A stretch of 64,000 nt of DNA from the NCBI RefSeq assembly GCF_000425365.1, contig NZ_AUDH01000004.1, forward strand, positions 124,001 to 188,000, read 5' to 3'. The translations under genes and the position numbers were made by a program. Origin of the DNA: Rubritepida flocculans DSM 14296. Lineage in GTDB: Bacteria > Pseudomonadota > Alphaproteobacteria > Acetobacterales > Acetobacteraceae. Positions 1-64,000 of the stretch are shown here, one piece after another; position 1 is the first letter of the stretch, and every line of letters begins with the position of its first letter. Under the pieces are notes generated by a model. That model worked only from the letters and a program-made list of their open reading frames with translations. It did not search any database and was not told the DNA's origin.

Positions 1-3000
1 TCCGCAGCGCGGCGGCGTGGCGCATGTTGGCGCGGATCAGCGCGGCGAAGCCCGCATGGCCCTCGGCCGCCGAGGCGAGCGGATCGGGCGGCGGCACGCC
101 CCAGACCTGGCCGAGCGGGCCGAGCGGGTCGGGCGGCGCGCCGATGGAGAAGCCCTCCAGGAAGGGCAGGGCGCGCGTCCAGGCCTCGGCGCCGTCGGGC
201 GCGCTGCCCACCGCGAGGTCGCGGTAGAGCCCCGCGCCGGCGGCCGCGGCCTCGGCGAGCTGCCGATCGGCCAGGAATTGCAGGAAGATGTGGAACTCCG
301 TCTCCTCCGCCAGCCGGGCGGCGAAGCCGGGCACCGCGCGATCGTCCACATGCGCGAGGCCGGCGGGCCAGCGGCGGTGATCGCCATGGCCGAGATGCTC
401 CGAGAGCGCGGCGTGCAGCGCGAAGCCGCGCAGCGCCGCCCCGCCGGCGGCGCGGAAGGCCTGGAAGCTAGGGTCGCGCCGGTCGAAGCGCGCCCAGGCG
501 GCGGCGAGGGTGGCGCGCTTCGCAGCCCAGGCCGCCGGGTAGTCCACCCAAGCCCCGCCCGGCGCGGCGCAGGGGCCGAGGCGGGCCGCGTCGATCAGCA
601 TGGGGTCGAGGAAGCGGCGGTCGCTGGGCTGGTAGGGGCTCGCGCGGGCGCGGTCCGCGAGGTGCAGCGCGTGCGGCGGCGAGAGGCCGAGCCACAGCGC
701 GCCCTCGGCCGCGGCGGCGCGCGCGAGCTCCGCCACCGCCGTGAAGTCGCCCATGCCCTGCTCGGCCGCGTGGCGCAGGGCGTAGATCTGCGCGGTGAGG
801 CCGAAGCGCGGCGCCTCCAGCGCGGAGGGGCGGAAGGCGCGGGCGGGGGCGCAGGTGATCCGGCACAGCGCGCCCGCCGCCTCCAGCCGGTGATGGCCGG
901 GGGGCAGGGGGGGCAGGCGCAGCATCCCCTCCTCTGGCAGCAGCGAGAGCTCGCGCGTCTCGCCCCCCTCCAGGTGCAGGGTGGCGGAGAGCCGGCGCGT
1001 GGCGGAGCTGGGCAGGCGCGGGGCCACCCCCTCGGTCGCGGCGAGATGGGGCGGCAGCAGCGGCCTCTCCCGCCGTCGCGCCAGGCTGTCGCGCGCCTGG
1101 GCGGCGGTCTCGGCGGGCAGGCCCAGCGCGCCGAGCAGGGCGCGCACCGTGCCTTCGGGGACGCGATGGGCGGCGCCGGTCAGGTCGAACCAGACGGTCT
1201 CGATGCCGGCGGCGGCGGCGAGCGCGCCCAGCAGCGCCCCGTCCGGGGCTTCGGCGCGGCGCGGGGGCAGGGGGGACTCGGCCAGCAGCAGCACGGAGCG
1301 CGGAGCCATGCCCTGGGGGCCCTCCACCGCGCCCTCGCGCTCCGGATCGGCGCTGTCGGCGATCAGCGTCCAGTGATGGCCCCAGCGCGGCGGCGGCAGG
1401 GCGAGCAGCGCCGCGCCCCCGCCCTGGTGGAAGGCGGCGAGAACCCGGTCCTCCCCCTCGTGCAGGAGCATGGCGAGGCTCTCGGCCTGCTCCCAGCCCT
1501 GCATGGGCGCGCCCTCGAGGGTGAGCCAGGCCACGTCGCGCATGCCGGGCGCGACCTCCGCCCCGGTGAGCGGGCGGGTGGCGTGCAGGGCGGGGTGGGC
1601 GCGGCGGGCCGCCACCAGCCGCTGCGCGAAGCCGAGCAGCGCGGCGTCCGCCCCTTCCCAATCCATCCAGGAGAGGGCGTTGTCCTGGCAATAGGCGTTG
1701 TTGTTGCCCCGCTGCGTGCGGCCGATCTCGTCGCCCATGGAGAGCATGGGCGCGCCGCGCGCGATCAGCAGGCTCGCCAGCAGGGCGCGCGCGTCGGCGG
1801 CGCGGCGGGCGAGAATGGCGGGGTCGTCGCTCGGCCCCTCATGGCCGTTGTTCCAGGAGAGGTTCGCGTCGCTGCCGTCGCGGTTCTCCTCGCCATTGGC
1901 CTCGTTGTGCTTGCGCGCATGGGAGACAAGGTCGGCCAGGGTGAAGCCGTCATGGGCGGTGACGAAGTTGATCGAATCGCCCGGCCGCCCCGGCAGCGCG
2001 TCCGAGGAGCCGGCGAGGCGCGTGGCCAGCGCGCCCACCATGCCGCGATCGCCGCGCCAGAAGCGGCGGATGTCGTCGCGGAAGCGGTCGTTCCACTCGC
2101 CCCATCCGGGTGGGAATGCGCCGAGGCTGTGCTCGGCCACGTCCCAGGGCTCGGCGATGATGCGGCGCGTCGCCAGCACCGGGTCCTGGCGGATGCCGGC
2201 GAAGAGCGGGGCCATGGGGTCGAAGCGGCCATCGGGGTCGCGCCGGCCGAGGGTTGTGGCGAGGTCGAGCCGGAACCCGTCCACCCCGGCCTCCAGCGCC
2301 CAGTGGCGCAGCGCGTCCATGACGAGGCGCAGCGGCCAGGGCCGGTCGCAGGCCAGCACATTGCCGCAGCCGGACTGGTTGTGCCCCAGCCGGTACCAGT
2401 GCGCCTCGCCCAGCCCGCGCAGGTTGAGCGTGGGGCCTTCGGCGTCGCCCTCGCCGGTGTGGTTGAACACCACGTCGAGGATCACGGCGATGCCGGCGGC
2501 GCGCAGCGCCTGCACGGCGGCCCGCACCTCGGCCATGCCGCCGGGGGCGAGGCGCGGATCGGGCGCGAGGGGGCAGACCGGGTTGTAGCCCCAGTGGTTG
2601 GCGAGGCCGAGCGGCGGCAGGTGCCGCTCGTCGATCCAGGCGGCGCATGGCATGAGCTCGACGGCGGTGACGCCGAGCGCGACGAGATGGCCGATGGCCG
2701 CGGGGTGCGCGAGGCCCGCGAAGGTGCCGCGGATGCCCTTCGGGATCTCCGGATGGCGCATGGTGAAGCCGCGCACATGCAGCTCGTAGAGGATCAGCGG
2801 CCGGGCGGGCAGCGGCGCCCAGCCCGGCGCGGGCGCGGGCGCCTCCACGACGCATTTGGGCAGGTGCGGGGCGCTGTCCTCGCCCGGCGTGAACAGGCTC
2901 GGGTGCAGGCGCAGCGGCGCCTCGAGGCGGCGCGCCCATGGGTCGAGCAGCAGCTTGGCCGGATCGAAGCGGCCCAGCGCCACGGGGCCATCGGCCCGGA

Positions 3001-3193
3001 AGCCGTAGCGCGCGCCGGGGCCGAGCCCGGGCAGGAGCCCCTCGAACAGCCCGTCGCCGCGCGGGGCGAGGGGGGCCCGCAGCACCTCCTCGCCGTGCTC
3101 GAACAGGCAGAACCAGACGCGATCGGCCCCCGGTGCGGGCAGCGCCACCCGCAGCCCCTTGGGCCCGGGCGTGACGCCCGGCAGGCTAGCCAC
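1..3193 (-). CDS. glgX: GlgX-MalQ fusion: glycogen debranching enzyme joined to 4-alpha-glucanotransferase (C-terminus outside window)
   Basis: One reading frame stays open from a GTG at 3193 to the window edge (about 1063 codons, no stop). Residues 1 to about 630 are a GH13 debranching enzyme, which cleaves alpha-1,6 branches of phosphorylase-trimmed glycogen. The GH13 nucleophile motif GFRLDLAT (Asp310), the acid/base motif IAEPWD (Glu348) and the later TAHDGFTLADLV motif are present. From about residue 640 the frame continues into a GH77 amylomaltase: the N-terminal module, then MGDF and the RASPYQPSDRRFLDP substrate-loop motif. The window ends at RANMRHAAALR, just before the position where E. 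coli MalQ has its nucleophilic Asp. The start overlaps the glgA stop by 8 nt, so the two are translationally coupled. No stop or internal start separates the halves, so this looks like a true fusion. The distal MalQ active site cannot be checked here. Confidence 0.88.
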   Translation of the reverse strand, partial: MASLPGVTPGPKGLRVALPAPGADRVWFCLFEHGEEVLRAPLAPRGDGLFEGLLPGLGPGARYGFRADGPVALGRFDPAKLLLDPWARRLEAPLRLHPSLFTPGEDSAPHLPKCVVEAPAPAPGWAPLPARPLILYELHVRGFTMRHPEIPKGIRGTFAGLAHPAAIGHLVALGVTAVELMPCAAWIDERHLPPLGLANHWGYNPVCPLAPDPRLAPGGMAEVRAAVQALRAAGIAVILDVVFNHTGEGDAEGPTLNLRGLGEAHWYRLGHNQSGCGNVLACDRPWPLRLVMDALRHWALEAGVDGFRLDLATTLGRRDPDGRFDPMAPLFAGIRQDPVLATRRIIAEPWDVAEHSLGAFPPGWGEWNDRFRDDIRRFWRGDRGMVGALATRLAGSSDALPGRPGDSINFVTAHDGFTLADLVSHARKHNEANGEENRDGSDANLSWNNGHEGPSDDPAILARRAADARALLASLLIARGAPMLSMGDEIGRTQRGNNNAYCQDNALSWMDWEGADAALLGFAQRLVAARRAHPALHATRPLTGAEVAPGMRDVAWLTLEGAPMQGWEQAESLAMLLHEGEDRVLAAFHQGGGAALLALPPPRWGHHWTLIADSADPEREGAVEGPQGMAPRSVLLLAESPLPPRRAEAPDGALLGALAAAAGIETVWFDLTGAAHRVPEGTVRALLGALGLPAETAAQARDSLARRRERPLLPPHLAATEGVAPRLPSSATRRLSATLHLEGGETRELSLLPEEGMLRLPPLPPGHHRLEAAGALCRITCAPARAFRPSALEAPRFGLTAQIYALRHAAEQGMGDFTAVAELARAAAAEGALWLGLSPPHALHLADRARASPYQPSDRRFLDPMLIDAARLGPCAAPGGAWVDYPAAWAAKRATLAAAWARFDRRDPSFQAFRAAGGAALRGFALHAALSEHLGHGDHRRWPAGLAHVDDRAVPGFAARLAEETEFHIFLQFLADRQLAEAAAAGAGLYRDLAVGSAPDGAEAWTRALPFLEGFSIGAPPDPLGPLGQVWGVPPPDPLASAAEGHAGFAALIRANMRHAAALR

Positions 3194-4625
3194 GCCCCGT
3201 CATCGCGCGGAACAGCGCGGCGTAGCGCGCGGCCGAGCGCGCCCAGGAGACATCGGTGGCCATGGCGTTCGCCACCAGCCGCGCCCAGGCCCCCGGCTCG
3301 CGATACAGGCGGATGGCGCGTTCGATGGCAGCCATCAGCATATCCTGCGTGACGGGAGAGAACTGGAAGCCGGTGCCCGCGCCCATGGCCAGCGCCATCT
3401 CGTTCGCGTCCATCACCGTGTCCGCGAGGCCCCCCACCCGCGCCACGATGGGCGGCGCGCCGTAGCGCAGCGCGCAGAGCTGCCCCAGCCCGCAGGGCTC
3501 GAAGCGCGAGGGCAGCAGGATGCAATCCGCACCGCCATAGACGAGCCGCGCGAAGCCCTCGTCGAAGCCGACGAAGCTGCCCACCCGCCCGGGGTTCGCT
3601 CCGGTGGCGCCATGCACCCGCTCCTCCAGCGCGCCCTCGCCGGTGCCGAGGAAGGCGATCTGCGCGCCGTTGTCGAGCACGGCCGGCAGCGCCTCCAGCG
3701 CGAGGTCCACCCCCTTCTGCCAGGTGAAGCGGCCGATGAAGGCGAAGAGGGGGGCATCAGGCTCGGGGGCGAGCCCCATGCGGGCCTGGAGTTGGCGCTT
3801 GTTCTCCGCGCGCGGCGCGGGATCATCGGCCGAGAAGTTGGCCGGCAGCCGCGGGTCGGTGGCTGGGTTCCACTCCCCGGTGTCGAGCCCGTTGAGGATG
3901 CCCGAGAGGTCGCGCGCGCGGCCGCGCAGCAGCCCATCGAGCCCCATGCCCCAGGCGGGGGTCCGGATTTCCGCGGCATAGCTGGGCGAGACGGTGGTGA
4001 TGCGCGCCGCATACCACAGCCCCGCCTTGAGGAAGCCGACGCGGCCGTAATACTCGAGGCCCTCGGCGCGGAACGCATCGCCCGGCAGGCCCAGCAGGGG
4101 GAACACCTCGGGCGGGAACTGGCCCTGGAAGGCCAGGTTGTGCAGGGTGAACAGGCAGGGCAGCCGCGGGGCCTCGTAGCGCAGATAGGCGGGCAGCAGC
4201 CCGGCCTGCCAGTCATGCGCGTGCGCGGCGTCGAACCCCTCGGACTGCGCGAGGCTCGCCCCCGCGCGCGCCAGTGCGGCGAAGCGCGCGGCGTTGTCCG
4301 GCCAGTCCTCGCCCCAGGGCGCGAGGTAGGGGGAGCCCGCGCGGGCGAAGAAATGCGGCGCGTCGAGCGCCACGAGGCGCAGCCCCGCGGCCTCGGCGTG
4401 CAGCAGCCGCGCCGGCGCGCCCATCAATTCGGGCAGCGCGTCCACCCGGTGCACGGCCCCGAGCGCCTGCAGCACGGCCGGATAGCCGGGCAGCAGCGTG
4501 GTCACCTCCACGCCTTCCGGCGCGAGGGCGGCGGGCAGCGCCCCCACCACATCCGCAAGCCCCCCGGTCTTGACGAAGGGGAAGCACTCGGAGGCGACGG
4601 CCAGTACGCGCAGGGAGGCGCTCAC
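3186..4625 (-). CDS. glgA: Glycogen synthase (ADP-glucose dependent)
   Basis: 479-aa GT5 glycogen synthase, which transfers glucose from ADP-glucose to the non-reducing ends of alpha-1,4-glucan in the cytoplasm. The N-terminal ADP-glucose loop [10 protein letters not shown] is at residues 19-28. The C-terminal GT-B half carries the [18 protein letters not shown] nucleotide-binding segment. Length matches the bacterial family (about 475-485 aa). The ATG overlaps the end of glgC by 4 nt, and its stop overlaps the GTG start of the downstream glgX-malQ gene, so all three are probably made from one mRNA. Nothing unusual is seen in the protein. Confidence 0.96.
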
Positions 4626-5887
4626 GCGAGCCGGTCCAGCATGGCCTGGGTGATGAGGCAGATGCCCTGTTCCGTGCGGCGGAAGCGCGCGGCGTCCAGC
4701 GCCGGGTCCTCGCCCACCACGAGCCCCTCGGGGATGCGGCAGCTCCGGTCCACCACCACGCGCGATAGGCGCGCCCCGCGCCCCACATCCACGCCGGGAA
4801 GCACCACCGCCTCGTGCAGCCTGGCGAAGGAATGGACATGCACGCCGGTGAACAGCAGCGAGCGCCGGCAGGAGGCGCCCGAGATGATGCAGCCCCCGGC
4901 CACCAGGGAGGAGATGGCCTCGCCCCGCCGGCCTTCCTCGTCATGCACGAACTTGGCGGGCGGCACCACCTCGCTGTGCGTCCAGATGGGCCAGTCCTGA
5001 TCGTAGATGTCGAGGGGCGGGACCACGTCCACCAGGTCGATGTTCGCCTCCCAGTAGGCGTCCACCGTGCCCACGTCGCGCCAGTAGGGCGCGGTCTCGC
5101 GCACCGAGCGCACGCAGCTCCGCTCGAAGCGGTGCGCCGCCGCGCGGCCGGTGCGCACGATGTGGGGGATGATGTCCTTGCCGAAATCGTGGCTGGAGGA
5201 GGGATCGGCCGCGTCGCGGCGAAGCTGCGCAATCAGGTAGGCCGTGTCGAAGACGTAGATTCCCATGGAGGCCAGCGCGAGATCGGGCCGCCCTGGAATG
5301 CCTGGCGGGTCGGCGGGCTTCTCGACGAAATCGGTGATCCAGGCCTCGCTGTTCACGGCCATGACGCCGAAGCCCTTGGCCTGTTCGCGCGGCACCGCGA
5401 TGCAGGAGACGGTGACGTCCGCCCCCTGATCCACATGCTGCTGCAGCATGCGCTCGTAGTCCATCTTGTAGATGTGGTCGCCCGCGAGGATGACCATGTG
5501 CCGCGGCGCGAGATCCTCGATGATGTCGATGTTCTGGAACACCGCATCCGCCGTGCCGAGATACCAGTTGTGCTCGGAGACGCGCTGGCTCGCGGGCAGG
5601 ATGTCGAAGCTCTCGTTGCGCTCGGCGCGGAAGAAGTTCCAGCCGCGCTGCAGGTGGCGGATGAGGCTGTGCGCCTTGTACTGCGTGGCGACCGCGACGC
5701 GGCGGATGCCCGAGTTCAGCGCGTTGGACAGCGCGAAGTCAATGATGCGCGTCTTGCCCCCGAAATAGACGGCGGGCTTGGCGCGCCGGTCGGTCAGTTC
5801 CATCAGGCGCGAGCCGCGGCCGCCTGCGAGCACGAAGGCCATGGCGGTGCGCGCCAGGGGGGCGGGGGCCAGCTCGCGGTCACGCAT
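4622..5887 (-). CDS. glgC: Glucose-1-phosphate adenylyltransferase (ADP-glucose pyrophosphorylase)
   Basis: 421-aa enzyme making ADP-glucose from ATP and glucose-1-phosphate, the committed step of glycogen synthesis. The nucleotidyltransferase signature [20 protein letters not shown] begins at about residue 18. It is followed by the PAVYFGGK and [15 protein letters not shown] blocks and by the GTADAVFQN and [10 protein letters not shown] motifs. The C-terminal third is the left-handed beta-helix allosteric/oligomer domain ([15 protein letters not shown]). Length matches E. coli GlgC (431 aa). The ATG lies within the last 8 nt of glgB. Activity in this family is normally tuned by glycolytic intermediates; effector specificity cannot be read from the sequence. 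Confidence 0.96.
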
Positions 5888-8117
5888 CTCGGGGCTCGTC
5901 TCTCTCCGGCGCCGGCCATTGTTCCGGAACGAGCATCAGCGTGGCAAGCGGGGGAAGCAGCAGCCGCGCCGAGGCCGGCTGGCCGAAGGCGGGCTCGGCC
6001 TTGGCCGTCACGCGACCGAGATTGCCGAGGCCCGAACCGCCATAAAGGCGCGAATCCGTGTTCAACAGCTCGCGCCAGGCACCCGGGCAGGGCAGGCCGG
6101 TCAGGTGGTGCTCGCGCGGGGCGCTCTGGAAATTGCACAGCACCGCGACTGGCGGCCCGCCTGCTCCGTCGAAGCGCAGCCAGCCGAAGGTGCAACCTGC
6201 CGCATCGTTCGCATCGGTCCAGAGGAAGCCCTCGGGCTCCGCATCGCGCGCGTGCAGGGCGGGCAGGCCGCGGTGCAGCCCGTTGAGGTCGCGTACCAGC
6301 GCCTGCAGGCCCTGGTGCGGGGCGTATTGCAGCAGCCACCAGTCCAGCTCGCGCGCCTCGCTCCATTCGCGCCACTGGCCGAACTCGCCGCCCATGAAGA
6401 GCAGCTTCTTGCCCGGGTGGCCCCACATGAAGGCGAGATAGGCGCGCAGCGTCGCGAAGCGCTGCCAGTCGTCGGCCCCCGGCCCGCCCGAGGGCAGACG
6501 CCCGAGCAGCGAGCCCTTGCCGTGCACCACTTCGTCATGGCTGAGCGGCAGGATGAAGCGCTCGTTGAAGGCGTACATCAGGCCGAAGTTCATCCACTGG
6601 TGGTGCCAGGGGCGATGCACCGCCTCCTTCGCCACGTAGCGCAGCGTGTCGTTCATCCAGCCCATGTTCCACTTGAAGTGGAAGCCGAGGCCGCCTTCCT
6701 CCACCGGCGCGGTGACGCCGCGCCAGTCCGTCGCCTCCTCAGCGATCATCAGCGCGCCGCGCCCCTCGGCGCGCACCAGCGCATTGATCTTGCGAAGGCA
6801 GGCGATGGCGTCGCGGTTGTCGTTGCCGCCATCCTCGTTGGGCGCCCATTCGCCGGGCCCGCGCGAGTAGTCGAGGTGGATCATGGAGGAGACCGCGTCC
6901 ACCCTCAGCCCGTCGGCGTGGAAGCGCTCGATCCAGAACATGGCGTTGGAGGCGAGGAAGCTCTGCACCTCCGTCCGGCCGTAGTCGTAGACCGCGGTGC
7001 GCCAGTCGGGGTGGAAGCCGCGGCGCGGATCCGGGTGTTCGAAGAGCGGCGTGCCGTCGAACCAGGCCAGGCCGTGCGCATCCTGCGGGAAATGCGCGGG
7101 CACCCAGTCGAGGATGACGCCCAGCCCGGCCGCGTGGGCGGCATCGATGAAGGCCATCAGCCCCCGCGGGCCGCCGAGCCGCGCCGTGACCGCGTGCATC
7201 CCGATGGGCTGGTAGCCCCAGGAGGCGTCGAGCGGGTGCTCCATGACGGGCAGGAACTCGATGTGCGTGAAGCCCATGCCCTTGGCGTAGGGGATGAGGT
7301 CGGCCGCCAGCTCCTCCCAGTTCCAGAAACGCCCGTCGGGATGGCGCTTCCAGGAAGAGGCGTGCACCTCGTAGATCGACAGAGGTGCGCGCGGCCAGTC
7401 CGTCGCGGCGCGCCGCGCGAGCCAGGACTCGTCGCTCCACGCGAAGCCCTCGATGTCGGCGACGATGGAGGCGGTGTTGGGACGCAGCTCTGCGGCGAAG
7501 CCGAAGGGATCGGCCTTCAGCGGGAGCAGGTTTCCGTCGGGGCCGATCAGCTCGTACTTGTAGAGGGCGCCCGGGCCGACGCCGGGCAGGAAGATTTCCC
7601 ACAGCCCGGAATCCACCCGCCGCCGCATGGGGTGGCGCCGCCCGTCCCAGAGGTTGAAGTCACCCACCACCGACACGCGGCGCGCATGCGGCGCCCAGAC
7701 GGCGAAGCGCGTTCCCGCCACGCCCTCATGCGTGGTGGGGTGGGCGCCCAGCCGCTCATAGAGGCGCACATGCGTGCCCTCCAGCAGCAGGTGGTCGTCG
7801 AGCGGGCCGAGGGTGGGGCCGAAGGCGTAGGGATCGTGGATCTCCTGCGCGCCATCGGGGTAGTGCACGCGCAGCCGCCGGCATTCCTCTCGCCGCACGC
7901 CGGGCAGAAGGGCTTCGAAGAAGCCCTCCTCTCCGCGTCGCTCCAAGGGAAGGGCGCGGCCCTCCAGCAATGCCTCCACCGCGCGGGCGCCGGGGAGGAA
8001 GCACCGCCAAACCACGCCGCCCGGCGCTGCATGCGGGCCGAGCAGCGCGAAGGGATTCCCGTGCGTCGCCGAGAGCAGGGAGGCGAGCTCCTCCGCACTG
8101 GCGCGCAGGGCGCCCAC
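5880..8117 (-). CDS. glgB: 1,4-alpha-glucan branching enzyme
   Basis: GH13 branching enzyme of 745 aa from the GTG at 8117, which lies 4 nt past the glgP stop. The frame is open further upstream, but that part overlaps glgP and looks non-coding, so the GTG is preferred. Order: N-terminal module, CBM48 ([20 protein letters not shown]), then the catalytic barrel. The nucleophile is Asp407 in [11 protein letters not shown] and the acid/base is Glu460 in IAEEATDW, within two residues of the E. coli numbering. [12 protein letters not shown] is also present. It introduces alpha-1,6 branches into the GlgA product. The stop overlaps glgC by 8 nt. Confidence 0.95.
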
Positions 8118-8121
8118 GGGT

Positions 8122-10584
<2,463 letters not shown>

Positions 10585-10666
10585 GTTCTGTGCTTCCTCA
10601 CTGCCTTGGACGGCTCAGAGGGTGGCACAGCGCCACGGGGCGCCGGAAGTGGCTTTCGCGGGTCGC

Positions 10667-11584
10667 TCACCCCTGGGCGGCCAGGAAGGCTTCCGTCTCC
10701 GCGCGCGTGGCGGTGCGCCCGTCACGCGCCCGCAACGCTCCCGCCGCGTTGGCGAGCCTGAGCGCCTGCTCCACCTCCATCCCCTCGGCGAGGCCCAGCG
10801 CATAGGCGCCGTGGAACACGTCGCCCGCGCCGGATGTGTTGGTTGCCGCCACGGGGAAGGCGGGCATGTGGCGGGGCGTCCCCTCGCCGCGCCGCAGCCA
10901 GAGCACGCCCTGCTCGCCGCGGGTGACGGCGGCGAGCTCCGTCACGCCTTCGGAGACGGCCTTGCGCAGCGCCTCGACAGGCCGCAGCCCGAGCCCGTAA
11001 TTGGCGAGGCCGGGCACCGAGAAGATGGCGTGCCGCACGCGGGGCGCGAGGTCGAGCAGCACGCGCGTCTCGCTGCGCTCGCCGTCCAGCACGGTGGGAA
11101 CGCCCCGCACCTCGGCCTCGGCGCAGGCACGGGCCGCTCCCTCCGGCCAGCGCGGGTCGCAGAGCAGGGCGCCCGCCTCGGCCAGGCGGGCGATCGGCAG
11201 CCAGGCGGGGTCGGGATCGAGCCGCTCGCCGCGGAAGCCGAGGATCACGCGCTCGCCCATCCGGTCCACCAGTACGGCCGAGGTGGGGCTGACCGCGCCC
11301 GGGATCACGCGGATGTCGCCCGTCTCCACCCCTTCCTCGCGCAGCGCGCGGAGCAGCAGCCCGCCGTTGCTGTCGTCGCCCACCCGGCCCCAGAAAACGG
11401 CGCGCCCGCCGAGCCGGCGCACCGCGATGGCGGCGTTGGCGGCCATGCCGCCGGCGGTGAGGGCGTAGCCGCGCGCGCGCTCCTTCGCGGGAGGCTGGGG
11501 GATCTCGTCCACCCGGAACACATGGTCGGCCACCGCATTGCCGAGGCAGATCACGAGCGGGCGCGCGCTGTCGTCCAAGGGCAT
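10667..11584 (-). CDS. PfkB-family carbohydrate kinase
   Basis: 305-aa ribokinase-fold sugar kinase heading the glycogen operon. The N-terminal substrate region has the GGMAANAAIAVRRLGG block. The C-terminal signature NTSGAGDVFHGAYALGLAEG supplies the anion hole and the catalytic Asp. The exact sugar cannot be assigned; ribokinase, fructokinase and sulfofructose-kinase-type proteins all share this layout. An ATG at 11584 begins where family similarity begins. An upstream in-frame ATG at 11608 would add 8 residues, and neither has a well-spaced Shine-Dalgarno. The position 82 bp before glgP suggests it feeds hexose phosphate to glycogen metabolism, but that is inference. Confidence 0.85.
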   Translation of the reverse strand: MPLDDSARPLVICLGNAVADHVFRVDEIPQPPAKERARGYALTAGGMAANAAIAVRRLGGRAVFWGRVGDDSNGGLLLRALREEGVETGDIRVIPGAVSPTSAVLVDRMGERVILGFRGERLDPDPAWLPIARLAEAGALLCDPRWPEGAARACAEAEVRGVPTVLDGERSETRVLLDLAPRVRHAIFSVPGLANYGLGLRPVEALRKAVSEGVTELAAVTRGEQGVLWLRRGEGTPRHMPAFPVAATNTSGAGDVFHGAYALGLAEGMEVEQALRLANAAGALRARDGRTATRAETEAFLAAQG

Positions 11585-11740
11585 CTCCTTGCCGGGCTGC
11601 GCGCCCATGCTACGCAGCCGCGCGGGGCCTTGGCCACCATGCGGGCGTTGCCGGGCCCGCCGCCGCCCCGCATCATCGCGCCCAGGCAGGAGGGGAGGAG
11701 TGCCGCGATGACCATGACCGCAGCGGGGCAGGGCTGAACC

Positions 11741-12697
11741 ATGGCCGCGCCCCTCGATCCCGATTGCCGGCGCCTGCTCGAGATGGCGCAGGCCGCGAAC
11801 ATCCCCGCCTACGAGACGCTGACGCCCGAGGCGGCGCGCGCCCAGTATGCCGGCGGCCGCAGCCGGCTGCAGGCGCCTCAGCCCACCGTGGCGGAGGTGC
11901 GTGAGCTGCGCCTGCCCTCGGGCCGGGCGGCGCGGCTGCTGCGCCCCCTCGGCAGCGCACCGGGCGAGGCGCTGCCGGGCCTCGTCTTCGCGCATGGCGG
12001 CGGCTGGGTCTTCGGCGACCTCGACACGCATGACCACCTGGCGCGCAGCCTGGCCAATGGCGCGGGCTGCGCGGTGCTGGCGGTGGACTACCGCCTGGCC
12101 CCCGAGCACCGCTTTCCCGCCGCGGTGGAGGATGTGGCCGAGGCGGTGCGCTTCGCCGCGGCCGAGGCGCGCGCCCTCGGCCTCGACGCCCGGCGCCTGG
12201 CCGTGGGGGGCGACAGCGCGGGCGGCAACCTTGCCGCCGTGATGGCGCTGATGGCGCGGGAGGGCGCGCTGCCGCCGCTCCGCTTCCAGCTCCTGCTCTA
12301 TCCGGTGGTGGAGATGGCCCAGACCCACGATTCCATGGCGCGCTTCGAGGCCGGGGCGGCGCTGACCACGCCCGCCATGCGCTGGTTCCGCGCCCATTAC
12401 GCGCCCGATCCCGCAAGCTGGAACGACTGGCGCGCCTCGCCCCTGCGCGCGGCGAGCCTCGCCGGCGTCGCGCCCGCCTTCGTGCTGACGGTGGGCCATG
12501 ACCCGCTGGTGGACGAGGGGCGCGACTATGCCGCCCGGCTGGAGCGCGAGGGCGTGGCGGTGACGCATCTGCACGCGGCCGACATGATGCACGGCGTGCT
12601 GACCATGACCGGCTTCATCCCGCGCGCGGCGCTGCTGATCGAGGTGGCGGCGCGCGCGCTGCGCGAGGGGCTGGCCGGGGCCGGGGAGGGGGCGTGA
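11741..12697 (+). CDS. Alpha/beta hydrolase, hormone-sensitive-lipase (HSL) family esterase
   Basis: 318-aa esterase/lipase. The oxyanion-hole motif HGGGWVFGDLDTHD is followed by the YRLAPEHRFPAAVED block typical of bacterial HSL (family IV) esterases. The nucleophile elbow is GGDSAGGNLA. A C-terminal VGHDPLVDEG supplies the Asp, and the HGV of MMHGVLTM supplies the His, so the triad is complete. No signal peptide, so it is cytoplasmic. It is transcribed divergently from the glycogen operon and its stop overlaps the ATG of the SDR gene by one base, so the two are probably co-expressed. The natural ester substrate is unknown. Confidence 0.92.
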   Translation: MAAPLDPDCRRLLEMAQAANIPAYETLTPEAARAQYAGGRSRLQAPQPTVAEVRELRLPSGRAARLLRPLGSAPGEALPGLVFAHGGGWVFGDLDTHDHLARSLANGAGCAVLAVDYRLAPEHRFPAAVEDVAEAVRFAAAEARALGLDARRLAVGGDSAGGNLAAVMALMAREGALPPLRFQLLLYPVVEMAQTHDSMARFEAGAALTTPAMRWFRAHYAPDPASWNDWRASPLRAASLAGVAPAFVLTVGHDPLVDEGRDYAARLEREGVAVTHLHAADMMHGVLTMTGFIPRAALLIEVAARALREGLAGAGEGA

Positions 12698-13485
12698 TGC
12701 GCTTCGAGGGCAGGGTGGCGGTGGTGACGGGCGCGGCCCATGGGCTCGGGCTCGACGCCGCGCGCGGCTTCGCGCGCGAGGGCGCGCGGGTGCTGATGGT
12801 GGACCGCGACCCCGCGGGCCATGAGGCGGCCGCCGCGCTGCGCGCCGAGGGCCATGACGTGCGCTTCCGCGCCGCCGACGTGACGCGCGCGGCCGATGTG
12901 GCGGCCTATGTGGAGGCGGCGCTGGAGGCTTGGGGCGCCATCCACTGCTTCTTCAACAACGCCGGCATCGAGGGCGAGGTGAAGCCCCTCGTCGAGCAGG
13001 AGGAGGCGGTGTTCGACGCTGTGCTGGCGGTGAACGTGAAGGGCGTCTTCCTCGGTCTGCGCCATGTGCTGCCGGTGATGCGCGCGCAGGGGCAGGGGGC
13101 AGTGGTGAACACGGCCTCCACGGCCGGGCTGGTGGGCTCGGCGGGGCTCTCGCCCTATGTCGCCTCCAAGCAAGCGGTGCTGGGGCTGACGAAATCCGTC
13201 GCGGGTGAGGTGGCGCGGGAGGGCGTGCGCGTCAACGCCATCTGCCCCGGCCCCACCGAGACGCGCATGATCCACTCGCTCGAGGAGCAGGCGGCCCGGC
13301 GCGGCGCGAACGACCCGGCCGAGCGCTACCGCGCGGCCATCCCGATGGGGCGCTACTGCCTGCCCTCGGAGATCACGGCGGCGGTGCTGTTCCTGTGCTC
13401 GGAGGCGGCCTCGGGCATCACGGGCGCGCATCTGCAGGTGGACGGCGGCCGGACGGCCTGCCCGATGGGGAGCGCGATGCGATGA
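12697..13485 (+). CDS. Short-chain dehydrogenase/reductase (SDR)
   Basis: 262-aa classical SDR oxidoreductase. The Rossmann dinucleotide motif is TGAAHGLG near the N-terminus and NNAGIEG follows at mid-length. The catalytic triad is in the NTASTAG Ser block and YVASK (Tyr-x-x-x-Lys). The C-terminus has the SGITGAHLQVDGG ending common to FabG-like SDRs. An Asp after the second beta strand (MVDRDPAG) favours NAD(H), an inference. The start chosen is the ATG at 12697 (TGATG overlap with the esterase stop, behind a G-rich Shine-Dalgarno); a GTG one codon earlier is possible. It ends 20 bp before the left boundary repeat of the integrative element. Confidence 0.93.
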   Translation: MRFEGRVAVVTGAAHGLGLDAARGFAREGARVLMVDRDPAGHEAAAALRAEGHDVRFRAADVTRAADVAAYVEAALEAWGAIHCFFNNAGIEGEVKPLVEQEEAVFDAVLAVNVKGVFLGLRHVLPVMRAQGQGAVVNTASTAGLVGSAGLSPYVASKQAVLGLTKSVAGEVAREGVRVNAICPGPTETRMIHSLEEQAARRGANDPAERYRAAIPMGRYCLPSEITAAVLFLCSEAASGITGAHLQVDGGRTACPMGSAMR

Positions 13486-13504
13486 GGCGGTGGTGCTGAA
13501 GGAA

Positions 13505-13550
13505 GTGGCGCGCCCGGGAAGATTCGAACTCCCAACCCTCAGATCCGTAG
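13505..13550. repeat. Left attachment-site repeat (attL core), 46 bp
   Basis: Identical over 46 bp to 20142-20187. It reproduces the tRNA-Arg 3' end from the CCA through the T arm, variable loop and 3' anticodon stem to the anticodon loop, including the anticodon. Beyond position 13550 the sequence diverges from the tRNA, so this copy cannot fold as a tRNA. Confidence 0.92.
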
Positions 13551-13571
13551 AATGCCCGCCGCCTTCGCCAT

Positions 13572-13701
13572 TGCGGACCCCGAGCCGCCAAAAACCGCCA
13601 AAAAGCTTGCTTTCCGAGAGGTGACCCTCTTACTCTCTCGCCAGTGAACGCCGTAAACTGCCATTGCGGACCCGCTTTCGGGGTCCGCACGGGGTCCGCA
13701 A
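13572..13701. promoter_or_regulatory. Left cluster of integrase arm-type sites (GGGGTCCGCA motif)
   Basis: Four copies of the decamer GGGGTCCGCA or its complement lie between attL and the integrase start. Inverted copies are at 13572-13581 and (one mismatch) 13665-13674; direct copies are at 13680-13689 and 13691-13700, 11 bp apart. The 24 bp at 13678-13701 are repeated exactly at 20065-20088 near the other end. The 13665-13689 part is a near-palindrome. The arrangement fits arm-binding sites for a lambda/P4-type integrase. Because the cluster ends 20 bp before the integrase ATG, it could also autoregulate int (inference). Confidence 0.7.
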
Positions 13702-13720
13702 AAGGGGAGTAAGAGGGTCT

Positions 13721-15052
13721 ATGCCGAGCCTGACTGATAGGACCGTTGCGGCCCTGTCAATCCCGGAGGGCAAGCGCGAAGCGTGGCTGTCTGACGCCGT
13801 GGTGAAAGGGCTTCGCCTGCGCGCCACCCCCGGCAGCAAGACATTCTTCGTGTGCTGGACCGACCGCGCGACCGGCGAGCGCCGCCGCGAAAAGCTCGGC
13901 GCGTGGGGCAGCATCACTATCGAGCAAGCCCGCGACGCCGCCCGCATCGTCATGGGCAGGATCGCCGCTGGCGCGGACCCGGCCGCCGAGCGCGCCGCAC
14001 GCGCTGCGGAAGCCGCCCGACGCAAGGCCGAGGCCGCCCGCGCCGCAAGCGAAGCCGCCTTCACGCTCGACGCGCTACTGACCGACTGGCAAGCCCTGCA
14101 TCTGTGCAACCGCCGCCCGCGCTACGCCGCCGAGGCAACCCGCGCGATGCGCGCAGCGTTCAAGGCGCATCTGGCCACGCCCGCGGCGGCGCTGGACCAT
14201 GCCGCCGTCCTTCGCGTTGTGGACGGCTTCACGAAGGCCGGTAAGCCCACCACGGCCGGACTCATCTTGCGCTACGGCTCGGCCTGCTACGGCTGGGCCG
14301 TGAAGCGGCGGCGGCTCGCCCACAATCCCTTCGCGGGGCTGCCCAAGCCCGACCACAAGGCCGAGCGCGACCGCGTTCTGACGGATGCCGAGATCGGCGA
14401 AGTCTGGCGCGCGGCGGGCACGCTGCCCGCGCCCTACGGCCCCGCCGTCAAGCTGCTGCTGCTGACGCTCGCCCGCCGCGACGAAGTGAACGGCATGACC
14501 TGGGGCGAGATCGCGCCCGACCTCTCCGCGTGGACGCAGCCGCCACGCCGCACGAAGAACGGCGAAGCGCACGTGGTGCACCTTGCCGCGCCCGCGCGCG
14601 CGCTGCTGCGCGATCGGCTCGGCATCGCGCCCGACGCGCCATTGCCCGCGCTGCCCCCCTCGGACGCGCTTGTGTTCGGGGTGCTGCACGGCGGCGCGCT
14701 GCGCCCGATCGGCGGGCACAACTGGGTCAAGCGCGAGCTCGACAAAGCGATTGCGAAGGAGCGCGCGACGCGCGGTGCCGAACCAATGCAGCCATGGGTG
14801 CTGCACGACTTCCGCCGGACGGGCGTGACGTGGCTTGCCGGCGCGGGCTTCCCGCCGCACGTCGCGGACAGGCTGCTGAACCACACGCAAGGCGCGATCA
14901 ATGGCGTGGCGCGCATCTACCAGCGCAACCAGTTTCTGCCCGAGCGCGCCGCCGCGCTGGACGCATGGGCAGCGCACGTGCTGGCGATGGGCGAAGGCGC
15001 GCCCATGCCTGCGGTGGTGGTGCCGCTGGAACGCCGGAGGGCGCGCACGTGA
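13721..15052 (+). CDS. Site-specific tyrosine recombinase (P4-type integrase)
   Basis: 443-aa integrase that should catalyse recombination between the element's att site and the tRNA-Arg gene. N-terminal arm-binding domain of the DUF4102 type (LRLRATPGSKTFF, LGAWGSITIEQAR), an Ala/Arg-rich linker, then core-binding and catalytic domains. Active-site residues by position: Arg252 (ARRDEVNGMTW), His362 and Arg365 (LHDFRRTG), His388 (LLNHTQG) and the nucleophile Tyr400 (ARIYQRN), so the pentad looks complete. Start: ATG at 13721 with AGAGGG about 6 nt upstream; a longer in-frame start at 13664 would run through the arm-site repeats and is less likely. The stop overlaps the next gene by 4 nt. Confidence 0.95.
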   Translation: MPSLTDRTVAALSIPEGKREAWLSDAVVKGLRLRATPGSKTFFVCWTDRATGERRREKLGAWGSITIEQARDAARIVMGRIAAGADPAAERAARAAEAARRKAEAARAASEAAFTLDALLTDWQALHLCNRRPRYAAEATRAMRAAFKAHLATPAAALDHAAVLRVVDGFTKAGKPTTAGLILRYGSACYGWAVKRRRLAHNPFAGLPKPDHKAERDRVLTDAEIGEVWRAAGTLPAPYGPAVKLLLLTLARRDEVNGMTWGEIAPDLSAWTQPPRRTKNGEAHVVHLAAPARALLRDRLGIAPDAPLPALPPSDALVFGVLHGGALRPIGGHNWVKRELDKAIAKERATRGAEPMQPWVLHDFRRTGVTWLAGAGFPPHVADRLLNHTQGAINGVARIYQRNQFLPERAAALDAWAAHVLAMGEGAPMPAVVVPLERRRART

Positions 15053-15519
15053 GCCGCCCTTCGTCGCGGCTCCGCTTCGCCGATCTGCGCTCGAACGACC
15101 TGCCCGAACTGCTGCGCGACTTGCAGCGCGCCGAGACGCCGGAGGACTGGCGCGAAGTGCTGGCGCGCGCCGTGGACGAGCTCGCCTACTGCCATTTTGC
15201 GCGCCCGCGTGACTGCGACCCGCCCGAGCGGCACCGCGAATGGACGCTGGCGCGCATCAAGCTGGCCGAGGTGATCCGCGCGGGCTTCGCGCCGCCGCCG
15301 CGCCGGGCGCGGGAGGTGTTCCGCGCCGAGCGCGACGCGCGCGACATAGCGGTGTTCGGCAAGTGCCGCACGCAAGCGGAGGCCGTGGATTTCCTGATGT
15401 TCGCGCGCGGGATCACGAGGGAGGCCGCGCGCAGCCGCGTGCGCCGCGCGATGAAGGCCGGACTCGTGCTTGAGGCCGCGCCCCGCTTTGGGCGAAAGCC
15501 ACCCACTAAAGACCGTTAG
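15049..15519 (+). CDS. Unrecognised element protein, Arg-rich
   Basis: 156-aa protein that I do not recognise. It starts at a GTG whose last two bases are the first two of the integrase TGA stop (GTGA overlap), with GGAGG about 10 nt upstream, so it is probably translated with the integrase. The protein is highly charged. The middle (RREVFRAERDARDIAVFGKC) and the C-terminal part (FARGITREAARSRVRRAMKA) look like amphipathic helices, possibly a helix-turn-helix ending in a basic tail. No signal peptide or membrane segment. A DNA-binding or regulatory role is plausible from position and charge only. Confidence 0.7.
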   Translation: MSRPSSRLRFADLRSNDLPELLRDLQRAETPEDWREVLARAVDELAYCHFARPRDCDPPERHREWTLARIKLAEVIRAGFAPPPRRAREVFRAERDARDIAVFGKCRTQAEAVDFLMFARGITREAARSRVRRAMKAGLVLEAAPRFGRKPPTKDR

Positions 15520-15593
15520 CGCGCGCGCGCAGCGTGTGACTAATGGCTAGCCCCGGCGGCGCACGGCGCGCCGCGCTTTGAAGGGGCACCGTC

Positions 15594-15809
15594 ATGAGGC
15601 TTTTGACCGAACATGAAGCCGCCGAGCTGCTGCGGGTCGCGCCGCGCAGTTTGCAGCGGTGGCGCGCGACAGGGGACGGCCCGCGCTTCGTGCGGCTGGG
15701 GCTGCGCCGGGTGGCCTATGCAGAGGCCGACCTTCTCGCGTGGGCTGCCGCGCGCAGCTTCGCGCATCGCGCGGATGAAGTCGCCCGCAAGCGCGCCGCC
15801 GCAAAGTGA
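15594..15809 (+). CDS. AlpA/Xis-like helix-turn-helix protein (putative excisionase)
   Basis: 71-aa protein with a MerR/AlpA-type winged helix: LLTEHEAAELLRVAPRSLQR forms the helix-turn-helix and RATGDGPRFVRLGLRRVAYA forms the wing. This is the HTH_17 pattern of phage and element excisionases and of AlpA activators of integrase genes. It follows the integrase and the 15049 gene on the same strand after a 74-bp gap that holds GGGGC ahead of the ATG. By analogy it would bind near the att sites or the GGGGTCCGCA repeats and set the direction of recombination. The DNA target is not shown by the sequence. Confidence 0.82.
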   Translation: MRLLTEHEAAELLRVAPRSLQRWRATGDGPRFVRLGLRRVAYAEADLLAWAAARSFAHRADEVARKRAAAK

Positions 15810-15811
15810 AA

Positions 15812-15840
15812 CGCCGTCCGCGAGGCAAGCGCGGACGGCG
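15812..15840. terminator. Perfect 11-bp inverted repeat after the Xis-like gene
   Basis: CGCCGTCCGCG (15812-15822) and its exact complement (15830-15840) flank a 7-nt loop, 2 nt after the Xis-like stop codon. No T-run follows on the plus strand, so it is not a textbook intrinsic terminator. It could stabilise the upstream mRNA 3' end, terminate weakly, or be a protein-binding palindrome. Confidence 0.5.
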
Positions 15841-15927
15841 AGGCACACGAAGGATCAACGGAGCAGATCCATCGTGCCACGACGGGCGCGAAAAATCCAC
15901 CGCGGGCGACGGCTTGGAGCCGCCCCC

Positions 15928-16899
15928 ATGCAGCAGAAAGAGCCTCTACCCGAGCTGGCCCAGCGCCTCGCCGAGCGCGCGCCCGAGCTGGCGCTTGCGC
16001 TGCTCGGCGACCCCAATCAACGCGGCCGCACCGAGTGGCGCTGGGGGCGCCGCGGCTCTCTGGCCTTGGTGATCGCAGGCCCGAAGCGCGGGCGCTGGCA
16101 CGATCATGAGGCCGGCCAGGGCGGCGACATGCTGGCGTTCATCGTGCGGCAGCGCGGCGGCACGCTGGCCGATGCGGCCCGCTGGGCGCGCGCCTGGCTG
16201 GGCGAGGCCGCGACCCGCCCGGAGCCGCAGCCGCGCAAGCCGCCGCCGGCACCGGAGCCGGTGCCGCGCGACACGGCGCGCCTCGCGCTGGAAATCTGGC
16301 ACGGCGCGCGAGAGAGCATCGCGGGCACGCCCGCCGAGAAATACTTGCTCGGGCGCGGCCTGGACCCGGCGCGGCTGCCGCCGCACGCCGGGCTTGCGGG
16401 CTGGCCGCCCGCCCTTCGCTGGCACGCGGGGCGCGAGGGGCTGGTGATCGGCGTCAATGGCGCGGCAGACGGCCTGATCCGCGCCGTGCAAATCGTGCTG
16501 CTGCGCCGGGATGGCGCGCCCGTGCTGCGAGATGGGCGCAAGATGAGGCTGACCCTCGGCTCGCTGCGCGGCAACGCCGTGCGCTTCGCGTGGCAGTGCG
16601 ACCCGCGCGGCCGATGGGCGCTGGCGGAAGGCGTGGAAACCGCGTTCGCCGCCTCGATGCTGCTGCAATGCCCGGTCTGGGCGAGCCTGGGGGCGAGCAA
16701 CCTCCCGTGCGTCAAACCGCCGCCCTGGGCGCGCGAGTGCGCCATCGTCGCAGACCATGATGCGGCCGGCCTTCGCGCCGCCGAGCTGGCAGCCGCGCGC
16801 ATCGCGGAAGGGGGGCTGCCGGTGACCATCATCCGCCCGAGCGCGCCGGGCGCGGATGCGGCGGACCTGGTTGCGGAGGGGGGCCGTCATGTCGCTTGA
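15928..16899 (+). CDS. Toprim-domain primase (phage/plasmid replication type)
   Basis: 323-aa protein resembling the small primase-like Toprim proteins of mobile elements. The N-terminal half holds a CHC2-like region without the zinc cysteines (KRGRWHDHEAGQGGDMLAFI). The middle has GTPAEKYLLGRGLD, typical of the DUF7146 segment preceding Toprim. The C-terminal Toprim core has WALAEGVETAFAAS (acidic Glu) and IVADHDAAG (Asp-x-Asp). Start: ATG at 15928 behind TTGGAG; the frame is open upstream but without support. The stop lies inside the next gene (11-nt overlap), so primase and ATPase are likely coupled. The expected role is making primers for replication of the excised element. Confidence 0.85.
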   Translation: MQQKEPLPELAQRLAERAPELALALLGDPNQRGRTEWRWGRRGSLALVIAGPKRGRWHDHEAGQGGDMLAFIVRQRGGTLADAARWARAWLGEAATRPEPQPRKPPPAPEPVPRDTARLALEIWHGARESIAGTPAEKYLLGRGLDPARLPPHAGLAGWPPALRWHAGREGLVIGVNGAADGLIRAVQIVLLRRDGAPVLRDGRKMRLTLGSLRGNAVRFAWQCDPRGRWALAEGVETAFAASMLLQCPVWASLGASNLPCVKPPPWARECAIVADHDAAGLRAAELAAARIAEGGLPVTIIRPSAPGADAADLVAEGGRHVA

Positions 16900-18037
16900 A
16901 CTGCCCCCGGGGCTTGGGGTGCACGTGCCGGCCGCCACCACGCCTGCCGCCGCTGCCGCTGCTGCGCCGACGGGTGCGGCGCGCCGCCTGCGGTGCTGGT
17001 CGCTCGCCGCCTGCGCCGCCGCGCCGCCGCGCGGATACATCATCAAGGGGCTGATCGCGCCCGCCGACCTCGGCATCCTGTTCGGCGTGCCCGGATCAGG
17101 CAAAAGCGTGCTGGCACCCTTCCTGGCACACGCGGTTGCGACGGGCCGGAGCATCTTCGGGCGCCGGGTGCGCCGCGCGCCGGTGCTCTTTGCGGCAGCC
17201 GAAGATGGCGCGGGAATGCTGCGCCGCGCCGCCGCGCTGCGGCAGGCGCACGGCGACACCCCGGACTTTCACGTGGTCGCCGATCCCATTGACCTGCAAG
17301 GCGACGGGGTGCACGAGCCGCCCGACTTGCTGGCGCTGCTGGACGCGGCCGAGCGGACGCGCGCCGAACTGATTGTGCTGGACACGCTGGCGCGCGCCTT
17401 CCCGGCCCTGGATGAGAACGACGCCCGCGCCATGGGCCGCGCGGTGCGCCTGCTGCGGCGGCTGTGCGAGGGCGGGCGGGCGCTGCTGGTGGTCCACCAC
17501 GGCGCCAAGGCCGGAAGCAGCAACGGCACGGGCGGCGCGACGCCGCGCGGACACGGCATCCTGAACGGCGACGCGGACGTGACGATGCGCGTTGAGGTTC
17601 CGGAGGACCGCGAAGCGCCGCGCACGGTTCATCTCGGGAAGAACCGCAACGGCACCACGCTGGAGCCGCTGGCGTTCACGATCCGCGCCGAGGCGCTCGG
17701 GGTCGATGAGGACGGCGACCCGATTACCGCGCCGGTTGCCGAGGAGGCCGAAGGCGACGCCCCGCGCCGGGCGCGCCTGTCGCCGCGCGAGCGAACGGCA
17801 CTCGCCTTCCTCCATGACGCCATCGCGGACGCCGGCGAGCCCCTGCCCGCCGCGTGGCGGATGCCCGCCGGGCTGCGCGGAGTGCCCCTGACGCGCTGGG
17901 GCGCCGAGTGCGAGCGGCGCGGGCTGACCCTCTCGGACAACCCGAAAAGCCGTCGCGACATCTTCAACCGCGTGGCCGCGACGCTGCGCGACAAGGGGCT
18001 TGTCGCAACCCGCGACGGCTGGGCTTGGCCGACATGA
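16889..18037 (+). CDS. RepA-like hexameric AAA/RecA-fold ATPase (replicative helicase type)
   Basis: 382-aa ATPase of the RepA/AAA_25 family found in plasmid and phage replication modules. Walker A is GVPGSGKS at residues 66-73 and Walker B is within LIVLDTLARAFPALDEND. LLVVHHGAKAG supplies the sensor His block, then SNGTGGATPRGHG resembles the arginine-finger/coupling region. The C-terminal ~100 residues (LSPRERTALAFLHDAI to the end) look like a winged-helix DNA-binding tail. Start: ATG at 16889 after GGAGGGGGG, inside the primase gene. A phased repeat array starts 5 nt after the stop, consistent with a rep-origin pair. It could unwind or load at that origin (inference). Confidence 0.87.
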   Translation: MSLELPPGLGVHVPAATTPAAAAAAAPTGAARRLRCWSLAACAAAPPRGYIIKGLIAPADLGILFGVPGSGKSVLAPFLAHAVATGRSIFGRRVRRAPVLFAAAEDGAGMLRRAAALRQAHGDTPDFHVVADPIDLQGDGVHEPPDLLALLDAAERTRAELIVLDTLARAFPALDENDARAMGRAVRLLRRLCEGGRALLVVHHGAKAGSSNGTGGATPRGHGILNGDADVTMRVEVPEDREAPRTVHLGKNRNGTTLEPLAFTIRAEALGVDEDGDPITAPVAEEAEGDAPRRARLSPRERTALAFLHDAIADAGEPLPAAWRMPAGLRGVPLTRWGAECERRGLTLSDNPKSRRDIFNRVAATLRDKGLVATRDGWAWPT

Positions 18038-18041
18038 CGCC

Positions 18042-18167
18042 GCGACAGCCTGCGACAGCCCGCGACAGGCGCGCGACAAGGCGCGACAACGCAGCGACAA
18101 CCTTCGCAAGGGCACCCCGCGACGCGCGCGACGAGCGACAACCCCCTTTAGGGGTGTCGCTTGTCGC
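18042..18167. repeat. Helically phased GCGACA array plus hairpin: candidate origin/iterons
   Basis: GCGACA occurs six times in direct orientation at 18042, 18052, 18062, 18073, 18083 and 18094, with a period of 10-11 bp, one DNA turn. A further copy at 18135 faces two inverted copies (TGTCGC at 18155 and 18162). Positions 18134-18161 form a hairpin with a 5-nt CTTTA loop and one bulge. An inverted pair (17988-17994 and 18000-18006) also lies within the end of the upstream ATPase gene. The phasing and position right after a RepA-like gene match plasmid iterons, although this motif is shorter than typical 18-22 bp iterons. No protein-coding gene is convincing between 18038 and 18304. Confidence 0.65.
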
Positions 18168-18304
18168 CGCCGAGCCCCGGCCGGAAAAATCCGTCGCAGC
18201 GAGGCCGAGTGCCTGTCGCGGGCTGCCCCCTTCCTTCACGTGCTGCCCGGCCTGCCGCGCCCGGGCGCGCGCCATGCAACCCCGCGCGGCCGGAGTGCCC
18301 CCGC

Positions 18305-18901
18305 ATGTTCTTCACCCGCCCGACCCCCCAGCCCACGCCGCCGCCCGCGCCCGCCGATGATCCGGACGGGCTGCGCGCCGAGCTGGCCGCGCTTGAGGCC
18401 GAAGCGCCCGGGCTGCTGCGCCGCATCAGCGAGAGCAACATGACGATTGGCGCCGAAGCCGACGGCCGCGAGGCCGGCGAGCGCCTGGCCCATGTGCGCC
18501 GCCGCATCACGGAGTTGCGCGACCGCATCCGCGATGCGGAAGCCGTGGGCCGGCTGGCCGAGATCGCGCACATGCGGCGGGAGTGCGCGGACCTGCTGAT
18601 GCGGTGGACGCGCTTCATCGGAGAGGGCTACCCGTGCGCCGCCGAGACCATCGCCGCCGGGCTCGCGGTCGCGCGGCGCGTGGACGAACTGCGCCACGAG
18701 ATCGCCACGCGGCTGCAAGCGTTGCCGCCCGAGCTGCGCGCGCGCGAGCTGCCGGTGCCGCCGCCCGCCGTGCTGCCCGAGCCCGCGCCGGGCGCGCCGA
18801 ACGTGCTTGAGGGGCAGGGCGGCCTCGCCGCGCTTGTGCGGCTGCCGCACCCGACAGGGCAGGCCTGGCTCGATTACTGGCCGCCCGGGGGCGACCGATG
18901 A
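18305..18901 (+). CDS. Coiled-coil protein of unknown function
   Basis: 198-aa protein I do not recognise. A Pro-rich N-terminus (about 20 residues) precedes a long helical, heptad-like region (LRAELAALEAEAPGLLRRIS, then HVRRRITELRDRIRDAEAVG) that should form a coiled coil. A Pro-rich stretch (LPVPPPAVLPEPAPGAPN) follows near the C-terminus. No membrane segment or enzyme motif. Start: ATG at 18305 behind GGAG; its stop overlaps the M41-like gene by 4 nt (ATGA), so the two are likely made together and may act together. A structural or scaffold role is possible but unsupported. Confidence 0.7.
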   Translation: MFFTRPTPQPTPPPAPADDPDGLRAELAALEAEAPGLLRRISESNMTIGAEADGREAGERLAHVRRRITELRDRIRDAEAVGRLAEIAHMRRECADLLMRWTRFIGEGYPCAAETIAAGLAVARRVDELRHEIATRLQALPPELRARELPVPPPAVLPEPAPGAPNVLEGQGGLAALVRLPHPTGQAWLDYWPPGGDR

Positions 18902-19650
18902 GCCCCCGTGAGATGCGCCGCTGGCGGCTGCGCGGGGCGCTGCATGAGACCGGGCACGCGCTGTTCATGGTGCTCGGCTTCGTGCCCGTGCGGCGGCTCA
19001 TCATGGGCGCGCGCAGCGGCCGCGCCGAGCGCGACACGGCGGAGATCGCGCGCCGCCGCGCTGCGCCGCCCCCCGATTGGGGGCAGGCCGCGCCCCCGCC
19101 GGAGCCATGCCAGCAAACAGCACGGCTTGTGGCCTTGGAGCGGCTGGCGATCAGCGCGGCGGGCGCGGAGGCCGAAGCATGGCGGGCGAGACTGCGGCCG
19201 GCGTTTTACGGCCGGCGCGTGGCGGCGATGGGGGCGTCGAACTTTTCCGTAACGGACGCGCGCACCGCCATCGCCGCTTCCGCGCGGCTGCGGGAACTTG
19301 GCGTGGATGCCGAGGCACCCAGGCTACGCGACGCGCTGGACCAGCACTTCCAGCGTGCCTTTGACCGCCACCGCTTCACCATCGCGCGGACGGCGCGCCG
19401 GCTCTACCGCAAGGGGCGCCTCGAGGGCGAGGAGCTTGCCGAGCTGCTGCGGCCGATCGAGCGCGACACCTGCTGGCGGCTTGAGGTGATGGCCGACCTT
19501 GCCCGCGCGCTGGCCGACCCGCTTGCCGCTTGGCCGCCGCATCCGTCGCGGCTGGCGCTGGCCGGGCCGCCCGAGGGGCCGGCCGCGAGCCGGGCCGGGT
19601 CCTTTAGTGGCGACGCATATACGGGCGGCGGAAGCGCAGCAGCAGGCTAG
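18898..19650 (+). CDS. Stand-alone M41 (FtsH peptidase)-like protein
   Basis: 250-aa protein with a zinc-protease motif HETGH (residues 16-20, HExxH) at the start of a segment that follows FtsH peptidase-domain order: HETGHALFMVLGF, PVRRLIMGARSGR, LERLAISAAGAEAEAW (like the alpha-helical GGRAAEE block), then GASN (112-115), where FtsH has GASND with its third zinc ligand. Here the Asp is displaced, with Asp120 the nearest candidate. The C-terminal RLYRKGRLEGEELAELL resembles the M41 tail. There is no AAA ATPase domain and no clear transmembrane helix, so it is not a membrane FtsH. ATP-independent proteolysis, an FtsH decoy or loss of activity are all possible. The gene overlaps the preceding coiled-coil gene by 4 nt. 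Confidence 0.72.
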   Translation: MSPREMRRWRLRGALHETGHALFMVLGFVPVRRLIMGARSGRAERDTAEIARRRAAPPPDWGQAAPPPEPCQQTARLVALERLAISAAGAEAEAWRARLRPAFYGRRVAAMGASNFSVTDARTAIAASARLRELGVDAEAPRLRDALDQHFQRAFDRHRFTIARTARRLYRKGRLEGEELAELLRPIERDTCWRLEVMADLARALADPLAAWPPHPSRLALAGPPEGPAASRAGSFSGDAYTGGGSAAAG

Positions 19651-20064
19651 GTAATATTATTTCTCGAGAGTAGCCGCCCAGAGCAATAAAGTTGCGCGAC
19701 GGCTTGGTGGTGGGGGCGAGGCCCGAAGCTCGCCCGCCGCCGAGCTGCCGCCCGCGCCACCCCCTTCGCGCTGCCGGGCTTTCGGGAAGGCCGCCCAAGC
19801 CGCGCAGGGAAGCCCGCAGAGGCCGCCCAAGCCGCGCCGCGTGCACCCCTACCGGCCGCCCCTTCGCCGCCTTGTGCGGGCTTCCTGGACCGCCTGCGGG
19901 CGGCTGACGCGCCGCCCCGCGCCTGGGGCATCTGCCGAGCGGGGGGGGGCACCCTTCGCGCTGCCATCCCGCGCTGCCGCGCCGCCGCGCTGCCGACCCC
20001 CCTCCCGGCTGGGGCATCGGGCGGGGCGAGGCGCACCACCCCCCCGGAGAGGGGTTCCTTGCGC
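19651..20064. other. Non-coding right end of the element
   Basis: I see no credible gene here. An AT-rich patch (19651-19690, unlike its surroundings) follows the M41-like gene. The rest is GC-rich and internally repetitive: a 17-bp unit beginning GGCCGCCC at 19789-19805 recurs at 19821-19837, CCCTTCGCGCTGCC occurs at 19762 and 19952, and there is a run of nine G at 19941. Short open frames on both strands lack starts with Shine-Dalgarno sites and have low-complexity products. Confidence 0.6.
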
Positions 20065-20103
20065 TCGGGGTCCGCACGGGGTCCGCAACGCTCGGGGTCC
20101 GCA
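20065..20103. promoter_or_regulatory. Right cluster of integrase arm-type sites
   Basis: Three direct copies of GGGGTCCGCA at 20067-20076, 20078-20087 and 20094-20103 lie 38 bp inside the right core repeat. The first two sit in a 24-bp block identical to 13678-13701 at the left end, with the same 11-bp spacing. Paired repeats inside both ends fit P and P' arm sites for the integrase. Confidence 0.7.
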
Positions 20104-20141
20104 AGGCTGGCCGGAAAGTGGTCGGCTAACTCATTGAAAAC

Positions 20142-20187
20142 GTGGCGCGCCCGGGAAGATTCGAACTCCCAACCCTCAGATCCGTAG
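20142..20187. repeat. Right attachment-site repeat (attR core), 46 bp
   Basis: Identical to 13505-13550. This copy is continuous with the 5' half of tRNA-Arg, so integration at this end leaves a complete tRNA gene, as is normal for tRNA-targeting elements. Confidence 0.92.
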
Positions 20188-20218
20188 TCTGATGCTCTAT
20201 CCATTGAGCTACGGGCGC
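20143..20218 (-). tRNA. tRNA-Arg (anticodon ACG), CCA encoded
   Basis: 76-nt cloverleaf on the minus strand. The acceptor stem is GCGCCCG/CGGGCGC, the D stem GCTC/GAGC and the anticodon stem TCAGA/TCTGA around the loop CTACGGA (anticodon ACG). The T stem is GGGAG/CTTCC around TTCGAAT, with discriminator G and genomic CCA. The ACG anticodon is normally edited to ICG by TadA and reads CGU/CGC/CGA. Its 3' half is the element's integration target, so an intact 3' half is restored at this junction. Confidence 0.96.
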
Positions 20219-20291
20219 TGGCCGTGGGCGGGGGATTACCGCCCCGTGTCAGGATGCGCAACCCCCGGGGCCGCGCAAAAACGGCGGGGCG

Positions 20292-21410
20292 CTATGCGAG
20301 CTTTTCCAGCTCGCGCACCACCGCCTCGCCCATCACGGCGGTGCCCACGCGGGCCATGCCGGGCTGCATGATGTCGGCCGTGCGCAGGCCGCCGGCCACC
20401 ACCTTCTCCACCGCCGTCTCGATCATCCGCGCATCCTCCTCCATGCCGAAGGACCAGCGCAGCAGCATGGCGAAGGAGAGGATCTGCGCGGAGGGGTTGG
20501 CAATGCCCTTGCCCGCGATGTCGGGCGCGGAGCCGTGGATGGGCTCGTAGAGCGCATGGCGCCGCCCGTCCGGCTGCACCGCGCCGAGCGTGGCCGAGGG
20601 CAGCATGCCGAGCGAGCCCGTCAGCGCCGCCGCGAGGTCCGAGAGCAGGTCGCCGAACAGGTTGGAGGCGAGGATCACGTCGAACTGCTTCGGCCGCGAG
20701 CAGAGCTGCATGGCCGCGTTGTCGGCGTACATGTGCTCGAGCTGCACGTCGGGGAACTCGGCCTTGTGCACCTCGCTCACGACCGCGCGCCACAGCCGGC
20801 CGGACTGCATGACGTTGGCCTTCTCGGTGCTCGTCACCTTGTTGCGCCGCTTGCGTGCGAGGTCGAAGGCGATGCGCGCCACGCGCGCGATCTCCTCCTC
20901 GGTGTATACCTCGGTGTCGATGCCCGTGCGCCTGCCCGCCGCGTCGGTGGTGATGCCGCGCGGCTCGCCGAAATAGATGCCGCCCGTGCTCTCGCGCACG
21001 ATCATGATGTCGAGGCCGCGCACCACCTCGGGCTTGAGCGAGGAGGCGTCCACCAGAGGGTCGAGCACCACGGCGGGGCGGAGGTTCGCGAAGAGGCCGA
21101 GTTCCTTGCGCAGGCGCAGGATGCCGAGCTCGGGCCGGCGCTCGAAGGGCAGGGAATCCCACTTCGGCCCGCCGACGGAGCCGAACAGCACCGCATCGGC
21201 CGCGCGCGCGGCGGCCACGGTCGAATCGGGGCAGGGCACGCCCTCGGCGTCGAGGGCCGCGCCGCCCACCAGGCCCTCGCTGATCTCGAAGCGCGCGTGG
21301 CGGCGCTGCTCCATCCATTCGATGATTCGGCGCACCTCGCGCATCACCTCGGGGCCGATCCCGTCGCCGGGGAGGATGAGAAGCTTCTTGTTCGCGGGCA
21401 TGGCTGTCAC
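20292..21410 (-). CDS. leuB: 3-isopropylmalate dehydrogenase
   Basis: 372-aa enzyme converting 3-isopropylmalate to the 2-keto acid precursor of leucine with NAD+. Family blocks: [10 protein letters not shown] near the N-terminus, [21 protein letters not shown], then [10 protein letters not shown] (catalytic Lys region). Downstream are YADNAAMQL (metal-binding Asp block) and [20 protein letters not shown]. Length matches the family (360-370 aa). The last gene of a leuC-leuD-leuB run, separated from leuD by 108 bp that contain two copies of a 35-bp repeat; co-transcription with leuCD is likely. Confidence 0.97.
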
Positions 21411-21417
21411 CTTCTTG

Positions 21418-21507
21418 CCGCCGCGCGGCAGGGTTGGTGTGGCGGCTGCCGTGCGGCGGGGCGGAAGACACTCCGCCGCGCGGCAGGGTTGGTGTGGCGG
21501 CTGCCGT
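21418..21507. repeat. Two 35-bp direct repeats between leuD and leuB
   Basis: An identical 35-bp unit occurs at 21418-21452 and 21473-21507, 55 bp apart start to start. Each copy begins with a CCGCCGCGCGGC self-complementary end and contains GGTTGGTGTGGCGGCTGCC. They fill the leuD-leuB gap of the minus-strand operon, so they are in the mRNA and could form alternative hairpins. The layout suggests a dispersed intergenic repeat family (REP-like), but no other copy was noticed in this window. Confidence 0.8.
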
Positions 21508-21518
21508 CCGGCGGCGGA

Positions 21519-22129
21519 TTACGGCCCGAACAGCCAGGGCTGGGCCGCGCGCTGCCTCGCCTCGTAGCTGTCGATGGCGGCCTTGTGCTGCAGCGTCTGG
21601 CCGATGTCGTCCAGCCCGTTGAGCAGGCAGTGGCGGCGGAAGGGATCCACCTCGAAGGGGATCTCCTCGCCGTTCGGGCGCACCACCACCTGGCACTCCA
21701 GGTCCACCGTGATGCGGGCGTTGGCGCCGAGCTTCGCATCCTCCATGAGCTGGGCGCAGATCTCGCGCGGCAGCTTCACCGGCAGGATGCCGTTCTTGAA
21801 GCAGTTGTTGTGGAAGATGTCCGCGAAGTCGGGCGCGATGACGCAGCGGATGCCGAAGTCGAGGAGCGCCCAGGGCGCGTGCTCGCGCGAGGAGCCGCAG
21901 CCGAAATTCTCGAAGGCGATGAGGATCTCGGCCCGGCGATAGGGCTCCTGGTTCAGCACGAAGTCCGGGTTCTCGGAGCCGTCCTCGCGGTAGCGGAAAT
22001 TGGCGAAGAGGTGCCGGCCCAGCCCCGTGCGCGCGATGGTCTTGAGGAAGCGCGCGGGGATGATCTGGTCCGTGTCCACATTCGCCTTGGGCAGCGGCGC
22101 GGCGATGCCGGTGAGCGTGGTGAAGGGCT

Positions 22130-22133
<4 letters not shown>
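21519..22133 (-). CDS. leuD: 3-isopropylmalate dehydratase, small subunit
   Basis: 204-aa small (swivel-domain) subunit that pairs with LeuC to isomerise 2- to 3-isopropylmalate. The start [14 protein letters not shown], then [14 protein letters not shown], and the [18 protein letters not shown] swivel-domain signature are typical. Length matches family (about 200 aa). The ATG at 22133 overlaps the leuC stop by 4 nt, so the subunits are translationally coupled. Longer in-frame starts lie inside leuC and are not supported. Confidence 0.97.
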
Positions 22134-23566
<1,433 letters not shown>

Positions 23567-23623
23567 TGGCGTCCCCCTCCAGGCGAAAGGGGGCCGGCCT
23601 TGCGGCGCGGCCCCCATCGGTGC

Positions 23624-24019
23624 TCACTCGGCGTCCTTGGCCGGCGCCGGCTCGGCCTTCAGGCCGAGCTTCTCGGCGATGCGCGCCGACTTGCCCGTGC
23701 GGCCGCGCAGGTAATAGAGCTTCGCGCGCCGCACCTTGCCCCGGCGCACCACGCTGATCTCTGCGATGGAGGGCGAGTGCAGCGGGAAGACGCGCTCCAC
23801 GCCCTCGCCGTAGCTCAGCTTGCGCACGGTGAAGTTGCTGTGCAGGCCGCGGTTGGAACGCGCGATCACCACGCCCTCATAGGCCTGGGTGCGGACGCGC
23901 TCGCCTTCCACCACGCGCACCATCACGCGCACCGTGTCGCCGGGGGCGAAATCGGGCACGGGGCGGGCGGCGAGGAGCTTCGCCTTCTGCTCGGCGTCGA
24001 ACTGCTGCAACAGGTTCAT
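23624..24019 (-). CDS. rplS: 50S ribosomal protein L19
   Basis: 131-aa L19, a large-subunit protein at the 30S/50S interface. [20 protein letters not shown] and [20 protein letters not shown] are the conserved core, then [20 protein letters not shown]. The C-terminus has an extra Lys/Ala/Pro-rich tail ([17 protein letters not shown]), common in alphaproteobacteria. The start is MNLLQQFD at 24019. The gene is 26 bp after trmD in the standard rpsP-rimM-trmD-rplS order. Confidence 0.97.
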
Positions 24020-24045
24020 CGGTCTCGTCCTTTCCAAGATTCGAT

Positions 24046-24768
24046 CTAGGCAGGCCCGCAGCCCGCGTCCATCCGTGTTCCGAAGCGGGGCCGGTTCCAC
24101 AGGTCGGGCCGGCGCTCGCGCGTCGCGGCCTCGGCCTGTTCGCGCCGCCAGCGCGCCACCTCGGCGTGGTGGCCGGAGAGCAGCACGGGCGGCACCGCGC
24201 GGCCCTGCCACTCGGCGGGCCGCGTGTAGTGGGGGTATTCGAGGAGGCCCGCCGCGTGGCTTTCCTCTTCCGCGCTCTCGGCCGCGCCCATCACGCCGGG
24301 CAGCAGCCGCACGCAGGCGTCGAGGAGCACGAGCGCGGCGACCTCACCGCCCGAGAGCACATAGTCGCCGATGCTGACCTCGCGCATCGCGCGCGCCTCG
24401 ATCACCCGCTGGTCCACGCCCTCGTAGCGGCCGCAGAGCAGCACCACGCCGGGGCCCGCGGCCAGCTCGCGCACCAGCGCCTGATCCAGCAGCCGCCCGC
24501 GCGGGGTGAGGTAGATGAGCGGGCGCGGATCCCCCTCCGGCACGGCCGCCGCGATGGCGCGGTCCACCACGTCGGGGCGCATCACCATGCCCGCGCCGCC
24601 GCCGAAGGGCGTGTCGTCCACCGTGCGGTGGCGCCCCTCGCCATGGGCGCGGATGTCCTCGGCCGCCAGCGACCAGCGCCCCTCGCGCAGTGCGCGCCCG
24701 GCTAGGGAATGGGCGAGGGGGCCCGGGAACATCTCGGGAAAGAGGGTCAGCACGCTCGCGCGCCACAT
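24046..24768 (-). CDS. trmD: tRNA (guanine-N1)-methyltransferase (G37)
   Basis: 240-aa SPOUT methyltransferase that makes m1G37 in tRNAs reading CNN codons, preventing +1 frameshifts. The knotted SAM site is shown by [20 protein letters not shown] and [15 protein letters not shown]. The N-terminal TLFPEMFPG block and [12 protein letters not shown] are typical, and the C-terminal [17 protein letters not shown] helix is present. Start: ATG at 24768, overlapping the rimM stop as TGATG; a GTG codon directly before it is an alternative. Essential in most bacteria. Confidence 0.97.
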
Positions 24769-25274
24769 CACGCCGCATCCTCTGCCGAGTCCGCCACGAC
24801 CTCGACCGGCGGCACGACGACGACGCGCCCGCCCGCCACGTCCACCACCGGGACGGCGGCGCGGGTGAAGGGGATGAGGCGCTCGGGCGGGCCGCTCAGC
24901 ACGAGGAAGGCGCCGGCCCCGTGGTCCTCCACGGCGGTGACGACGCCCAGACTCTCGCCCGCCGCCGTCTCCCCCCGCAGCCCCTCGAGGTCCGCGAGGT
25001 AGAACTCCTCTTCCCCGGGCGGCGGCAGCGCCGCGCGTGGCACGTAGAGCTTCGTGCCCGTCAGCGCCGCGGCGGCGTCGCGATCGGTCACGCCCTCGAT
25101 GCGCGCGAGATCAGCCGCGAGCAGGGTGAGCACAAGGCTGCGCCCCCGCCCGTCGGAGAGCGGCCCATAGGCCGTGAGCCCCTCCGGCGTGGCGGTGAAG
25201 CTGCGCACGCGCACCAGGCCCCGCACCCCGTGCGGCCGCCCGATCTCGCCCAGCAGGACCAGCCCCTCGCCCAT
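24768..25274 (-). CDS. rimM: 16S rRNA processing protein RimM
   Basis: 168-aa RimM, which assists 30S maturation by binding S19 near the 16S head. [20 protein letters not shown] is the N-terminal reductase-like beta-barrel signature. A second, PRC-barrel domain follows ([33 protein letters not shown]). Length matches family. It lies 26 bp after rpsP and directly precedes trmD with a one-base overlap. Confidence 0.95.
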
Positions 25275-25300
25275 CGCGTGCCGCCGTCAGCGCCCCTGCG

Positions 25301-25636
25301 TCAGCCCTTGGCCGCCGCGGCCGCCCGCTCCTGCGCCTTCTTCTTCGGCGCGGACTGCTTGGGCTGCTCGGGGATGGCGGGCATCGGGATGATGGCGGCG
25401 CGGCCGAGGAACTTCGCCACGCGGTCGGTCGGCAGGGCGCCCTTGCCGAGCCACTCCCTGATCTTCTCGTCCTGCAGGCGGATGCGGTCGGCGTGCTCGG
25501 CCGGCAGCATCGGGTTGTAGGAACCGAGCTTCTCGATGAAGCGGCCGTCGCGCGGGCTGCGGCTGTCGGCCACCACGATGTGGTAGTAGGGGCGCTTCTT
25601 CGCGCCGGCGCGGGCAAGGCGGATCTTCAGGCCCAT
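25301..25636 (-). CDS. rpsP: 30S ribosomal protein S16
   Basis: 111-aa S16, an early assembly protein of the 30S body. The N-terminus is canonical: [20 protein letters not shown], followed by [20 protein letters not shown]. The C-terminal extension rich in Lys/Ala ([20 protein letters not shown]) is the usual alphaproteobacterial elongation. It lies 28 bp downstream of ffh and 26 bp upstream of rimM. Confidence 0.97.
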
Positions 25637-25664
25637 CGGTCAATCACTCCTGTGTGTCGAAATG

Positions 25665-27050
25665 TTAGAAGGGTCGTCGGCCCTGAGGGTTCAGCAGCCC
25701 GGCGAGCCCGCCGCGCAGCATCCCCTTCTGGCCCATCTTGTTCATGCGCTTCATCATGTCGCGCATGTCCTCGAACTGCTTGAGGAGGCGGTTCACCTCC
25801 TGCACGGTGCTGCCGGAACCGGCGGCGATGCGCCGCTTGCGCGACGCCTTGATGATGTCGGGGTTGCGCCGCTCGCCGGGCGTCATGCTGCCGATGATGG
25901 CGGCCTGCTTCTTCAGCAGCCCCGTGTCCAGCTTCGCGTCCTCGAGCTGGGCCTTCACCTTGGCCACGCCGGGCAGCATGCTCATCAGCCCCGTCATGCC
26001 GCCCATCTTGCCGATCTGCCGGAGCTGGGCGGCGTAGTCCTCGAGGGTGAACTGCCCCTTCTGCATCCGGGCGGCCAGCTTCTCGGCCTCCGCCTGGTCG
26101 ATGCTCTCCACCGCGCGCTCGACGAGCGAGACGATGTCGCCCATGCCGAGGATGCGCCCGGCGATGCGGTCGGGGTGGAAATCCTCCAGCGCGTCGAGCT
26201 TCTCGCCCGCGCCGAGCAGCTTGATCGGCGCGCCGGTGACCGCGCGCATGGAGAGTGCCGCGCCGCCGCGCGCATCGCCGTCCACCCGCGTCATCACGAT
26301 GCCGGTGACGCCGACCTTCTCGTTGAAGGCGCGCGCGGTGTTCACCGCGTCCTGGCCCGTCATCGCGTCCACGACGAGCAGGGTCTCGTGCGGACGGACG
26401 GCGGCCTTCACCGCCGCCACCTCCTCCATCAGCGCCTCGTCGATGGCGAGCCGCCCGGCCGTGTCGAGGATCACCACGTCGTAGAGCTCGCCGCGCGCGG
26501 TCGCCATCGCGCGCTCGGCGATCTGCAGCGGCGTCTGGCCGGCGATGATGGGCAGGCTCGTCACCTCCGCCCGCTCGGCGAGCTGGGCGAGCTGGAGCTG
26601 AGCGGCGGGCCGGTGCACGTCGAGCGAGGCGAGCAGCACCTTCTTGCGCTCGCGCGTGCGCAGCCGCAGCGCGATCTTCCCGGAGGTGGTCGTCTTGCCC
26701 GAGCCCTGCAGGCCCACCATCAGGATCGGGACCGGCGCAGGGGCGTTGAGATCGAGCCCGCGCGGGGCGCCCTCCTGCCCCGGTGCCCCGCCCAGCGCCT
26801 CCACCAGCGCGTCATGGACGATCTTGATGACCTGCTGGCCGGGGGAGACGGAGCGGATCACCTCCGCCCCCACCGCGCGTTCCCGCACGCGGGCGATCAG
26901 GTCCTTCACCACCGGCAGGGCGACATCCGCCTCCAGCAGCGCCACCCGCACCTCGCGCAGGGCGTCGTTCACATCGGCTTCGGACAGGGCGCCGCGGCCG
27001 CGCAAGCGGTCGAACACCCCCTGAAGCTTCGATCCCAACGCCTCGAACAC
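25665..27050 (-). CDS. ffh: Signal recognition particle protein Ffh (SRP54)
   Basis: 461-aa SRP GTPase that binds signal sequences and 4.5S RNA for co-translational membrane targeting. N-domain helices, then the G domain: P-loop VGLQGSGKTTTSGKIAL, VHRPAAQLQ, DTAGRLAIDE, TGQDAVNTARAF and the LLGAGEKLDALEDFHPDRIA insertion/closing motif. The Met-rich M domain includes GGMTGLMSMLPG and the RNA-binding stretch GSGSTVQEVNRLLKQFEDMR. Leads the rpsP-rimM-trmD-rplS run, as is common in this class. A terminator-like hairpin lies directly upstream of the start. Confidence 0.97.
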   Translation of the reverse strand: MFEALGSKLQGVFDRLRGRGALSEADVNDALREVRVALLEADVALPVVKDLIARVRERAVGAEVIRSVSPGQQVIKIVHDALVEALGGAPGQEGAPRGLDLNAPAPVPILMVGLQGSGKTTTSGKIALRLRTRERKKVLLASLDVHRPAAQLQLAQLAERAEVTSLPIIAGQTPLQIAERAMATARGELYDVVILDTAGRLAIDEALMEEVAAVKAAVRPHETLLVVDAMTGQDAVNTARAFNEKVGVTGIVMTRVDGDARGGAALSMRAVTGAPIKLLGAGEKLDALEDFHPDRIAGRILGMGDIVSLVERAVESIDQAEAEKLAARMQKGQFTLEDYAAQLRQIGKMGGMTGLMSMLPGVAKVKAQLEDAKLDTGLLKKQAAIIGSMTPGERRNPDIIKASRKRRIAAGSGSTVQEVNRLLKQFEDMRDMMKRMNKMGQKGMLRGGLAGLLNPQGRRPF

Positions 27051-27063
27051 GCGAGAAACCCCT

Positions 27064-27105
27064 CCAAACGAAAACGCGCCGCTGCGCGAACCTCGCGGAG
27101 CGGCG
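27064..27105 (-). terminator. Hairpin and T-tract in the ffh upstream region
   Basis: On the minus strand, CGCCGCT-C-CGCGA pairs with TCGCG-C-AGCGGCG around a GGT loop (27077-27105, 12 paired positions plus one C-C mismatch). TTTT and TTT follow before ffh. This has the form of an intrinsic terminator, yet it sits between the probable promoter area and ffh. It may therefore act as an attenuator of the SRP/ribosomal operon. No minus-strand gene upstream would need it. Confidence 0.5.
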
Positions 27106-27404
27106 GCGACCCCCCAACCTCAGGAGGGGCCGGACATGGCCTCTGCGGCCAGCAGCGCACCTTACGCCCGGCGCGCTGGCGCGTCAAGGATGATCCATCC
27201 AGGCCGCGGAGAGCCCCCCATCTGGCCGGCGCGTTTATACACAGAGAAACTTCCCTGACGGGACCGCGGTGCGTGGCTGCGGACGGGCCAGCCGCAAATG
27301 CCGCACCTCGCTCCATCGATCCGGCAGATCAGCCGGATAGGAAGGCGGCGATGGACCCTGTCTCCACCGAGGGGCAGTCTTGCCGAAACCCGCAGGAGAC
27401 CATC
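27106..27404. other. Intergenic region between ffh and a divergent secreted-protein gene
   Basis: About 300 bp without a gene. It must hold the divergent promoters for ffh (minus) and the 27405 gene (plus). The only AT-rich piece is TTTATACACAGAG at 27234-27246, with a TATAC element that could be a -10 box. I see no 4.5S RNA consensus (GGTCAGG...GGAAGCAGC) here on either strand. Confidence 0.4.
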
Positions 27405-27785
27405 ATGCAGCCCCGCATCGCACCGGCCACCCTGGCTCTGTCGCTGGCTCTCTCCGGGGCCGCGGCGGCGCAGACCACCTGGACGGGGAGTGCTCTCACC
27501 GTGACGGGCAACAGGGAGAACGGCTGCGACCTGCGGGTCATCGAGGTGAGCCATGCGGGCAGCGCGCTGCACTCCCTGCGCTTCATGCTCGCCAATCGTC
27601 ATGCGCACGCGGTGCGCGTCACCGCGGATGTGACCATGACCCGTCAGAGCGAGAGGAAGTCCGGGACCATCACGGGGCTGATGGGGCCCGGGCAGCAGTC
27701 CACCCTGACGGGCTTCCATCCCCTGCCGGGCTCCCTCGCCGGAAGCACCGTCGCGCTGCGTTTCCTGGCCTGCACCCCGGGCTGA
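27405..27785 (+). CDS. Small secreted protein of unknown function
   Basis: 126-aa protein with a clear Sec signal peptide (MQPRIAPATLALSLALSGAA, cleavage after the AAAAQ region). The mature ~103-aa domain is hydrophilic, with two Cys (NGCDLRVIEV and FLACTPG) that could form a disulfide. No known family recognised. Start: ATG at 27405, 8 nt after AGGAG. Its stop lies 6 bp from the end of the convergent enoyl-CoA hydratase gene. Periplasmic or extracellular location is expected; function cannot be stated. Confidence 0.8.
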   Translation: MQPRIAPATLALSLALSGAAAAQTTWTGSALTVTGNRENGCDLRVIEVSHAGSALHSLRFMLANRHAHAVRVTADVTMTRQSERKSGTITGLMGPGQQSTLTGFHPLPGSLAGSTVALRFLACTPG

Positions 27786-27791
27786 GCCGGA

Positions 27792-28586
27792 TCACCGCCC
27801 CATGAAGCGCGGCGGGCGCTTCTCGCGGAAGGCGGCGAGGCCCTCCTTCAGGTCCTCGCTGCGCTGGCTCTGGTTGGCGCGCTCCAGCGCCGCCGCCGCG
27901 TCGAAGGCGCTGCGTGCGATCTCGTTGAGGCTGCGCTTCACCCCCTCGACGGCCAGCGGCGCATTGGCGGCGAGGCGCTGCGCGAGCGCCGCCACGCGCG
28001 CATCGAGCTCGGCGGCCGGCACCATCTCGGTCAGGTAGCCGATGGCGAGCATCTCGGGCGCCTTGATCGTCTCGGCGGTAAGGAACAGCTTCTTCGCCGC
28101 GTTGTGGCCGAGCCGGCTCGCGTAGCGCAGGATGCCCGAGGGGTAGTAGTGGATGCCCAGCGCCGCGGCAGGCATGCGCAGTTCCGCCGTCTCCACGCCG
28201 ATGCGGAAGTCGCAGCAGAGGGCGAGGTCGGTCGCGCCGCCATAGACGCCGCCGTTCAGCCGCGCGATGGCGGGCACGCGCAGGTTCTCGAGCTGCGTGC
28301 ACACCCCCTCGAAGGAGGGCCCCTCCGCGCGCGCCGTCACCTCCGCGCCGGGCCGTGCGGCGAGGTCGCCCAGGTGGTAGCCGGAGGAAAAGGACTTGCC
28401 CGTGCCGGTGAGCACCAGCACGCGGATCGCGCGGTCCCGCTCGACGCGCGCGAGCTGTTCGGAGAGGGCGAGCAGATCGTCCGGCTCGATGCGGTTGTGC
28501 ACCTTCGGCCGGTTCAGGCGGATGGTGGCCACCGGCCCCTCCACCGCCAGGATCGGCGTCGTCGCCTCCTCCGCCATGCCGTCCAT
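27792..28586 (-). CDS. Enoyl-CoA hydratase/isomerase family protein
   Basis: 264-aa crotonase-fold protein. The CoA/oxyanion-hole block LTGTGKSFSSGYHLGDL and the second block ARLNGGVYGGATDLALCCDF match the family. The catalytic Glu pair of classic enoyl-CoA hydratases is not clearly kept: the first position is Asp-like (GATDLALCCD) and LRMPAAALGIHYYP replaces the usual pattern. The reaction, whether hydration, isomerisation or hydrolysis, therefore stays open. Starts at 28586 or the ATG at 28577. No operon partner on its strand, so the pathway is unclear. Confidence 0.88.
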   Translation of the reverse strand: MDGMAEEATTPILAVEGPVATIRLNRPKVHNRIEPDDLLALSEQLARVERDRAIRVLVLTGTGKSFSSGYHLGDLAARPGAEVTARAEGPSFEGVCTQLENLRVPAIARLNGGVYGGATDLALCCDFRIGVETAELRMPAAALGIHYYPSGILRYASRLGHNAAKKLFLTAETIKAPEMLAIGYLTEMVPAAELDARVAALAQRLAANAPLAVEGVKRSLNEIARSAFDAAAALERANQSQRSEDLKEGLAAFREKRPPRFMGR

Positions 28587-28681
28587 CCTCGCCCCCTTCC
28601 TGCTGCCGCGCCCGTGGTAGCGCGGAACACCCGCGCGGTCATCCGCTTGCGGCGCGCGGCACTTCGCGGCATGGGCGGCGC

Positions 28682-29200
28682 ATGCTTGTCCGCGACAGCC
28701 GGGAGGGGGACATCCCGGCCCTCACCGCCATCTACGCCCACTGGGTGCGGCACGGCCGCGCGAGCTTCGAACTCGCCTCACCCTCGGACGCCGAGATGGC
28801 CCGGCGCAGGCGGGCCGTGCTCGATCAGGGCTATGACCACCTGGTGGCCGAGACGAGCGGGCGGCTGCTCGGCTACGCCTATGCGGCGGCCTTCCGCACC
28901 CGTCCCGCCTATCGCTTCACCGTCGAGAACAGCGTCTATGTGGCGCCCGGGCTGCACCGCAAGGGCGCGGGACGGGCGCTGATGGCCGAGCTCATCGCGC
29001 GCTGCACCGCCAAGGGCTTCCGGCTGATGGTGGCCGTGATCGGCGACAGCGCCAACGCGGCCTCGATCGGCCTGCACGCGGCCATGGGCTTCCGGCACGC
29101 CGGGCTGCTGCCCGGCACGGGCTGGAAGCACGGGCAATGGGTGGACACGGTGCTCATGACCCGCCCCCTGGGGGAGGGAACCGCCAGCCCGCCAGAGTGA
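28682..29200 (+). CDS. GNAT N-acetyltransferase, Pat/MnaT-like
   Basis: 172-aa GNAT protein similar to the phosphinothricin/methionine-sulfone acetyltransferase group. The IYAHWVRHGRASFE start and ENSVYVAPGLHRKGAGRALM (acetyl-CoA loop) are typical. The GFRHAGLLPGTGWKHGQWVD ending is characteristic of this subgroup. It acetylates small amino-acid-like amines in characterised members; the natural substrate here is unknown. Single gene, transcribed toward the aminotransferase, with hairpins between the two 3' ends. Confidence 0.9.
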   Translation: MLVRDSREGDIPALTAIYAHWVRHGRASFELASPSDAEMARRRRAVLDQGYDHLVAETSGRLLGYAYAAAFRTRPAYRFTVENSVYVAPGLHRKGAGRALMAELIARCTAKGFRLMVAVIGDSANAASIGLHAAMGFRHAGLLPGTGWKHGQWVDTVLMTRPLGEGTASPPE

Positions 29201-29251
29201 TGCGGGCGGCGGTCACGCCGGACGTGTCGCGCACGCCGGGTTGCCACCACT

Positions 29252-29357
29252 CAACGCGGCAAGCCGCGTTGGGGCCCGGTGGGGCGGCGGCGCGCCAAAA
29301 CAGGGAAACACCAGCGGCCGCGCCGCCTTCTCACGAGTCAAGGCAAGCGGCCGCTGG
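29252..29357. terminator. Two strong hairpins between convergent genes
   Basis: A 9-bp perfect inverted repeat CAACGCGGC/GCCGCGTTG lies at 29252-29271. A larger stem, CCAGCGGCCGC (29311-29321) with GCGGCCGCTGG (29347-29357), has an inner GCCTT/AAGGC pairing around a 10-nt loop. On the minus strand the second stem is followed by TGTTTCCCTGTTTTGG. They probably serve as transcription barriers between the GNAT and aminotransferase genes. Confidence 0.6.
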
Positions 29358-29374
29358 TATGCATCGCCTGCCGC

Positions 29375-30562
29375 CTAGACCGCGTTGCCGATGAGGTAGT
29401 CCATCGCCGCGCGGGCGCCGCCGGCCTTGTGCGGCACGCCGGCCACGGCGAGCCCCATCTCCACGCCCGAGAGCGTGCCCATCAGCGCCAGGTCGTTGAA
29501 GTCGCCCAGATGGCCGATGCGGAACACGCGGTCGTTGAGCTGGCCGAGCCCGTTGCCGAGGCTCATGTTGAACTTCTCCAGGATCGCGGCGCGCAGCGCG
29601 TTGGCCGAGTGCCCCTCGGGCAGGCGCACCGCGGTCAGGCTCGAGGAATAGTGCCGCGGCTCGGCGCACTGGATCTCGAGGCCCCAGGCGCGCACGGCGC
29701 GGCGCGTGGCCTCGGCGTGCCGGTCGTGACGGGCGAAGACGTTCTGCAGCCCCTCCTCGAGCAGCATGTCCACCGCCGCGTCGAGCGCGTAGAGCATGTT
29801 GGTGGCCGGCGTGTAGGGGAAGTAGCCGGTGGCGTTGGCGGCCAGCATCGGCTTCCAGTCCCAGAAGCTGCGCGGCAGCCTCGCCGTCTCGCTGGCCTTG
29901 AGCGCCTTGGCGCTGATCGCGTTGAAGCTGAGGCCCGGCGGCAGCATCAGCCCCTTCTGCGAGCCCGCCACCGTCACGTCCACGCCCCATTCCTCGTGCC
30001 GGTAGTCGATGGAGGCGAGCGAGGAGATGGTGTCCACGAGCAGCAGCGCGGGATGGCCCGCGGCGTCGAGCGCGCGGCGCACCTCGTCGATGCGCGAGGT
30101 GCAGCCCGTGCTCGTCTCGTTGTGCACGACGCAGACGGCCTTGATCTCCTGCGCCTTGTCCTCGCGCAGCCGGGCTTCGATCTGCTCGGGGTCGGCGCCG
30201 CGGCGCCAGTCGCCCTTCAGGAACTCGGGGCGCAGGCCGAGGCGCTCGGCCATCTCGCGCCAGAGGCTGGCGAACCAGCCCGTCTCGCACATCAGCACGC
30301 GGTCCCCGGGCGAGAGGGTGTTGACGAGCGCCGCCTCCCACGCACCGGTGCCGGAGGCGGGGTAGATCACCACGGGCCCCGAGGTCTGGAACACGGCCCG
30401 CACCTTCTCCAGCAGCGCGAGGCCGAGCTTGCCGAAATCCGGCCCGCGGTGGTCCATGGTCGGGTTGTCCATGGCGCGCAGCACGCGGTCGGGCACGTTG
30501 GTGGGCCCGGGGATCTGCAGGAAGTGGCGGCCGGCGACGGGCTTGGACTGGTAGTAGGCCAT
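29375..30562 (-). CDS. Serine-glyoxylate aminotransferase-type class V PLP enzyme
   Basis: 395-aa class V aminotransferase. The N-terminal FLQIPGPTNVPDRVLRAMD and the PASGTGAWEAALVNTL block are typical of serine-glyoxylate/alanine-glyoxylate enzymes. The PLP lysine lies in DVTVAGSQKGLMLPPGLSFN. It likely transfers the amino group of serine (or alanine) to glyoxylate, giving glycine and hydroxypyruvate. Start: ATG at 30562 with AGGAG upstream. It is divergent from an FAD/Fe-S oxidase gene, which could generate glyoxylate or consume its products (inference). Substrate preference not provable from sequence alone. Confidence 0.88.
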   Translation of the reverse strand: MAYYQSKPVAGRHFLQIPGPTNVPDRVLRAMDNPTMDHRGPDFGKLGLALLEKVRAVFQTSGPVVIYPASGTGAWEAALVNTLSPGDRVLMCETGWFASLWREMAERLGLRPEFLKGDWRRGADPEQIEARLREDKAQEIKAVCVVHNETSTGCTSRIDEVRRALDAAGHPALLLVDTISSLASIDYRHEEWGVDVTVAGSQKGLMLPPGLSFNAISAKALKASETARLPRSFWDWKPMLAANATGYFPYTPATNMLYALDAAVDMLLEEGLQNVFARHDRHAEATRRAVRAWGLEIQCAEPRHYSSSLTAVRLPEGHSANALRAAILEKFNMSLGNGLGQLNDRVFRIGHLGDFNDLALMGTLSGVEMGLAVAGVPHKAGGARAAMDYLIGNAV

Positions 30563-30677
30563 GGGGCGCTCCTCGTGACGCCGCCGCTGTGCCACGGCGC
30601 GGGCCGCGCGCCAAATGAGTTCCGCTTCTCGCGCCCATGAGCATGATCCATGTGACGCGGCGCGCGCGCGGGGCTAG

Positions 30678-33569
30678 ATGCGGGGCATGAACGCCATCGC
30701 CGCCCGCATCGGGGATTCCCGCCTCGCCGAACGCCTGCGCCGCGAGACGGCGGGGGAAGTCCTGTTCACCCCCGCCGACCGCGGCCGCTACGCGACGGAT
30801 GCGAGCATCTACCAGATGGAGCCCATCGGCGTGCTCGTGCCGCGCAGCGTCGCGGACGTGGAGGCGGCCATGGCGATCTGCCGCGAGGAGGGCATCCCCG
30901 TGCTGCCGCGCGGGGGCGGCACCTCGCAATGCGGGCAGACGGTGAACCGCGCCCTCGTGCTCGACTGCACGAAGCACCTGCGCCGCGTGCTGCAGGTGGA
31001 GGGCGAGACGGCGCGGGTGGAGCCGGGCATCGCCCTTGGCGCGCTGAACGAGGCGCTGCGCCCGCGGGGCCTGTTCTTCCCCGTGGACCCCTCCACCTGG
31101 CAGCGCTGCACCATCGGCGGCATGGCGGGCAACAACTCCTGCGGCGCGAAGTCCATCCGCTACGGGCTGATGGCCGACAACGTGCGCGCCATCGAGGCCG
31201 TCCTCGCCGACGGCTCGCGCCATGTCTTCGGCGAGGGCAGTCCGCGCACGGAGCTCATCGCGCGGCTGCACGCGCTCGGCGCGCGCGAGGCCGCCGAGAT
31301 CGCCGCGCGCTTCCCCGCGCAGCTTCGCCGCGTGGGCGGCTACAACCTCGATGCGCTGACGCCCGAGGCGCGCGGCGCGAACCCCGCGCCGGGCGAGGTG
31401 GGGCGCGGCAACCTCGCGCGGCTCCTGGTGGGCAGCGAGGGCACGCTTGCCTTCTCCGCCGCGCTCGAGCTGCGGCTCTGGCCCATCAAGCCGCGCAAGG
31501 TGGTGGGCATCTGCCAGTTCCCGAGCTTCCGCCGCGCGATGGAGGCGGCGAAGCACCTGGTCACGCTCGACCCCGAGGCGGTGGAACTGGTGGACCGCAC
31601 GATGATCGAGCTCGGCCGCTCCATCCCGCTGTATCGGCCGATCATCGAGCGCATGCTGATCGGCGAGCCGGACAGCCTGCTCATCGTCGAGTTCCACGGC
31701 CACGAGGACGGGCCGCTGCTCGAAGCGCTCGACCGCCTGGAGGAGATGATGGGCGACCTCGGCCTGCCGAGGATGGTGGTGCGCGCCACCGACGCCGCCT
31801 TCCAGGCCGGGATCGCGGAGGTGCGCGAGGCCGGCCTCAACATCATGATGAGCATGAAGGGCGACGCGAAGCCCGTCTCCTTCATCGAGGACGCCGCCGT
31901 CAGCCTCGAGGACCTGCCCGACTACACCGAGCGCCTCACCGCCGTCTTCGAGCGGCACGGCGTGAAGGGCACCTGGTATGCGCATGCGAGCGTGGGCTGC
32001 CTGCATGTGCGCCCCGTGCTGAACATGAAGGACGGCGCCGACGTGCGCCGCATGCGCGAGATCGCGGAGGAGTGCTTCGCGCTCGTGCGCGAATACAAGG
32101 GCAGCCATTCGGGCGAGCATGGCGACGGGATCGTGCGTTCGGAGTTCCACGCGCCGATGTTCGGCGCGCGCCTTGTGCGCGCCTTCGAGGCGGTGAAGGA
32201 CGCCTTCGACCCGCAGGGCCTGCTCAACCCGGGGCGCATCGTCCGCGCCCCGCGCATGGATGACCGGAGCCTCTTCCGCTACGGACCGGGCTACGCGGCG
32301 GATGAGCGGATCACGCCCGTCCTCGACTGGAGCGCCTATCCGGGCCCGCAGGGCGGCCTGCTCGGCGCGGTCGAGATGTGCAACAACAACGGCACCTGCC
32401 GGAAGTTCGACGCGAACGTGATGTGCCCCTCCTACCGCGTGACGCGGGACGAGCAGCACCTCACCCGCGGCCGGGCGAACACGCTGCGCCTCGCGCTCAC
32501 CGGCCAGATCCCGGGCGGGCTCGCGGGCGAGGCGGTGCAGGAGGCGATGAGCCTCTGCGTCTCCTGCAAGGGCTGCCGGCGCGAATGCCCGACGGGCGTG
32601 GACATGGCGCGGCTGAAGATCGAGGCGCTGGCCGCGCGCAACGCGGCCCGCGGCGTTCCGCTGAAGGAGCGCCTGATCGCGACGCTGCCGCGCTGGGCGG
32701 GGCTCGCCTCGCGGCTGCCCTTCCTCGCCAACCTGCGCGAGCGCGTGCCGGTGCTCGCGCGCCTCGGCGAGCGCTGGATCGGCCTCAGCGCCGAACGCCG
32801 CCTGCCGCGCTTCCGCCGCGACATCTTCCGCGACGCGGAGGCCAGCGCCCGCGGGGGCGCGCGCGAGGTGCTGCTCTTCGCCGACTGCTTCAACCGCCAC
32901 TTCGAGCCCGAGAACCTGCGCGCCGCCGTGCGCGTGCTCGCCGCCGCGGGCTGTACGGTGAAGCCCGCCGCCGCCGGGGGGCGGCCGCTCTGCTGCGGCC
33001 GGACCCGGCTCGCGGCCGGCATGGTGGAGGAGGCGCGGGCCGAGGCGCGGCGCACCCTGGCGGCGCTGTCGGCCTCGGATGCCCCGGTGATCGGCCTCGA
33101 ACCCTCCTGCCTGATGACGCTGCGCGACGAGTTCCTGGCCCTGCTGCCGGGGCCCGAGACGGAAGCCCTGGCGCGCCGCGCCTTCCTCGCCACCGAGTTC
33201 CTGGAGCGCGAGGGCGGGCTGCCCGCGCTGCGCCCCGTCGCGCCCGCGGCGCACATCCACGGCCACTGCCACCAGAAGGCCTTCGGGGCCTTACCCGCCG
33301 CGGTGAAGGCGCTGCGCCGCATCCCCGACCTAGCGGTGACGCCCATCGCCTCCTCATGCTGCGGCATGGCGGGGGCCTTCGGCTACGACGCGAAGAACCT
33401 CGAGGCCTCGAAGGCGATGGCGGAGCTCTCCCTGCTGCCCGCGGTGCGCGCCGCCGCGCCGGAGCACCTGATCGTCGCCGACGGAACCTCCTGCCGCCAC
33501 CAGATCGCGGAGCTCTCGGGGCGGGAGGCGCTGCACTCCATCCGCGTGATCGAGCGGGCCCTGCCATGA
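30678..33569 (+). CDS. FAD-linked 2-hydroxyacid dehydrogenase with Fe-S and CCG domains (GlcD-GlpC-type fusion)
   Basis: 963-aa multidomain oxidoreductase. The N-terminal FAD_binding_4 domain has LPRGGGTSQCGQTVNRALVL and GMAGNNSCGAKSIRYG. A GlcD C-terminal FAD-linked cap follows, ending near SGEHGDGIVRSEFHAPMFG. Two Fe-S clusters are indicated by CNNNGTCRKFDANVMCP and CVSCKGCRRECP. The C-terminus is a CCG domain (HCHQKAFGALPAA, SSCCGMAGAFGY). Characterised relatives oxidise D-lactate, D-2-hydroxyglutarate or glycolate and pass electrons to the respiratory chain. The substrate here is open. An ATG at 30687 is an equally good start. The stop overlaps the DUF924 gene by 4 nt. Confidence 0.93.
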   Translation: MRGMNAIAARIGDSRLAERLRRETAGEVLFTPADRGRYATDASIYQMEPIGVLVPRSVADVEAAMAICREEGIPVLPRGGGTSQCGQTVNRALVLDCTKHLRRVLQVEGETARVEPGIALGALNEALRPRGLFFPVDPSTWQRCTIGGMAGNNSCGAKSIRYGLMADNVRAIEAVLADGSRHVFGEGSPRTELIARLHALGAREAAEIAARFPAQLRRVGGYNLDALTPEARGANPAPGEVGRGNLARLLVGSEGTLAFSAALELRLWPIKPRKVVGICQFPSFRRAMEAAKHLVTLDPEAVELVDRTMIELGRSIPLYRPIIERMLIGEPDSLLIVEFHGHEDGPLLEALDRLEEMMGDLGLPRMVVRATDAAFQAGIAEVREAGLNIMMSMKGDAKPVSFIEDAAVSLEDLPDYTERLTAVFERHGVKGTWYAHASVGCLHVRPVLNMKDGADVRRMREIAEECFALVREYKGSHSGEHGDGIVRSEFHAPMFGARLVRAFEAVKDAFDPQGLLNPGRIVRAPRMDDRSLFRYGPGYAADERITPVLDWSAYPGPQGGLLGAVEMCNNNGTCRKFDANVMCPSYRVTRDEQHLTRGRANTLRLALTGQIPGGLAGEAVQEAMSLCVSCKGCRRECPTGVDMARLKIEALAARNAARGVPLKERLIATLPRWAGLASRLPFLANLRERVPVLARLGERWIGLSAERRLPRFRRDIFRDAEASARGGAREVLLFADCFNRHFEPENLRAAVRVLAAAGCTVKPAAAGGRPLCCGRTRLAAGMVEEARAEARRTLAALSASDAPVIGLEPSCLMTLRDEFLALLPGPETEALARRAFLATEFLEREGGLPALRPVAPAAHIHGHCHQKAFGALPAAVKALRRIPDLAVTPIASSCCGMAGAFGYDAKNLEASKAMAELSLLPAVRAAAPEHLIVADGTSCRHQIAELSGREALHSIRVIERALP

Positions 33570-34135
33570 TCGCCGACATCCTGGCGTTCTGGTTCGCCGA
33601 CGGGCCCGACGTCTTCCGCCCCGCCTGGTTCGCCAAGGATCCCGCCTTCGACGAGGCGATCCGCCCCCGGTTCGGCGCGCTGCTGGCCCCCGGACGGGAG
33701 GGGGCGCTGGATGGCTGGGCCGCCACGCCGGAGGGGGCGCTGGCGCTGTTCCTGGTGCTCGACCAGTTCCCGCGCAACCTCCATCGCGGCGCGCCCGAGG
33801 CCTTCGCGAGCGACGCCCATGCGCTGGCCCTGGCGCGGCGCCTCGTGCCGGGCGCGCGGATGGACCTCGCCCTCGCGCCCACCCAGCGGATCTTCCTCTA
33901 CCTGCCCTTCGAGCACGCCGAGGAGATGCCCGCGCAGGATCTCTCCGTCGCGCTGTTCGAGGGGCTGCGCGACCACCCCGCCCATGCCCGCCCGAACGGG
34001 ACCATCGACTACGCCTGGCGCCACCGGGACGTGATCGCCCGCTTCGGCCGCTTCCCCCACCGCAACGCCGCGCTGGGGCGCGAGAGCACGGCAGCGGAAC
34101 TGACCTACCTCGCCCAACCCGGAGCTGGATTCTGA
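33566..34135 (+). CDS. DUF924 family protein
   Basis: 189-aa protein of the DUF924 family, recognised by ADILAFWFADGPDVFRPAWF at the N-terminus, LVLDQFPRNLHRGAPEAFAS, and YLPFEHAEEMPAQDLSVALF. It is all-helical with a TPR-like fold in known structures; the biochemical role is not established. The ATG overlaps the preceding oxidoreductase stop (ATGA), and its own stop overlaps the GST start by one base (TGATG), so three genes form an operon. Confidence 0.88.
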   Translation: MIADILAFWFADGPDVFRPAWFAKDPAFDEAIRPRFGALLAPGREGALDGWAATPEGALALFLVLDQFPRNLHRGAPEAFASDAHALALARRLVPGARMDLALAPTQRIFLYLPFEHAEEMPAQDLSVALFEGLRDHPAHARPNGTIDYAWRHRDVIARFGRFPHRNAALGRESTAAELTYLAQPGAGF

Positions 34136-34740
34136 TGAAGCTGATCGGCCGCACCCTCTCGCCCTTCGTCCGACGCGTGGCGGCGACGCTGAACTTCTAC
34201 GGCCTGGAGTGGGAGGCGCTGCCGCTCTCCACCGTGACCGACGGGGCGGAGATCGCACGCCACAACCCGCTCGGCCGGGTGCCCGCCCTTGTGCTGGCCG
34301 ATGGCGAGGTGCTGGTGGATTCCGCCGCCATCCTCGACCACCTGGACAGCCTGGCCGGCCCCGCCGCGCTGACGCCGCCCGCGGGGGCCGAGCGGCGCGC
34401 GGTGCTGCGCGCGGTGGCGCTCGGCGTGGGGGCGGCCGAGAAATCCGTCCAGGCCTATTACGAGACGCAGCGCCGGCCCGAGGCCCTGCGCTGGGCCGAG
34501 GGGGCGGAGAAGCTGATCGAGCAGGCGCGCGGCGGCTTCGCGGCGCTGGAGGCGATGCTGGAGGGGGGCTTCCTCTGCCTCGGCCGGCTCACTCAGGCGG
34601 ATGTGACGGCGGTGATCGCCCTCGACTTCGCCGACAAGGTGCTGCCCGCGTTGGGCGAGGGGCGCTATCGCAGGCTTCGGGCGCTCAGTGCGCGGCTGAA
34701 CGCGGACCCGCGCGTGGGAGGCACCCGATTCGCCACGTGA
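34135..34740 (+). CDS. Glutathione S-transferase family protein
   Basis: 201-aa GST. The thioredoxin-like N-domain starts MKLIGRTLSPFVRRVAATLN with Ser at the usual catalytic Ser/Tyr position, followed by NPLGRVPALVLADGEVLVDS (cis-Pro and Ser-Asp glutathione contacts). The C-terminal helical domain includes the N-capping box in LTQADVTAVIALDFA. Last gene of the FAD oxidase-DUF924-GST operon. Substrate unknown; likely detoxification or thiol exchange. Confidence 0.88.
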   Translation: MKLIGRTLSPFVRRVAATLNFYGLEWEALPLSTVTDGAEIARHNPLGRVPALVLADGEVLVDSAAILDHLDSLAGPAALTPPAGAERRAVLRAVALGVGAAEKSVQAYYETQRRPEALRWAEGAEKLIEQARGGFAALEAMLEGGFLCLGRLTQADVTAVIALDFADKVLPALGEGRYRRLRALSARLNADPRVGGTRFAT

Positions 34741-34932
34741 TTTCCAAGGCTTGGCGCTAACGTTTCGTTCACGAATTGTTGCAACACTCCCGGCGAGGGC
34801 CAAAATCGCCTTTTCCGACAAGGGAGATCGGAAAAACTGTTGTGCAGCGCAGCAAATACGTCTTGAATCCTGACCTGCGCGCCGCATAGTGCGGATCAAA
34901 GCGGGAATCGCGGCACGGCCCATCCACCTGAT

Positions 34933-34957
34933 CCGCTTCCCCACGCCGGGGAAGCGG
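34933..34957. promoter_or_regulatory. Hairpin 25 bp upstream of the DUF1194 gene
   Basis: CCGCTTCCCC (34933-34942) and GGGGAAGCGG (34948-34957) form a perfect 10-bp stem with a 5-nt loop. This lies within the 242-bp gap that separates the GST operon from the DUF1194 gene. It could be a terminator for the GST operon or a structure in the DUF1194 5' leader. A separate 10-bp palindrome, TGTTGCAACA, is at 34777-34786 in an AT-rich stretch, and could be an operator. Confidence 0.5.
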
Positions 34958-34982
34958 ACCGATCTGGAGACTGAGGGATCCG

Positions 34983-35723
34983 ATGCACCGTCGCCGCCTC
35001 CTCGCCGCCGCCCTCGCCGCCCCCGCCTTTCTTCGCGCCGCCCCTGCTCGCGCCCTCGAACCTGTGGACGTGGAGCTGGTGCTCGCGGTCGATGTCTCGC
35101 GTTCGGTGGACGCCGAGGAGATGGAGATGCAGTTCAAGGGCTATGCCGCCGCCTTTCGCGACCAGCGCATGATCGAGGCATTGACCCGCGGCCCGCTGGG
35201 GCAGATCGCCGTGACCCTCTTCACTTGGTCCGACTGGAACATCCAGGAGCATCTGATTCCCTGGATGAAGCTCGACGGCGCCGAGGCCTGCGAGCGCTTC
35301 GCCCGCGCGGTGGACGCCGCCCCGCGCCGGACGCACCTCTACACCTCCATCTCCGGGGCCATCGACTTCGCCGCTCGCCTGTTCGGCCAAGGCTATGAGG
35401 GCACGCGGCGGGTGGTGGACATCTCAGGCGATGGCATCAACAACTCCGGCCGCGACGTGGAACTCGCCCGGCGAGACGCGCTGGAACAGGGCATCGTGCT
35501 CAACGGCCTTGCGGTTCTCGACCGCACGCCACCGCCACCGGGGCTCGGTCTGCAGCAGCCCTTGGACGAGTATTTCCGCGAGCGTGTGATCGGCGGGCCG
35601 GGCGCTTTCCTCATGGTCGCGGAGGGCTATGAGGCCTTCGAGCAGGCAGTGCGCTGCAAGATCATTCGGGAAATCGCCCTCGCCCCTGTGCCCGGGCCTG
35701 AGGTGGAGCGGGCCTTCGCCTGA
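34983..35723 (+). CDS. DUF1194 family secreted protein with von Willebrand A-like fold
   Basis: 246-aa secreted protein. The N-terminus has a twin-arginine-like start (MHRRRLLAAALAAPAFLRAA) and cleavage near ARA-LEP. The mature domain begins with VELVLAVDVSRSVDAEE, where DVSRS is the DxSxS metal-binding motif of VWA domains. TSISGAIDFAARLF and VVDISGDGINNSGRDVE follow. DUF1194 proteins are widespread in alphaproteobacteria without an assigned role. It probably binds a divalent metal and a partner protein in the periplasm. Monocistronic by layout. Confidence 0.88.
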   Translation: MHRRRLLAAALAAPAFLRAAPARALEPVDVELVLAVDVSRSVDAEEMEMQFKGYAAAFRDQRMIEALTRGPLGQIAVTLFTWSDWNIQEHLIPWMKLDGAEACERFARAVDAAPRRTHLYTSISGAIDFAARLFGQGYEGTRRVVDISGDGINNSGRDVELARRDALEQGIVLNGLAVLDRTPPPPGLGLQQPLDEYFRERVIGGPGAFLMVAEGYEAFEQAVRCKIIREIALAPVPGPEVERAFA

Positions 35724-35806
35724 ATGGCCAAACGTATGGAACACGCCAAGTGGGCAGGCGGCTGGTTGCCGAAACAAAAGCTTACCAGCCGCCGCTCCGT
35801 GCGACG

Positions 35807-36337
35807 CTACCGGGCTCGTCGCACCGGGCGAGGCTCCTCGGCGCGGACCTCGACGCGCCGGCTCTCCACGCTTTCGAAGCCCGGAATCGGGCCGCGCGAG
35901 ATGATGCGGATGCGCTGCGGCGGAACGCCCTTTTCCACCAGGGTGTCGCGCACGATCTGGGCCCGCAGCCGCGAGAGAAGCCGGTTCGCTTCGCCCGACC
36001 CGCGCGGGGCGGTGTAGCCGATCACGAGCACATTCTGCCGCGGATGCTCGCGCGCGATCTGCGCCACGCGCGTCAGCCCCTCCATCGCAGGTTCCTGGAT
36101 GGCGGCCGACCATGCCTCGAAGAACACGACGAAGGCGCGGTCGCTCGGCACATCCGTACCGGGGGCCGGCACGGGCGGTGTGGCGGGCGGCCCTGCGGCG
36201 GGCTGATCGCCGACAAGGGTGGGGCTCGGGAAGCGCGTCTCGGAGACCGGCTGGGTGCAGGCGGAGAGCAGGCCGAGCAGCGCCGCGACGCCTGCCGCCT
36301 GGATCCTGCCCCTGGAGATGCTGTGCGCGCTGGGCAT
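35807..36337 (-). CDS. OmpA-like lipoprotein
   Basis: 176-aa lipoprotein. A hydrophobic signal ends in the lipobox LLSAC (Cys27), followed by a ~35-residue Pro/Ala-rich linker. A C-terminal OmpA-type peptidoglycan-binding domain follows: FVVFFEAWSAAI, VLVIGYTAPRGSGEANRLLS and LVEKGVPPQRIRIISRGPIP. Membership is supported by the pattern of helices and the final RVEV strand. It anchors the outer membrane to the peptidoglycan, like Pal relatives. It is separated by 100 bp from the divergent deacetylase gene at 36438; no operon partner is visible. Confidence 0.85.
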   Translation of the reverse strand: MPSAHSISRGRIQAAGVAALLGLLSACTQPVSETRFPSPTLVGDQPAAGPPATPPVPAPGTDVPSDRAFVVFFEAWSAAIQEPAMEGLTRVAQIAREHPRQNVLVIGYTAPRGSGEANRLLSRLRAQIVRDTLVEKGVPPQRIRIISRGPIPGFESVESRRVEVRAEEPRPVRRAR

Positions 36338-36437
36338 GGCTTCGCCTCCTCGGATTCGCGACGCTCCTTGTGCCGCGCCCGGCCGCGCCTGTCACCTCGC
36401 CTTGACCGGCGCGCCGCGATGGCCAAGCTGCCGGGCC

Positions 36438-37358
36438 ATGAGCGCGATCCTCGACGACGGCACCGCCTACCCCCGCGACTTCCTCGGTTATGGGGCGCAT
36501 CCGCCGGATCCGAAATGGCCGAATGGGGCCCGCCTCGCCCTCTCCTTCGTGCTGAACTACGAGGAGGGGGGCGAGAACACGGTGCTCAACGGCGATGCCG
36601 GCAGCGAAATCTACCTGCACGAAGTCCCCGGCGGCGCACCGCTGATCGGCGCGCGCAACCGTACGGTCGAGAGCCAGTTCGACTACGGCGCGCGCGCCGG
36701 CGTCTGGCGGGTGCTGCGCCTCTTCGCCGAGCGCGGCTTGCGCCTCACCGTCTATGCGGTGGGCCGGGCGCTGGAACTCAACCCGACAGTGGCGCGCGCT
36801 TTTGCCGAACAGGGCCATGAGGTGGCGAGCCATGGCTGGCGCTGGATCGACTACCACGCGGTGCCGGAGGCGCAGGAGCGCGCGGAGATCGCCCGCTGCG
36901 TGGAAACCATCGAGCGGCTCTGCGGGCGGCGGCCGGTGGGCTGGTACACGGGGCGGATCTCGCCCAACACGCGCCGTCTCGTCGCCGAGCACGGCGGCTT
37001 CCTCTACGACAGCGACGCCTATGACGACGACCTGCCGCATTATGTGAATGTCGCGGGCAAGCCGCATCTCATCCTGCCATACACGCTCGACAACAACGAC
37101 ATGAAGTTCGCGGTTCCGCCCGGTTTCGGCGATCCGGATGGCTTCGAGCGCCACTTGCGCGACGCCTTCGACCTGCTGCGTGCGGAGGGCGGGCGCATGA
37201 TGAGCGTCGGCCTGCACTGCCGCCTGGTGGGGCGGCCGGGCCGGGCCGCGGCGCTGGCGCGCTTCCTCGACCATGTGCGCGCGGCCGGCGATGTCTGGGT
37301 GGCGACGCGCGAGGAAATCGCGCGCCACTGGTGGGCCACTCACCCGCCGGGCAGATAG
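36438..37358 (+). CDS. puuE: Allantoinase PuuE-type polysaccharide deacetylase-fold protein
   Basis: 306-aa NodB-fold hydrolase. It opens with YPRDFLGYGAHPPDPKWPNG, the allantoinase (PuuE) opening, then LNYEEGGENTVLNGD and SQFDYGARAGVWRVLRLF. HEVASHGWRWIDYH holds the metal-binding His residues, and YDSDAYDDDLPHYV follows. PuuE converts allantoin to allantoate in purine degradation. Length matches the family (about 300-310 aa). No other purine-degradation gene is nearby. Its 3' end overlaps the convergent glycosyltransferase gene by 19 nt. Confidence 0.85.
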   Translation: MSAILDDGTAYPRDFLGYGAHPPDPKWPNGARLALSFVLNYEEGGENTVLNGDAGSEIYLHEVPGGAPLIGARNRTVESQFDYGARAGVWRVLRLFAERGLRLTVYAVGRALELNPTVARAFAEQGHEVASHGWRWIDYHAVPEAQERAEIARCVETIERLCGRRPVGWYTGRISPNTRRLVAEHGGFLYDSDAYDDDLPHYVNVAGKPHLILPYTLDNNDMKFAVPPGFGDPDGFERHLRDAFDLLRAEGGRMMSVGLHCRLVGRPGRAAALARFLDHVRAAGDVWVATREEIARHWWATHPPGR

Positions 37359-39133
37359 GCGGCCCAGGGCCTGGGGCGGCGCGGCGCGCGCGCCGGCCAG
37401 GGCTCGGTCCAGAGCGGGTCCAGATTCGGGTTCCAGAAGGGATCGTTGTCGAGCACAACGCCCCAGCGCGCGCGCATGGTCGCGCATTCGGCCTGGAAAC
37501 GGGCGCGCTTCTCGGGCGTGTCCTCGGCGCCGCGACTGACGGATTCGAGGTGGAACAGCGCCACCTCGCCCATGTAGAGGTTGCGCAGCCCCGCCGCGCG
37601 CAGCTTGAGACAGAAATCCACGTCGTTGAAGGCGACGCGCAGCGCCTTGGCGTCCATCCCGCCCACCGCGAGGTAATGCTCCCGGCGCACCAAGAGGCAG
37701 GCGGCGGTGACCACGCTGACCTCGCGTGTGATGCCCATCCAGCCGAACGGGCCTGGATCATTGCCCGGGCTGCCGGCCGAGAGATGCGCCGCGATGGCGT
37801 CGCGCCGCGCGCCGATGCCTGTCACCACCCCGCCATGCTGAAGCCGCCCGTCCGCGTAGAGCAGGCGCGCACCCACGGCGCCAATGGTCGGATCGGCGGC
37901 CTTCGCCACCATGCGGGCGAGCCAGTCGGGCTGGATCACCTCCGTGTCGTTGTTCAGCAGCAGCAGAAACTCGCCGCGCGCCTCGGCCGCGGCGGCGTTG
38001 TTGAGTAGCGGGTAGTTGAAAGGCCCGGGCATGGGCAGGACCCGCAGGCGCGGATCGCGCGCGAGCTCGGCGAAGAGCGCGCGGGTTTCGGGCTCGCGGC
38101 TGTCGTTGTCCACCACCAGCACCTCGAGTGCCGGATACTCCGTGCGGTGCAGCAACCCCTCGAGCGCCGCGCGCAGCAGCCCCGCTCGGTCGCGCGTGGG
38201 GATGATCACGCTGACCAGCGGCGCGGACCGGGGCAGGGCAGGGGAGATGCGGTGGAGCAGCGGCGCGAGCGGGGCGGCGTCCACCTCGGCCGCCACGCCG
38301 ATGGCGTCGAGATGCGCCCGCAGGGCGCGGCGCGAGGCGTCGCTGTGCGCGCGGTCCTCGGCCTCCGGCGTCGGAGCGGCATGGCAGAGGATGGCGGGGA
38401 TGCGGCGGAAGGCGCCGGCCCCCTTCGCCGCGAGTAGGCGCAGCGCGAGGTCATGCGCCTCGGCCGGCGCGAAGGCGGGGCGCAAACCGCCCAGGGCCAG
38501 CATTGTCTCGCGCCGGAAGGCGGCCAGGTGGCGCATGGGGTCCATCGCACGCAGCAGATCGGGGTCAAAGCCTGGCCGAAACATCGGAGCGCAGCGCCCG
38601 GCCCGTGGGTCGAGCCGATCCTCGTCGGCATAGAGCGCGGCGAGGTGCCGCTCCTCCTCCGCGGCAATGGCGATTTCATAAAGCGCCTCGGGCGCGAGCC
38701 TGTCGCCGGCGCGCAGCAGCACCACCCATTCGCCGCGCGCCGCCAGCAGCCTGGCCTGCGGGTCCCCGGGGGGCAGCAGCTCCCATTCCGGCCAGAGCTG
38801 CGCGGCGAGGGAGGCGCTGCTCGCCTCTCGCCCGCCCGGGCGCGCTGCCTCGCCCAGCAGCAGGACCGAGATGAGCGGGCGGCGCGGCAGGGCGGCGATG
38901 TGCCGGGCGATGGCGGCCTTGTCCTGGGCGGCGCGGGCGGCCTCGGCGCGCAGGCGACGGCGATAGGCGCGCTCGAAGCCGGTGGGCAGAAGCCCGCCGA
39001 ACAGCGGGCGCCTGGGCCAGCGTGCGATGGCGAACCGGGCGCTCACCCAGCGGCGGTAGAGCGGAAGCAGCGCCGCCCACAGGCGCGGCCGGCGCGCCAC
39101 CGCGCGGCGCAACGCCTCGAAGGACAAGGACAT
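37340..39133 (-). CDS. Family 2 glycosyltransferase with duplicated GT-A domains
   Basis: 597-aa GT2 protein. The N-terminal half has a degenerate GT-A domain (RPLISVLLLGEAARPG, YADEDRLDPRAGRC). The second half has a canonical domain: VSVIIPTRDRAGLLRAALEG, LEVLVVDNDSREPETRALF, EFLLLLNNDTEVIQPDWLAR (the Asp-x-Asp-like NDT metal site) and AFNDVDFCLKLRAAGLRN. The layout resembles rhamnosyl- or O-antigen-type glycosyltransferases, but sugar and acceptor are unknown. No signal peptide or clear membrane helices, so probably cytoplasmic at the membrane. The terminal 19 nt overlap the convergent PuuE gene. Confidence 0.9.
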   Translation of the reverse strand: MSLSFEALRRAVARRPRLWAALLPLYRRWVSARFAIARWPRRPLFGGLLPTGFERAYRRRLRAEAARAAQDKAAIARHIAALPRRPLISVLLLGEAARPGGREASSASLAAQLWPEWELLPPGDPQARLLAARGEWVVLLRAGDRLAPEALYEIAIAAEEERHLAALYADEDRLDPRAGRCAPMFRPGFDPDLLRAMDPMRHLAAFRRETMLALGGLRPAFAPAEAHDLALRLLAAKGAGAFRRIPAILCHAAPTPEAEDRAHSDASRRALRAHLDAIGVAAEVDAAPLAPLLHRISPALPRSAPLVSVIIPTRDRAGLLRAALEGLLHRTEYPALEVLVVDNDSREPETRALFAELARDPRLRVLPMPGPFNYPLLNNAAAAEARGEFLLLLNNDTEVIQPDWLARMVAKAADPTIGAVGARLLYADGRLQHGGVVTGIGARRDAIAAHLSAGSPGNDPGPFGWMGITREVSVVTAACLLVRREHYLAVGGMDAKALRVAFNDVDFCLKLRAAGLRNLYMGEVALFHLESVSRGAEDTPEKRARFQAECATMRARWGVVLDNDPFWNPNLDPLWTEPWPARAPRRPRPWAAYLPGG

Positions 39134-39186
39134 GGCGGCGAGCTATCGCGCCCGCGCCCGTCCCCGTCAAACCCGGGGCGCGGCCT

Positions 39187-39882
39187 CTACTCGTTGTCCT
39201 CCGTGAAGCGGTTGGCGAGGCCCGCGAGCGCCGCGCCCAGGATCGGCGCCACCCAGAACAGCCAGAGCTGCTGCAGGGCCAGCCCGCCCGCAAAGACCGC
39301 GGGCCCGGTGGAGCGCGCCGGGTTCACGCTCGTGTTCGTCACCGGGATGGTGACGAGATGGATCAACGTCAGGCACAGCCCGATGGCGAGCGGGGCGAAG
39401 CCCGCCGGCGCCTTCCGCGAGGTGGCGCCCAGGATGACCATCAGGAAGAGGAAGGTGAACACCATCTCGGTCAGGAAGGCCGCGGCCATGGAATAACCGC
39501 CCGGCGAGGCGCTCTCGTAGCCGTTCTGCGCGAGGCCCTTGGCGGCCGGATCCCAGCCGCCGGGCTGACCGGAGACGATGAACCACAGGATCATGGCCGC
39601 AAGGATGGCGCCCGCCACCTGGCTGATGATGTAGGGAATGGCCTCGTCGGGATCCATGCGTCCGGCGGCGGCCACGCCGATCGTCACGGCGGGATTGAAA
39701 TGCCCGCCTGAGACATGCCCCAGCGCATAGGCCATGGTGAGGACGGTGAGGCCGAAGGCGAGGGAGACGCCGACGAGGCCGATGCCCACCTCGGGGAATT
39801 TGGCGGCGATGACGGCGCTGCCGCATCCGCCGAGCACCAGCCAGAAGGTGCCGAGGAACTCGACACCGAGCTTGCGGAACAT
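39187..39882 (-). CDS. aqpZ: Aquaporin Z
   Basis: 231-aa major intrinsic protein with six membrane helices. The two NPA boxes are [10 protein letters not shown] and SVNPARSTG. The selectivity-filter Arg follows the second NPA, and the residues around it ([12 protein letters not shown]) match AqpZ-type water channels rather than glycerol facilitators. Start: ATG at 39882, 6 nt after GGAGG. Length matches E. coli AqpZ (231 aa). Adjacent to, but not overlapping, the glycosyltransferase gene on the same strand. Confidence 0.96.
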
Positions 39883-40124
39883 GCTGTTTCCTCCATCGCC
39901 GGGGATGTCATTCGGTATTTACACATAAACTGTCAGGACGAAAAGAATGGCTGTATGACAGGCCGTTGAGAATAGCCAGCCGGCGGGCGGAAGCACGGCG
40001 GCGGCGGCTCCGGGCCCGTCCATGGGCCGCAATGTCGGGCAGGTGCCGGAGGCGCGCGGTGCTGTCCGGCGCCATCCCGGCCCTTCTTCCGACAAGCCAG
40101 GCGGCCCGCGCCGGATCCGCCCGC
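39883..40124. other. Intergenic region with aqpZ promoter side
   Basis: About 240 bp between aqpZ and the leuA leader promoter. It has an AT-rich patch (39908-39960) unusual for this GC-rich window, probably the aqpZ promoter region on the minus strand. CTGTCA near 39930 and TGACAG near 39953 are inverted half-sites. I see no gene here; short frames lack starts and codon bias. Confidence 0.4.
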
Positions 40125-40153
40125 TTGCGGCGCCTGGCGGCCGCTGCTATCGT
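40125..40153 (+). promoter_or_regulatory. Candidate sigma-70 promoter of the leuA leader
   Basis: TTGCGG (40125-40130), a 17-bp spacer and TATCGT (40148-40153). The -35 is close to consensus and the -10 is moderate. A start site 7 nt downstream of the -10 box would be at about 40160, the A of the leader-peptide ATG. Pattern match only. Confidence 0.5.
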
Positions 40154-40159
40154 TCCAGT

Positions 40160-40264
40160 ATGGCCAGCGCCCCGATCCGGGTTGTCTCTTCCGCCCCGGC
40201 GTATCGCCGGGCGTACGCGCTCGCCCTGCTCCTTCCGCTTCGACTTCTCCGCCCCTGGGCGTGA
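40160..40264 (+). CDS. leuL: leuA leader peptide, Leu-rich (attenuation)
   Basis: A 34-residue open frame, ATG at 40160 and TGA at 40262-40264. Its last part YALALLLPLRLLRPWA contains seven leucines within its last 15 codons. The codons are CTC, CTG, CTC, CTT, CTT, CTT, CTC, and CTT is uncommon in this genome. Classic leader peptides use runs of the regulated amino acid so that ribosome stalling changes the RNA fold. No Shine-Dalgarno is seen; the predicted transcript begins at or next to the ATG, as in the leaderless trpL of Sinorhizobium. Hence it may be translated from a leaderless mRNA. Not expected to have any function as a peptide. Confidence 0.75.
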   Translation: MASAPIRVVSSAPAYRRAYALALLLPLRLLRPWA

Positions 40265-40301
40265 GGCGACGCCGCGTGCCGCGGCCCGCTCCTCCCAGGG
40301 G
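40195..40301 (+). promoter_or_regulatory. Leucine attenuator region of leuA
   Basis: Three paired segments are visible. A pause-type hairpin CCCGGCG/CGCCGGG (40195-40211, loop TAT) lies before the Leu codons. CCCCTGGG (40252-40259) at the leader-peptide end can pair with CCCAGGGG (40294-40301). Between them GCCGCG/CGCGGC (40271-40285) forms its own stem. No clear U-run follows, so the terminator arm cannot be fixed, but mutually exclusive folds are likely. The region ends 41 bp before the leuA ATG. Confidence 0.6.
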
Positions 40302-40342
40302 ATCACTTGAAGCGGACACCTCATCGAAGCGAGCCTGACACC

Positions 40343-41923
40343 ATGCCCATCACGCACCCTTCCTTCGGCGCCCTGGCCGAGGATCGCGTCATCATTTTCG
40401 ACACCACCCTGCGCGACGGCGAGCAGTCGCCTGGCTTCTCCATGAACCTCGAGGAGAAGCTGCGCATGGCCGAGGCGCTGGCCGAACTCGGCGTGGACGT
40501 GATGGAGGCGGGCTTTCCCATCGCCTCCATCGGCGATTTCGAGAGCGTGGAGGCCATCGCGAAGCGGTTTGCCAAGGACGGCCCCGTGGTCTGCGGCCTG
40601 GCGCGCACCGCGCCGGCCGACATCTTGCGCGCCGCCGAGGCGGTGAAGCCCGCCGCGCGCAAGCGCATCCACACCTTCGTCTCCACCAGCCCGCTGCACA
40701 TGCGCGTGAAGCTCCGCCTGGAGCCCGAGCAGGTGCTGGAGCTGGTGACCAGCAGCGTCACCCTCGCACGCCAGCACACCGACGACGTGGAGTGGTCGGC
40801 CGAGGATGGCACGCGCACGGAGCATGATTTCCTCTGCCGCTGCGTCGAGGCCGCGATCAAGGCGGGCGCCACCACGATCAACATCCCCGACACGGTGGGC
40901 TACGCCGTGCCGGAGGACATGTTCGCCCTGTTCACCATGCTGCGCACCCGCGTGCCGGGGGCCGATCAGGTGATCTTCTCCACCCACAACCACAATGACC
41001 TCGGCCTCGCGGTGGCCAACACGCTGGCCGCGATCCGCGCCGGCGCGCGCCAGGTGGAGTGCACCATCAACGGCATCGGCGAGCGCGCGGGCAACGCCTC
41101 GCTCGAGGAGGCGGTGATGGCCCTGCGCACCCGCCATGACGCGGTGCCGGTGAGCAACAACATCGTCACGACGAAGCTGCTGCGCACCTCGAAGCTGCTC
41201 GCCGCCACCACGGGCTTCGACGTGCAGCCCAACAAGGCCATCGTCGGCCGCAACGCCTTCGCGCACGAGAGCGGCATCCACCAGGACGGCGTGCTGAAGG
41301 ACGCCTCCACCTACGAGATCATGACGCCCGAGAGCGTGGGCTGGACGAAGAACTCCCTCGTGCTCGGCAAGCATTCGGGCCGCGCCGCCTTCCGCGACCG
41401 CCTGAAGGCGCTGGGCTACGAGATCGGCGACAACCAGCTCAACGACGCCTTCAAGCGCTTCAAGGATCTCGCGGACCGCAAGAAGGTCGTCTACGACGAG
41501 GACATCGCCGCCCTGGTGGACGACGAGGTGGGCCGCGCGCATGAGCGCATCCGCCTCATCGGACTGCACGTCACGACCGGCATGGGCGCCAAGCCCATGG
41601 CCAGCATCACGCTGGAGGTGGACGGCGAGCGGCGCGATGGCATGTCCACCGGCGACGGCGCGGTGGATGCCACCTTCAACGCCCTGCGCCAGGCCTTCCC
41701 GCACGAGGTGAACCTCAAGCTCTATGCGGTGCAGAGCGTCACCGGCGGCACGGACGCGCAGGCGCGCGTCACGGTGCGGCTGGAAGAGAAGGGCAAGCTG
41801 GTGGATGGGCAGGGGGCGGACACCTGCACCATCGTGGCCTCCGCCCGGGCCTATGTGCATGCGCTCAACAAGCTGCTGGTGAAGCGCGAGCGGACGGAGC
41901 CGCCGGCCGTGCTGCGGGCCTGA
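40343..41923 (+). CDS. leuA: 2-isopropylmalate synthase
   Basis: 526-aa LeuA, first committed enzyme of leucine synthesis: condenses acetyl-CoA with 2-ketoisovalerate. The TIM-barrel motif IFDTTLRDGEQSPGFSMN is near the N-terminus, and the metal His pair is in THNHNDLGLAVAN. HESGIHQDGVLK and VLGKHSGRAAF are the acetyl-CoA and His blocks. The C-terminal 140 residues form the LeuA regulatory domain for leucine feedback inhibition. Start: ATG at 40343. Unlike leuCDB it is a separate unit, controlled by the leader/attenuator 5' of it. Together they give two layers of leucine control (transcriptional attenuation and allostery). Confidence 0.97.
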   Translation: MPITHPSFGALAEDRVIIFDTTLRDGEQSPGFSMNLEEKLRMAEALAELGVDVMEAGFPIASIGDFESVEAIAKRFAKDGPVVCGLARTAPADILRAAEAVKPAARKRIHTFVSTSPLHMRVKLRLEPEQVLELVTSSVTLARQHTDDVEWSAEDGTRTEHDFLCRCVEAAIKAGATTINIPDTVGYAVPEDMFALFTMLRTRVPGADQVIFSTHNHNDLGLAVANTLAAIRAGARQVECTINGIGERAGNASLEEAVMALRTRHDAVPVSNNIVTTKLLRTSKLLAATTGFDVQPNKAIVGRNAFAHESGIHQDGVLKDASTYEIMTPESVGWTKNSLVLGKHSGRAAFRDRLKALGYEIGDNQLNDAFKRFKDLADRKKVVYDEDIAALVDDEVGRAHERIRLIGLHVTTGMGAKPMASITLEVDGERRDGMSTGDGAVDATFNALRQAFPHEVNLKLYAVQSVTGGTDAQARVTVRLEEKGKLVDGQGADTCTIVASARAYVHALNKLLVKRERTEPPAVLRA

Positions 41924-41934
41924 GCGGACACGGG

Positions 41935-41962
41935 CGGCGGCGGGCCTGCCCTGCCGCCGCCG
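41935..41962 (+). terminator. GC-rich hairpin after leuA
   Basis: CGGCGGCGG (41935-41943) and CCGCCGCCG (41954-41962) form a 9-bp perfect stem with a 10-nt loop, 12 nt after the leuA stop. A second imperfect stem follows at about 41966-41985. Neither has a long T-run, so any termination is likely Rho-assisted or weak. Confidence 0.45.
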
Positions 41963-42032
41963 GAGCGGGAATGCGTTTCCGCGGCAGGCCTCTTCGCGCT
42001 AGCCTCCCGCCGCAGCCGGCGGGAGGCCCGCG

Positions 42033-42548
42033 ATGAGCGTTCCCTACGTCACCCTGATCCGCCCCATGGCCGCGCGGCTCGCGGCCGAGCACCGCATCCC
42101 CGGCGGCGCGGCGGCCGAGGCCATGCTGATCGCCATCGGCCTGCAGGAAAGCCGCTTTCGCCATCGCGACCAGGTGGTGCCCGGCAAGAAGCCGGGAGAG
42201 CTCGGCCCTGCCACCGGCTTCTGGCAGTTCGAACGGGGCGGGGGTGTGCGCGGGGTGATGCAGCACCCCGCGAGCCGCGGCCCCGCGAAGCTGCTGACGC
42301 TGGAGGCCGGGCTGCCCTGGGAGGCGGAGGCGATCTGGCGCAGCTTCGCCGGCGCCGAGGGCGATGAGCTGGCCTGCGCCTTCGCCCGGCTGCTGCTGTT
42401 CACCGATCCCGCCCCCCTGCCCAAGCCCGATGCCGGGCAGGAGGAGGCGGCCTGGGCCTGCTACCTGCGCAACTGGCGCCCGGGCAAGCCGCACCGCAAG
42501 AGCTGGGGCCCCTTTTGGGCCGAGGCGCTCGGCCTCGTGCTGGGCTGA
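42033..42548 (+). CDS. Phage-type lysozyme/transglycosylase-like protein
   Basis: 171-aa protein resembling putative lytic transglycosylase/endolysin-like proteins found in tailed phages. GLQESRFRHRDQ has the catalytic-type Glu-Ser (SLT ES motif), and ATGFWQFERGGGVRGVMQHP is the second hallmark. No signal peptide or membrane segment, and no phage gene beside it. Its neighbours are leuA and mreB, a murein-synthesis operon. A domesticated phage gene with a cell-wall role is possible (inference). Start: ATG at 42033 behind GGGAGG. Confidence 0.65.
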   Translation: MSVPYVTLIRPMAARLAAEHRIPGGAAAEAMLIAIGLQESRFRHRDQVVPGKKPGELGPATGFWQFERGGGVRGVMQHPASRGPAKLLTLEAGLPWEAEAIWRSFAGAEGDELACAFARLLLFTDPAPLPKPDAGQEEAAWACYLRNWRPGKPHRKSWGPFWAEALGLVLG

Positions 42549-43700
<1,152 letters not shown>

Positions 43701-43797
43701 GGCGGGCCGCCGGGGCACCGGCGCCCGCTCCGCTCCCGGCCGCCCGCTGGCGGCGGCCGCTCGTCTCTGAACGGCGTCTCGAACCGATGGGGGGCTC

Positions 43798-44661
43798 TTG
43801 ATCCGTCTCAGCATCCCGTTGCGGCAGGCCCTGGCGCGGCTCTCGCTGCCCGTGCTCATCGCCGTCGCCTTCGGCACGATGCTGCTGGGCAAGGCGGATG
43901 CGCTGCTGGTCGAGCGCGCGCGCATGGCGCTGGCGGATGCCCTCTCGCCCGTCTGGACGGCGGCGCAGCAGCCCGTGACCGCCGTGCGCCGCGCCATCGC
44001 GGAGGGCGAGGCGCTGATGAAGCTGCGCGCGGAGAACGCGCGCCTCGTCGAGGAGAACGAGCGGCTGCACCGCTGGCAGGCGGCGGCGCTGGCGCTGGAG
44101 GCGGAGAACACGCTGCTGCGCCGCCAGCTCGCCTGGATCCCCGATCCCGCGCCGCAGTTCCGCACCGCCCGGGTGGTGGCCGATGCGGGCGGCACCTACG
44201 CGCGCGCCGTGCTGCTCGCCGCCGGGCCGCAGCACAACATCCGCAAGGGGCAGATCGCCCTCGACGAGCGCGGCTTCGCCGGGCGGGTGACGGAGGTGGG
44301 CGCGCGCTCGGCGCGGGTGCTGCTCGCCACCGACATCAACAGCCGCGTCCCCGTCACGCTGGAGGGCTCGCGCGCGCGCGCCATCATGGTGGGCAACAAC
44401 CAGGCCCGCCCGCGGCTGCAGCATTGGCCCGAGGGCAGCCTGCCGCGCGAGGGGGAGCGGGTGGTGACGAGCGCCGAGGCCGGCGCCTTCCCCGCGGGGC
44501 TGCCGGTGGGCGTGGTGCGCTGGACCGAGAGCGGCGCGGCGGAGGTGGAGCTCTTCGCCCAGCTCGACCGGCTGGACGTGCTGCGCCTGTTCGACTTCGG
44601 CCTCGCGGGCATTCTGCCCCCCGAGGCGGTGGCCCGGCCCGAACCGCGCGGCCGGCGGTGA
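43798..44661 (+). CDS. mreC: Cell shape-determining protein MreC
   Basis: 287-aa bitopic protein with one N-terminal membrane helix (LARLSLPVLIAVAFGTMLLG), a coiled coil (MKLRAENARLVEENERLHRW) and a periplasmic beta-barrel core (ARVVADAGGTYARAVLLAAG, RGFAGRVTEVGARSARVLLA). It polymerises and activates PBP2/RodA. Start: a TTG at 43798 with GGGGGG upstream; no ATG is available in the frame near this point. Its TGA precedes the mreD ATG by 5 nt; a GTG overlapping the stop also exists. Confidence 0.93.
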   Translation: MIRLSIPLRQALARLSLPVLIAVAFGTMLLGKADALLVERARMALADALSPVWTAAQQPVTAVRRAIAEGEALMKLRAENARLVEENERLHRWQAAALALEAENTLLRRQLAWIPDPAPQFRTARVVADAGGTYARAVLLAAGPQHNIRKGQIALDERGFAGRVTEVGARSARVLLATDINSRVPVTLEGSRARAIMVGNNQARPRLQHWPEGSLPREGERVVTSAEAGAFPAGLPVGVVRWTESGAAEVELFAQLDRLDVLRLFDFGLAGILPPEAVARPEPRGRR

Positions 44662-44666
44662 TCCCC

Positions 44667-45221
44667 ATGGCCTCGACACCGGGGCCCAAGGGCCGCCCCG
44701 AGCCGCCGATGGGGCTGATGCGCAGGCTCGACGCCGCCTTGCGCGCCGCCTTTCCGGCGGTGTTCGCGGCCGCGCTGATGGTGCTGGGCGCGACCCCGGT
44801 GGGCGTCCCGGGGCTGATGATGGCCGCCGCCCTGCCCTGCGTCTTCTTCTGGAGCATCTTCCGGCCGGCCGCCATGCCCGCGCCGGTGGTGTTCGTGCTC
44901 GGCCTGCTGCTCGATCTTCTCTCCTTCACGCCCATGGGCATCGGCGTGCTGACCCTGCTGCTGGTGCATGGCGTCGCCTTCCGGGCACGTGAGGTGCTGG
45001 CGCGCACCTCCTTCCTCCTCGGCTGGCTTGCCTTCTGCGTGGTCGCGGCGGGGGCGGCGGTGCTCGGCTGGGTGCTGCAGGCGCTGCTCGGCTGGCAGTG
45101 GCCCGCCCCCATGCCAGGGCTGCACATGTTCGGCGTGGCGGTGGGCCTCTATCCGGGGCTCGCCTGGATCCTCACCCGCGCGCACATGGCGATGCGCCGC
45201 GCCGAAGGGGCCGCGCCATGA
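44667..45221 (+). CDS. mreD: Rod shape-determining protein MreD
   Basis: 184-aa inner-membrane protein with five predicted helices and little hydrophilic sequence, consistent with MreD of the elongasome. The helices include VFAAALMVLGATPVGVPG, VVFVLGLLLDLLSFTPMGIG and FLLGWLAFCVVAAGAAVLGW. The operon position between mreC and mrdA supports the identity more than the weak sequence motifs do. Start: ATG at 44667; the GTG at 44658 overlaps the mreC stop and would add 3 residues. Confidence 0.88.
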   Translation: MASTPGPKGRPEPPMGLMRRLDAALRAAFPAVFAAALMVLGATPVGVPGLMMAAALPCVFFWSIFRPAAMPAPVVFVLGLLLDLLSFTPMGIGVLTLLLVHGVAFRAREVLARTSFLLGWLAFCVVAAGAAVLGWVLQALLGWQWPAPMPGLHMFGVAVGLYPGLAWILTRAHMAMRRAEGAAP

Positions 45222-45249
45222 GGCCTGGGCGTGGCTGGGGCGGCGGGTC

Positions 45250-47175
45250 ATGAAATGGCCGCGCATCTGGCGCCGCCGCGAGAAGGGAGGAATCGCCAAT
45301 TTCTCCATGCGCGGCGTGAAGCTCGAGGAGGAGCGCCGCCGCGCCGTCTTCACCCGTCGGGCGCTGGTGCTGGGCGGGCTGCAGCTCGGCGCCTTCGGCT
45401 TTCTCGGCTGGCGGCTCTACCGGCTGCAGGTGGAGCAGGGCGCGCGTTTCGCGACCCTGGCCGAGGAGAACCGCCTCTCAGCGCGGCTGCTCTCCCCCCC
45501 GCGCGGGCGGGTGCTCGACCGCAACGGCCGCGTGGTGGCGGGGAACCGGTTGAACTGGCGGGCGCTCCTGGTCGCCGAGCAGACCTCGGACGTGAACGCG
45601 ACGCTCGAGACCTTCCATCGCATCGTTCCTCTAGCCGAGCATGAGCGCGCGCGCATCGAGCGCGAGGTGCGCCGCCGCCGCCGCTTCGTCCCCGTGATCG
45701 TGCGCGAGTTCCTGACCTGGGAGGAGATGGCGCGCATCGAGGTGAACGCGCCGGATTTGCCGGGTATCCTGACCGATGTCGGCACCACACGCATCTATCC
45801 GGAGGGCGAGCACCTCGCGCACATCGTGGGCTATGTGGCGCCTCCGGCCGAGCGCGACATGGACGGCGACCCGCTGCTGCAGCTTCCCGGCATCAGGGTA
45901 GGCCGGGCGGGCATAGAGCGCCATCACGATCAGGTGCTGCGCGGGCGTGCGGGGGCGGTGCAGCTCGAGGTGAACGCCGTGGGGCGGGTGATCCGGGAGC
46001 TTGACCGGCGCGAGGGCGTGCCGGGCCAGGATGTCGAGATCACCATCGACACGGAGCTGCAGAAGACCATCCGCGGCAAGATCGAGGAGGGCACCTCGGT
46101 CGTCGTGATGAACGCGCGCAACGGCGAGGTACTGGCGATGGCGAGCCAGCCCTCCTTCGACCCGAACATTTTTAATGCGGGCGTCACCGCCGCGCAGTGG
46201 CGGCAATGGACGTCCGGGCGCTCCACCCCGCTCATCAACAAGACGACGAACGGGCTCTATGCGCCGGGCTCCACCTTTAAGATGGTGGTGGCGCTGGCGG
46301 CGCTGGAGGCCAGGGTCACCACTCCCTTCGAGCGCGTGGTCTGCCCCGGCCACTACGACCTCGGCGAGACTCGCTTCCACTGCTGGAACCGCAACGGCCA
46401 CGGTGCGGTGGACATGCGGACCTCCGTGAAGGTCTCCTGCGACGTCTACTATTACGAGATGGCGAAGCGGCTCGGCATCAACCGCATCGCGGCGATGGCG
46501 CGGCGCTTCGGTTTGGGGGTGGACCTCGACATCGAGCTGCCCGGCACACGGCGCGGCCTCGTGCCCACGCGGGAGTGGCGAGAGGCGCAGGGGCGGCCCT
46601 GGGCGCTGGGCGACACCATCGTGCACGGCATCGGTCAGGGCTTCTATCAGCTTACGCCCCTTAGCCTCTGCGTGATGACGGCGCGGCTCGCCTCGGGCCG
46701 TGCTGTGCAGCCGCATCTGACGCGTGCCATCGGCGGACGGCCGGTGCGCGGCTCGCGCCCCGAGGACTGGCCCTCCATGGGCATCCCCGAGCGCGACCTG
46801 CGTCTGATGCGCGATGCGATGTGGTCCGTGGTGAACGAGGGGGGCGGGACGGCCCAGGCCTCACGCTTGCCGGGCGGCTTCGGGATGATGGCGGGCAAGA
46901 CGGGCACCACCCAGGTGCGGCGCGTCAGCCGCGAGCAGCGCGAGCGCGGCTTCAACGTCGCCACCCTGCCGCGCGAGTGGCGGCCGCATGCGCTGTTCGT
47001 GGGATATGCCCCGCACGACAACCCGCTTTATGCCGTGAGCGTGGTGGTGGAGCACGGCACTTCCGGCTCGGGGGCGGCGGCTCCGCTCGCCCGCGATGTT
47101 CTGGTGGATACCTTCAACCGCTTCCGGGCGGCTCCGCCCGGGCCGCGCGTCGCCGATGCGGCGCGCGGAGGGTGA
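45250..47175 (+). CDS. mrdA: Penicillin-binding protein 2 (MrdA), elongasome transpeptidase
   Basis: 641-aa class B PBP that cross-links new peptidoglycan in the side wall. One N-terminal helix (LVLGGLQLGAFGFLGWRLYR), then the pedestal with the PPRGRVLDRNGRVVAGNRLN motif. The transpeptidase domain has the SxxK Ser341 (YAPGSTFKM), SxN-type SCDVYYYEMAKRLG and KTGTT at residue 550. Length matches E. coli PBP2 (633 aa). ATG at 45250; the frame runs on upstream but those codons overlap mreD. Works with RodA and MreC. Confidence 0.96.
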   Translation: MKWPRIWRRREKGGIANFSMRGVKLEEERRRAVFTRRALVLGGLQLGAFGFLGWRLYRLQVEQGARFATLAEENRLSARLLSPPRGRVLDRNGRVVAGNRLNWRALLVAEQTSDVNATLETFHRIVPLAEHERARIEREVRRRRRFVPVIVREFLTWEEMARIEVNAPDLPGILTDVGTTRIYPEGEHLAHIVGYVAPPAERDMDGDPLLQLPGIRVGRAGIERHHDQVLRGRAGAVQLEVNAVGRVIRELDRREGVPGQDVEITIDTELQKTIRGKIEEGTSVVVMNARNGEVLAMASQPSFDPNIFNAGVTAAQWRQWTSGRSTPLINKTTNGLYAPGSTFKMVVALAALEARVTTPFERVVCPGHYDLGETRFHCWNRNGHGAVDMRTSVKVSCDVYYYEMAKRLGINRIAAMARRFGLGVDLDIELPGTRRGLVPTREWREAQGRPWALGDTIVHGIGQGFYQLTPLSLCVMTARLASGRAVQPHLTRAIGGRPVRGSRPEDWPSMGIPERDLRLMRDAMWSVVNEGGGTAQASRLPGGFGMMAGKTGTTQVRRVSREQRERGFNVATLPREWRPHALFVGYAPHDNPLYAVSVVVEHGTSGSGAAAPLARDVLVDTFNRFRAAPPGPRVADAARGG

Positions 47176-47263
47176 GGGCCCTGGTGATGTGCCCGGGTGT
47201 CTTGATGGCGCGGCGCAGCCAAGGCCGCGAAGGCGGCCGCCCGGCGCCTGAGGGCGCAACGAA

Positions 47264-48424
47264 ATGATCTCCTCCTCCTCCCTTTTCGAGCGCCGGTTGC
47301 TGGCGCGCGACCGCGGCGCGGGGGTGCTGCGCAAGCTCTGGTCCATCCCCTGGCTTTTCGTCCTGCTGCTCTGCGCCATCGCGGGCATCGGCTACGTGGC
47401 GCTGACCTCGGCGGGTTCGGGCAATGCCGATCTCTACGCCAACCGCCACGCGCTGCGCTTCGGCTTTTGTCTGGTGATGATGCTGTGCATCGCTTTCGTG
47501 GACATCCGGCTCATCGCCGCTCTGGCGCCGCTCGGCTATCTCGTGGGGGTCGGGCTGCTCGTGTTGGTGGCGCTGCACGGGCAGGTGGGGGGAGGCGCGC
47601 AGCGCTGGATCAATCTCGGGCCCTTCCAGCTTCAGCCCTCGGAGCTGATGAAGATCATGCTGGTGCTGGCTCTCGCCGCCTGGTTCCACCGCGCGAGCTG
47701 GGAGCGCGTGGGCAATCCCTTCTTCCTGCTGCCGCCGCTGCTGCTCGTCGCGGTGCCGGTGGTGCTGATCTACAAGCAGCCGAACCTCGGCACCTCGCTG
47801 ATCACGCTGGCGCTCGGGGGCGTGGTGTTCTGGGCCTCGGGCGTGCGCTGGTGGAAGTTCGCGGGCGTGATCGCGGGGGCCGCGGCGGCCGCGCCCATCG
47901 TCTATGCCAACCTGCGCGACTACCAGCGCGCGCGAATCACCACCTTCCTCGACCCGGAGAGCGACCCGCTGGGGGCGGGCTACAACATCATCCAGTCGAA
48001 GATCGCGCTCGGGTCGGGCGGCGTCTGGGGCAAGGGGTTTCTCCAGGGCACTCAGGGCCACCTGAACTTCCTGCCGGAGAAGGAGACGGACTTCATCTTC
48101 ACGATGATCGCCGAAGAGTTCGGCCTCGTGGGAGCGCTCGTCACGCTCTTCCTCCTCCTCTGCGTGGTGGCCTTCTGCCTGCTGGTGGCGCTGCGCTGCC
48201 GGCACCAGTTCGGGCGGCTGCTTGCCATCGGGCTCGGCGCCAACTGGTTCTTCTATGTCTTCGTGAACGTGGCGATGGTGACCGGCAGCATCCCCGTGGG
48301 CGGCGTTCCGCTGCCGCTGATCAGCCATGGCGGCTCGGCCATGCTCACCACCATGCTCGGCTTCGGGCTGCTGATCGCCGTCTGGGTCCAGCGCGACCTG
48401 GAGTTCGGCGTGGCGCGGGACTGA
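47264..48424 (+). CDS. rodA: Rod shape-determining protein RodA (SEDS glycosyltransferase)
   Basis: 386-aa polytopic SEDS protein that polymerises lipid II glycan strands with PBP2. Hydrophobic helices begin at WLFVLLLCAIAGIGYVAL. QRWINLGPFQLQPSELMKIM and YKQPNLGTSLITLALGGVVF are conserved loops. GKGFLQGTQGHLNFLPEKET holds the essential Asp/Glu region before DFIFTMIAEEFG. The ending PLPLISHGGSAMLTTMLGFG is the SEDS C-terminal signature. ATG at 47264, 88 bp after mrdA. Length matches family (370-385 aa). Confidence 0.96.
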   Translation: MISSSSLFERRLLARDRGAGVLRKLWSIPWLFVLLLCAIAGIGYVALTSAGSGNADLYANRHALRFGFCLVMMLCIAFVDIRLIAALAPLGYLVGVGLLVLVALHGQVGGGAQRWINLGPFQLQPSELMKIMLVLALAAWFHRASWERVGNPFFLLPPLLLVAVPVVLIYKQPNLGTSLITLALGGVVFWASGVRWWKFAGVIAGAAAAAPIVYANLRDYQRARITTFLDPESDPLGAGYNIIQSKIALGSGGVWGKGFLQGTQGHLNFLPEKETDFIFTMIAEEFGLVGALVTLFLLLCVVAFCLLVALRCRHQFGRLLAIGLGANWFFYVFVNVAMVTGSIPVGGVPLPLISHGGSAMLTTMLGFGLLIAVWVQRDLEFGVARD

Positions 48425-48487
48425 AGCACCGCCCTGGACGCGCCCCGCACGGGGCGGCATCGTCGCGCGACAAGGCAGAGGAATCCC

Positions 48488-49195
48488 ATGCCCGCCCCCA
48501 TCCGCGTCCACAGCTGGCCCACCCCGAATGGCCACAAGGTCCACATCCTGCTGGAGGAGCTCGGCCTGCCCTATGAGGTGGTGCCCGTGAACATCGGCGC
48601 GGGCGAGCAGTTCCGGCCGGAGTTCCTGGCCATCACGCCCAACCACCGCATTCCCGCCATCGAGGATCCCGAGGGCCCCGAGGGCCGGCCCCTCGCGCTG
48701 TTCGAGAGCGGGGCCATCCTCATCTATCTCTGCGAGAAGACCGGCTCCTCCCTGCTGCCGGCTGCGGGCGAGGCGCGCCACCTCTGCCTGCAGTGGCTCA
48801 TGTTCCAGATGGGCGGGGTGGGCCCGATGTTCGGCCAGTACAACCACTTCGCGGCCTATGCGCCGGAGAAGATCCCCTACGCCATCACGCGCTACGCGAA
48901 CGAGGTGCAGCGCCTGCACCGGGTGCTGGAGAAGCGCCTCGCGCAGAGCGCCTACCTCGCGGGGCCGGACTACACCATCGCCGACATCGCGACCTTCCCC
49001 TGGGTCCGCAACCCGGACCGGCGCGGGATTGATCTCGCGCATTTCCCTTCCGTGAAACGCTGGCACGATGCCATCGCCGCCCGCGCCGCCGTGCAGCGCG
49101 GGGTGGCGGTGTTGGCCGATCGCCAGCGCCAGGGACCGATGAGCGAGGAGGAACGCGAGAACATGTTCGGCGCCACGCAGTTCAAGGCCCGCTGA
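48488..49195 (+). CDS. YfcG/YghU-type glutathione S-transferase
   Basis: 235-aa GST of the nu/Ure2p-like group. The N-terminus RVHSWPTPNGHKVHILLEEL has the Thr/Asn glutathione-contact residues typical of this class, in place of a Cys or Tyr. ITPNHRIPAIEDPEG supplies the cis-Pro, and FESGAILIYLCEKTG is the Ser contact. QWLMFQMGGVGPMFGQYNHF is diagnostic of YghU/YfcG. Known members are disulfide-bond oxidoreductases on glutathione and peroxides. It is 2 nt before the VOC gene and likely co-transcribed. Confidence 0.92.
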   Translation: MPAPIRVHSWPTPNGHKVHILLEELGLPYEVVPVNIGAGEQFRPEFLAITPNHRIPAIEDPEGPEGRPLALFESGAILIYLCEKTGSSLLPAAGEARHLCLQWLMFQMGGVGPMFGQYNHFAAYAPEKIPYAITRYANEVQRLHRVLEKRLAQSAYLAGPDYTIADIATFPWVRNPDRRGIDLAHFPSVKRWHDAIAARAAVQRGVAVLADRQRQGPMSEEERENMFGATQFKAR

Positions 49196-49197
49196 GG

Positions 49198-49836
49198 ATG
49201 GCAGAGATAGACCACATCGTGCTCGGCGCCCGCACCCTGGAGGAGGGCGCGGCCTTCGTCGAGCAGCATTTCGGCGTGAAGCCGCAGCCCGGCGGCCAGC
49301 ATGAGGGGGCGGGCACGCACAACATGCTCTTGGGCCTTGGCCCAGACTGCTACCTCGAGATCATCGCCGCCGACCCCTCGCAGCCCGAGCCGCCGCATCC
49401 GCGGCTGTTCGACCTGGACGACCCCGGGGTGAAGACCATGCTGGAGGCGGAGCCCCGGCTCCTGGCCTGGGTGGCGCGGACCACGGCCATGGATGCGCTG
49501 ATGGCGCGGCTCGGCCCGCGCGGGGGCGAGGTGCGGGAGATGCGCCGCGGCGACCTGCACTGGCGCATGGCCCTGCCGCCGCAGCGCCAGGATCTGGACA
49601 ACCTGATCCCGCCGATGATCGAGTGGAAGGGCGAACGCGCCGGAAAACGCTTGCGCGACAGCCACTTCCGCCTGGTCGAACTGCTGGCCGAGCACCCGGA
49701 GGCCGATGCGGTGAAGGCCGCTCTTGCCGAGCGCGGGCTCGGGGAGGCGCTGGTCGTCAAGCGCGGCGCGCATCCCCGCCTCGTCGCCCGGCTGCGGGGG
49801 CCGGAAGGACGGGATGTGACCCTCACCTCCGGTTGA
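49198..49836 (+). CDS. VOC-superfamily (glyoxalase-like) protein
   Basis: 212-aa protein of the glyoxalase-like domain family (PF13468 type). DHIVLGARTLEEGAAFVEQH has the first metal His, and GAGTHNMLLGLGPDCYLEII includes HNM and the Glu of the usual His/Glu metal site. The second half (RGDLHWRMALPPQ, DNLIPPMIEWKG) supplies the other ligands. Reaction unknown. Follows the GST gene by 2 nt, so a shared detoxification role is possible. Confidence 0.85.
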   Translation: MAEIDHIVLGARTLEEGAAFVEQHFGVKPQPGGQHEGAGTHNMLLGLGPDCYLEIIAADPSQPEPPHPRLFDLDDPGVKTMLEAEPRLLAWVARTTAMDALMARLGPRGGEVREMRRGDLHWRMALPPQRQDLDNLIPPMIEWKGERAGKRLRDSHFRLVELLAEHPEADAVKAALAERGLGEALVVKRGAHPRLVARLRGPEGRDVTLTSG

Positions 49837-49978
49837 GGCGTCAGGATCGGCTGCGGCGATGGCGTGTATCGAAGAGCTTCCACTCCCTCAGCCGCGGCCG
49901 CCGTGCTATCGCCATGTCATGCAGGAGCAGGCGGACAACGGGATCGGCATCACGCGCAGGGTGGGCGCAGCCCGCCGG

Positions 49979-50575
49979 TCAGCGTGCGGGGCGGGGCGTG
50001 TAGCGCCACACGCTGGCCGGCGGGAAATTCAGCGGCGTCCAGGCCAGCCGTTTCGCCGCGAGGCCGAGCTTGCCATAGGGCAGGGGCGAGGTGATGCAGT
50101 AGGTGTAGAGCAGGAAGCCCTTGCCCGGGGCGACGCTCTCCACCGCCTCCACGAAGGCACGCTGGCGTTCGAGCGGCAGCAGCACCAGCGGGATGCCGCA
50201 GATCGCCGTGCCGATCCGCCCATGCAGGTGTTCGGGCAGGGCGTTCTTCAGATCGAAGGCGTCGCCGCAGATCACGTTCACGCCGGGCAGGGCTTCGCGG
50301 AGGAAGTCGGCCATCTCGGGCACGATCTCGACCACCGTCAGCTTGTGCGCGGGCACGCCCGAGGCGAGCAGCGCGGCCGAGACGACGCCGGTGCCGGCGC
50401 CCAGTTCCAGAACATGCTCCTCCGGGCCGCGCTGCACCGCGGCCGCGATGCGCCGGCACAGCGCCGGCGAGGAGGGGATGATCGAGCCCATCTGCAGCGG
50501 GTTGCGCAGCCAGCGGCGGAAGAAGAGCGCGCTGTTGGCCGTCTCAGCCGGCTTGCTGAAGGTGATGTCGGACAC
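49979..50575 (-). CDS. SAM-dependent methyltransferase, phospholipid N-methyltransferase-like
   Basis: 198-aa Rossmann methyltransferase of the COG3963 group. FFRRWLRNPLQMGSIIPSSP at the N-terminus is typical of PmtA-like and related enzymes. Motif I is VLELGAGTGVVSAAL, with VVEIVPEMADFLRE (SAM ribose Glu) and CGDAFDLKNALP (motif II). The small size fits the Rhodobacter-type PmtA, which methylates phosphatidylethanolamine toward phosphatidylcholine. An rRNA or lipid substrate cannot be decided from sequence. A 59-bp gap to the divergent pleD gene. Confidence 0.8.
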   Translation of the reverse strand: MSDITFSKPAETANSALFFRRWLRNPLQMGSIIPSSPALCRRIAAAVQRGPEEHVLELGAGTGVVSAALLASGVPAHKLTVVEIVPEMADFLREALPGVNVICGDAFDLKNALPEHLHGRIGTAICGIPLVLLPLERQRAFVEAVESVAPGKGFLLYTYCITSPLPYGKLGLAAKRLAWTPLNFPPASVWRYTPRPAR

Positions 50576-50634
50576 GGGGCACTCCTGTTGCGGTCGCGCG
50601 AGGCCCCGGGGCGGCGGTGGGGGAGTTTCGGCGC

Positions 50635-52008
50635 ATGACGGCGCGCATCCTCGCGGTGGACGACATCGCCACCAACCTCCGCCTGCTCGAGGCCAAGCTC
50701 CAGGCCGAGTATTACGAAGTGCTGCTCGCCTCCAGCGGTCCGGAGGCGTTGCACATCGCTTTCACGCAATTGCCAGACGTCATTCTTCTGGATGTCATGA
50801 TGCCGGGGATGGATGGCTATGAAGTGTGCAGGGCGCTGAAAGCGGACCCGCGCACCCAGCACATCCCCGTCGTCATGATCACCGCGCTGACCGACACGGT
50901 GGAGCGCGTGCGTGGCCTGGAGGCCGGGGCGGACGACTTCCTCTCCAAGCCGGTGGACAACGCCACCCTCTTCGCCCGGCTGCGGGCGCTGCTGCGGGTC
51001 AAGCAGGTGCAGGACGCCTGGCGGCTGCGCACGGAGACGGTGCGCGAGCTCGGCATCGAGAGCGGGGCGGAGCCCACCCCTTCGGTGGAGGGCGCCCGCG
51101 CCCTGGTGCTGGGCGCCGACGCGGACGAGGCGCAGCGCGTGCGCGAAGCCCTGCTGGCGGATGGTTTCCTGGTCTATCCGGTCCAGACCGCCGAGGAGGC
51201 GCTGCGCCGCCTCTCCCAGGGCGACCTGGACGTGGCGCTGCTGGCGCTCGGCACGGACCCGAGCGAGGTGCTGCGCCTCGCCTCCCGCCTGCGGGCCCAG
51301 AACGCGACCCGCGATCTGCCGGTGATCCTGCTGGCCGACGCGCAGCAGAAGGAGGAGGTGCTGCGCGGATTCGACCTCGGCGCCAACGATCACTGCTTCC
51401 GCCCGCTCGACCCCAATGAGCTGCGCGCGCGCGCGCGCAACCAGGTGCGCCGCAAGCGGTATCAGGAGCGGTTGCGCGCGGATCTCGACCGCTCGCTGGA
51501 GCTGGCGGTGACGGATCAGCTTACCGGGCTGCGCAACCGCCGCTATGTGCGCCGGCATCTGGACAGCCTCCTGCGCACCGAGAATGCCGCCGTTCTGATC
51601 CTCGACATCGACAAGTTCAAGTCCATCAACGACACCTACGGCCACAACATGGGGGATGCGGCGCTGCGCGAGGTGGCCGAGCGGCTGCGCGAGCAGCTCC
51701 GCGCCGCCGACGTGGTGGCGCGCTATGGCGGCGAGGAATTCCTGGCGGTGCTGGCAGGGGCGGAGGCGCCCGAAGCAATGCGCGTGGCCGAGCGACTGCG
51801 CGCCACCGTGGCGGCGAAGCCGGTGACGGCGGAGGGACACAGCATCCCCGTCACCCTCAGCATCGGCGTGGCGGTCGGCAAGGCGGGAACGCCCGCGGAC
51901 CGACTCATCGGCGCGGCGGACGCAGCCCTGTATCGCGCCAAGCGCGATGGCCGGAACCGGGCCTATCTGGCGACCGAAGAGGAAATGGAGCGCGCGGCGG
52001 CCGAATAG
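50635..52008 (+). CDS. pleD: PleD-like response regulator diguanylate cyclase (REC-REC-GGEEF)
   Basis: 457-aa cyclic-di-GMP synthase. The first receiver has the phosphoacceptor Asp53 (VILLDVMMPGMDGY), the same number as in Caulobacter PleD. The second receiver (ALVLGADADEAQRVREALLA) is degenerate and serves as a dimerisation adaptor. The GGDEF domain has LTGLRNRRYVRRHLD, DIDKFKSINDTYGHNMGD and the active site GGEEF at 365-369. The inhibitory I-site RxxD is at 356-359 (RAAD). ATG at 50635 behind GGGGGAG. In Caulobacter it governs the swarmer-to-stalked switch; a role here in motility-to-surface transition is inference. Confidence 0.96.
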   Translation: MTARILAVDDIATNLRLLEAKLQAEYYEVLLASSGPEALHIAFTQLPDVILLDVMMPGMDGYEVCRALKADPRTQHIPVVMITALTDTVERVRGLEAGADDFLSKPVDNATLFARLRALLRVKQVQDAWRLRTETVRELGIESGAEPTPSVEGARALVLGADADEAQRVREALLADGFLVYPVQTAEEALRRLSQGDLDVALLALGTDPSEVLRLASRLRAQNATRDLPVILLADAQQKEEVLRGFDLGANDHCFRPLDPNELRARARNQVRRKRYQERLRADLDRSLELAVTDQLTGLRNRRYVRRHLDSLLRTENAAVLILDIDKFKSINDTYGHNMGDAALREVAERLREQLRAADVVARYGGEEFLAVLAGAEAPEAMRVAERLRATVAAKPVTAEGHSIPVTLSIGVAVGKAGTPADRLIGAADAALYRAKRDGRNRAYLATEEEMERAAAE

Positions 52009-52033
52009 CTCGTGCCGCCCGCGCCCACGGGGG

Positions 52034-52201
52034 TTACTTGATCTTGCCCTCGCGGAAGAGGACGTGCTTGCGCGCCACGGGGTCGTATTTCTTCAGTTCG
52101 AGCTTGCCGGTCGCGGTGCGGGTGTTCTTCTTCGTCACGTAGAAGTAGCCGGTGTCGGCCGTGCTCACGAGCTTGATGAGGATGGTATTGGCCTTTGCCA
52201 T
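52034..52201 (-). CDS. rpmG: 50S ribosomal protein L33
   Basis: 55-aa L33 read from ATG at 52201 to TAA at 52034-52036. The start [20 protein letters not shown] and the middle [20 protein letters not shown] are canonical, ending [11 protein letters not shown]. It has no cysteine, so it is the zinc-free (C-minus) type. Distinct from the GC-rich neighbours in its high Lys/Thr content, as ribosomal proteins are. The rnr gene on the same strand lies 64 bp upstream. Confidence 0.96.
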
Positions 52202-52265
52202 GTCTGCTGCCGCCTGAATTCGGATCGGGAAGAGGCGCGCTTATCGGCCAGGGCGGGCCTCGGGG

Positions 52266-54569
52266 TCAAGCCTTGCGCCTGCGTCGCGCCCCCCGCAGCG
52301 GCGCCGCCGCCCCGCCCAGCATCAGTTCGAACAGCAGCGAGCCCGTCTGCCCGTTCGCTTCGACGAGGCGGGCCTCCACCGCCTCGCCCAGGCTCAGCAC
52401 CTGGCGGCTGCGGCGGCCGATGAGGCGGCGGTTGCCCTCCTCCACCATCCAGAAATCCTGCGGCAGCGCCTTCATGGGCACGAAGCCGGAGGCGCCGGTC
52501 TCCTCGAGGGTGACGAAGACGCCGAAGGGGTGGATGCCCGAGATGCGCGCGGCGAAGACGGCCCCCACCCGCTCGGCCAGGTAGGCGGCCAGGTAGCGGT
52601 CCACCGCGTCGCGCTCGGCGGCGGCGGCGCGGCGCTCGGTGGCGGTGATGTGCTCGGCGGTGTCGGGGAAGCGGGCGGCCTCGGCTTCCGTGATCCCGTC
52701 CGTGCCGAGCTTCAGGCCGCGGATCAGCGCCCGATGCACCAGCAGGTCGGCATAGCGGCGGATGGGCGAGGTGAAATGCGCGTAGCGCGGCAGCGCCAGG
52801 CCGAAATGGCCCTGGTTGTCCGGCTCATAGGCCGCCTGGGACTGGCTGCGCAGCACCGTCTCATGGACCATGCGCGCCTCCGGCCGGTCGCGCACGGCCT
52901 CCAGCAGCCGCGCGAAATGCGCGGGGCGGATGGACCCCGCATCGGCGAGCGACAGCCCGAGCGTGCCCAGGAACTCGCGCAGCGCGCGCAGCTTCTCGTC
53001 GGTGGGCGGGGCGTGGACGCGATACATGCAGGGCTGGCCAAGCCGCTCGAGCTCCTCGGCCGCGCAGACATTCGCGGCCACCATGAACTCCTCGATCAGC
53101 CGGTGCGAATCGAGGCGTGCGCGGGGAATGACGCCGGTGACGCGGCCCTTCGCGTCGAGCAGCACGCGCCGCTCGGGCAGGTCGAGATCGAGGGTTCCGC
53201 GCCGCTCGCGCGCGCCGAGCAGGGCGCGGAAGGCCCCGTAGAGGCGGGCGATGTGGCCGGGGGCGAGGCCCTCGGGGTCCGTCCCTGCCTCGGCATGGGC
53301 CTGCACCTGCTCGTAGGTGAGCCGTGCTGCGGAGCGCATCAGCCCGCGCCCGAAGCGGTGGCCGGTCTTGTGGCCCTTCGCGTCGAAGCGCATCTCGACG
53401 AAGAGGCAGCCGCGCTCCTCGCCGGGTTTCAGGCTGCACCAGCCGTTCGAGAGCGGCTCGGGCAGCATGGGCACCACGCGGTCGGGGAAATAGACGCTGT
53501 TGCCGCGCGTCCAGGCCTCGCGGTCCAGCGCGGAGCCCGGCTTCACGTAATGCGCGACATCCGCGATGGCGACGAGGATCCGCCAGCCCGCGCCCTCGGG
53601 CTCGGCGAAGACGGCATCGTCGAAGTCGCGCGCGTCCTCGCCGTCGATGGTGACGAGGGGGATGTCGCGCAGATCCTTCCGCGAGCCGAGCGGCACGGCG
53701 CGGGCGCGCTCGGCCTCGCGCTCCGCCTCGGCGGTGAAGAGCTCGGGGATGCCATGGGCGTGGATGCAGATGAGCGAGACGGAGCGCGGCTCGCCCAGCC
53801 TGCCGAGGCGCTCCACGATGCGCGCGGGGCGCAGCCCGAAGCCCGTGGAGGGCAGCGCCTCGGCCAGCACGATCTCGCCGCCATGCGCCCCGCCATCCTC
53901 GCCCCGGGGCACCACCCATTCGGCCTTCTGGCGGCGGTCGGTCGGGATGATGCGCCCGTCCTGGAAGACGCCGAGGATGCGCGCGCGCTCGGTGGGGCGG
54001 CCGAGGCGCTTGAGCGTGCGCCCCTCGTACTTGTCGCCGCCGAGATGGCGCAGCCGCGCCAGCACCCGCTCGCCGGGGGCGAGCGCCGTCTGGCCGCGCC
54101 GCTCGGGGTGCATGTAGATCACGGGCTTGCCGGGCCCGTCCCAGGCCAGGGGCCGCGCGATGGGATCGCCGTCCGGGTCGGTGCCGAAGACCTCCACCAC
54201 GCCCGTGTCGGGCAGGCGTTCGGGGGCGCGCAGCGTGCGCTTGCCCACGGGGGCCGCGCTCGCCTCCAGCTTCATCTCGGAGAGGAGCTGGCGCAGCGCG
54301 GGGCGCTGCTCCGTGGCCAGGCCGAAGTGCCGGGCGATCTCGGTCTTGCCCACCCGGCCTTCGGCGCTGGCGAGGAAGGCGCGGATCTCGGCCTTGGAGG
54401 GCAGGGGCGCGGGGCCGGCGGGGGCGCGGCGGGGGGCCTTCACCTGGGCGCGCGGGGCGCGTTTCGGGGCGCGCTTCGGGGCGGGCGAGTCCTCGCCGGC
54501 GCGGGGCTTGGCGTTGCTCTTCCTGCCGCGCGCGGCGTGGCCCTTGGCCGGCGGCCCGCGCCGGGCCAT
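52266..54569 (-). CDS. rnr: Ribonuclease R
   Basis: 767-aa RNB-family 3'-5' exoribonuclease that digests structured RNA. N-terminal basic tail (about 55 residues, Lys/Arg/Ala-rich), a helix-turn-helix region, cold-shock domains, then the RNB core. The RNB active-site Asp cluster is in IDGEDARDFDDAVFAEP; FTSPIRRYADLLVHRALI is the RNB end motif. A C-terminal S1 domain (SGIHPFGVFVTLEETGASGF) precedes a basic tail. ATG at 54569, overlapping the topA stop by one base. Known roles: rRNA quality control and cold or stress response. Confidence 0.95.
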   Translation of the reverse strand: MARRGPPAKGHAARGRKSNAKPRAGEDSPAPKRAPKRAPRAQVKAPRRAPAGPAPLPSKAEIRAFLASAEGRVGKTEIARHFGLATEQRPALRQLLSEMKLEASAAPVGKRTLRAPERLPDTGVVEVFGTDPDGDPIARPLAWDGPGKPVIYMHPERRGQTALAPGERVLARLRHLGGDKYEGRTLKRLGRPTERARILGVFQDGRIIPTDRRQKAEWVVPRGEDGGAHGGEIVLAEALPSTGFGLRPARIVERLGRLGEPRSVSLICIHAHGIPELFTAEAEREAERARAVPLGSRKDLRDIPLVTIDGEDARDFDDAVFAEPEGAGWRILVAIADVAHYVKPGSALDREAWTRGNSVYFPDRVVPMLPEPLSNGWCSLKPGEERGCLFVEMRFDAKGHKTGHRFGRGLMRSAARLTYEQVQAHAEAGTDPEGLAPGHIARLYGAFRALLGARERRGTLDLDLPERRVLLDAKGRVTGVIPRARLDSHRLIEEFMVAANVCAAEELERLGQPCMYRVHAPPTDEKLRALREFLGTLGLSLADAGSIRPAHFARLLEAVRDRPEARMVHETVLRSQSQAAYEPDNQGHFGLALPRYAHFTSPIRRYADLLVHRALIRGLKLGTDGITEAEAARFPDTAEHITATERRAAAAERDAVDRYLAAYLAERVGAVFAARISGIHPFGVFVTLEETGASGFVPMKALPQDFWMVEEGNRRLIGRRSRQVLSLGEAVEARLVEANGQTGSLLFELMLGGAAAPLRGARRRRKA

Positions 54570-57280
54570 CAGCGCGCGCCCTTGCCGGCGGCGGGCTTGC
54601 GCGCGGCGGGCTTCTTCGCGCCCGCCTTGGCCGCGGCCGGCTTCTTCGCGGCCGACTTCTTCGCCGCCGGCTTCTTCGCGACGGGCGTCTTGGCCGTGGC
54701 CTTGCGCGCGGGCGCGGCGCGGGCCGGCTGGCGCGCCCTCGCGCCCGCCTTCCCGCCCGCCTTGCCCTTGGGCGGCAGCTCCTTGCCCTTCTCGGCGAGG
54801 AGCCTGACGGCCTCCTTGAGCGTCACCGCCTCCATCTCCGTCCCGCGCGGCAGGTTGGCCACGCGCGAGCCGTGCAGCAGGAAGGGCCCGAAGCGGCCGC
54901 GCCGCACCTCCACCGTCCCGCCCGCGGGGTGCTCGCCCAGGGTGATGCCGCGCGGCTTCGCGTCCGCGAGCAGCGCCACGGCGCGGTTGAGGCCGATGGT
55001 CAGCGGGTCGTCGTCCCGGTCGAGGGATTTCGAGAGCGCGCCCATCTTCAAGTAGGGCCCGAAGCGGCCGAGGTTGGAGGTGATCTCCTCGCCCGTCTCG
55101 GGATGGCGCCCTACGACGCGCGGCATGGAGAGCAGCGCGAGCGCCTGCTCGAGCGTCATCGTCTCGGGGTCCATGCCGCGCGTGAGGCTCGCGCGGCGGG
55201 GCTTGGTGGGCTTACCCTTCTCGTCCGTGCCGGGCTCGCCGAGCTGGGCGTAGATCCCATAGGGCCCGCGGCGCAGCGTCACCTGCTGGCCCGTCGCCGG
55301 GTCGGTGCCGAGCACGCGGATGCCCTCGGCGAGCGTCGTGCCCTCGCCCTCGGCGCCGGCCACGGCGAGCGGGCGCGTGTAGCGGCATTCGGGATAGTTC
55401 GAGCAGCCGATGAAGGCCCCCGTGCGCCCGAGCCTGAGGCCGAGCCGCCCGCCCGCGCAGGAGGGGCAGGCGCGCGGGTCGCCGCCATCGGCGCGGCGGG
55501 GGAAGAAATGCGGGCCCAGCTCGGCGTCGAGGCGGTCGATCACGTCGCTGATCTTGAGATCGGCCGTCGCGTCCACCGCGGCGCGGAAATCGCGCCAGAA
55601 GGCGCGCATCACCGCCCGCCAGTCCGCCCTCCCGCCCGAAATGTCGTCGAGCTGCTCCTCCAGCGCGGCGGTGAAGCCCGTGTCCACATAGCGCTCGAAG
55701 AAGGCGACGAGGAAGGCGGTGACGAGGCGCCCGCGGTCCTCGGGGATGAAGCGGCGCTTCTCGAGCCGGACGTATTGCCGGTCCTGCAGCACTTGCAGGA
55801 TGGAGGCGTAGGTCGAGGGGCGGCCGATGCCGAGCTCCTCCAGCTTCTTCACGAGGCTCGCCTCGGAATAGCGCGGCGGTGGCTGGGTGAAGTGCTGGCT
55901 GGCCGTCACCTCGCCGCGCTTCACCGGCTCGCCTTCGCGCAGCGGCGGCAGGATGCGTGTCTCGTCCTCGTCCTGCGCCGCGTCGTCCACATCCTCACGG
56001 TAAAGGCGGAGGAAGCCGTCGAAGGCGATGACGCTGCCGGTGGCGCGCAGCCTCGCCTTGCCCGTCTTCTCCACGAGCTCCACCGTGGTCTGGTCGAGCT
56101 CGGCCGACTGCATCTGCGAGGCGACGGCGCGCTTCCAGATGAGTTCGTAGAGCTTCCTCTGCGGCTCGCTGAGGAAGGGCGCCACCTGCTCGGGCGTGCG
56201 CGAGACGTCGGTGGGCCGGATCGCCTCGTGCGCCTCCTGCGCGTTCTTGGCCCGGGAGCTGTATTCGCGGGGGGCGGCGGGCAGGTAGTCCTCGCCGAAG
56301 GCGTGGCGGATGTGCGCGCGCAGCGCCTGGATGGCCTCGCGCGCCATCTGCACGCCGTCCGTGCGCATGTAGGTGATGAGGCCGACCGTCTCGCCGCCGA
56401 TGTCCACGCCTTCATAGAGCTGCTGGGCGGTGCGCATGGTCATCTGCGCGCCCATGCCGAGCTTGCGCGAGGCCTCCTGCTGCAGCGTCGAGGTCTGGAA
56501 GGGCGGGGGCGGGTGGCGCTTGACGCGCTTCCGCTCGACGGAACCGACGGACCACTCCGCCGCCTCCACGGCGGCCTTGGCGCGCAGCGCCGCCGGCTCG
56601 TCGGGCAGATCGAACTGCTCGAGCTTCCGCCCGTCGAGGTGGGTGAGCCGCGCGGTGAAGGGGGCGCCGGCGAGGTTCGCCATGCGCGCCTCGATGGTCC
56701 AGTACTCGCGTGCCTGAAAGGCCTCGATCTCGGCCTCGCGCTCGCAGATGAGGCGCAACGCGACGCTCTGCACGCGCCCCGCGGACTTCGAGCCGGGCAG
56801 CTTGCGCCACAGCACGGGCGAGAGGGTGAAGCCCACCAGGTAATCGAGCGCGCGGCGGGCGAGATAGGCCTCGATCAGGGGCGTATCGAGGTCGCGCGGG
56901 TGGGCGAGGGCGTTCTGCACCGCGCGCTTCGTGATCTCGTTGAAGGTGATGCGGCGCACATCCACGCCGCGCAGGGCACCCTGGCTCGCCAGCATGTCCT
57001 TGACGTGCCAGGAGATGGCCTCGCCCTCGCGATCCGGGTCGGTGGCCAGGAAGAGGCGGTTCGCCCCGCGCAGGGCGGCGGCGATGGCCTTCACCTGCTT
57101 CTGGCCGCGCTCGTCCGCCTCCCAGTCCATGGCGAAATCCTCCTCGGGGCGGACGGAGCCGTCCTTCGCGGGCAGGTCGCGGACATGGCCGAGGCTGGCG
57201 AGCACCTTGAAGCCGGAGCCGAGATATTTCTCGATGGTGCGGGCCTTGGCGGGGCTTTCGACGACGACGACGTCGGGCAC
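54569..57280 (-). CDS. topA: DNA topoisomerase I
   Basis: 903-aa type IA topoisomerase relaxing negative supercoils. The Toprim domain starts VVVVESPAKARTIEKYLGSG, and ATDPDREGEAISWHVKDML is the acidic metal site. The active-site Tyr is in LITYMRTDGVQM. A C4 zinc finger (CPSCAGGRLGLRL, then CSNYPEC) precedes C-terminal DNA-binding repeats. It ends with a Lys/Ala-rich tail (AKKPAAKKSAAKKP type), common in alphaproteobacteria. Start: GTG at 57280 with GGAAGGA upstream; the longer frame beyond it overlaps dprA. 25 bp after dprA. Confidence 0.96.
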   Translation of the reverse strand: MPDVVVVESPAKARTIEKYLGSGFKVLASLGHVRDLPAKDGSVRPEEDFAMDWEADERGQKQVKAIAAALRGANRLFLATDPDREGEAISWHVKDMLASQGALRGVDVRRITFNEITKRAVQNALAHPRDLDTPLIEAYLARRALDYLVGFTLSPVLWRKLPGSKSAGRVQSVALRLICEREAEIEAFQAREYWTIEARMANLAGAPFTARLTHLDGRKLEQFDLPDEPAALRAKAAVEAAEWSVGSVERKRVKRHPPPPFQTSTLQQEASRKLGMGAQMTMRTAQQLYEGVDIGGETVGLITYMRTDGVQMAREAIQALRAHIRHAFGEDYLPAAPREYSSRAKNAQEAHEAIRPTDVSRTPEQVAPFLSEPQRKLYELIWKRAVASQMQSAELDQTTVELVEKTGKARLRATGSVIAFDGFLRLYREDVDDAAQDEDETRILPPLREGEPVKRGEVTASQHFTQPPPRYSEASLVKKLEELGIGRPSTYASILQVLQDRQYVRLEKRRFIPEDRGRLVTAFLVAFFERYVDTGFTAALEEQLDDISGGRADWRAVMRAFWRDFRAAVDATADLKISDVIDRLDAELGPHFFPRRADGGDPRACPSCAGGRLGLRLGRTGAFIGCSNYPECRYTRPLAVAGAEGEGTTLAEGIRVLGTDPATGQQVTLRRGPYGIYAQLGEPGTDEKGKPTKPRRASLTRGMDPETMTLEQALALLSMPRVVGRHPETGEEITSNLGRFGPYLKMGALSKSLDRDDDPLTIGLNRAVALLADAKPRGITLGEHPAGGTVEVRRGRFGPFLLHGSRVANLPRGTEMEAVTLKEAVRLLAEKGKELPPKGKAGGKAGARARQPARAAPARKATAKTPVAKKPAAKKSAAKKPAAAKAGAKKPAARKPAAGKGAR

Positions 57281-57305
57281 GGGCGCTGTCCTTCCAAGGC
57301 CCCGA

Positions 57306-58370
57306 TCAGAGCGGGGCCACCCGGTTCCCGGGCAGGGTCTGGATGCGGCCTTCCAGCTCCAGCTCGAGCAGGGCCGCGGCGAGTTGCGAGCGCGATAGCT
57401 GGCAGCGGCGGCCCAACTCGTCAACCGAGATCGGCGCGCCAGCCATGGATTCAAGCACTTGGGCCGTGAGTCCGAGGTCAGGAGGCGCTTCCTCCCCCTC
57501 CTCCGCCGGAGGTTCGGGCAGCTCCGCGAGGCGCAGCAGCGGGGCGGCGGAGGGGGCGGCGGGCAGATGGTCCAGCACGTCGCTCGCACTTTCCACCAGG
57601 CGCGCGCCGCGCTTGATCAGGTCATTCGCGCCCCGGGCGCGCGGGTCGAGCGGGTGGCCGGGCACGGCGTAGAGTTCGCGCCCCGCCTCGGCCGCCAGGC
57701 GCGCGGTGATGAGGGTGCCCGACTGCAGCGCCGCCTCGACCACCACCACCCCGAGCGAGAGCCCGGCAACGATACGGTTGCGGCGCGGGAAGTGCCGGGC
57801 GAAGGGCGCGGCGCCAAGCGGCGCCTCGGAGAGCACCAGCCCGCCTTCGGCGACGATCCGCGCCTGGAGCTTCGCGTGTTCGGGCGGGTAGGGCCGGTCG
57901 AGCCCGCCCGCGATGGCCGCGATCGTCCGCCCGGAGCGGAGCGCCCCCTCATGCGCCGCACCGTCAATGCCGCGCGCGAGGCCCGAGACCACGGCCACGC
58001 CGCGCGCGGCGAGCGCATCGGCCAGATCCTCGGCGAAGCGTCGTCCCAGGGCCGAGGCGTTGCGCGCCCCCACCAGCGCCACGGCCGCGGCGTCGAGCGC
58101 GGCAAGATCGCCCTCGGCGGCGAGCAGCAGCGGCGCGTCCTCCAGCAAGGCGAGCAGGGGCGGGTAGGGGGCGTGACCGAAAAAGAGGAGATGCGCGCCG
58201 CGCCGGGCCAGCGCCTCCATCTCCCGCTGGGCCGAGTCGCGCGGGAAGGCGCGCGGGCCGAGCGCCTCCAGCGCCGCCTCGGGACTGCCATGCCGGGCGA
58301 GGAGGCGGCGGTGCAGGGTGGGGCCCACGCCCTCGGTGCGGGCGAGGCGGAACAGGGCCTCCGCGTTCAT
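57306..58370 (-). CDS. dprA: DNA-processing protein DprA
   Basis: 354-aa DprA, which loads RecA on incoming single-stranded DNA in natural transformation. An N-terminal SAM-like region, then the Rossmann-like core: VALVGARNASALGRRFAEDL, VVSGLARGIDGAAHEGALRS, and FPRRNRIVAGLSLGVVVVEA. The C-terminal 60 residues form the DprA winged helix (APISVDELGRRCQLSRSQLA). Start: ATG at 58370; upstream codons are non-conserved. Sits between plsY and topA, the widespread alphaproteobacterial order. Confidence 0.95.
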   Translation of the reverse strand: MNAEALFRLARTEGVGPTLHRRLLARHGSPEAALEALGPRAFPRDSAQREMEALARRGAHLLFFGHAPYPPLLALLEDAPLLLAAEGDLAALDAAAVALVGARNASALGRRFAEDLADALAARGVAVVSGLARGIDGAAHEGALRSGRTIAAIAGGLDRPYPPEHAKLQARIVAEGGLVLSEAPLGAAPFARHFPRRNRIVAGLSLGVVVVEAALQSGTLITARLAAEAGRELYAVPGHPLDPRARGANDLIKRGARLVESASDVLDHLPAAPSAAPLLRLAELPEPPAEEGEEAPPDLGLTAQVLESMAGAPISVDELGRRCQLSRSQLAAALLELELEGRIQTLPGNRVAPL

Positions 58371-58395
58371 GCCTGTCGCGCCCCCGGGCGCCGCC

Positions 58396-58995
58396 TCATC
58401 GCTTCTCCCCGATGCGCGGCTCGATGCCCGCCAGCAGGCGACGGATGTTGCCCTCATGCCGCCACGCCACATAGGCGGCGATGACCAGCACGGCGAGGGC
58501 GGCGCCGAGCGGCAGCACCAGGAACCCCACGCCCGCCGCCACCGCCATGGCCGAGAGCGCGCCGACCGAGGAGATGCGCGAGGCCGCCGCCGCCGCAAGC
58601 CAGCCCGCCGCCGCCGCGACGAAGACGCCCCAGCCCAGCCCCAGCAGCACGCCGAGCGCCGTCGCCACGCCCTTGCCGCCCTTGCCGCCGAGCCAGGGCG
58701 GGTGACAATGCCCCAGCACCGCCGCCACGGCCGCAATCGGCGCGGCCGCCGGCCCGAACAGCGTGGCGGCGAGCCAGACGGCGAGCACGCCCTTGCCGAA
58801 ATCGAGCAGCAGGGTGGCCGCCGCCAGCCCCTTGCGGCCCGTGCGCAGCACGTTGGTCGCGCCGATGTTGCCCGAGCCGATGGCGCGGATGTCGCCCAGC
58901 CCCGCCGCGCGCGTCAGCAGCAGCCCGAAGGGGATGGAGCCAAGCAGCGCGGCCAGCAGCGCCGCCGCCCCTCCCGCCAGCGCCTCGCCCATCAT
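58396..58995 (-). CDS. plsY: Glycerol-3-phosphate acyltransferase PlsY
   Basis: 199-aa integral membrane acyltransferase that uses acyl-phosphate to make lysophosphatidate, the first phospholipid. Several helices are seen and the conserved cytosolic motifs are clear: GSIPFGLLL, GSGNIGATNVLRTGRKG and GGKGGKGVATALG. Length matches the family (about 200 aa). Its start overlaps the pyrC' stop by 4 nt. Confidence 0.95.
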   Translation of the reverse strand: MMGEALAGGAAALLAALLGSIPFGLLLTRAAGLGDIRAIGSGNIGATNVLRTGRKGLAAATLLLDFGKGVLAVWLAATLFGPAAAPIAAVAAVLGHCHPPWLGGKGGKGVATALGVLLGLGWGVFVAAAAGWLAAAAASRISSVGALSAMAVAAGVGFLVLPLGAALAVLVIAAYVAWRHEGNIRRLLAGIEPRIGEKR

Positions 58996-60260
58996 CCGAA
59001 CACGCGCCTCCCGGCCTTGAAGGTGGCGATGACCCGGCCCTCCAGCGCTCGCCCGTCGAAGGGCGAGTTCTGCGCCTTGCCCGGAAGCTGGCCCGCCTTC
59101 ACCTGCCAGGCGCGCTCCAGCGCGATGAGGCAGAGATCGGCCGGCGCGCCCACGGCCAGCCGCCCTGCCTCGATGCCGAGCAGCGCGGCCGGGCGGCAGG
59201 TGAGCAGCGCGAGCGCCGCGGCCAGCGACAGCGCCCCATTGTGCACCTGCGCCAGCGTCACGCCGAGCAGCGTGGCGAGACCCGCCCCCCCTGCCTCGGC
59301 CTGGGCGAAGGGCAGGCGCTTGTCGTCCGCGTCGCGCGGCTGGTGGTCGGAGGCGATGGCGTCCAGCGTGCCGTCGGCCAGCGCGGCGAGCACGGCGAGG
59401 CGGTCCTCCTCCCGCCTGAGCGGGGGCGAGAGCTTGGCGTAGCTGCGGAAATCCCCGATCGCCGTCTCGTTCAGGTCGAAATAGGGCGGGGCCGTGTCGG
59501 CCGTCACGGCCAGGCCCTCGGCCTTGGCGGCGCGGATGAGGTCGAGCGCGGCGGCGGTGCTGACATGGGCGAAATGCACATGCCCGCCGGTGAGGCGGGC
59601 CAGCGCGATGTCGCGCGCGACCATGATGGCCTCGGCCGCGGCGGGGATGCCGGGCAGGCCCATGCGGGTGGCGAGCTCGCCCTCCGTCGCCGCGCCGCCG
59701 GCGGCGAGGCTCGGCTCCTCGGGATGCTGCACCACCATCGCGCCGAAGGCGCGCGCGTAGGAAAGGGCAAGGCGCATGGTCCGCGCGGAGCCGATGGCGC
59801 GCCGACCGTCGGTGAAGGCGATGGCCCCCGCCTCGCGCAGCAGCCCGTATTCCGAGAGTTCCTGCCCCGCGCAGCCCTTGGTGGCCGCCGCATAGGGCAG
59901 CAGGCTGACTCTGCCGGTCGCCTCGCCGCGGCGGATCGCGAACTCGATCAGCGCGGGATCGTCCAGCGCGGGGTCCGTATCGGGCAGCAGGCAGAGCGTG
60001 GTGATGCCGCCCGCGGCGGCGGCCTCGGCGGCGGAGGCGATGGTCTCGCGGTGTTCGGCCCCGGGCTCGCCCAGCGCGGCACGCATGTCCACGAGGCCGG
60101 GGCAGAGCAGCGCCCCCCCGGCGTCCAGCCGCTCCGCCTCATCGGCCGCGGCGCCGGTGAGCGAGGCGATGCGCCCGCCCTCGATGAGCAGCGCGCCCGG
60201 CGCGTCGAGGCCCGAGGCCGGGTCGAGCAGCCGGGCATTGGTGATGAGCAGCGGCCTCAT
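58992..60260 (-). CDS. pyrX: Inactive dihydroorotase-like protein (PyrC'/PyrX type)
   Basis: 422-aa protein of the class I dihydroorotase family. The zinc HxH motif is lost: the usual D-x-H-x-H is DMRAALGEPG, with Arg60 and Ala62 in place of the two His. A later site is SDHQPRD (304-310), with Arg309 replacing the DHAPH histidine. These losses match the pseudo-dihydroorotase that partners aspartate transcarbamoylase (as in Pseudomonas), which is needed for ATCase assembly but not catalysis. pyrB is two genes upstream. A genuine pyrC must lie elsewhere. ATG at 60260, overlapping the GNAT stop by 4 nt. Confidence 0.85.
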   Translation of the reverse strand: MRPLLITNARLLDPASGLDAPGALLIEGGRIASLTGAAADEAERLDAGGALLCPGLVDMRAALGEPGAEHRETIASAAEAAAAGGITTLCLLPDTDPALDDPALIEFAIRRGEATGRVSLLPYAAATKGCAGQELSEYGLLREAGAIAFTDGRRAIGSARTMRLALSYARAFGAMVVQHPEEPSLAAGGAATEGELATRMGLPGIPAAAEAIMVARDIALARLTGGHVHFAHVSTAAALDLIRAAKAEGLAVTADTAPPYFDLNETAIGDFRSYAKLSPPLRREEDRLAVLAALADGTLDAIASDHQPRDADDKRLPFAQAEAGGAGLATLLGVTLAQVHNGALSLAAALALLTCRPAALLGIEAGRLAVGAPADLCLIALERAWQVKAGQLPGKAQNSPFDGRALEGRVIATFKAGRRVFG

Positions 60261-60691
60261 GCCACCTCCCGCCGCATGTACACGCGCTCGAAGCCCTTCT
60301 CCTGGGCGCGGTGGGTCTCGCGGAAGCCGAGGCGGGCGTAGAGCGCGATGTTCGCCTCCATCCGGGCGTGGGTGTAGAGCGTGACGGCGGGCAGGCCGCG
60401 CCGGCGCGCCTCCTCGATCGCGAAGGCGACGAGCCGGCGCCCGAGCCCCCGCCCCTGCGCGGCCGGGGCCACCGCCACATTGTCGAGCAGCAGGGCGTCC
60501 GGCTGCGCGACCAGCACGCAGAGCGCCTGGCCCCCCTCGTCCCACCAGAGCTCGCCCGCGGCGATGCGCGCGGCGTAGTCGTCGCCCATCGGGCCGGGCT
60601 CGCGCCCGATCACGGGGATCCAGGCGGCATAGGCGGCGCGGACAAGGGCGCGCGCGGCCTCGGCCTCGTCGGGGCGGGCGGGGCGCGGCAT
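60257..60691 (-). CDS. GNAT family N-acetyltransferase
   Basis: 144-aa GNAT protein. The acetyl-CoA binding segment is DNVAVAPAAQGRGLGRRLVA (Q/RxxGxG/A). The C-terminal part YTHARMEANIALYARLGFRE is a typical GNAT motif B. It is inserted between pyrB and the pseudo-pyrC, with a one-base overlap upstream and a 4-nt overlap downstream, so expressed in that operon. Substrate unknown; no link to pyrimidine synthesis is obvious. Confidence 0.88.
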   Translation of the reverse strand: MPRPARPDEAEAARALVRAAYAAWIPVIGREPGPMGDDYAARIAAGELWWDEGGQALCVLVAQPDALLLDNVAVAPAAQGRGLGRRLVAFAIEEARRRGLPAVTLYTHARMEANIALYARLGFRETHRAQEKGFERVYMRREVA

Positions 60692-61644
60692 CAGGCGTTC
60701 CGCCGCAGGCCGCGGGCCAGCACGTCGAGCACGGCCATGCGCACCGCGACCCCCATCTCCACCTGCTCGCCGATCACGCTGCGCTCGGGGTCGTCGGCGA
60801 TGGCGCTGTCGATCTCCACGCCGCGGTTCATCGGGCCGGGGTGCATCACGATGGCGTCGGGCCGCGCATGCCGCAGCTTCGCCGCGTCCAGCCCGTAGAA
60901 GCGGAAGAACTCTCGGGCCGAGGGAACGAGCCCCGCCGCCATGCGCTCGCGCTGCAGGCGCAGCATCATCACCACATCGGCATCCGAGAGGCCCGCGCGC
61001 ATGTCGTGGTGCACTTCGACGCCGAGCCGCGCCGCGGCGGCGGGGATGAGGGTGGGCGGGCCGACGATCCTCACCCGCGCCCCCATGGCCGAGAGCAGGT
61101 GGATGTTGCTGCGCGCCACGCGCGAGTGCAGCACATCCCCGCAGATGGCCACGACGAGCCCCTGCAGCCGCCCCTTGCGGCGGCGGATGGTCAGCGCATC
61201 GAGCAGCGCCTGGGTCGGGTGCTCATGGGTGCCGTCGCCGGCATTGATCACCGCCGCATCCACCTTCTGCGCAAGCAGCGCGGGCGCGCCGGACTGCGCG
61301 TGGCGCACCACCAGCAGGTCCGTGTTCATGGCGTTCAGCGTGGCGGCGGTGTCGAGCAGCGTTTCGCCTTTGTTCACGCTGCTCGTGCTCACGCTCATGT
61401 TCACGATGTCGGCGCCCAGCCGCTTGCCGGCGAGTTCGAAGCTCGTGCGGGTGCGGGTACTGTCCTCGAAGAAGAGGTTGATCAGGGTGCGGCCCTTGAG
61501 GAGGTCCCGTTGCGTCTTTCCCTGCCGGTTGAGCAGCGCGTAGGACTCCGCGAGATCAAGCAGCGCCGAGATGTGCGGCGGCTGCAGCCCCTCGATGGCG
61601 AGGAGGTGGCGCCCGGGCAGGATCGGATAGGTGAAGCCGCTCAT
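60691..61644 (-). CDS. pyrB: Aspartate carbamoyltransferase catalytic subunit
   Basis: 317-aa ATCase, making carbamoyl-aspartate in pyrimidine synthesis. The carbamoyl-phosphate motif [20 protein letters not shown] is at about residues 55-74. [20 protein letters not shown] and [18 protein letters not shown] are the other conserved loops. [13 protein letters not shown] is the C-terminal aspartate-binding block. No pyrI regulatory subunit is nearby; the pseudo-PyrC partner is the expected associate. Head of the pyrB-GNAT-pyrX-plsY-dprA-topA-rnr series. Confidence 0.97.
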
Positions 61645-61792
61645 CGCCCCCCTTCTACCCCCGGATCGGCCGGCCGGAAATCATGGGGGCGGCGGGGGAG
61701 GATGGGCGTTGGAAGGCACCGCGCCGCGTGTTACCTCGCAGCGCCTGGGCGGCGCGCGGCGCGCCGCCGGGCAGGCGCCAGGATGACGCAGC

Positions 61793-63571
61793 ATGTCTGA
61801 GACCGCCGGCCGGCCCGCGCGCAAGGATCCGCTGGAACGCGCCCTCGAGTCGGTGCGGGCGCAGTTCTTGGCGGTCTTCGCCTTTTCGGGCGTGGTGAAC
61901 GCGCTGCAGCTCGTCGTGCCGCTGTACATGCTCCAGCTCTTCGACCGGGTGCTGGCCGCGCGGAACATTGACACGCTGATCCACCTCACCGTCATCACCG
62001 TCTTCGGCTTGGTGGTTATGGCTGTGCTGGAAGCGACGCGCAGCATCGTGATGCAGCGCCTCGCCGCCTGGGTGGAGTGGCGCGCCGCGCCGGCCGTGTT
62101 CGACCGCGCGCTGGAGGCGCAGCTTCGCGGCCAGCCCGCCGGCATGGAGGCGCTGCGCGATCTGCAGACGCTGCGCGGCTTCCTCGCCTCGCCGTCCTCG
62201 CTCGTGCTGAACGACATCCCCTGGGCCCCGGTCTATTTCGCGGTGATCTTCCTCATCCACCCGCTGCTCGGCTGGGTGGCGCTCGGCGGCGCGCTGGCCC
62301 TCTTCGGCCTGACCGTGCTGTCCGAGGCGCTGACGGCGCGGCTGCTGCGCGAGGCCGCGCCGACCGTCACGGCCGCGCAGCGCAGTGCGGAGGCCATGGC
62401 GCGCAACGCGCTGGCCATCGATGCGCTGGGCATGGGCCGGGCGGTGCGCGAACGCTGGCAGCGCCGCCTCGCCGAGGCGCAGCCCGGGCTGCTCAAGGCG
62501 GGCGACCGTTCGGCCATCATCCTCGCCGCCACCAAGTTCGCCCGCTTCGGGGTGCAGGTGGCGGTGCTCGGGCTCGGGGCCTTCCTGGTGCTGCGCCAGG
62601 AAGCCACGCCCGGCGCCTCCATCGCTGCCTCCATCATCATGGCCCGCGCCCTCGCGCCCGTGGAGCAGCTCATCGGCGGCTGGCGGCAGCTCGTGCTGGC
62701 GCGCCAGGCGCGCGCGCGGCTGCGCGCCTTCCTCGCACGCCCGCCGCTACGCCCCACGGGCACCGCCCCGCCCGTCACGGAGGGGCGGCTCACGGCGGAG
62801 CGCGTGGTCTTCGGCTTCGCCGGCCAGGGCGCCCCGCTGATCAAGGGGGTGAGCCTCGCGCTCTCGCCCGGCGAGGGGCTGGCGCTGATCGGGCCCTCGG
62901 CGGCGGGGAAATCCACCCTGCTGCGGCTGCTCGCCGGAAGCCTGCCGCCGCAGCAGGGCACCGTGCGCCTCGACGGGGCGGATGTGTTCCTCTGGCCGCG
63001 CGAGGATTTCGGGCGCCATGTCGGCTATCTGCCGCAGGAGGTGGAACTGTTCTCCGGCACCGTGCTCGAGAACATCACCCGGCTCGGCCCGCCCGACCCG
63101 GAGGCCGCCTTCGCCGCCGCCCGGCGCGCCGCCTGCCACGACATGATCCTGCGCCTTCCCCAGGGCTACGACACCGAGATCGGCGAGGGCGGCCAGCACC
63201 TCTCGGGCGGGCAGCGGCAGATGATCGGCCTCGCCCGCGCCCTCTATGGCGGGCCGAAGCTCCTGCTGCTCGACGAGCCCAACTCCAACCTCGACGGCGA
63301 GACCGAGGCGCGGCTGACCGAAGCGCTGCTCTCGCTCAAGGCGGCGGGGACGAGCTTCGTCGTCGTTTCGCACCGCCCCGCGCTGCTCAAGGCGGTGGAC
63401 AAGGTGATGGTGCTGCGCGAGGGCGCGGTGGAGGCCTTCGGCCCGCGCGATGAGGTGCTGGCGCGGCTGATGGGCGGCCCGCGCGCGGGCATGCCGCTGC
63501 CGCCCGGGGTGGCGGCCTTGCGTCCGCCCCCCGGCGCGCCCCCGCCCGCGGCGACCGGAGGCGGGGCATGA
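61793..63571 (+). CDS. Type I secretion system permease/ATPase (PrtD family)
   Basis: 592-aa half ABC transporter exporting proteins through a type I system. The membrane part has SGVVNALQLVVPLYMLQLFD, VVMAVLEATRSIVMQRLAAW and PWAPVYFAVIFLIHPLLGWV, characteristic of PrtD/HlyB-like transporters without a peptidase domain. The ATPase has Walker A GPSAAGKST (367-375), the LSGGQ signature at 470 and Walker B LLLLDEPNSNLD, with H-loop VVVSHRPALLK. ATG at 61793, divergent from pyrB. Partner HlyD gene follows with a 4-nt overlap. Substrate is outside the window. Confidence 0.94.
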   Translation: MSETAGRPARKDPLERALESVRAQFLAVFAFSGVVNALQLVVPLYMLQLFDRVLAARNIDTLIHLTVITVFGLVVMAVLEATRSIVMQRLAAWVEWRAAPAVFDRALEAQLRGQPAGMEALRDLQTLRGFLASPSSLVLNDIPWAPVYFAVIFLIHPLLGWVALGGALALFGLTVLSEALTARLLREAAPTVTAAQRSAEAMARNALAIDALGMGRAVRERWQRRLAEAQPGLLKAGDRSAIILAATKFARFGVQVAVLGLGAFLVLRQEATPGASIAASIIMARALAPVEQLIGGWRQLVLARQARARLRAFLARPPLRPTGTAPPVTEGRLTAERVVFGFAGQGAPLIKGVSLALSPGEGLALIGPSAAGKSTLLRLLAGSLPPQQGTVRLDGADVFLWPREDFGRHVGYLPQEVELFSGTVLENITRLGPPDPEAAFAAARRAACHDMILRLPQGYDTEIGEGGQHLSGGQRQMIGLARALYGGPKLLLLDEPNSNLDGETEARLTEALLSLKAAGTSFVVVSHRPALLKAVDKVMVLREGAVEAFGPRDEVLARLMGGPRAGMPLPPGVAALRPPPGAPPPAATGGGA

Positions 63572-64000
63572 GCGCCAGCGCCGCCGCGCCCTTCGACGCC
63601 GAACGCCCGCCCACCCGGCGGGTGCTGGGCTTCGGCCTGCTGGTGTGCATCGGCCTGTTCGGCGGCTTCATGGCCTGGGCCACCCTCGCGCCGCTGGCCG
63701 AGGCCACCCTCGCCCCCGGCCAGATCCGCGTCGAGGGCATGCGCCGGACTCTGCAGCACCTCGAGGGCGGCGTGGTGCGCGAGATCCTCGTGCGCGACGG
63801 AGACCGGGTGCAGGCGGGCCAGGTGGTGATGCGCCTGGACACCATCCAGGCCGAAAGCACGCGCGAGGCGTTGCGCGCGACCCGCGCGGCGCTGGCCGCC
63901 CAGGCCGCCCGCCTCGCCGCCGAGGCCGAGGACGCGCCCGCCATCGCCTTCCCCGACTGGCTGCGCCGCAGCGAAGATCCCCGCGCGCGCGAGGCGATGG
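63568..64000 (+). CDS. HlyD-family type I secretion membrane-fusion protein (cut by window end)
   Basis: First 144 codons of a periplasmic adaptor. A single N-terminal membrane helix (VLGFGLLVCIGLFGGFMAWA) is followed by PLAEATLAPGQIRVEGMRRT. The biotinyl-lipoyl-like half QHLEGGVVREILVRDGDRVQ matches the HlyD/PrtE family. A helical hairpin begins at about residue 90. It would link the ABC transporter at 61793 to an outer-membrane TolC-type channel. Overlaps the transporter stop by 4 nt (ATGA). C-terminal part lies beyond 64000. Confidence 0.92.
   Translation, partial: MSASAAAPFDAERPPTRRVLGFGLLVCIGLFGGFMAWATLAPLAEATLAPGQIRVEGMRRTLQHLEGGVVREILVRDGDRVQAGQVVMRLDTIQAESTREALRATRAALAAQAARLAAEAEDAPAIAFPDWLRRSEDPRAREAM

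What the first reader, a model, noticed from the sequence alone, without database searches (positions are those of the whole stretch)
18042..18167. Six GCGACA copies spaced 10-11 bp (one helical turn) after the RepA-like gene, plus inverted copies and a hairpin
Direct copies start at 18042, 18052, 18062, 18073, 18083 and 18094; one more is at 18135 and inverted copies are at 18155 and 18162. Same-face phasing directly after a RepA-like ATPase gene suggests an iteron-type origin. The unit (6 bp) is shorter than usual iterons, so the protein would bind a compact motif, perhaps with several subunits on one face of the helix.
Basis: partly seen in the sequence, partly recalled or inferred. Interest (0 to 1): 0.72.

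Follow-up and report, generated by a model that had tools for sequence, protein, structure and literature searches.

The report
Satellite replication origin with lock-and-key repeats
The evenly spaced six-letter repeats are most likely the start site for copying a small mobile DNA element, read by the tail of the element's own helicase, and related phages seem to change the repeat and the reading part of the protein together, like a lock and its key.

Summary
The region has 5 phased pairs; 20,000 shuffles reached 2 at most. The copies fall in all three frames.

The array lies in a 6.6-kb element integrated in tRNA-Arg: integrase, overlapping ORF, AlpA-like protein, Toprim primase, RepA-like ATPase, array, two unknown genes.

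Of 91 non-redundant loci (the window's included, 47 viral), 54 have phased short repeats after the RepA stop codon, against 8 of 1227 control tiles. The hexamer differs between elements. RepAs with near-identical ATPase domains but different repeats differ in a predicted C-terminal winged helix. In repeats of the form NNGAC, residue 357 tracks the second base: Lys/Arg with G, Asp with C (window), Gln/Asn with T, with exceptions.

Best reading: an iteron origin bound by RepA itself, working like SaPI/PICI origins but on an RSF1010-type helicase. Origin function is inferred, not shown. New variant of a known kind.

The parts
13505..13550 (.). left attachment repeat, 46 bp, partial copy of the tRNA-Arg 3' end
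   Evidence: 100% identical direct repeat with 20142-20187
13664..15052 (+). tyrosine integrase
   Evidence: Arm-DNA-bind_3 3.6e-14, Phage_integrase 7.6e-11; PHROG integrase 1.8e-49
15049..15519 (+). unknown ORF whose GTG start overlaps the integrase stop by 4 nt (GTGA)
   Evidence: sequence; no family hit
15594..15809 (+). AlpA-like HTH_17 protein, probable excisionase/regulator
   Evidence: HTH_17 1.2e-9, Phage_AlpA below its cutoff; PHROG excisionase/regulator 5.6e-9
15928..16899 (+). Toprim primase
   Evidence: Toprim_3 5e-13, DUF7146 2e-10; PHROG DNA primase 1.1e-25
16889..18037 (+). RepA-like RecA-fold helicase/ATPase, proposed initiator
   Evidence: AAA_25 9.5e-33; profile of the window protein and 28 relatives matches RSF1010 RepA 1g8y E 1.1e-17; AlphaFold2 mean pLDDT 88.8
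17783..18034 (+). predicted C-terminal winged helix of RepA (residues 299-382), recognition helix residues 352-368 (17942-17992), Asp357 codon 17957-17959
   Evidence: AlphaFold2 full length and domain alone, mean pLDDT 91.2; covariation with the repeat
18042..18099 (+). array of six direct GCGACA iterons, spacing 10-11 bp
18128..18167 (.). palindrome with motif copies in inverted orientation in its arms (18135 +, 18155 -, 18162 -)
18143..18154 (.). recurrent palindrome centre, here CCCCTTTAGGGG
   Evidence: centre pattern in 49 of 91 loci (window included), 42 of 1227 control tiles
18214..18219 (-). distal inverted GCGACA copy
18305..18901 (+). unknown gene after the origin region
   Evidence: sequence; no significant family
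18898..19650 (+). unknown gene, last of the element
   Evidence: no family above a cutoff
20142..20187 (.). right attachment repeat, 46 bp, inside tRNA-Arg
   Evidence: tRNA at 20143-20218 minus

Best explanation
18042-18167 is the replication origin of a 6.6-kb integrative, satellite-like element. The C-terminal winged helix of the element's RepA-like helicase binds the GCGACA units; spacing of about one helical turn lets several subunits sit side by side. This would load the RecA-type helicase on its own origin without a separate initiator, and the Toprim primase would start synthesis. The palindrome with inverted copies would orient a second set of subunits or serve as the strand-opening or priming site. 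Shown by sequence: anatomy, recurrence of the array behind RepA genes, concerted change of repeat and C-terminal domain, residue-base correspondence. Inferred: binding, hexamer assembly, unwinding, origin activity and the role of the palindrome.
For: Array recurs after the RepA stop: at least 2 phased pairs in 54 of 91 non-redundant loci (window included), 8 of 1227 control tiles, 11 of 9100 shuffles. Spacing without selection peaks at 9-11 bp, 149 of 283 same-strand neighbour distances of 6-40 bp in the 65 of 91 loci with a hexamer of 5 or more copies. Palindrome centre in 49 of 91 versus 42 of 1227. Hexamers differ: 59 different top hexamers among 142 RepAs chosen for having an array, some being shifted registers of one repeat. 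RepA pairs with ATPase identity at least 0.95: 109 same-repeat pairs have C-terminal identity 0.905 (ATPase 0.981), 36 different-repeat pairs 0.722 (ATPase 0.990). In 187 pairs with ATPase identity at least 0.9 the partial rank correlation repeat~C-terminus is 0.69 and repeat~ATPase -0.11. Permutation within clusters (500): excess in C-terminal columns 0.233 (permutation maximum 0.146), in ATPase columns 0.047 (maximum 0.056). In 21 marine-group proteins picked by helix pattern and repeat, residue 356 is Arg with GTACC/GTAAC 8 of 8, Ser/Asn with ATACC 13 of 13. Residue 357 ranks first of 338 residues for information on the second base of 57 NNGAC repeats (0.78 bits, next 0.52); with C-terminal identity below 0.5, 32 of 35 obey the rule, 0 of 100,000 label shuffles reach that (best 29). 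Named elements with NNGAC repeats outside that set fit, 4 of 4. The model gives a winged helix with residues 352-368 as third helix.
Against: No experiment. 37 of 91 loci have fewer than two exact phased pairs: in some the repeats are spaced otherwise or degenerate (L003, L032), in some none is apparent (L010, L017); Pantoea phage AAM37, ctyzp037 and Caulobacter GB2A have none. 29 of 48 loci without a detectable C-terminal domain still have an array by a looser criterion, against 81 of 108 with it, so domain and array do not track cleanly; a diverged domain is possible but untested. Over all 10,011 pairs the partial correlations are weak (0.20 for the C-terminus, -0.05 for the ATPase), and at ATPase identity at least 0.5 the ATPase has as much as the C-terminus (0.24, 0.20); the contrast appears only among close relatives. 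Exceptions to the residue-357 rule: L080 (Lys with T), L035 and the TAGAC elements (Lys with A), one CCGAC element (Ser); in other repeat types it does not hold as stated (Ser with T in CRP-811, CRP-823, CRP-831, Ala with C in M. currus). The rule was read from the same data on which most counts were made. Foldseek gave no significant PDB match for the domain alone (best E 0.016). The window has no AT-rich stretch between repeat sets (sequence).
Confidence: 0.87

Rival explanations
1. Operator array: RepA or the AlpA-like protein binds the repeats to regulate transcription of repA or of the downstream genes, without origin function.
For: The array lies between repA and 18305, so it could act as an operator for the two unknown genes; a protein reading it fits this as well as an origin.
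Against: No sigma-70-like promoter at 17900-18450 (weak evidence in this host). In named records with an array the annotated downstream genes differ. Short iterons behind a helicase gene are the origin in SaPIs and PICIs and a putative origin in SCCmec (PMC7581432, PMC6092414, passages).
Confidence: 0.07
2. Another initiator (ORF 15049 or the AlpA-like protein) reads the repeats and RepA is only the helicase.
For: RSF1010 uses a separate RepC initiator (recalled); the 15049 and 15594 products are encoded nearby.
Against: Repeat identity tracks the RepA C-terminus at constant ATPase domain and residue 357 in particular. In the 6-kb stretches around RepA of phage 16-3 and CRP-811, which have arrays, no gene is annotated as AlpA or HTH (homology not tested).
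Confidence: 0.04
3. Transcription terminator or structured RNA: the hairpin is the functional element and the repeats are incidental.
For: Strong hairpin.
Against: No terminator-like site found; two Rfam matches, both far below gathering score; the direct repeats outside the hairpin recur in relatives.
Confidence: 0.02
4. Chance or compositional repeat in GC-rich DNA or codon usage of an overlapping frame.
For: GC is about 75% here.
Against: 0 of 20,000 shuffles above 2 against 5 observed; copies in all three frames; recurrence in relatives with other hexamers.
Confidence: 0.005

Closest known systems
SaPI / PICI replicon (Rep helicase and downstream iteron origin)
   Same: Origin of multiple short iterons directly downstream of the helicase gene, recognised by the helicase's C-terminal domain in SaPIs (PMC7581432 passages); origin immediately 3' of the initiator gene in PICIs, primase encoded beside it (PMC6092414 passages). 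That the iteron letters differ between islands is recalled.
   Different: Helicase here is RecA-fold RepA-like, not the SaPI Rep types named in PMC7581432 (DUF927, Primase_Cterm); primase is Toprim rather than AEP; no AT-rich stretch between the two repeat sets in the window; recurrent palindrome centre.
RSF1010 (IncQ) RepA-RepB'-RepC replicon
   Same: RepA is the best solved-structure relative by sequence profile (1g8y, E 1.1e-17) and aligns by fold (rank 17, behind KaiC and RadA chains).
   Different: RSF1010 RepA matches over the ATPase part; here a winged helix is fused to the helicase and no RepC-like gene is recognised (three genes have no family); longer iterons in RSF1010 (recalled).
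P4 alpha / pRN1 ORF904 replication proteins
   Same: pRN1: helicase protein with C-terminal winged helix and a required stem-loop downstream of its gene (PMC4234260 passages). P4 alpha: initiator-helicase with Toprim primase (same passages; short iterons recalled).
   Different: Primase and helicase are fused in both; pRN1 has an SF3 helicase and no iterons (passages); P4's helicase type is recalled.
PICMI satellites of Vibrionaceae
   Same: Six genes in the prototype: integrase overlapped by 4 nt by a small gene, alpA, primase, two unknown (PMC10803314 passages).
   Different: Here a tRNA-Arg site, Toprim primase plus separate RepA, another host family; no helper phage known.
PLE RepA/ori modules of Vibrio cholerae
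   Same: Initiator DNA-binding domain and origin vary together; a phage nuclease mimicking the initiator may select for this (PMC8263062 passages).
   Different: PLE RepA is of the RepA_N family, with about 30-bp semi-palindromic iterons and no predicted helicase or primase activity (PMC8263062 and PMC7145576 passages).

Membership tests
SaPI/PICI replicon | origin of short iterons immediately 3' of the replication initiator gene | tested here: met
   array starts 4 nt after the RepA stop codon; recurs in relatives; origin function not tested
SaPI/PICI replicon | two iteron sets flanking an AT-rich region | tested here: not met
   stretch 18100-18134 between the direct array and the palindrome has 9 of 35 A/T (sequence); some marine phage relatives look AT-rich there (by eye)
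SaPI/PICI replicon | int, xis, pri, rep order on an island with its own attachment site | tested here: met
   empty site in 1 of 7 same-genus loci examined
SaPI/PICI replicon | Rep of the SaPI types | tested here: not met
   AAA_25, RSF1010 RepA-like
SaPI/PICI replicon | phage induction and packaging | not testable with these tools
   needs a helper phage
RSF1010-type replicon | RepA-type RecA-fold helicase | tested here: met
   hexamer state and helicase activity not tested
RSF1010-type replicon | separate RepC iteron-binding initiator | tested here: inconclusive
   none recognised among the seven genes, but three genes have no family
PICMI | int, alpA and DUF3987/DUF5906 primase | tested here: not met
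   integrase and AlpA-like present, but primase is Toprim_3/DUF7146
PICMI | small gene overlapping int by a few nt | tested here: met
   GTGA overlap at 15049-15052
PICMI | integration at fis | tested here: not met
   tRNA-Arg
iteron origin (general) | initiator binds the direct repeats | not testable with these tools
   covariation only

The most novel reading that the evidence does not exclude
A widespread, undescribed class of replicons in alphaproteobacterial phages and satellites: a RecA-type RepA helicase with a fused winged helix reads closely spaced short iterons just behind its own gene, and the pair diversifies so fast that an amino-acid-to-base code (residue 356 to base 1, residue 357 to base 2, clearest in NNGAC repeats) can be read from natural sequences. 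The code would let origin specificity of phages and satellites be predicted from sequence, and the diversification may reflect competition over origins, as reported for PLE.
Probability: 0.56. Interest if true: 0.86.

Novelty: new variant of a known kind. Interest (0 to 1): 0.78.

Why it matters
It would give a single-protein route from origin recognition to helicase loading on a RecA-type helicase, where the known relative (RSF1010, recalled) needs a separate initiator. It marks probable origins in many uncultured phages and satellites. Because closely related phages (for example the cultured Roseobacter phages CRP-811 and CRP-831) carry different repeats at the same positions, the question of how initiators and origins change together becomes directly testable with natural pairs. 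Incompatibility or cross-use between a satellite and a phage might be predicted from a few residues.

Tried and rejected
Distant blastn of the array region against phages gave no match: the region does not align because the hexamer changes, so I compared architecture instead. A test of whether RepAs without the C-terminal domain lack the array was inconclusive: with a detectable domain 81 of 108 have an array, without it 29 of 48, and one weak case has none (criterion two phased pairs or a hexamer with 6 copies). An automatic best-palindrome search often picked other inverted motif pairs, in the window too, so I used a centre pattern instead; that pattern was chosen after looking at sequences. 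Foldseek of the winged helix alone gave only weak matches, best E 0.016. tblastx of the array region against relatives gave short hits in mixed frames and strands in the 20 rows shown, no consistent frame. The unknown genes 15049, 18305 and 18898 gave no family above a cutoff in the libraries searched (18305 and 18898 also in 113) and 18898 no plasmid relative.

Rows dropped: of 127 loci, 36 were left out before the counts (at least 85% RepA identity to another, no stop in the held DNA, or under 200 nt downstream; L008 and L117 as duplicates); the window's own locus is one of the 91. For covariation 186 of 299 loci met the filters (a hexamer with at least 5 copies, hit reaching near the C-terminus, and length limits), 142 after removing identical proteins; loci without an array were therefore excluded from that test. 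At least two loci (L041, L077) had matches running through the stop codon, so their downstream regions begin too late. The within-cluster permutation reduces but does not remove relatedness. Searches were capped: one search kept 80 of 527 relatives, 80 of 245, and some contigs recur between calls.

Full report
Observation. GCGACA occurs six times from 18042 with spacings 10,10,11,10,11, once more at 18135, and inverted at 18155 and 18162; an inverted copy at 18214 was not listed. In 18038-18304 the best hexamer has five neighbouring pairs 8-12 bp apart. None of 20,000 dinucleotide shuffles exceeded two, and among 717 overlapping 267-nt tiles of the window two did, both over this array. The copies occupy all three frames, which rules out codon usage. 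The hairpin at 18128-18167 carries motif copies in both arms and folds far better than shuffles. No terminator-like pattern was found there.

Surroundings. A 46-bp perfect repeat at 13505-13550 and 20142-20187 coincides with the end of a tRNA-Arg gene at 20143-20218. In one of seven same-genus loci compared (G592, L314) the sequences matching window 12655-13550 and 20142-20800 meet in one copy of that repeat; the other six (L315-L320) match the right flank and, on the left, only the repeat. So 13505-20187 holds an integrated element of about 6.6 kb. It encodes a tyrosine integrase, an ORF overlapping it by GTGA, an AlpA-like HTH protein, a Toprim primase, a RepA-like AAA_25 ATPase, then the array, then two genes of unknown function. 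The own genome holds one such RepA at E 0.001. The order int, overlapping ORF, alpA, primase resembles PICMI satellites (PMC10803314, passages), and int, xis, pri, rep, ori that of PICIs (PMC6092414, passages), but the replication proteins are of other families.

Relatives. RepA matches were found in 78 of 299 genomes drawn from the host family, the own genome included and many matches weak or partial; in viral contigs (80, 77, 14 and 80 loci, two of these lists capped and with contigs in common); in 15 plasmid and 261 phage records. I took 127 loci with a RepA match, removed near duplicates and loci with too little DNA, and examined 300 nt after the stop codon in the remaining 91 (the window's own, 47 from viral contigs, the rest from genomes). 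At least two phased pairs of one hexamer occur in 54 of 91; in 8 of 1227 tiles elsewhere in the same loci; in 11 of 9100 shuffles. Taking the commonest hexamer without regard to spacing, 65 of 91 loci have five or more copies, and same-strand neighbours lie 9 (70), 10 (56), 11 (23) or 8 (22) bp apart out of 283 distances of 6-40 bp. A palindrome centre like CCCYTWWAGGG is found in 49 of 91 against 42 of 1227 control tiles; this pattern was chosen after seeing the sequences.

Same plan, different letters. The hexamer is GCGACA in the window, GTTCCC in its closest relative L002, GCAAGC in L009, CGGACA, GGGACA, GTGACA, TGGTAC, CTACAA and others elsewhere. In related marine phages the copies sit at nearly the same places after the stop (in L068 at 71, 81, 91, 103, 153, 161, 178) while the hexamer is TGGTAC in one and GTTACG in another. 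Of 12 named records examined, picked from the best rows have arrays: Rhizobium phages 16-3 and RHph_X2_25, Roseobacter phages CRP-811, CRP-823 and CRP-831, and plasmid records of Xanthobacter, Pseudorhodobacter and Methylobacterium; 4 do not: Pantoea phage AAM37, ctyzp037, Caulobacter phage GB2A, and plasmid pPNAP03, which has only the palindrome centre.

L059 and L061 have identical ATPase parts (1.00) but C-termini 0.84 alike, with repeats TGGTACG and TGTTACG; L052 and L059 share the repeat and have C-termini 0.99 alike. Among 142 unique RepAs chosen for having an array, pairs with ATPase identity at least 0.95 have mean C-terminal identity 0.905 when the repeat is the same (109 pairs) and 0.722 when it differs (36 pairs); in all 5 of the 18 clusters that hold both kinds of pair the sign is the same. 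Partial rank correlations for ATPase identity at least 0.9 (187 pairs) are 0.69 for the C-terminus and -0.11 for the ATPase; over all 10,011 pairs they are 0.20 and -0.05, and at identity at least 0.5 (2604 pairs) 0.20 and 0.24, so the contrast is one of close relatives. Shuffling repeats within clusters (500 permutations) never reached the C-terminal excess (0.233; maximum 0.146), while the ATPase excess (0.047) lies within the permutations (maximum 0.056). The cultured pair CRP-811 and CRP-831 repeats the pattern: alignment columns 480-719 are 98-100% identical (0.892 over everything before the last 105 columns), the last 105 columns 71%, repeats CTACAA and GTATAA at nearly the same places.

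Structure. AlphaFold2 on the window RepA with 28 relatives gives mean pLDDT 88.8 and a C-terminal fold helix 299-315, strand 330-333, helix 334-343, helix 352-368, strands 372-375 and 378-381, a winged helix; the domain alone, with 51 relatives, gives 91.2. Columns with the strongest repeat association include 352, 353, 354, 357, 358, 360, 361 on the third helix and 373, 374, 376 at the wing, but also 294, 297, 303 and 331. The ATPase part matches RSF1010 RepA by profile (1g8y, E 1.1e-17, best of 17) and by fold, where KaiC and RadA chains rank higher. The domain alone has no significant match.

A residue-to-base correspondence. In 53 elements with six common NNGAC repeats, residue 357 is Lys or Arg when the second base is G (42 of 42), Asp in GCGAC (4 of 4, the window among them), Gln or Asn in GTGAC (5 of 6); Lys in the one GAGAC element. 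With all NNGAC repeats (57 elements) three TAGAC elements and one CCGAC element (Ser) come in against the rule. With C-terminal identity below 0.5, 32 of 35 obey and none of 100,000 label shuffles does (best 29; most elements are G with Lys/Arg); residue 357 ranks first of 338 for mutual information with the second base, 0.78 bits against 0.52 for the next. In 21 marine-group proteins picked by helix pattern and repeat, residue 356 is Arg with GTACC or GTAAC (8 of 8) and Ser or Asn with ATACC (13 of 13); several are near duplicates and two (L051, L053) have mixed repeats. Of eight named elements aligned afterwards, the four with NNGAC repeats fit at residue 357 (16-3, X2_25, Pseudorhodobacter, Xanthobacter); the four with other repeats do not follow it as stated (Ser with T in CRP-811, CRP-823 and CRP-831, Ala with C in M. 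currus). At residue 356 CRP-811 and CRP-823 have Asp with C, CRP-831 Arg with G. For repeats starting with C in the NNGAC set, residue 356 is mixed. The rule was read from the data, so the ranking and the later cases carry more weight than the counts.

Mechanism proposed. RepA binds its own repeats through the winged helix, several subunits side by side at about one-turn spacing; the ATPase rings assemble there and open the DNA, the palindrome placing a second, inverted set; the Toprim primase starts synthesis. Binding, assembly, melting and priming are inferred. SaPI Rep uses its C-terminal domain at an iteron origin directly downstream of its gene (PMC7581432, passages). In PLE satellites the initiator domain and origin vary together, and a phage nuclease mimicking the initiator may select for change (PMC8263062, passages); a like pressure here is a conjecture.

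Is it known. Ten literature searches showed in the rows listed no paper that by title or abstract start describes this origin type; one search found none at all; the library holds open-licence papers only. The paper on the CRP-822-type roseophages has no 'iteron', 'repeat' or 'origin of replication' and uses the helicase mainly as a marker and core gene (PMC12629253, passages); a survey of alphaproteobacterial phages has no 'iteron' (PMC10783043, passages). I rate it a new variant of the self-recruiting helicase/iteron origin.

Noticed in passing
13678-13701 and 20065-20088: A perfect 24-nt direct repeat lies inside both ends of the element, with two degenerate 27-nt tandem copies at 20051-20104; possible integrase arm-binding sites.
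   Followed up: no
18898-19650: The last gene of the element carries an HETGH stretch near its N-terminus, reminiscent of zinc metallopeptidases (motif recalled); no family match.
   Followed up: partly
17955-17960: A GCGACA copy inside repA happens to span the codons of Arg356 and Asp357, the residues that track the repeat; probably coincidence.
   Followed up: no
L065, 316-386 nt after the stop: In this relative the array (7 copies of CGGGAC) lies beyond the 300-nt region examined, so the 54 of 91 count misses it.
   Followed up: no
window 3027-3738 and 34800-35244: Two other places of the window have tiles with a hexamer in two phased pairs.
   Followed up: no
L302 and L304 (Roseobacter phages CRP-811, CRP-831): Cultured phages with near-identical ATPase segments but different iterons at nearly the same positions, a natural pair for tests.
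   Followed up: partly
L311 (Methylobacterium currus plasmid unnamed4), L309 (Xanthobacter plasmid): A RepA-array module lies on plasmid records: in L311 behind a toprim gene, in L309 behind an integrase and an HTH gene as in the window.
   Followed up: partly
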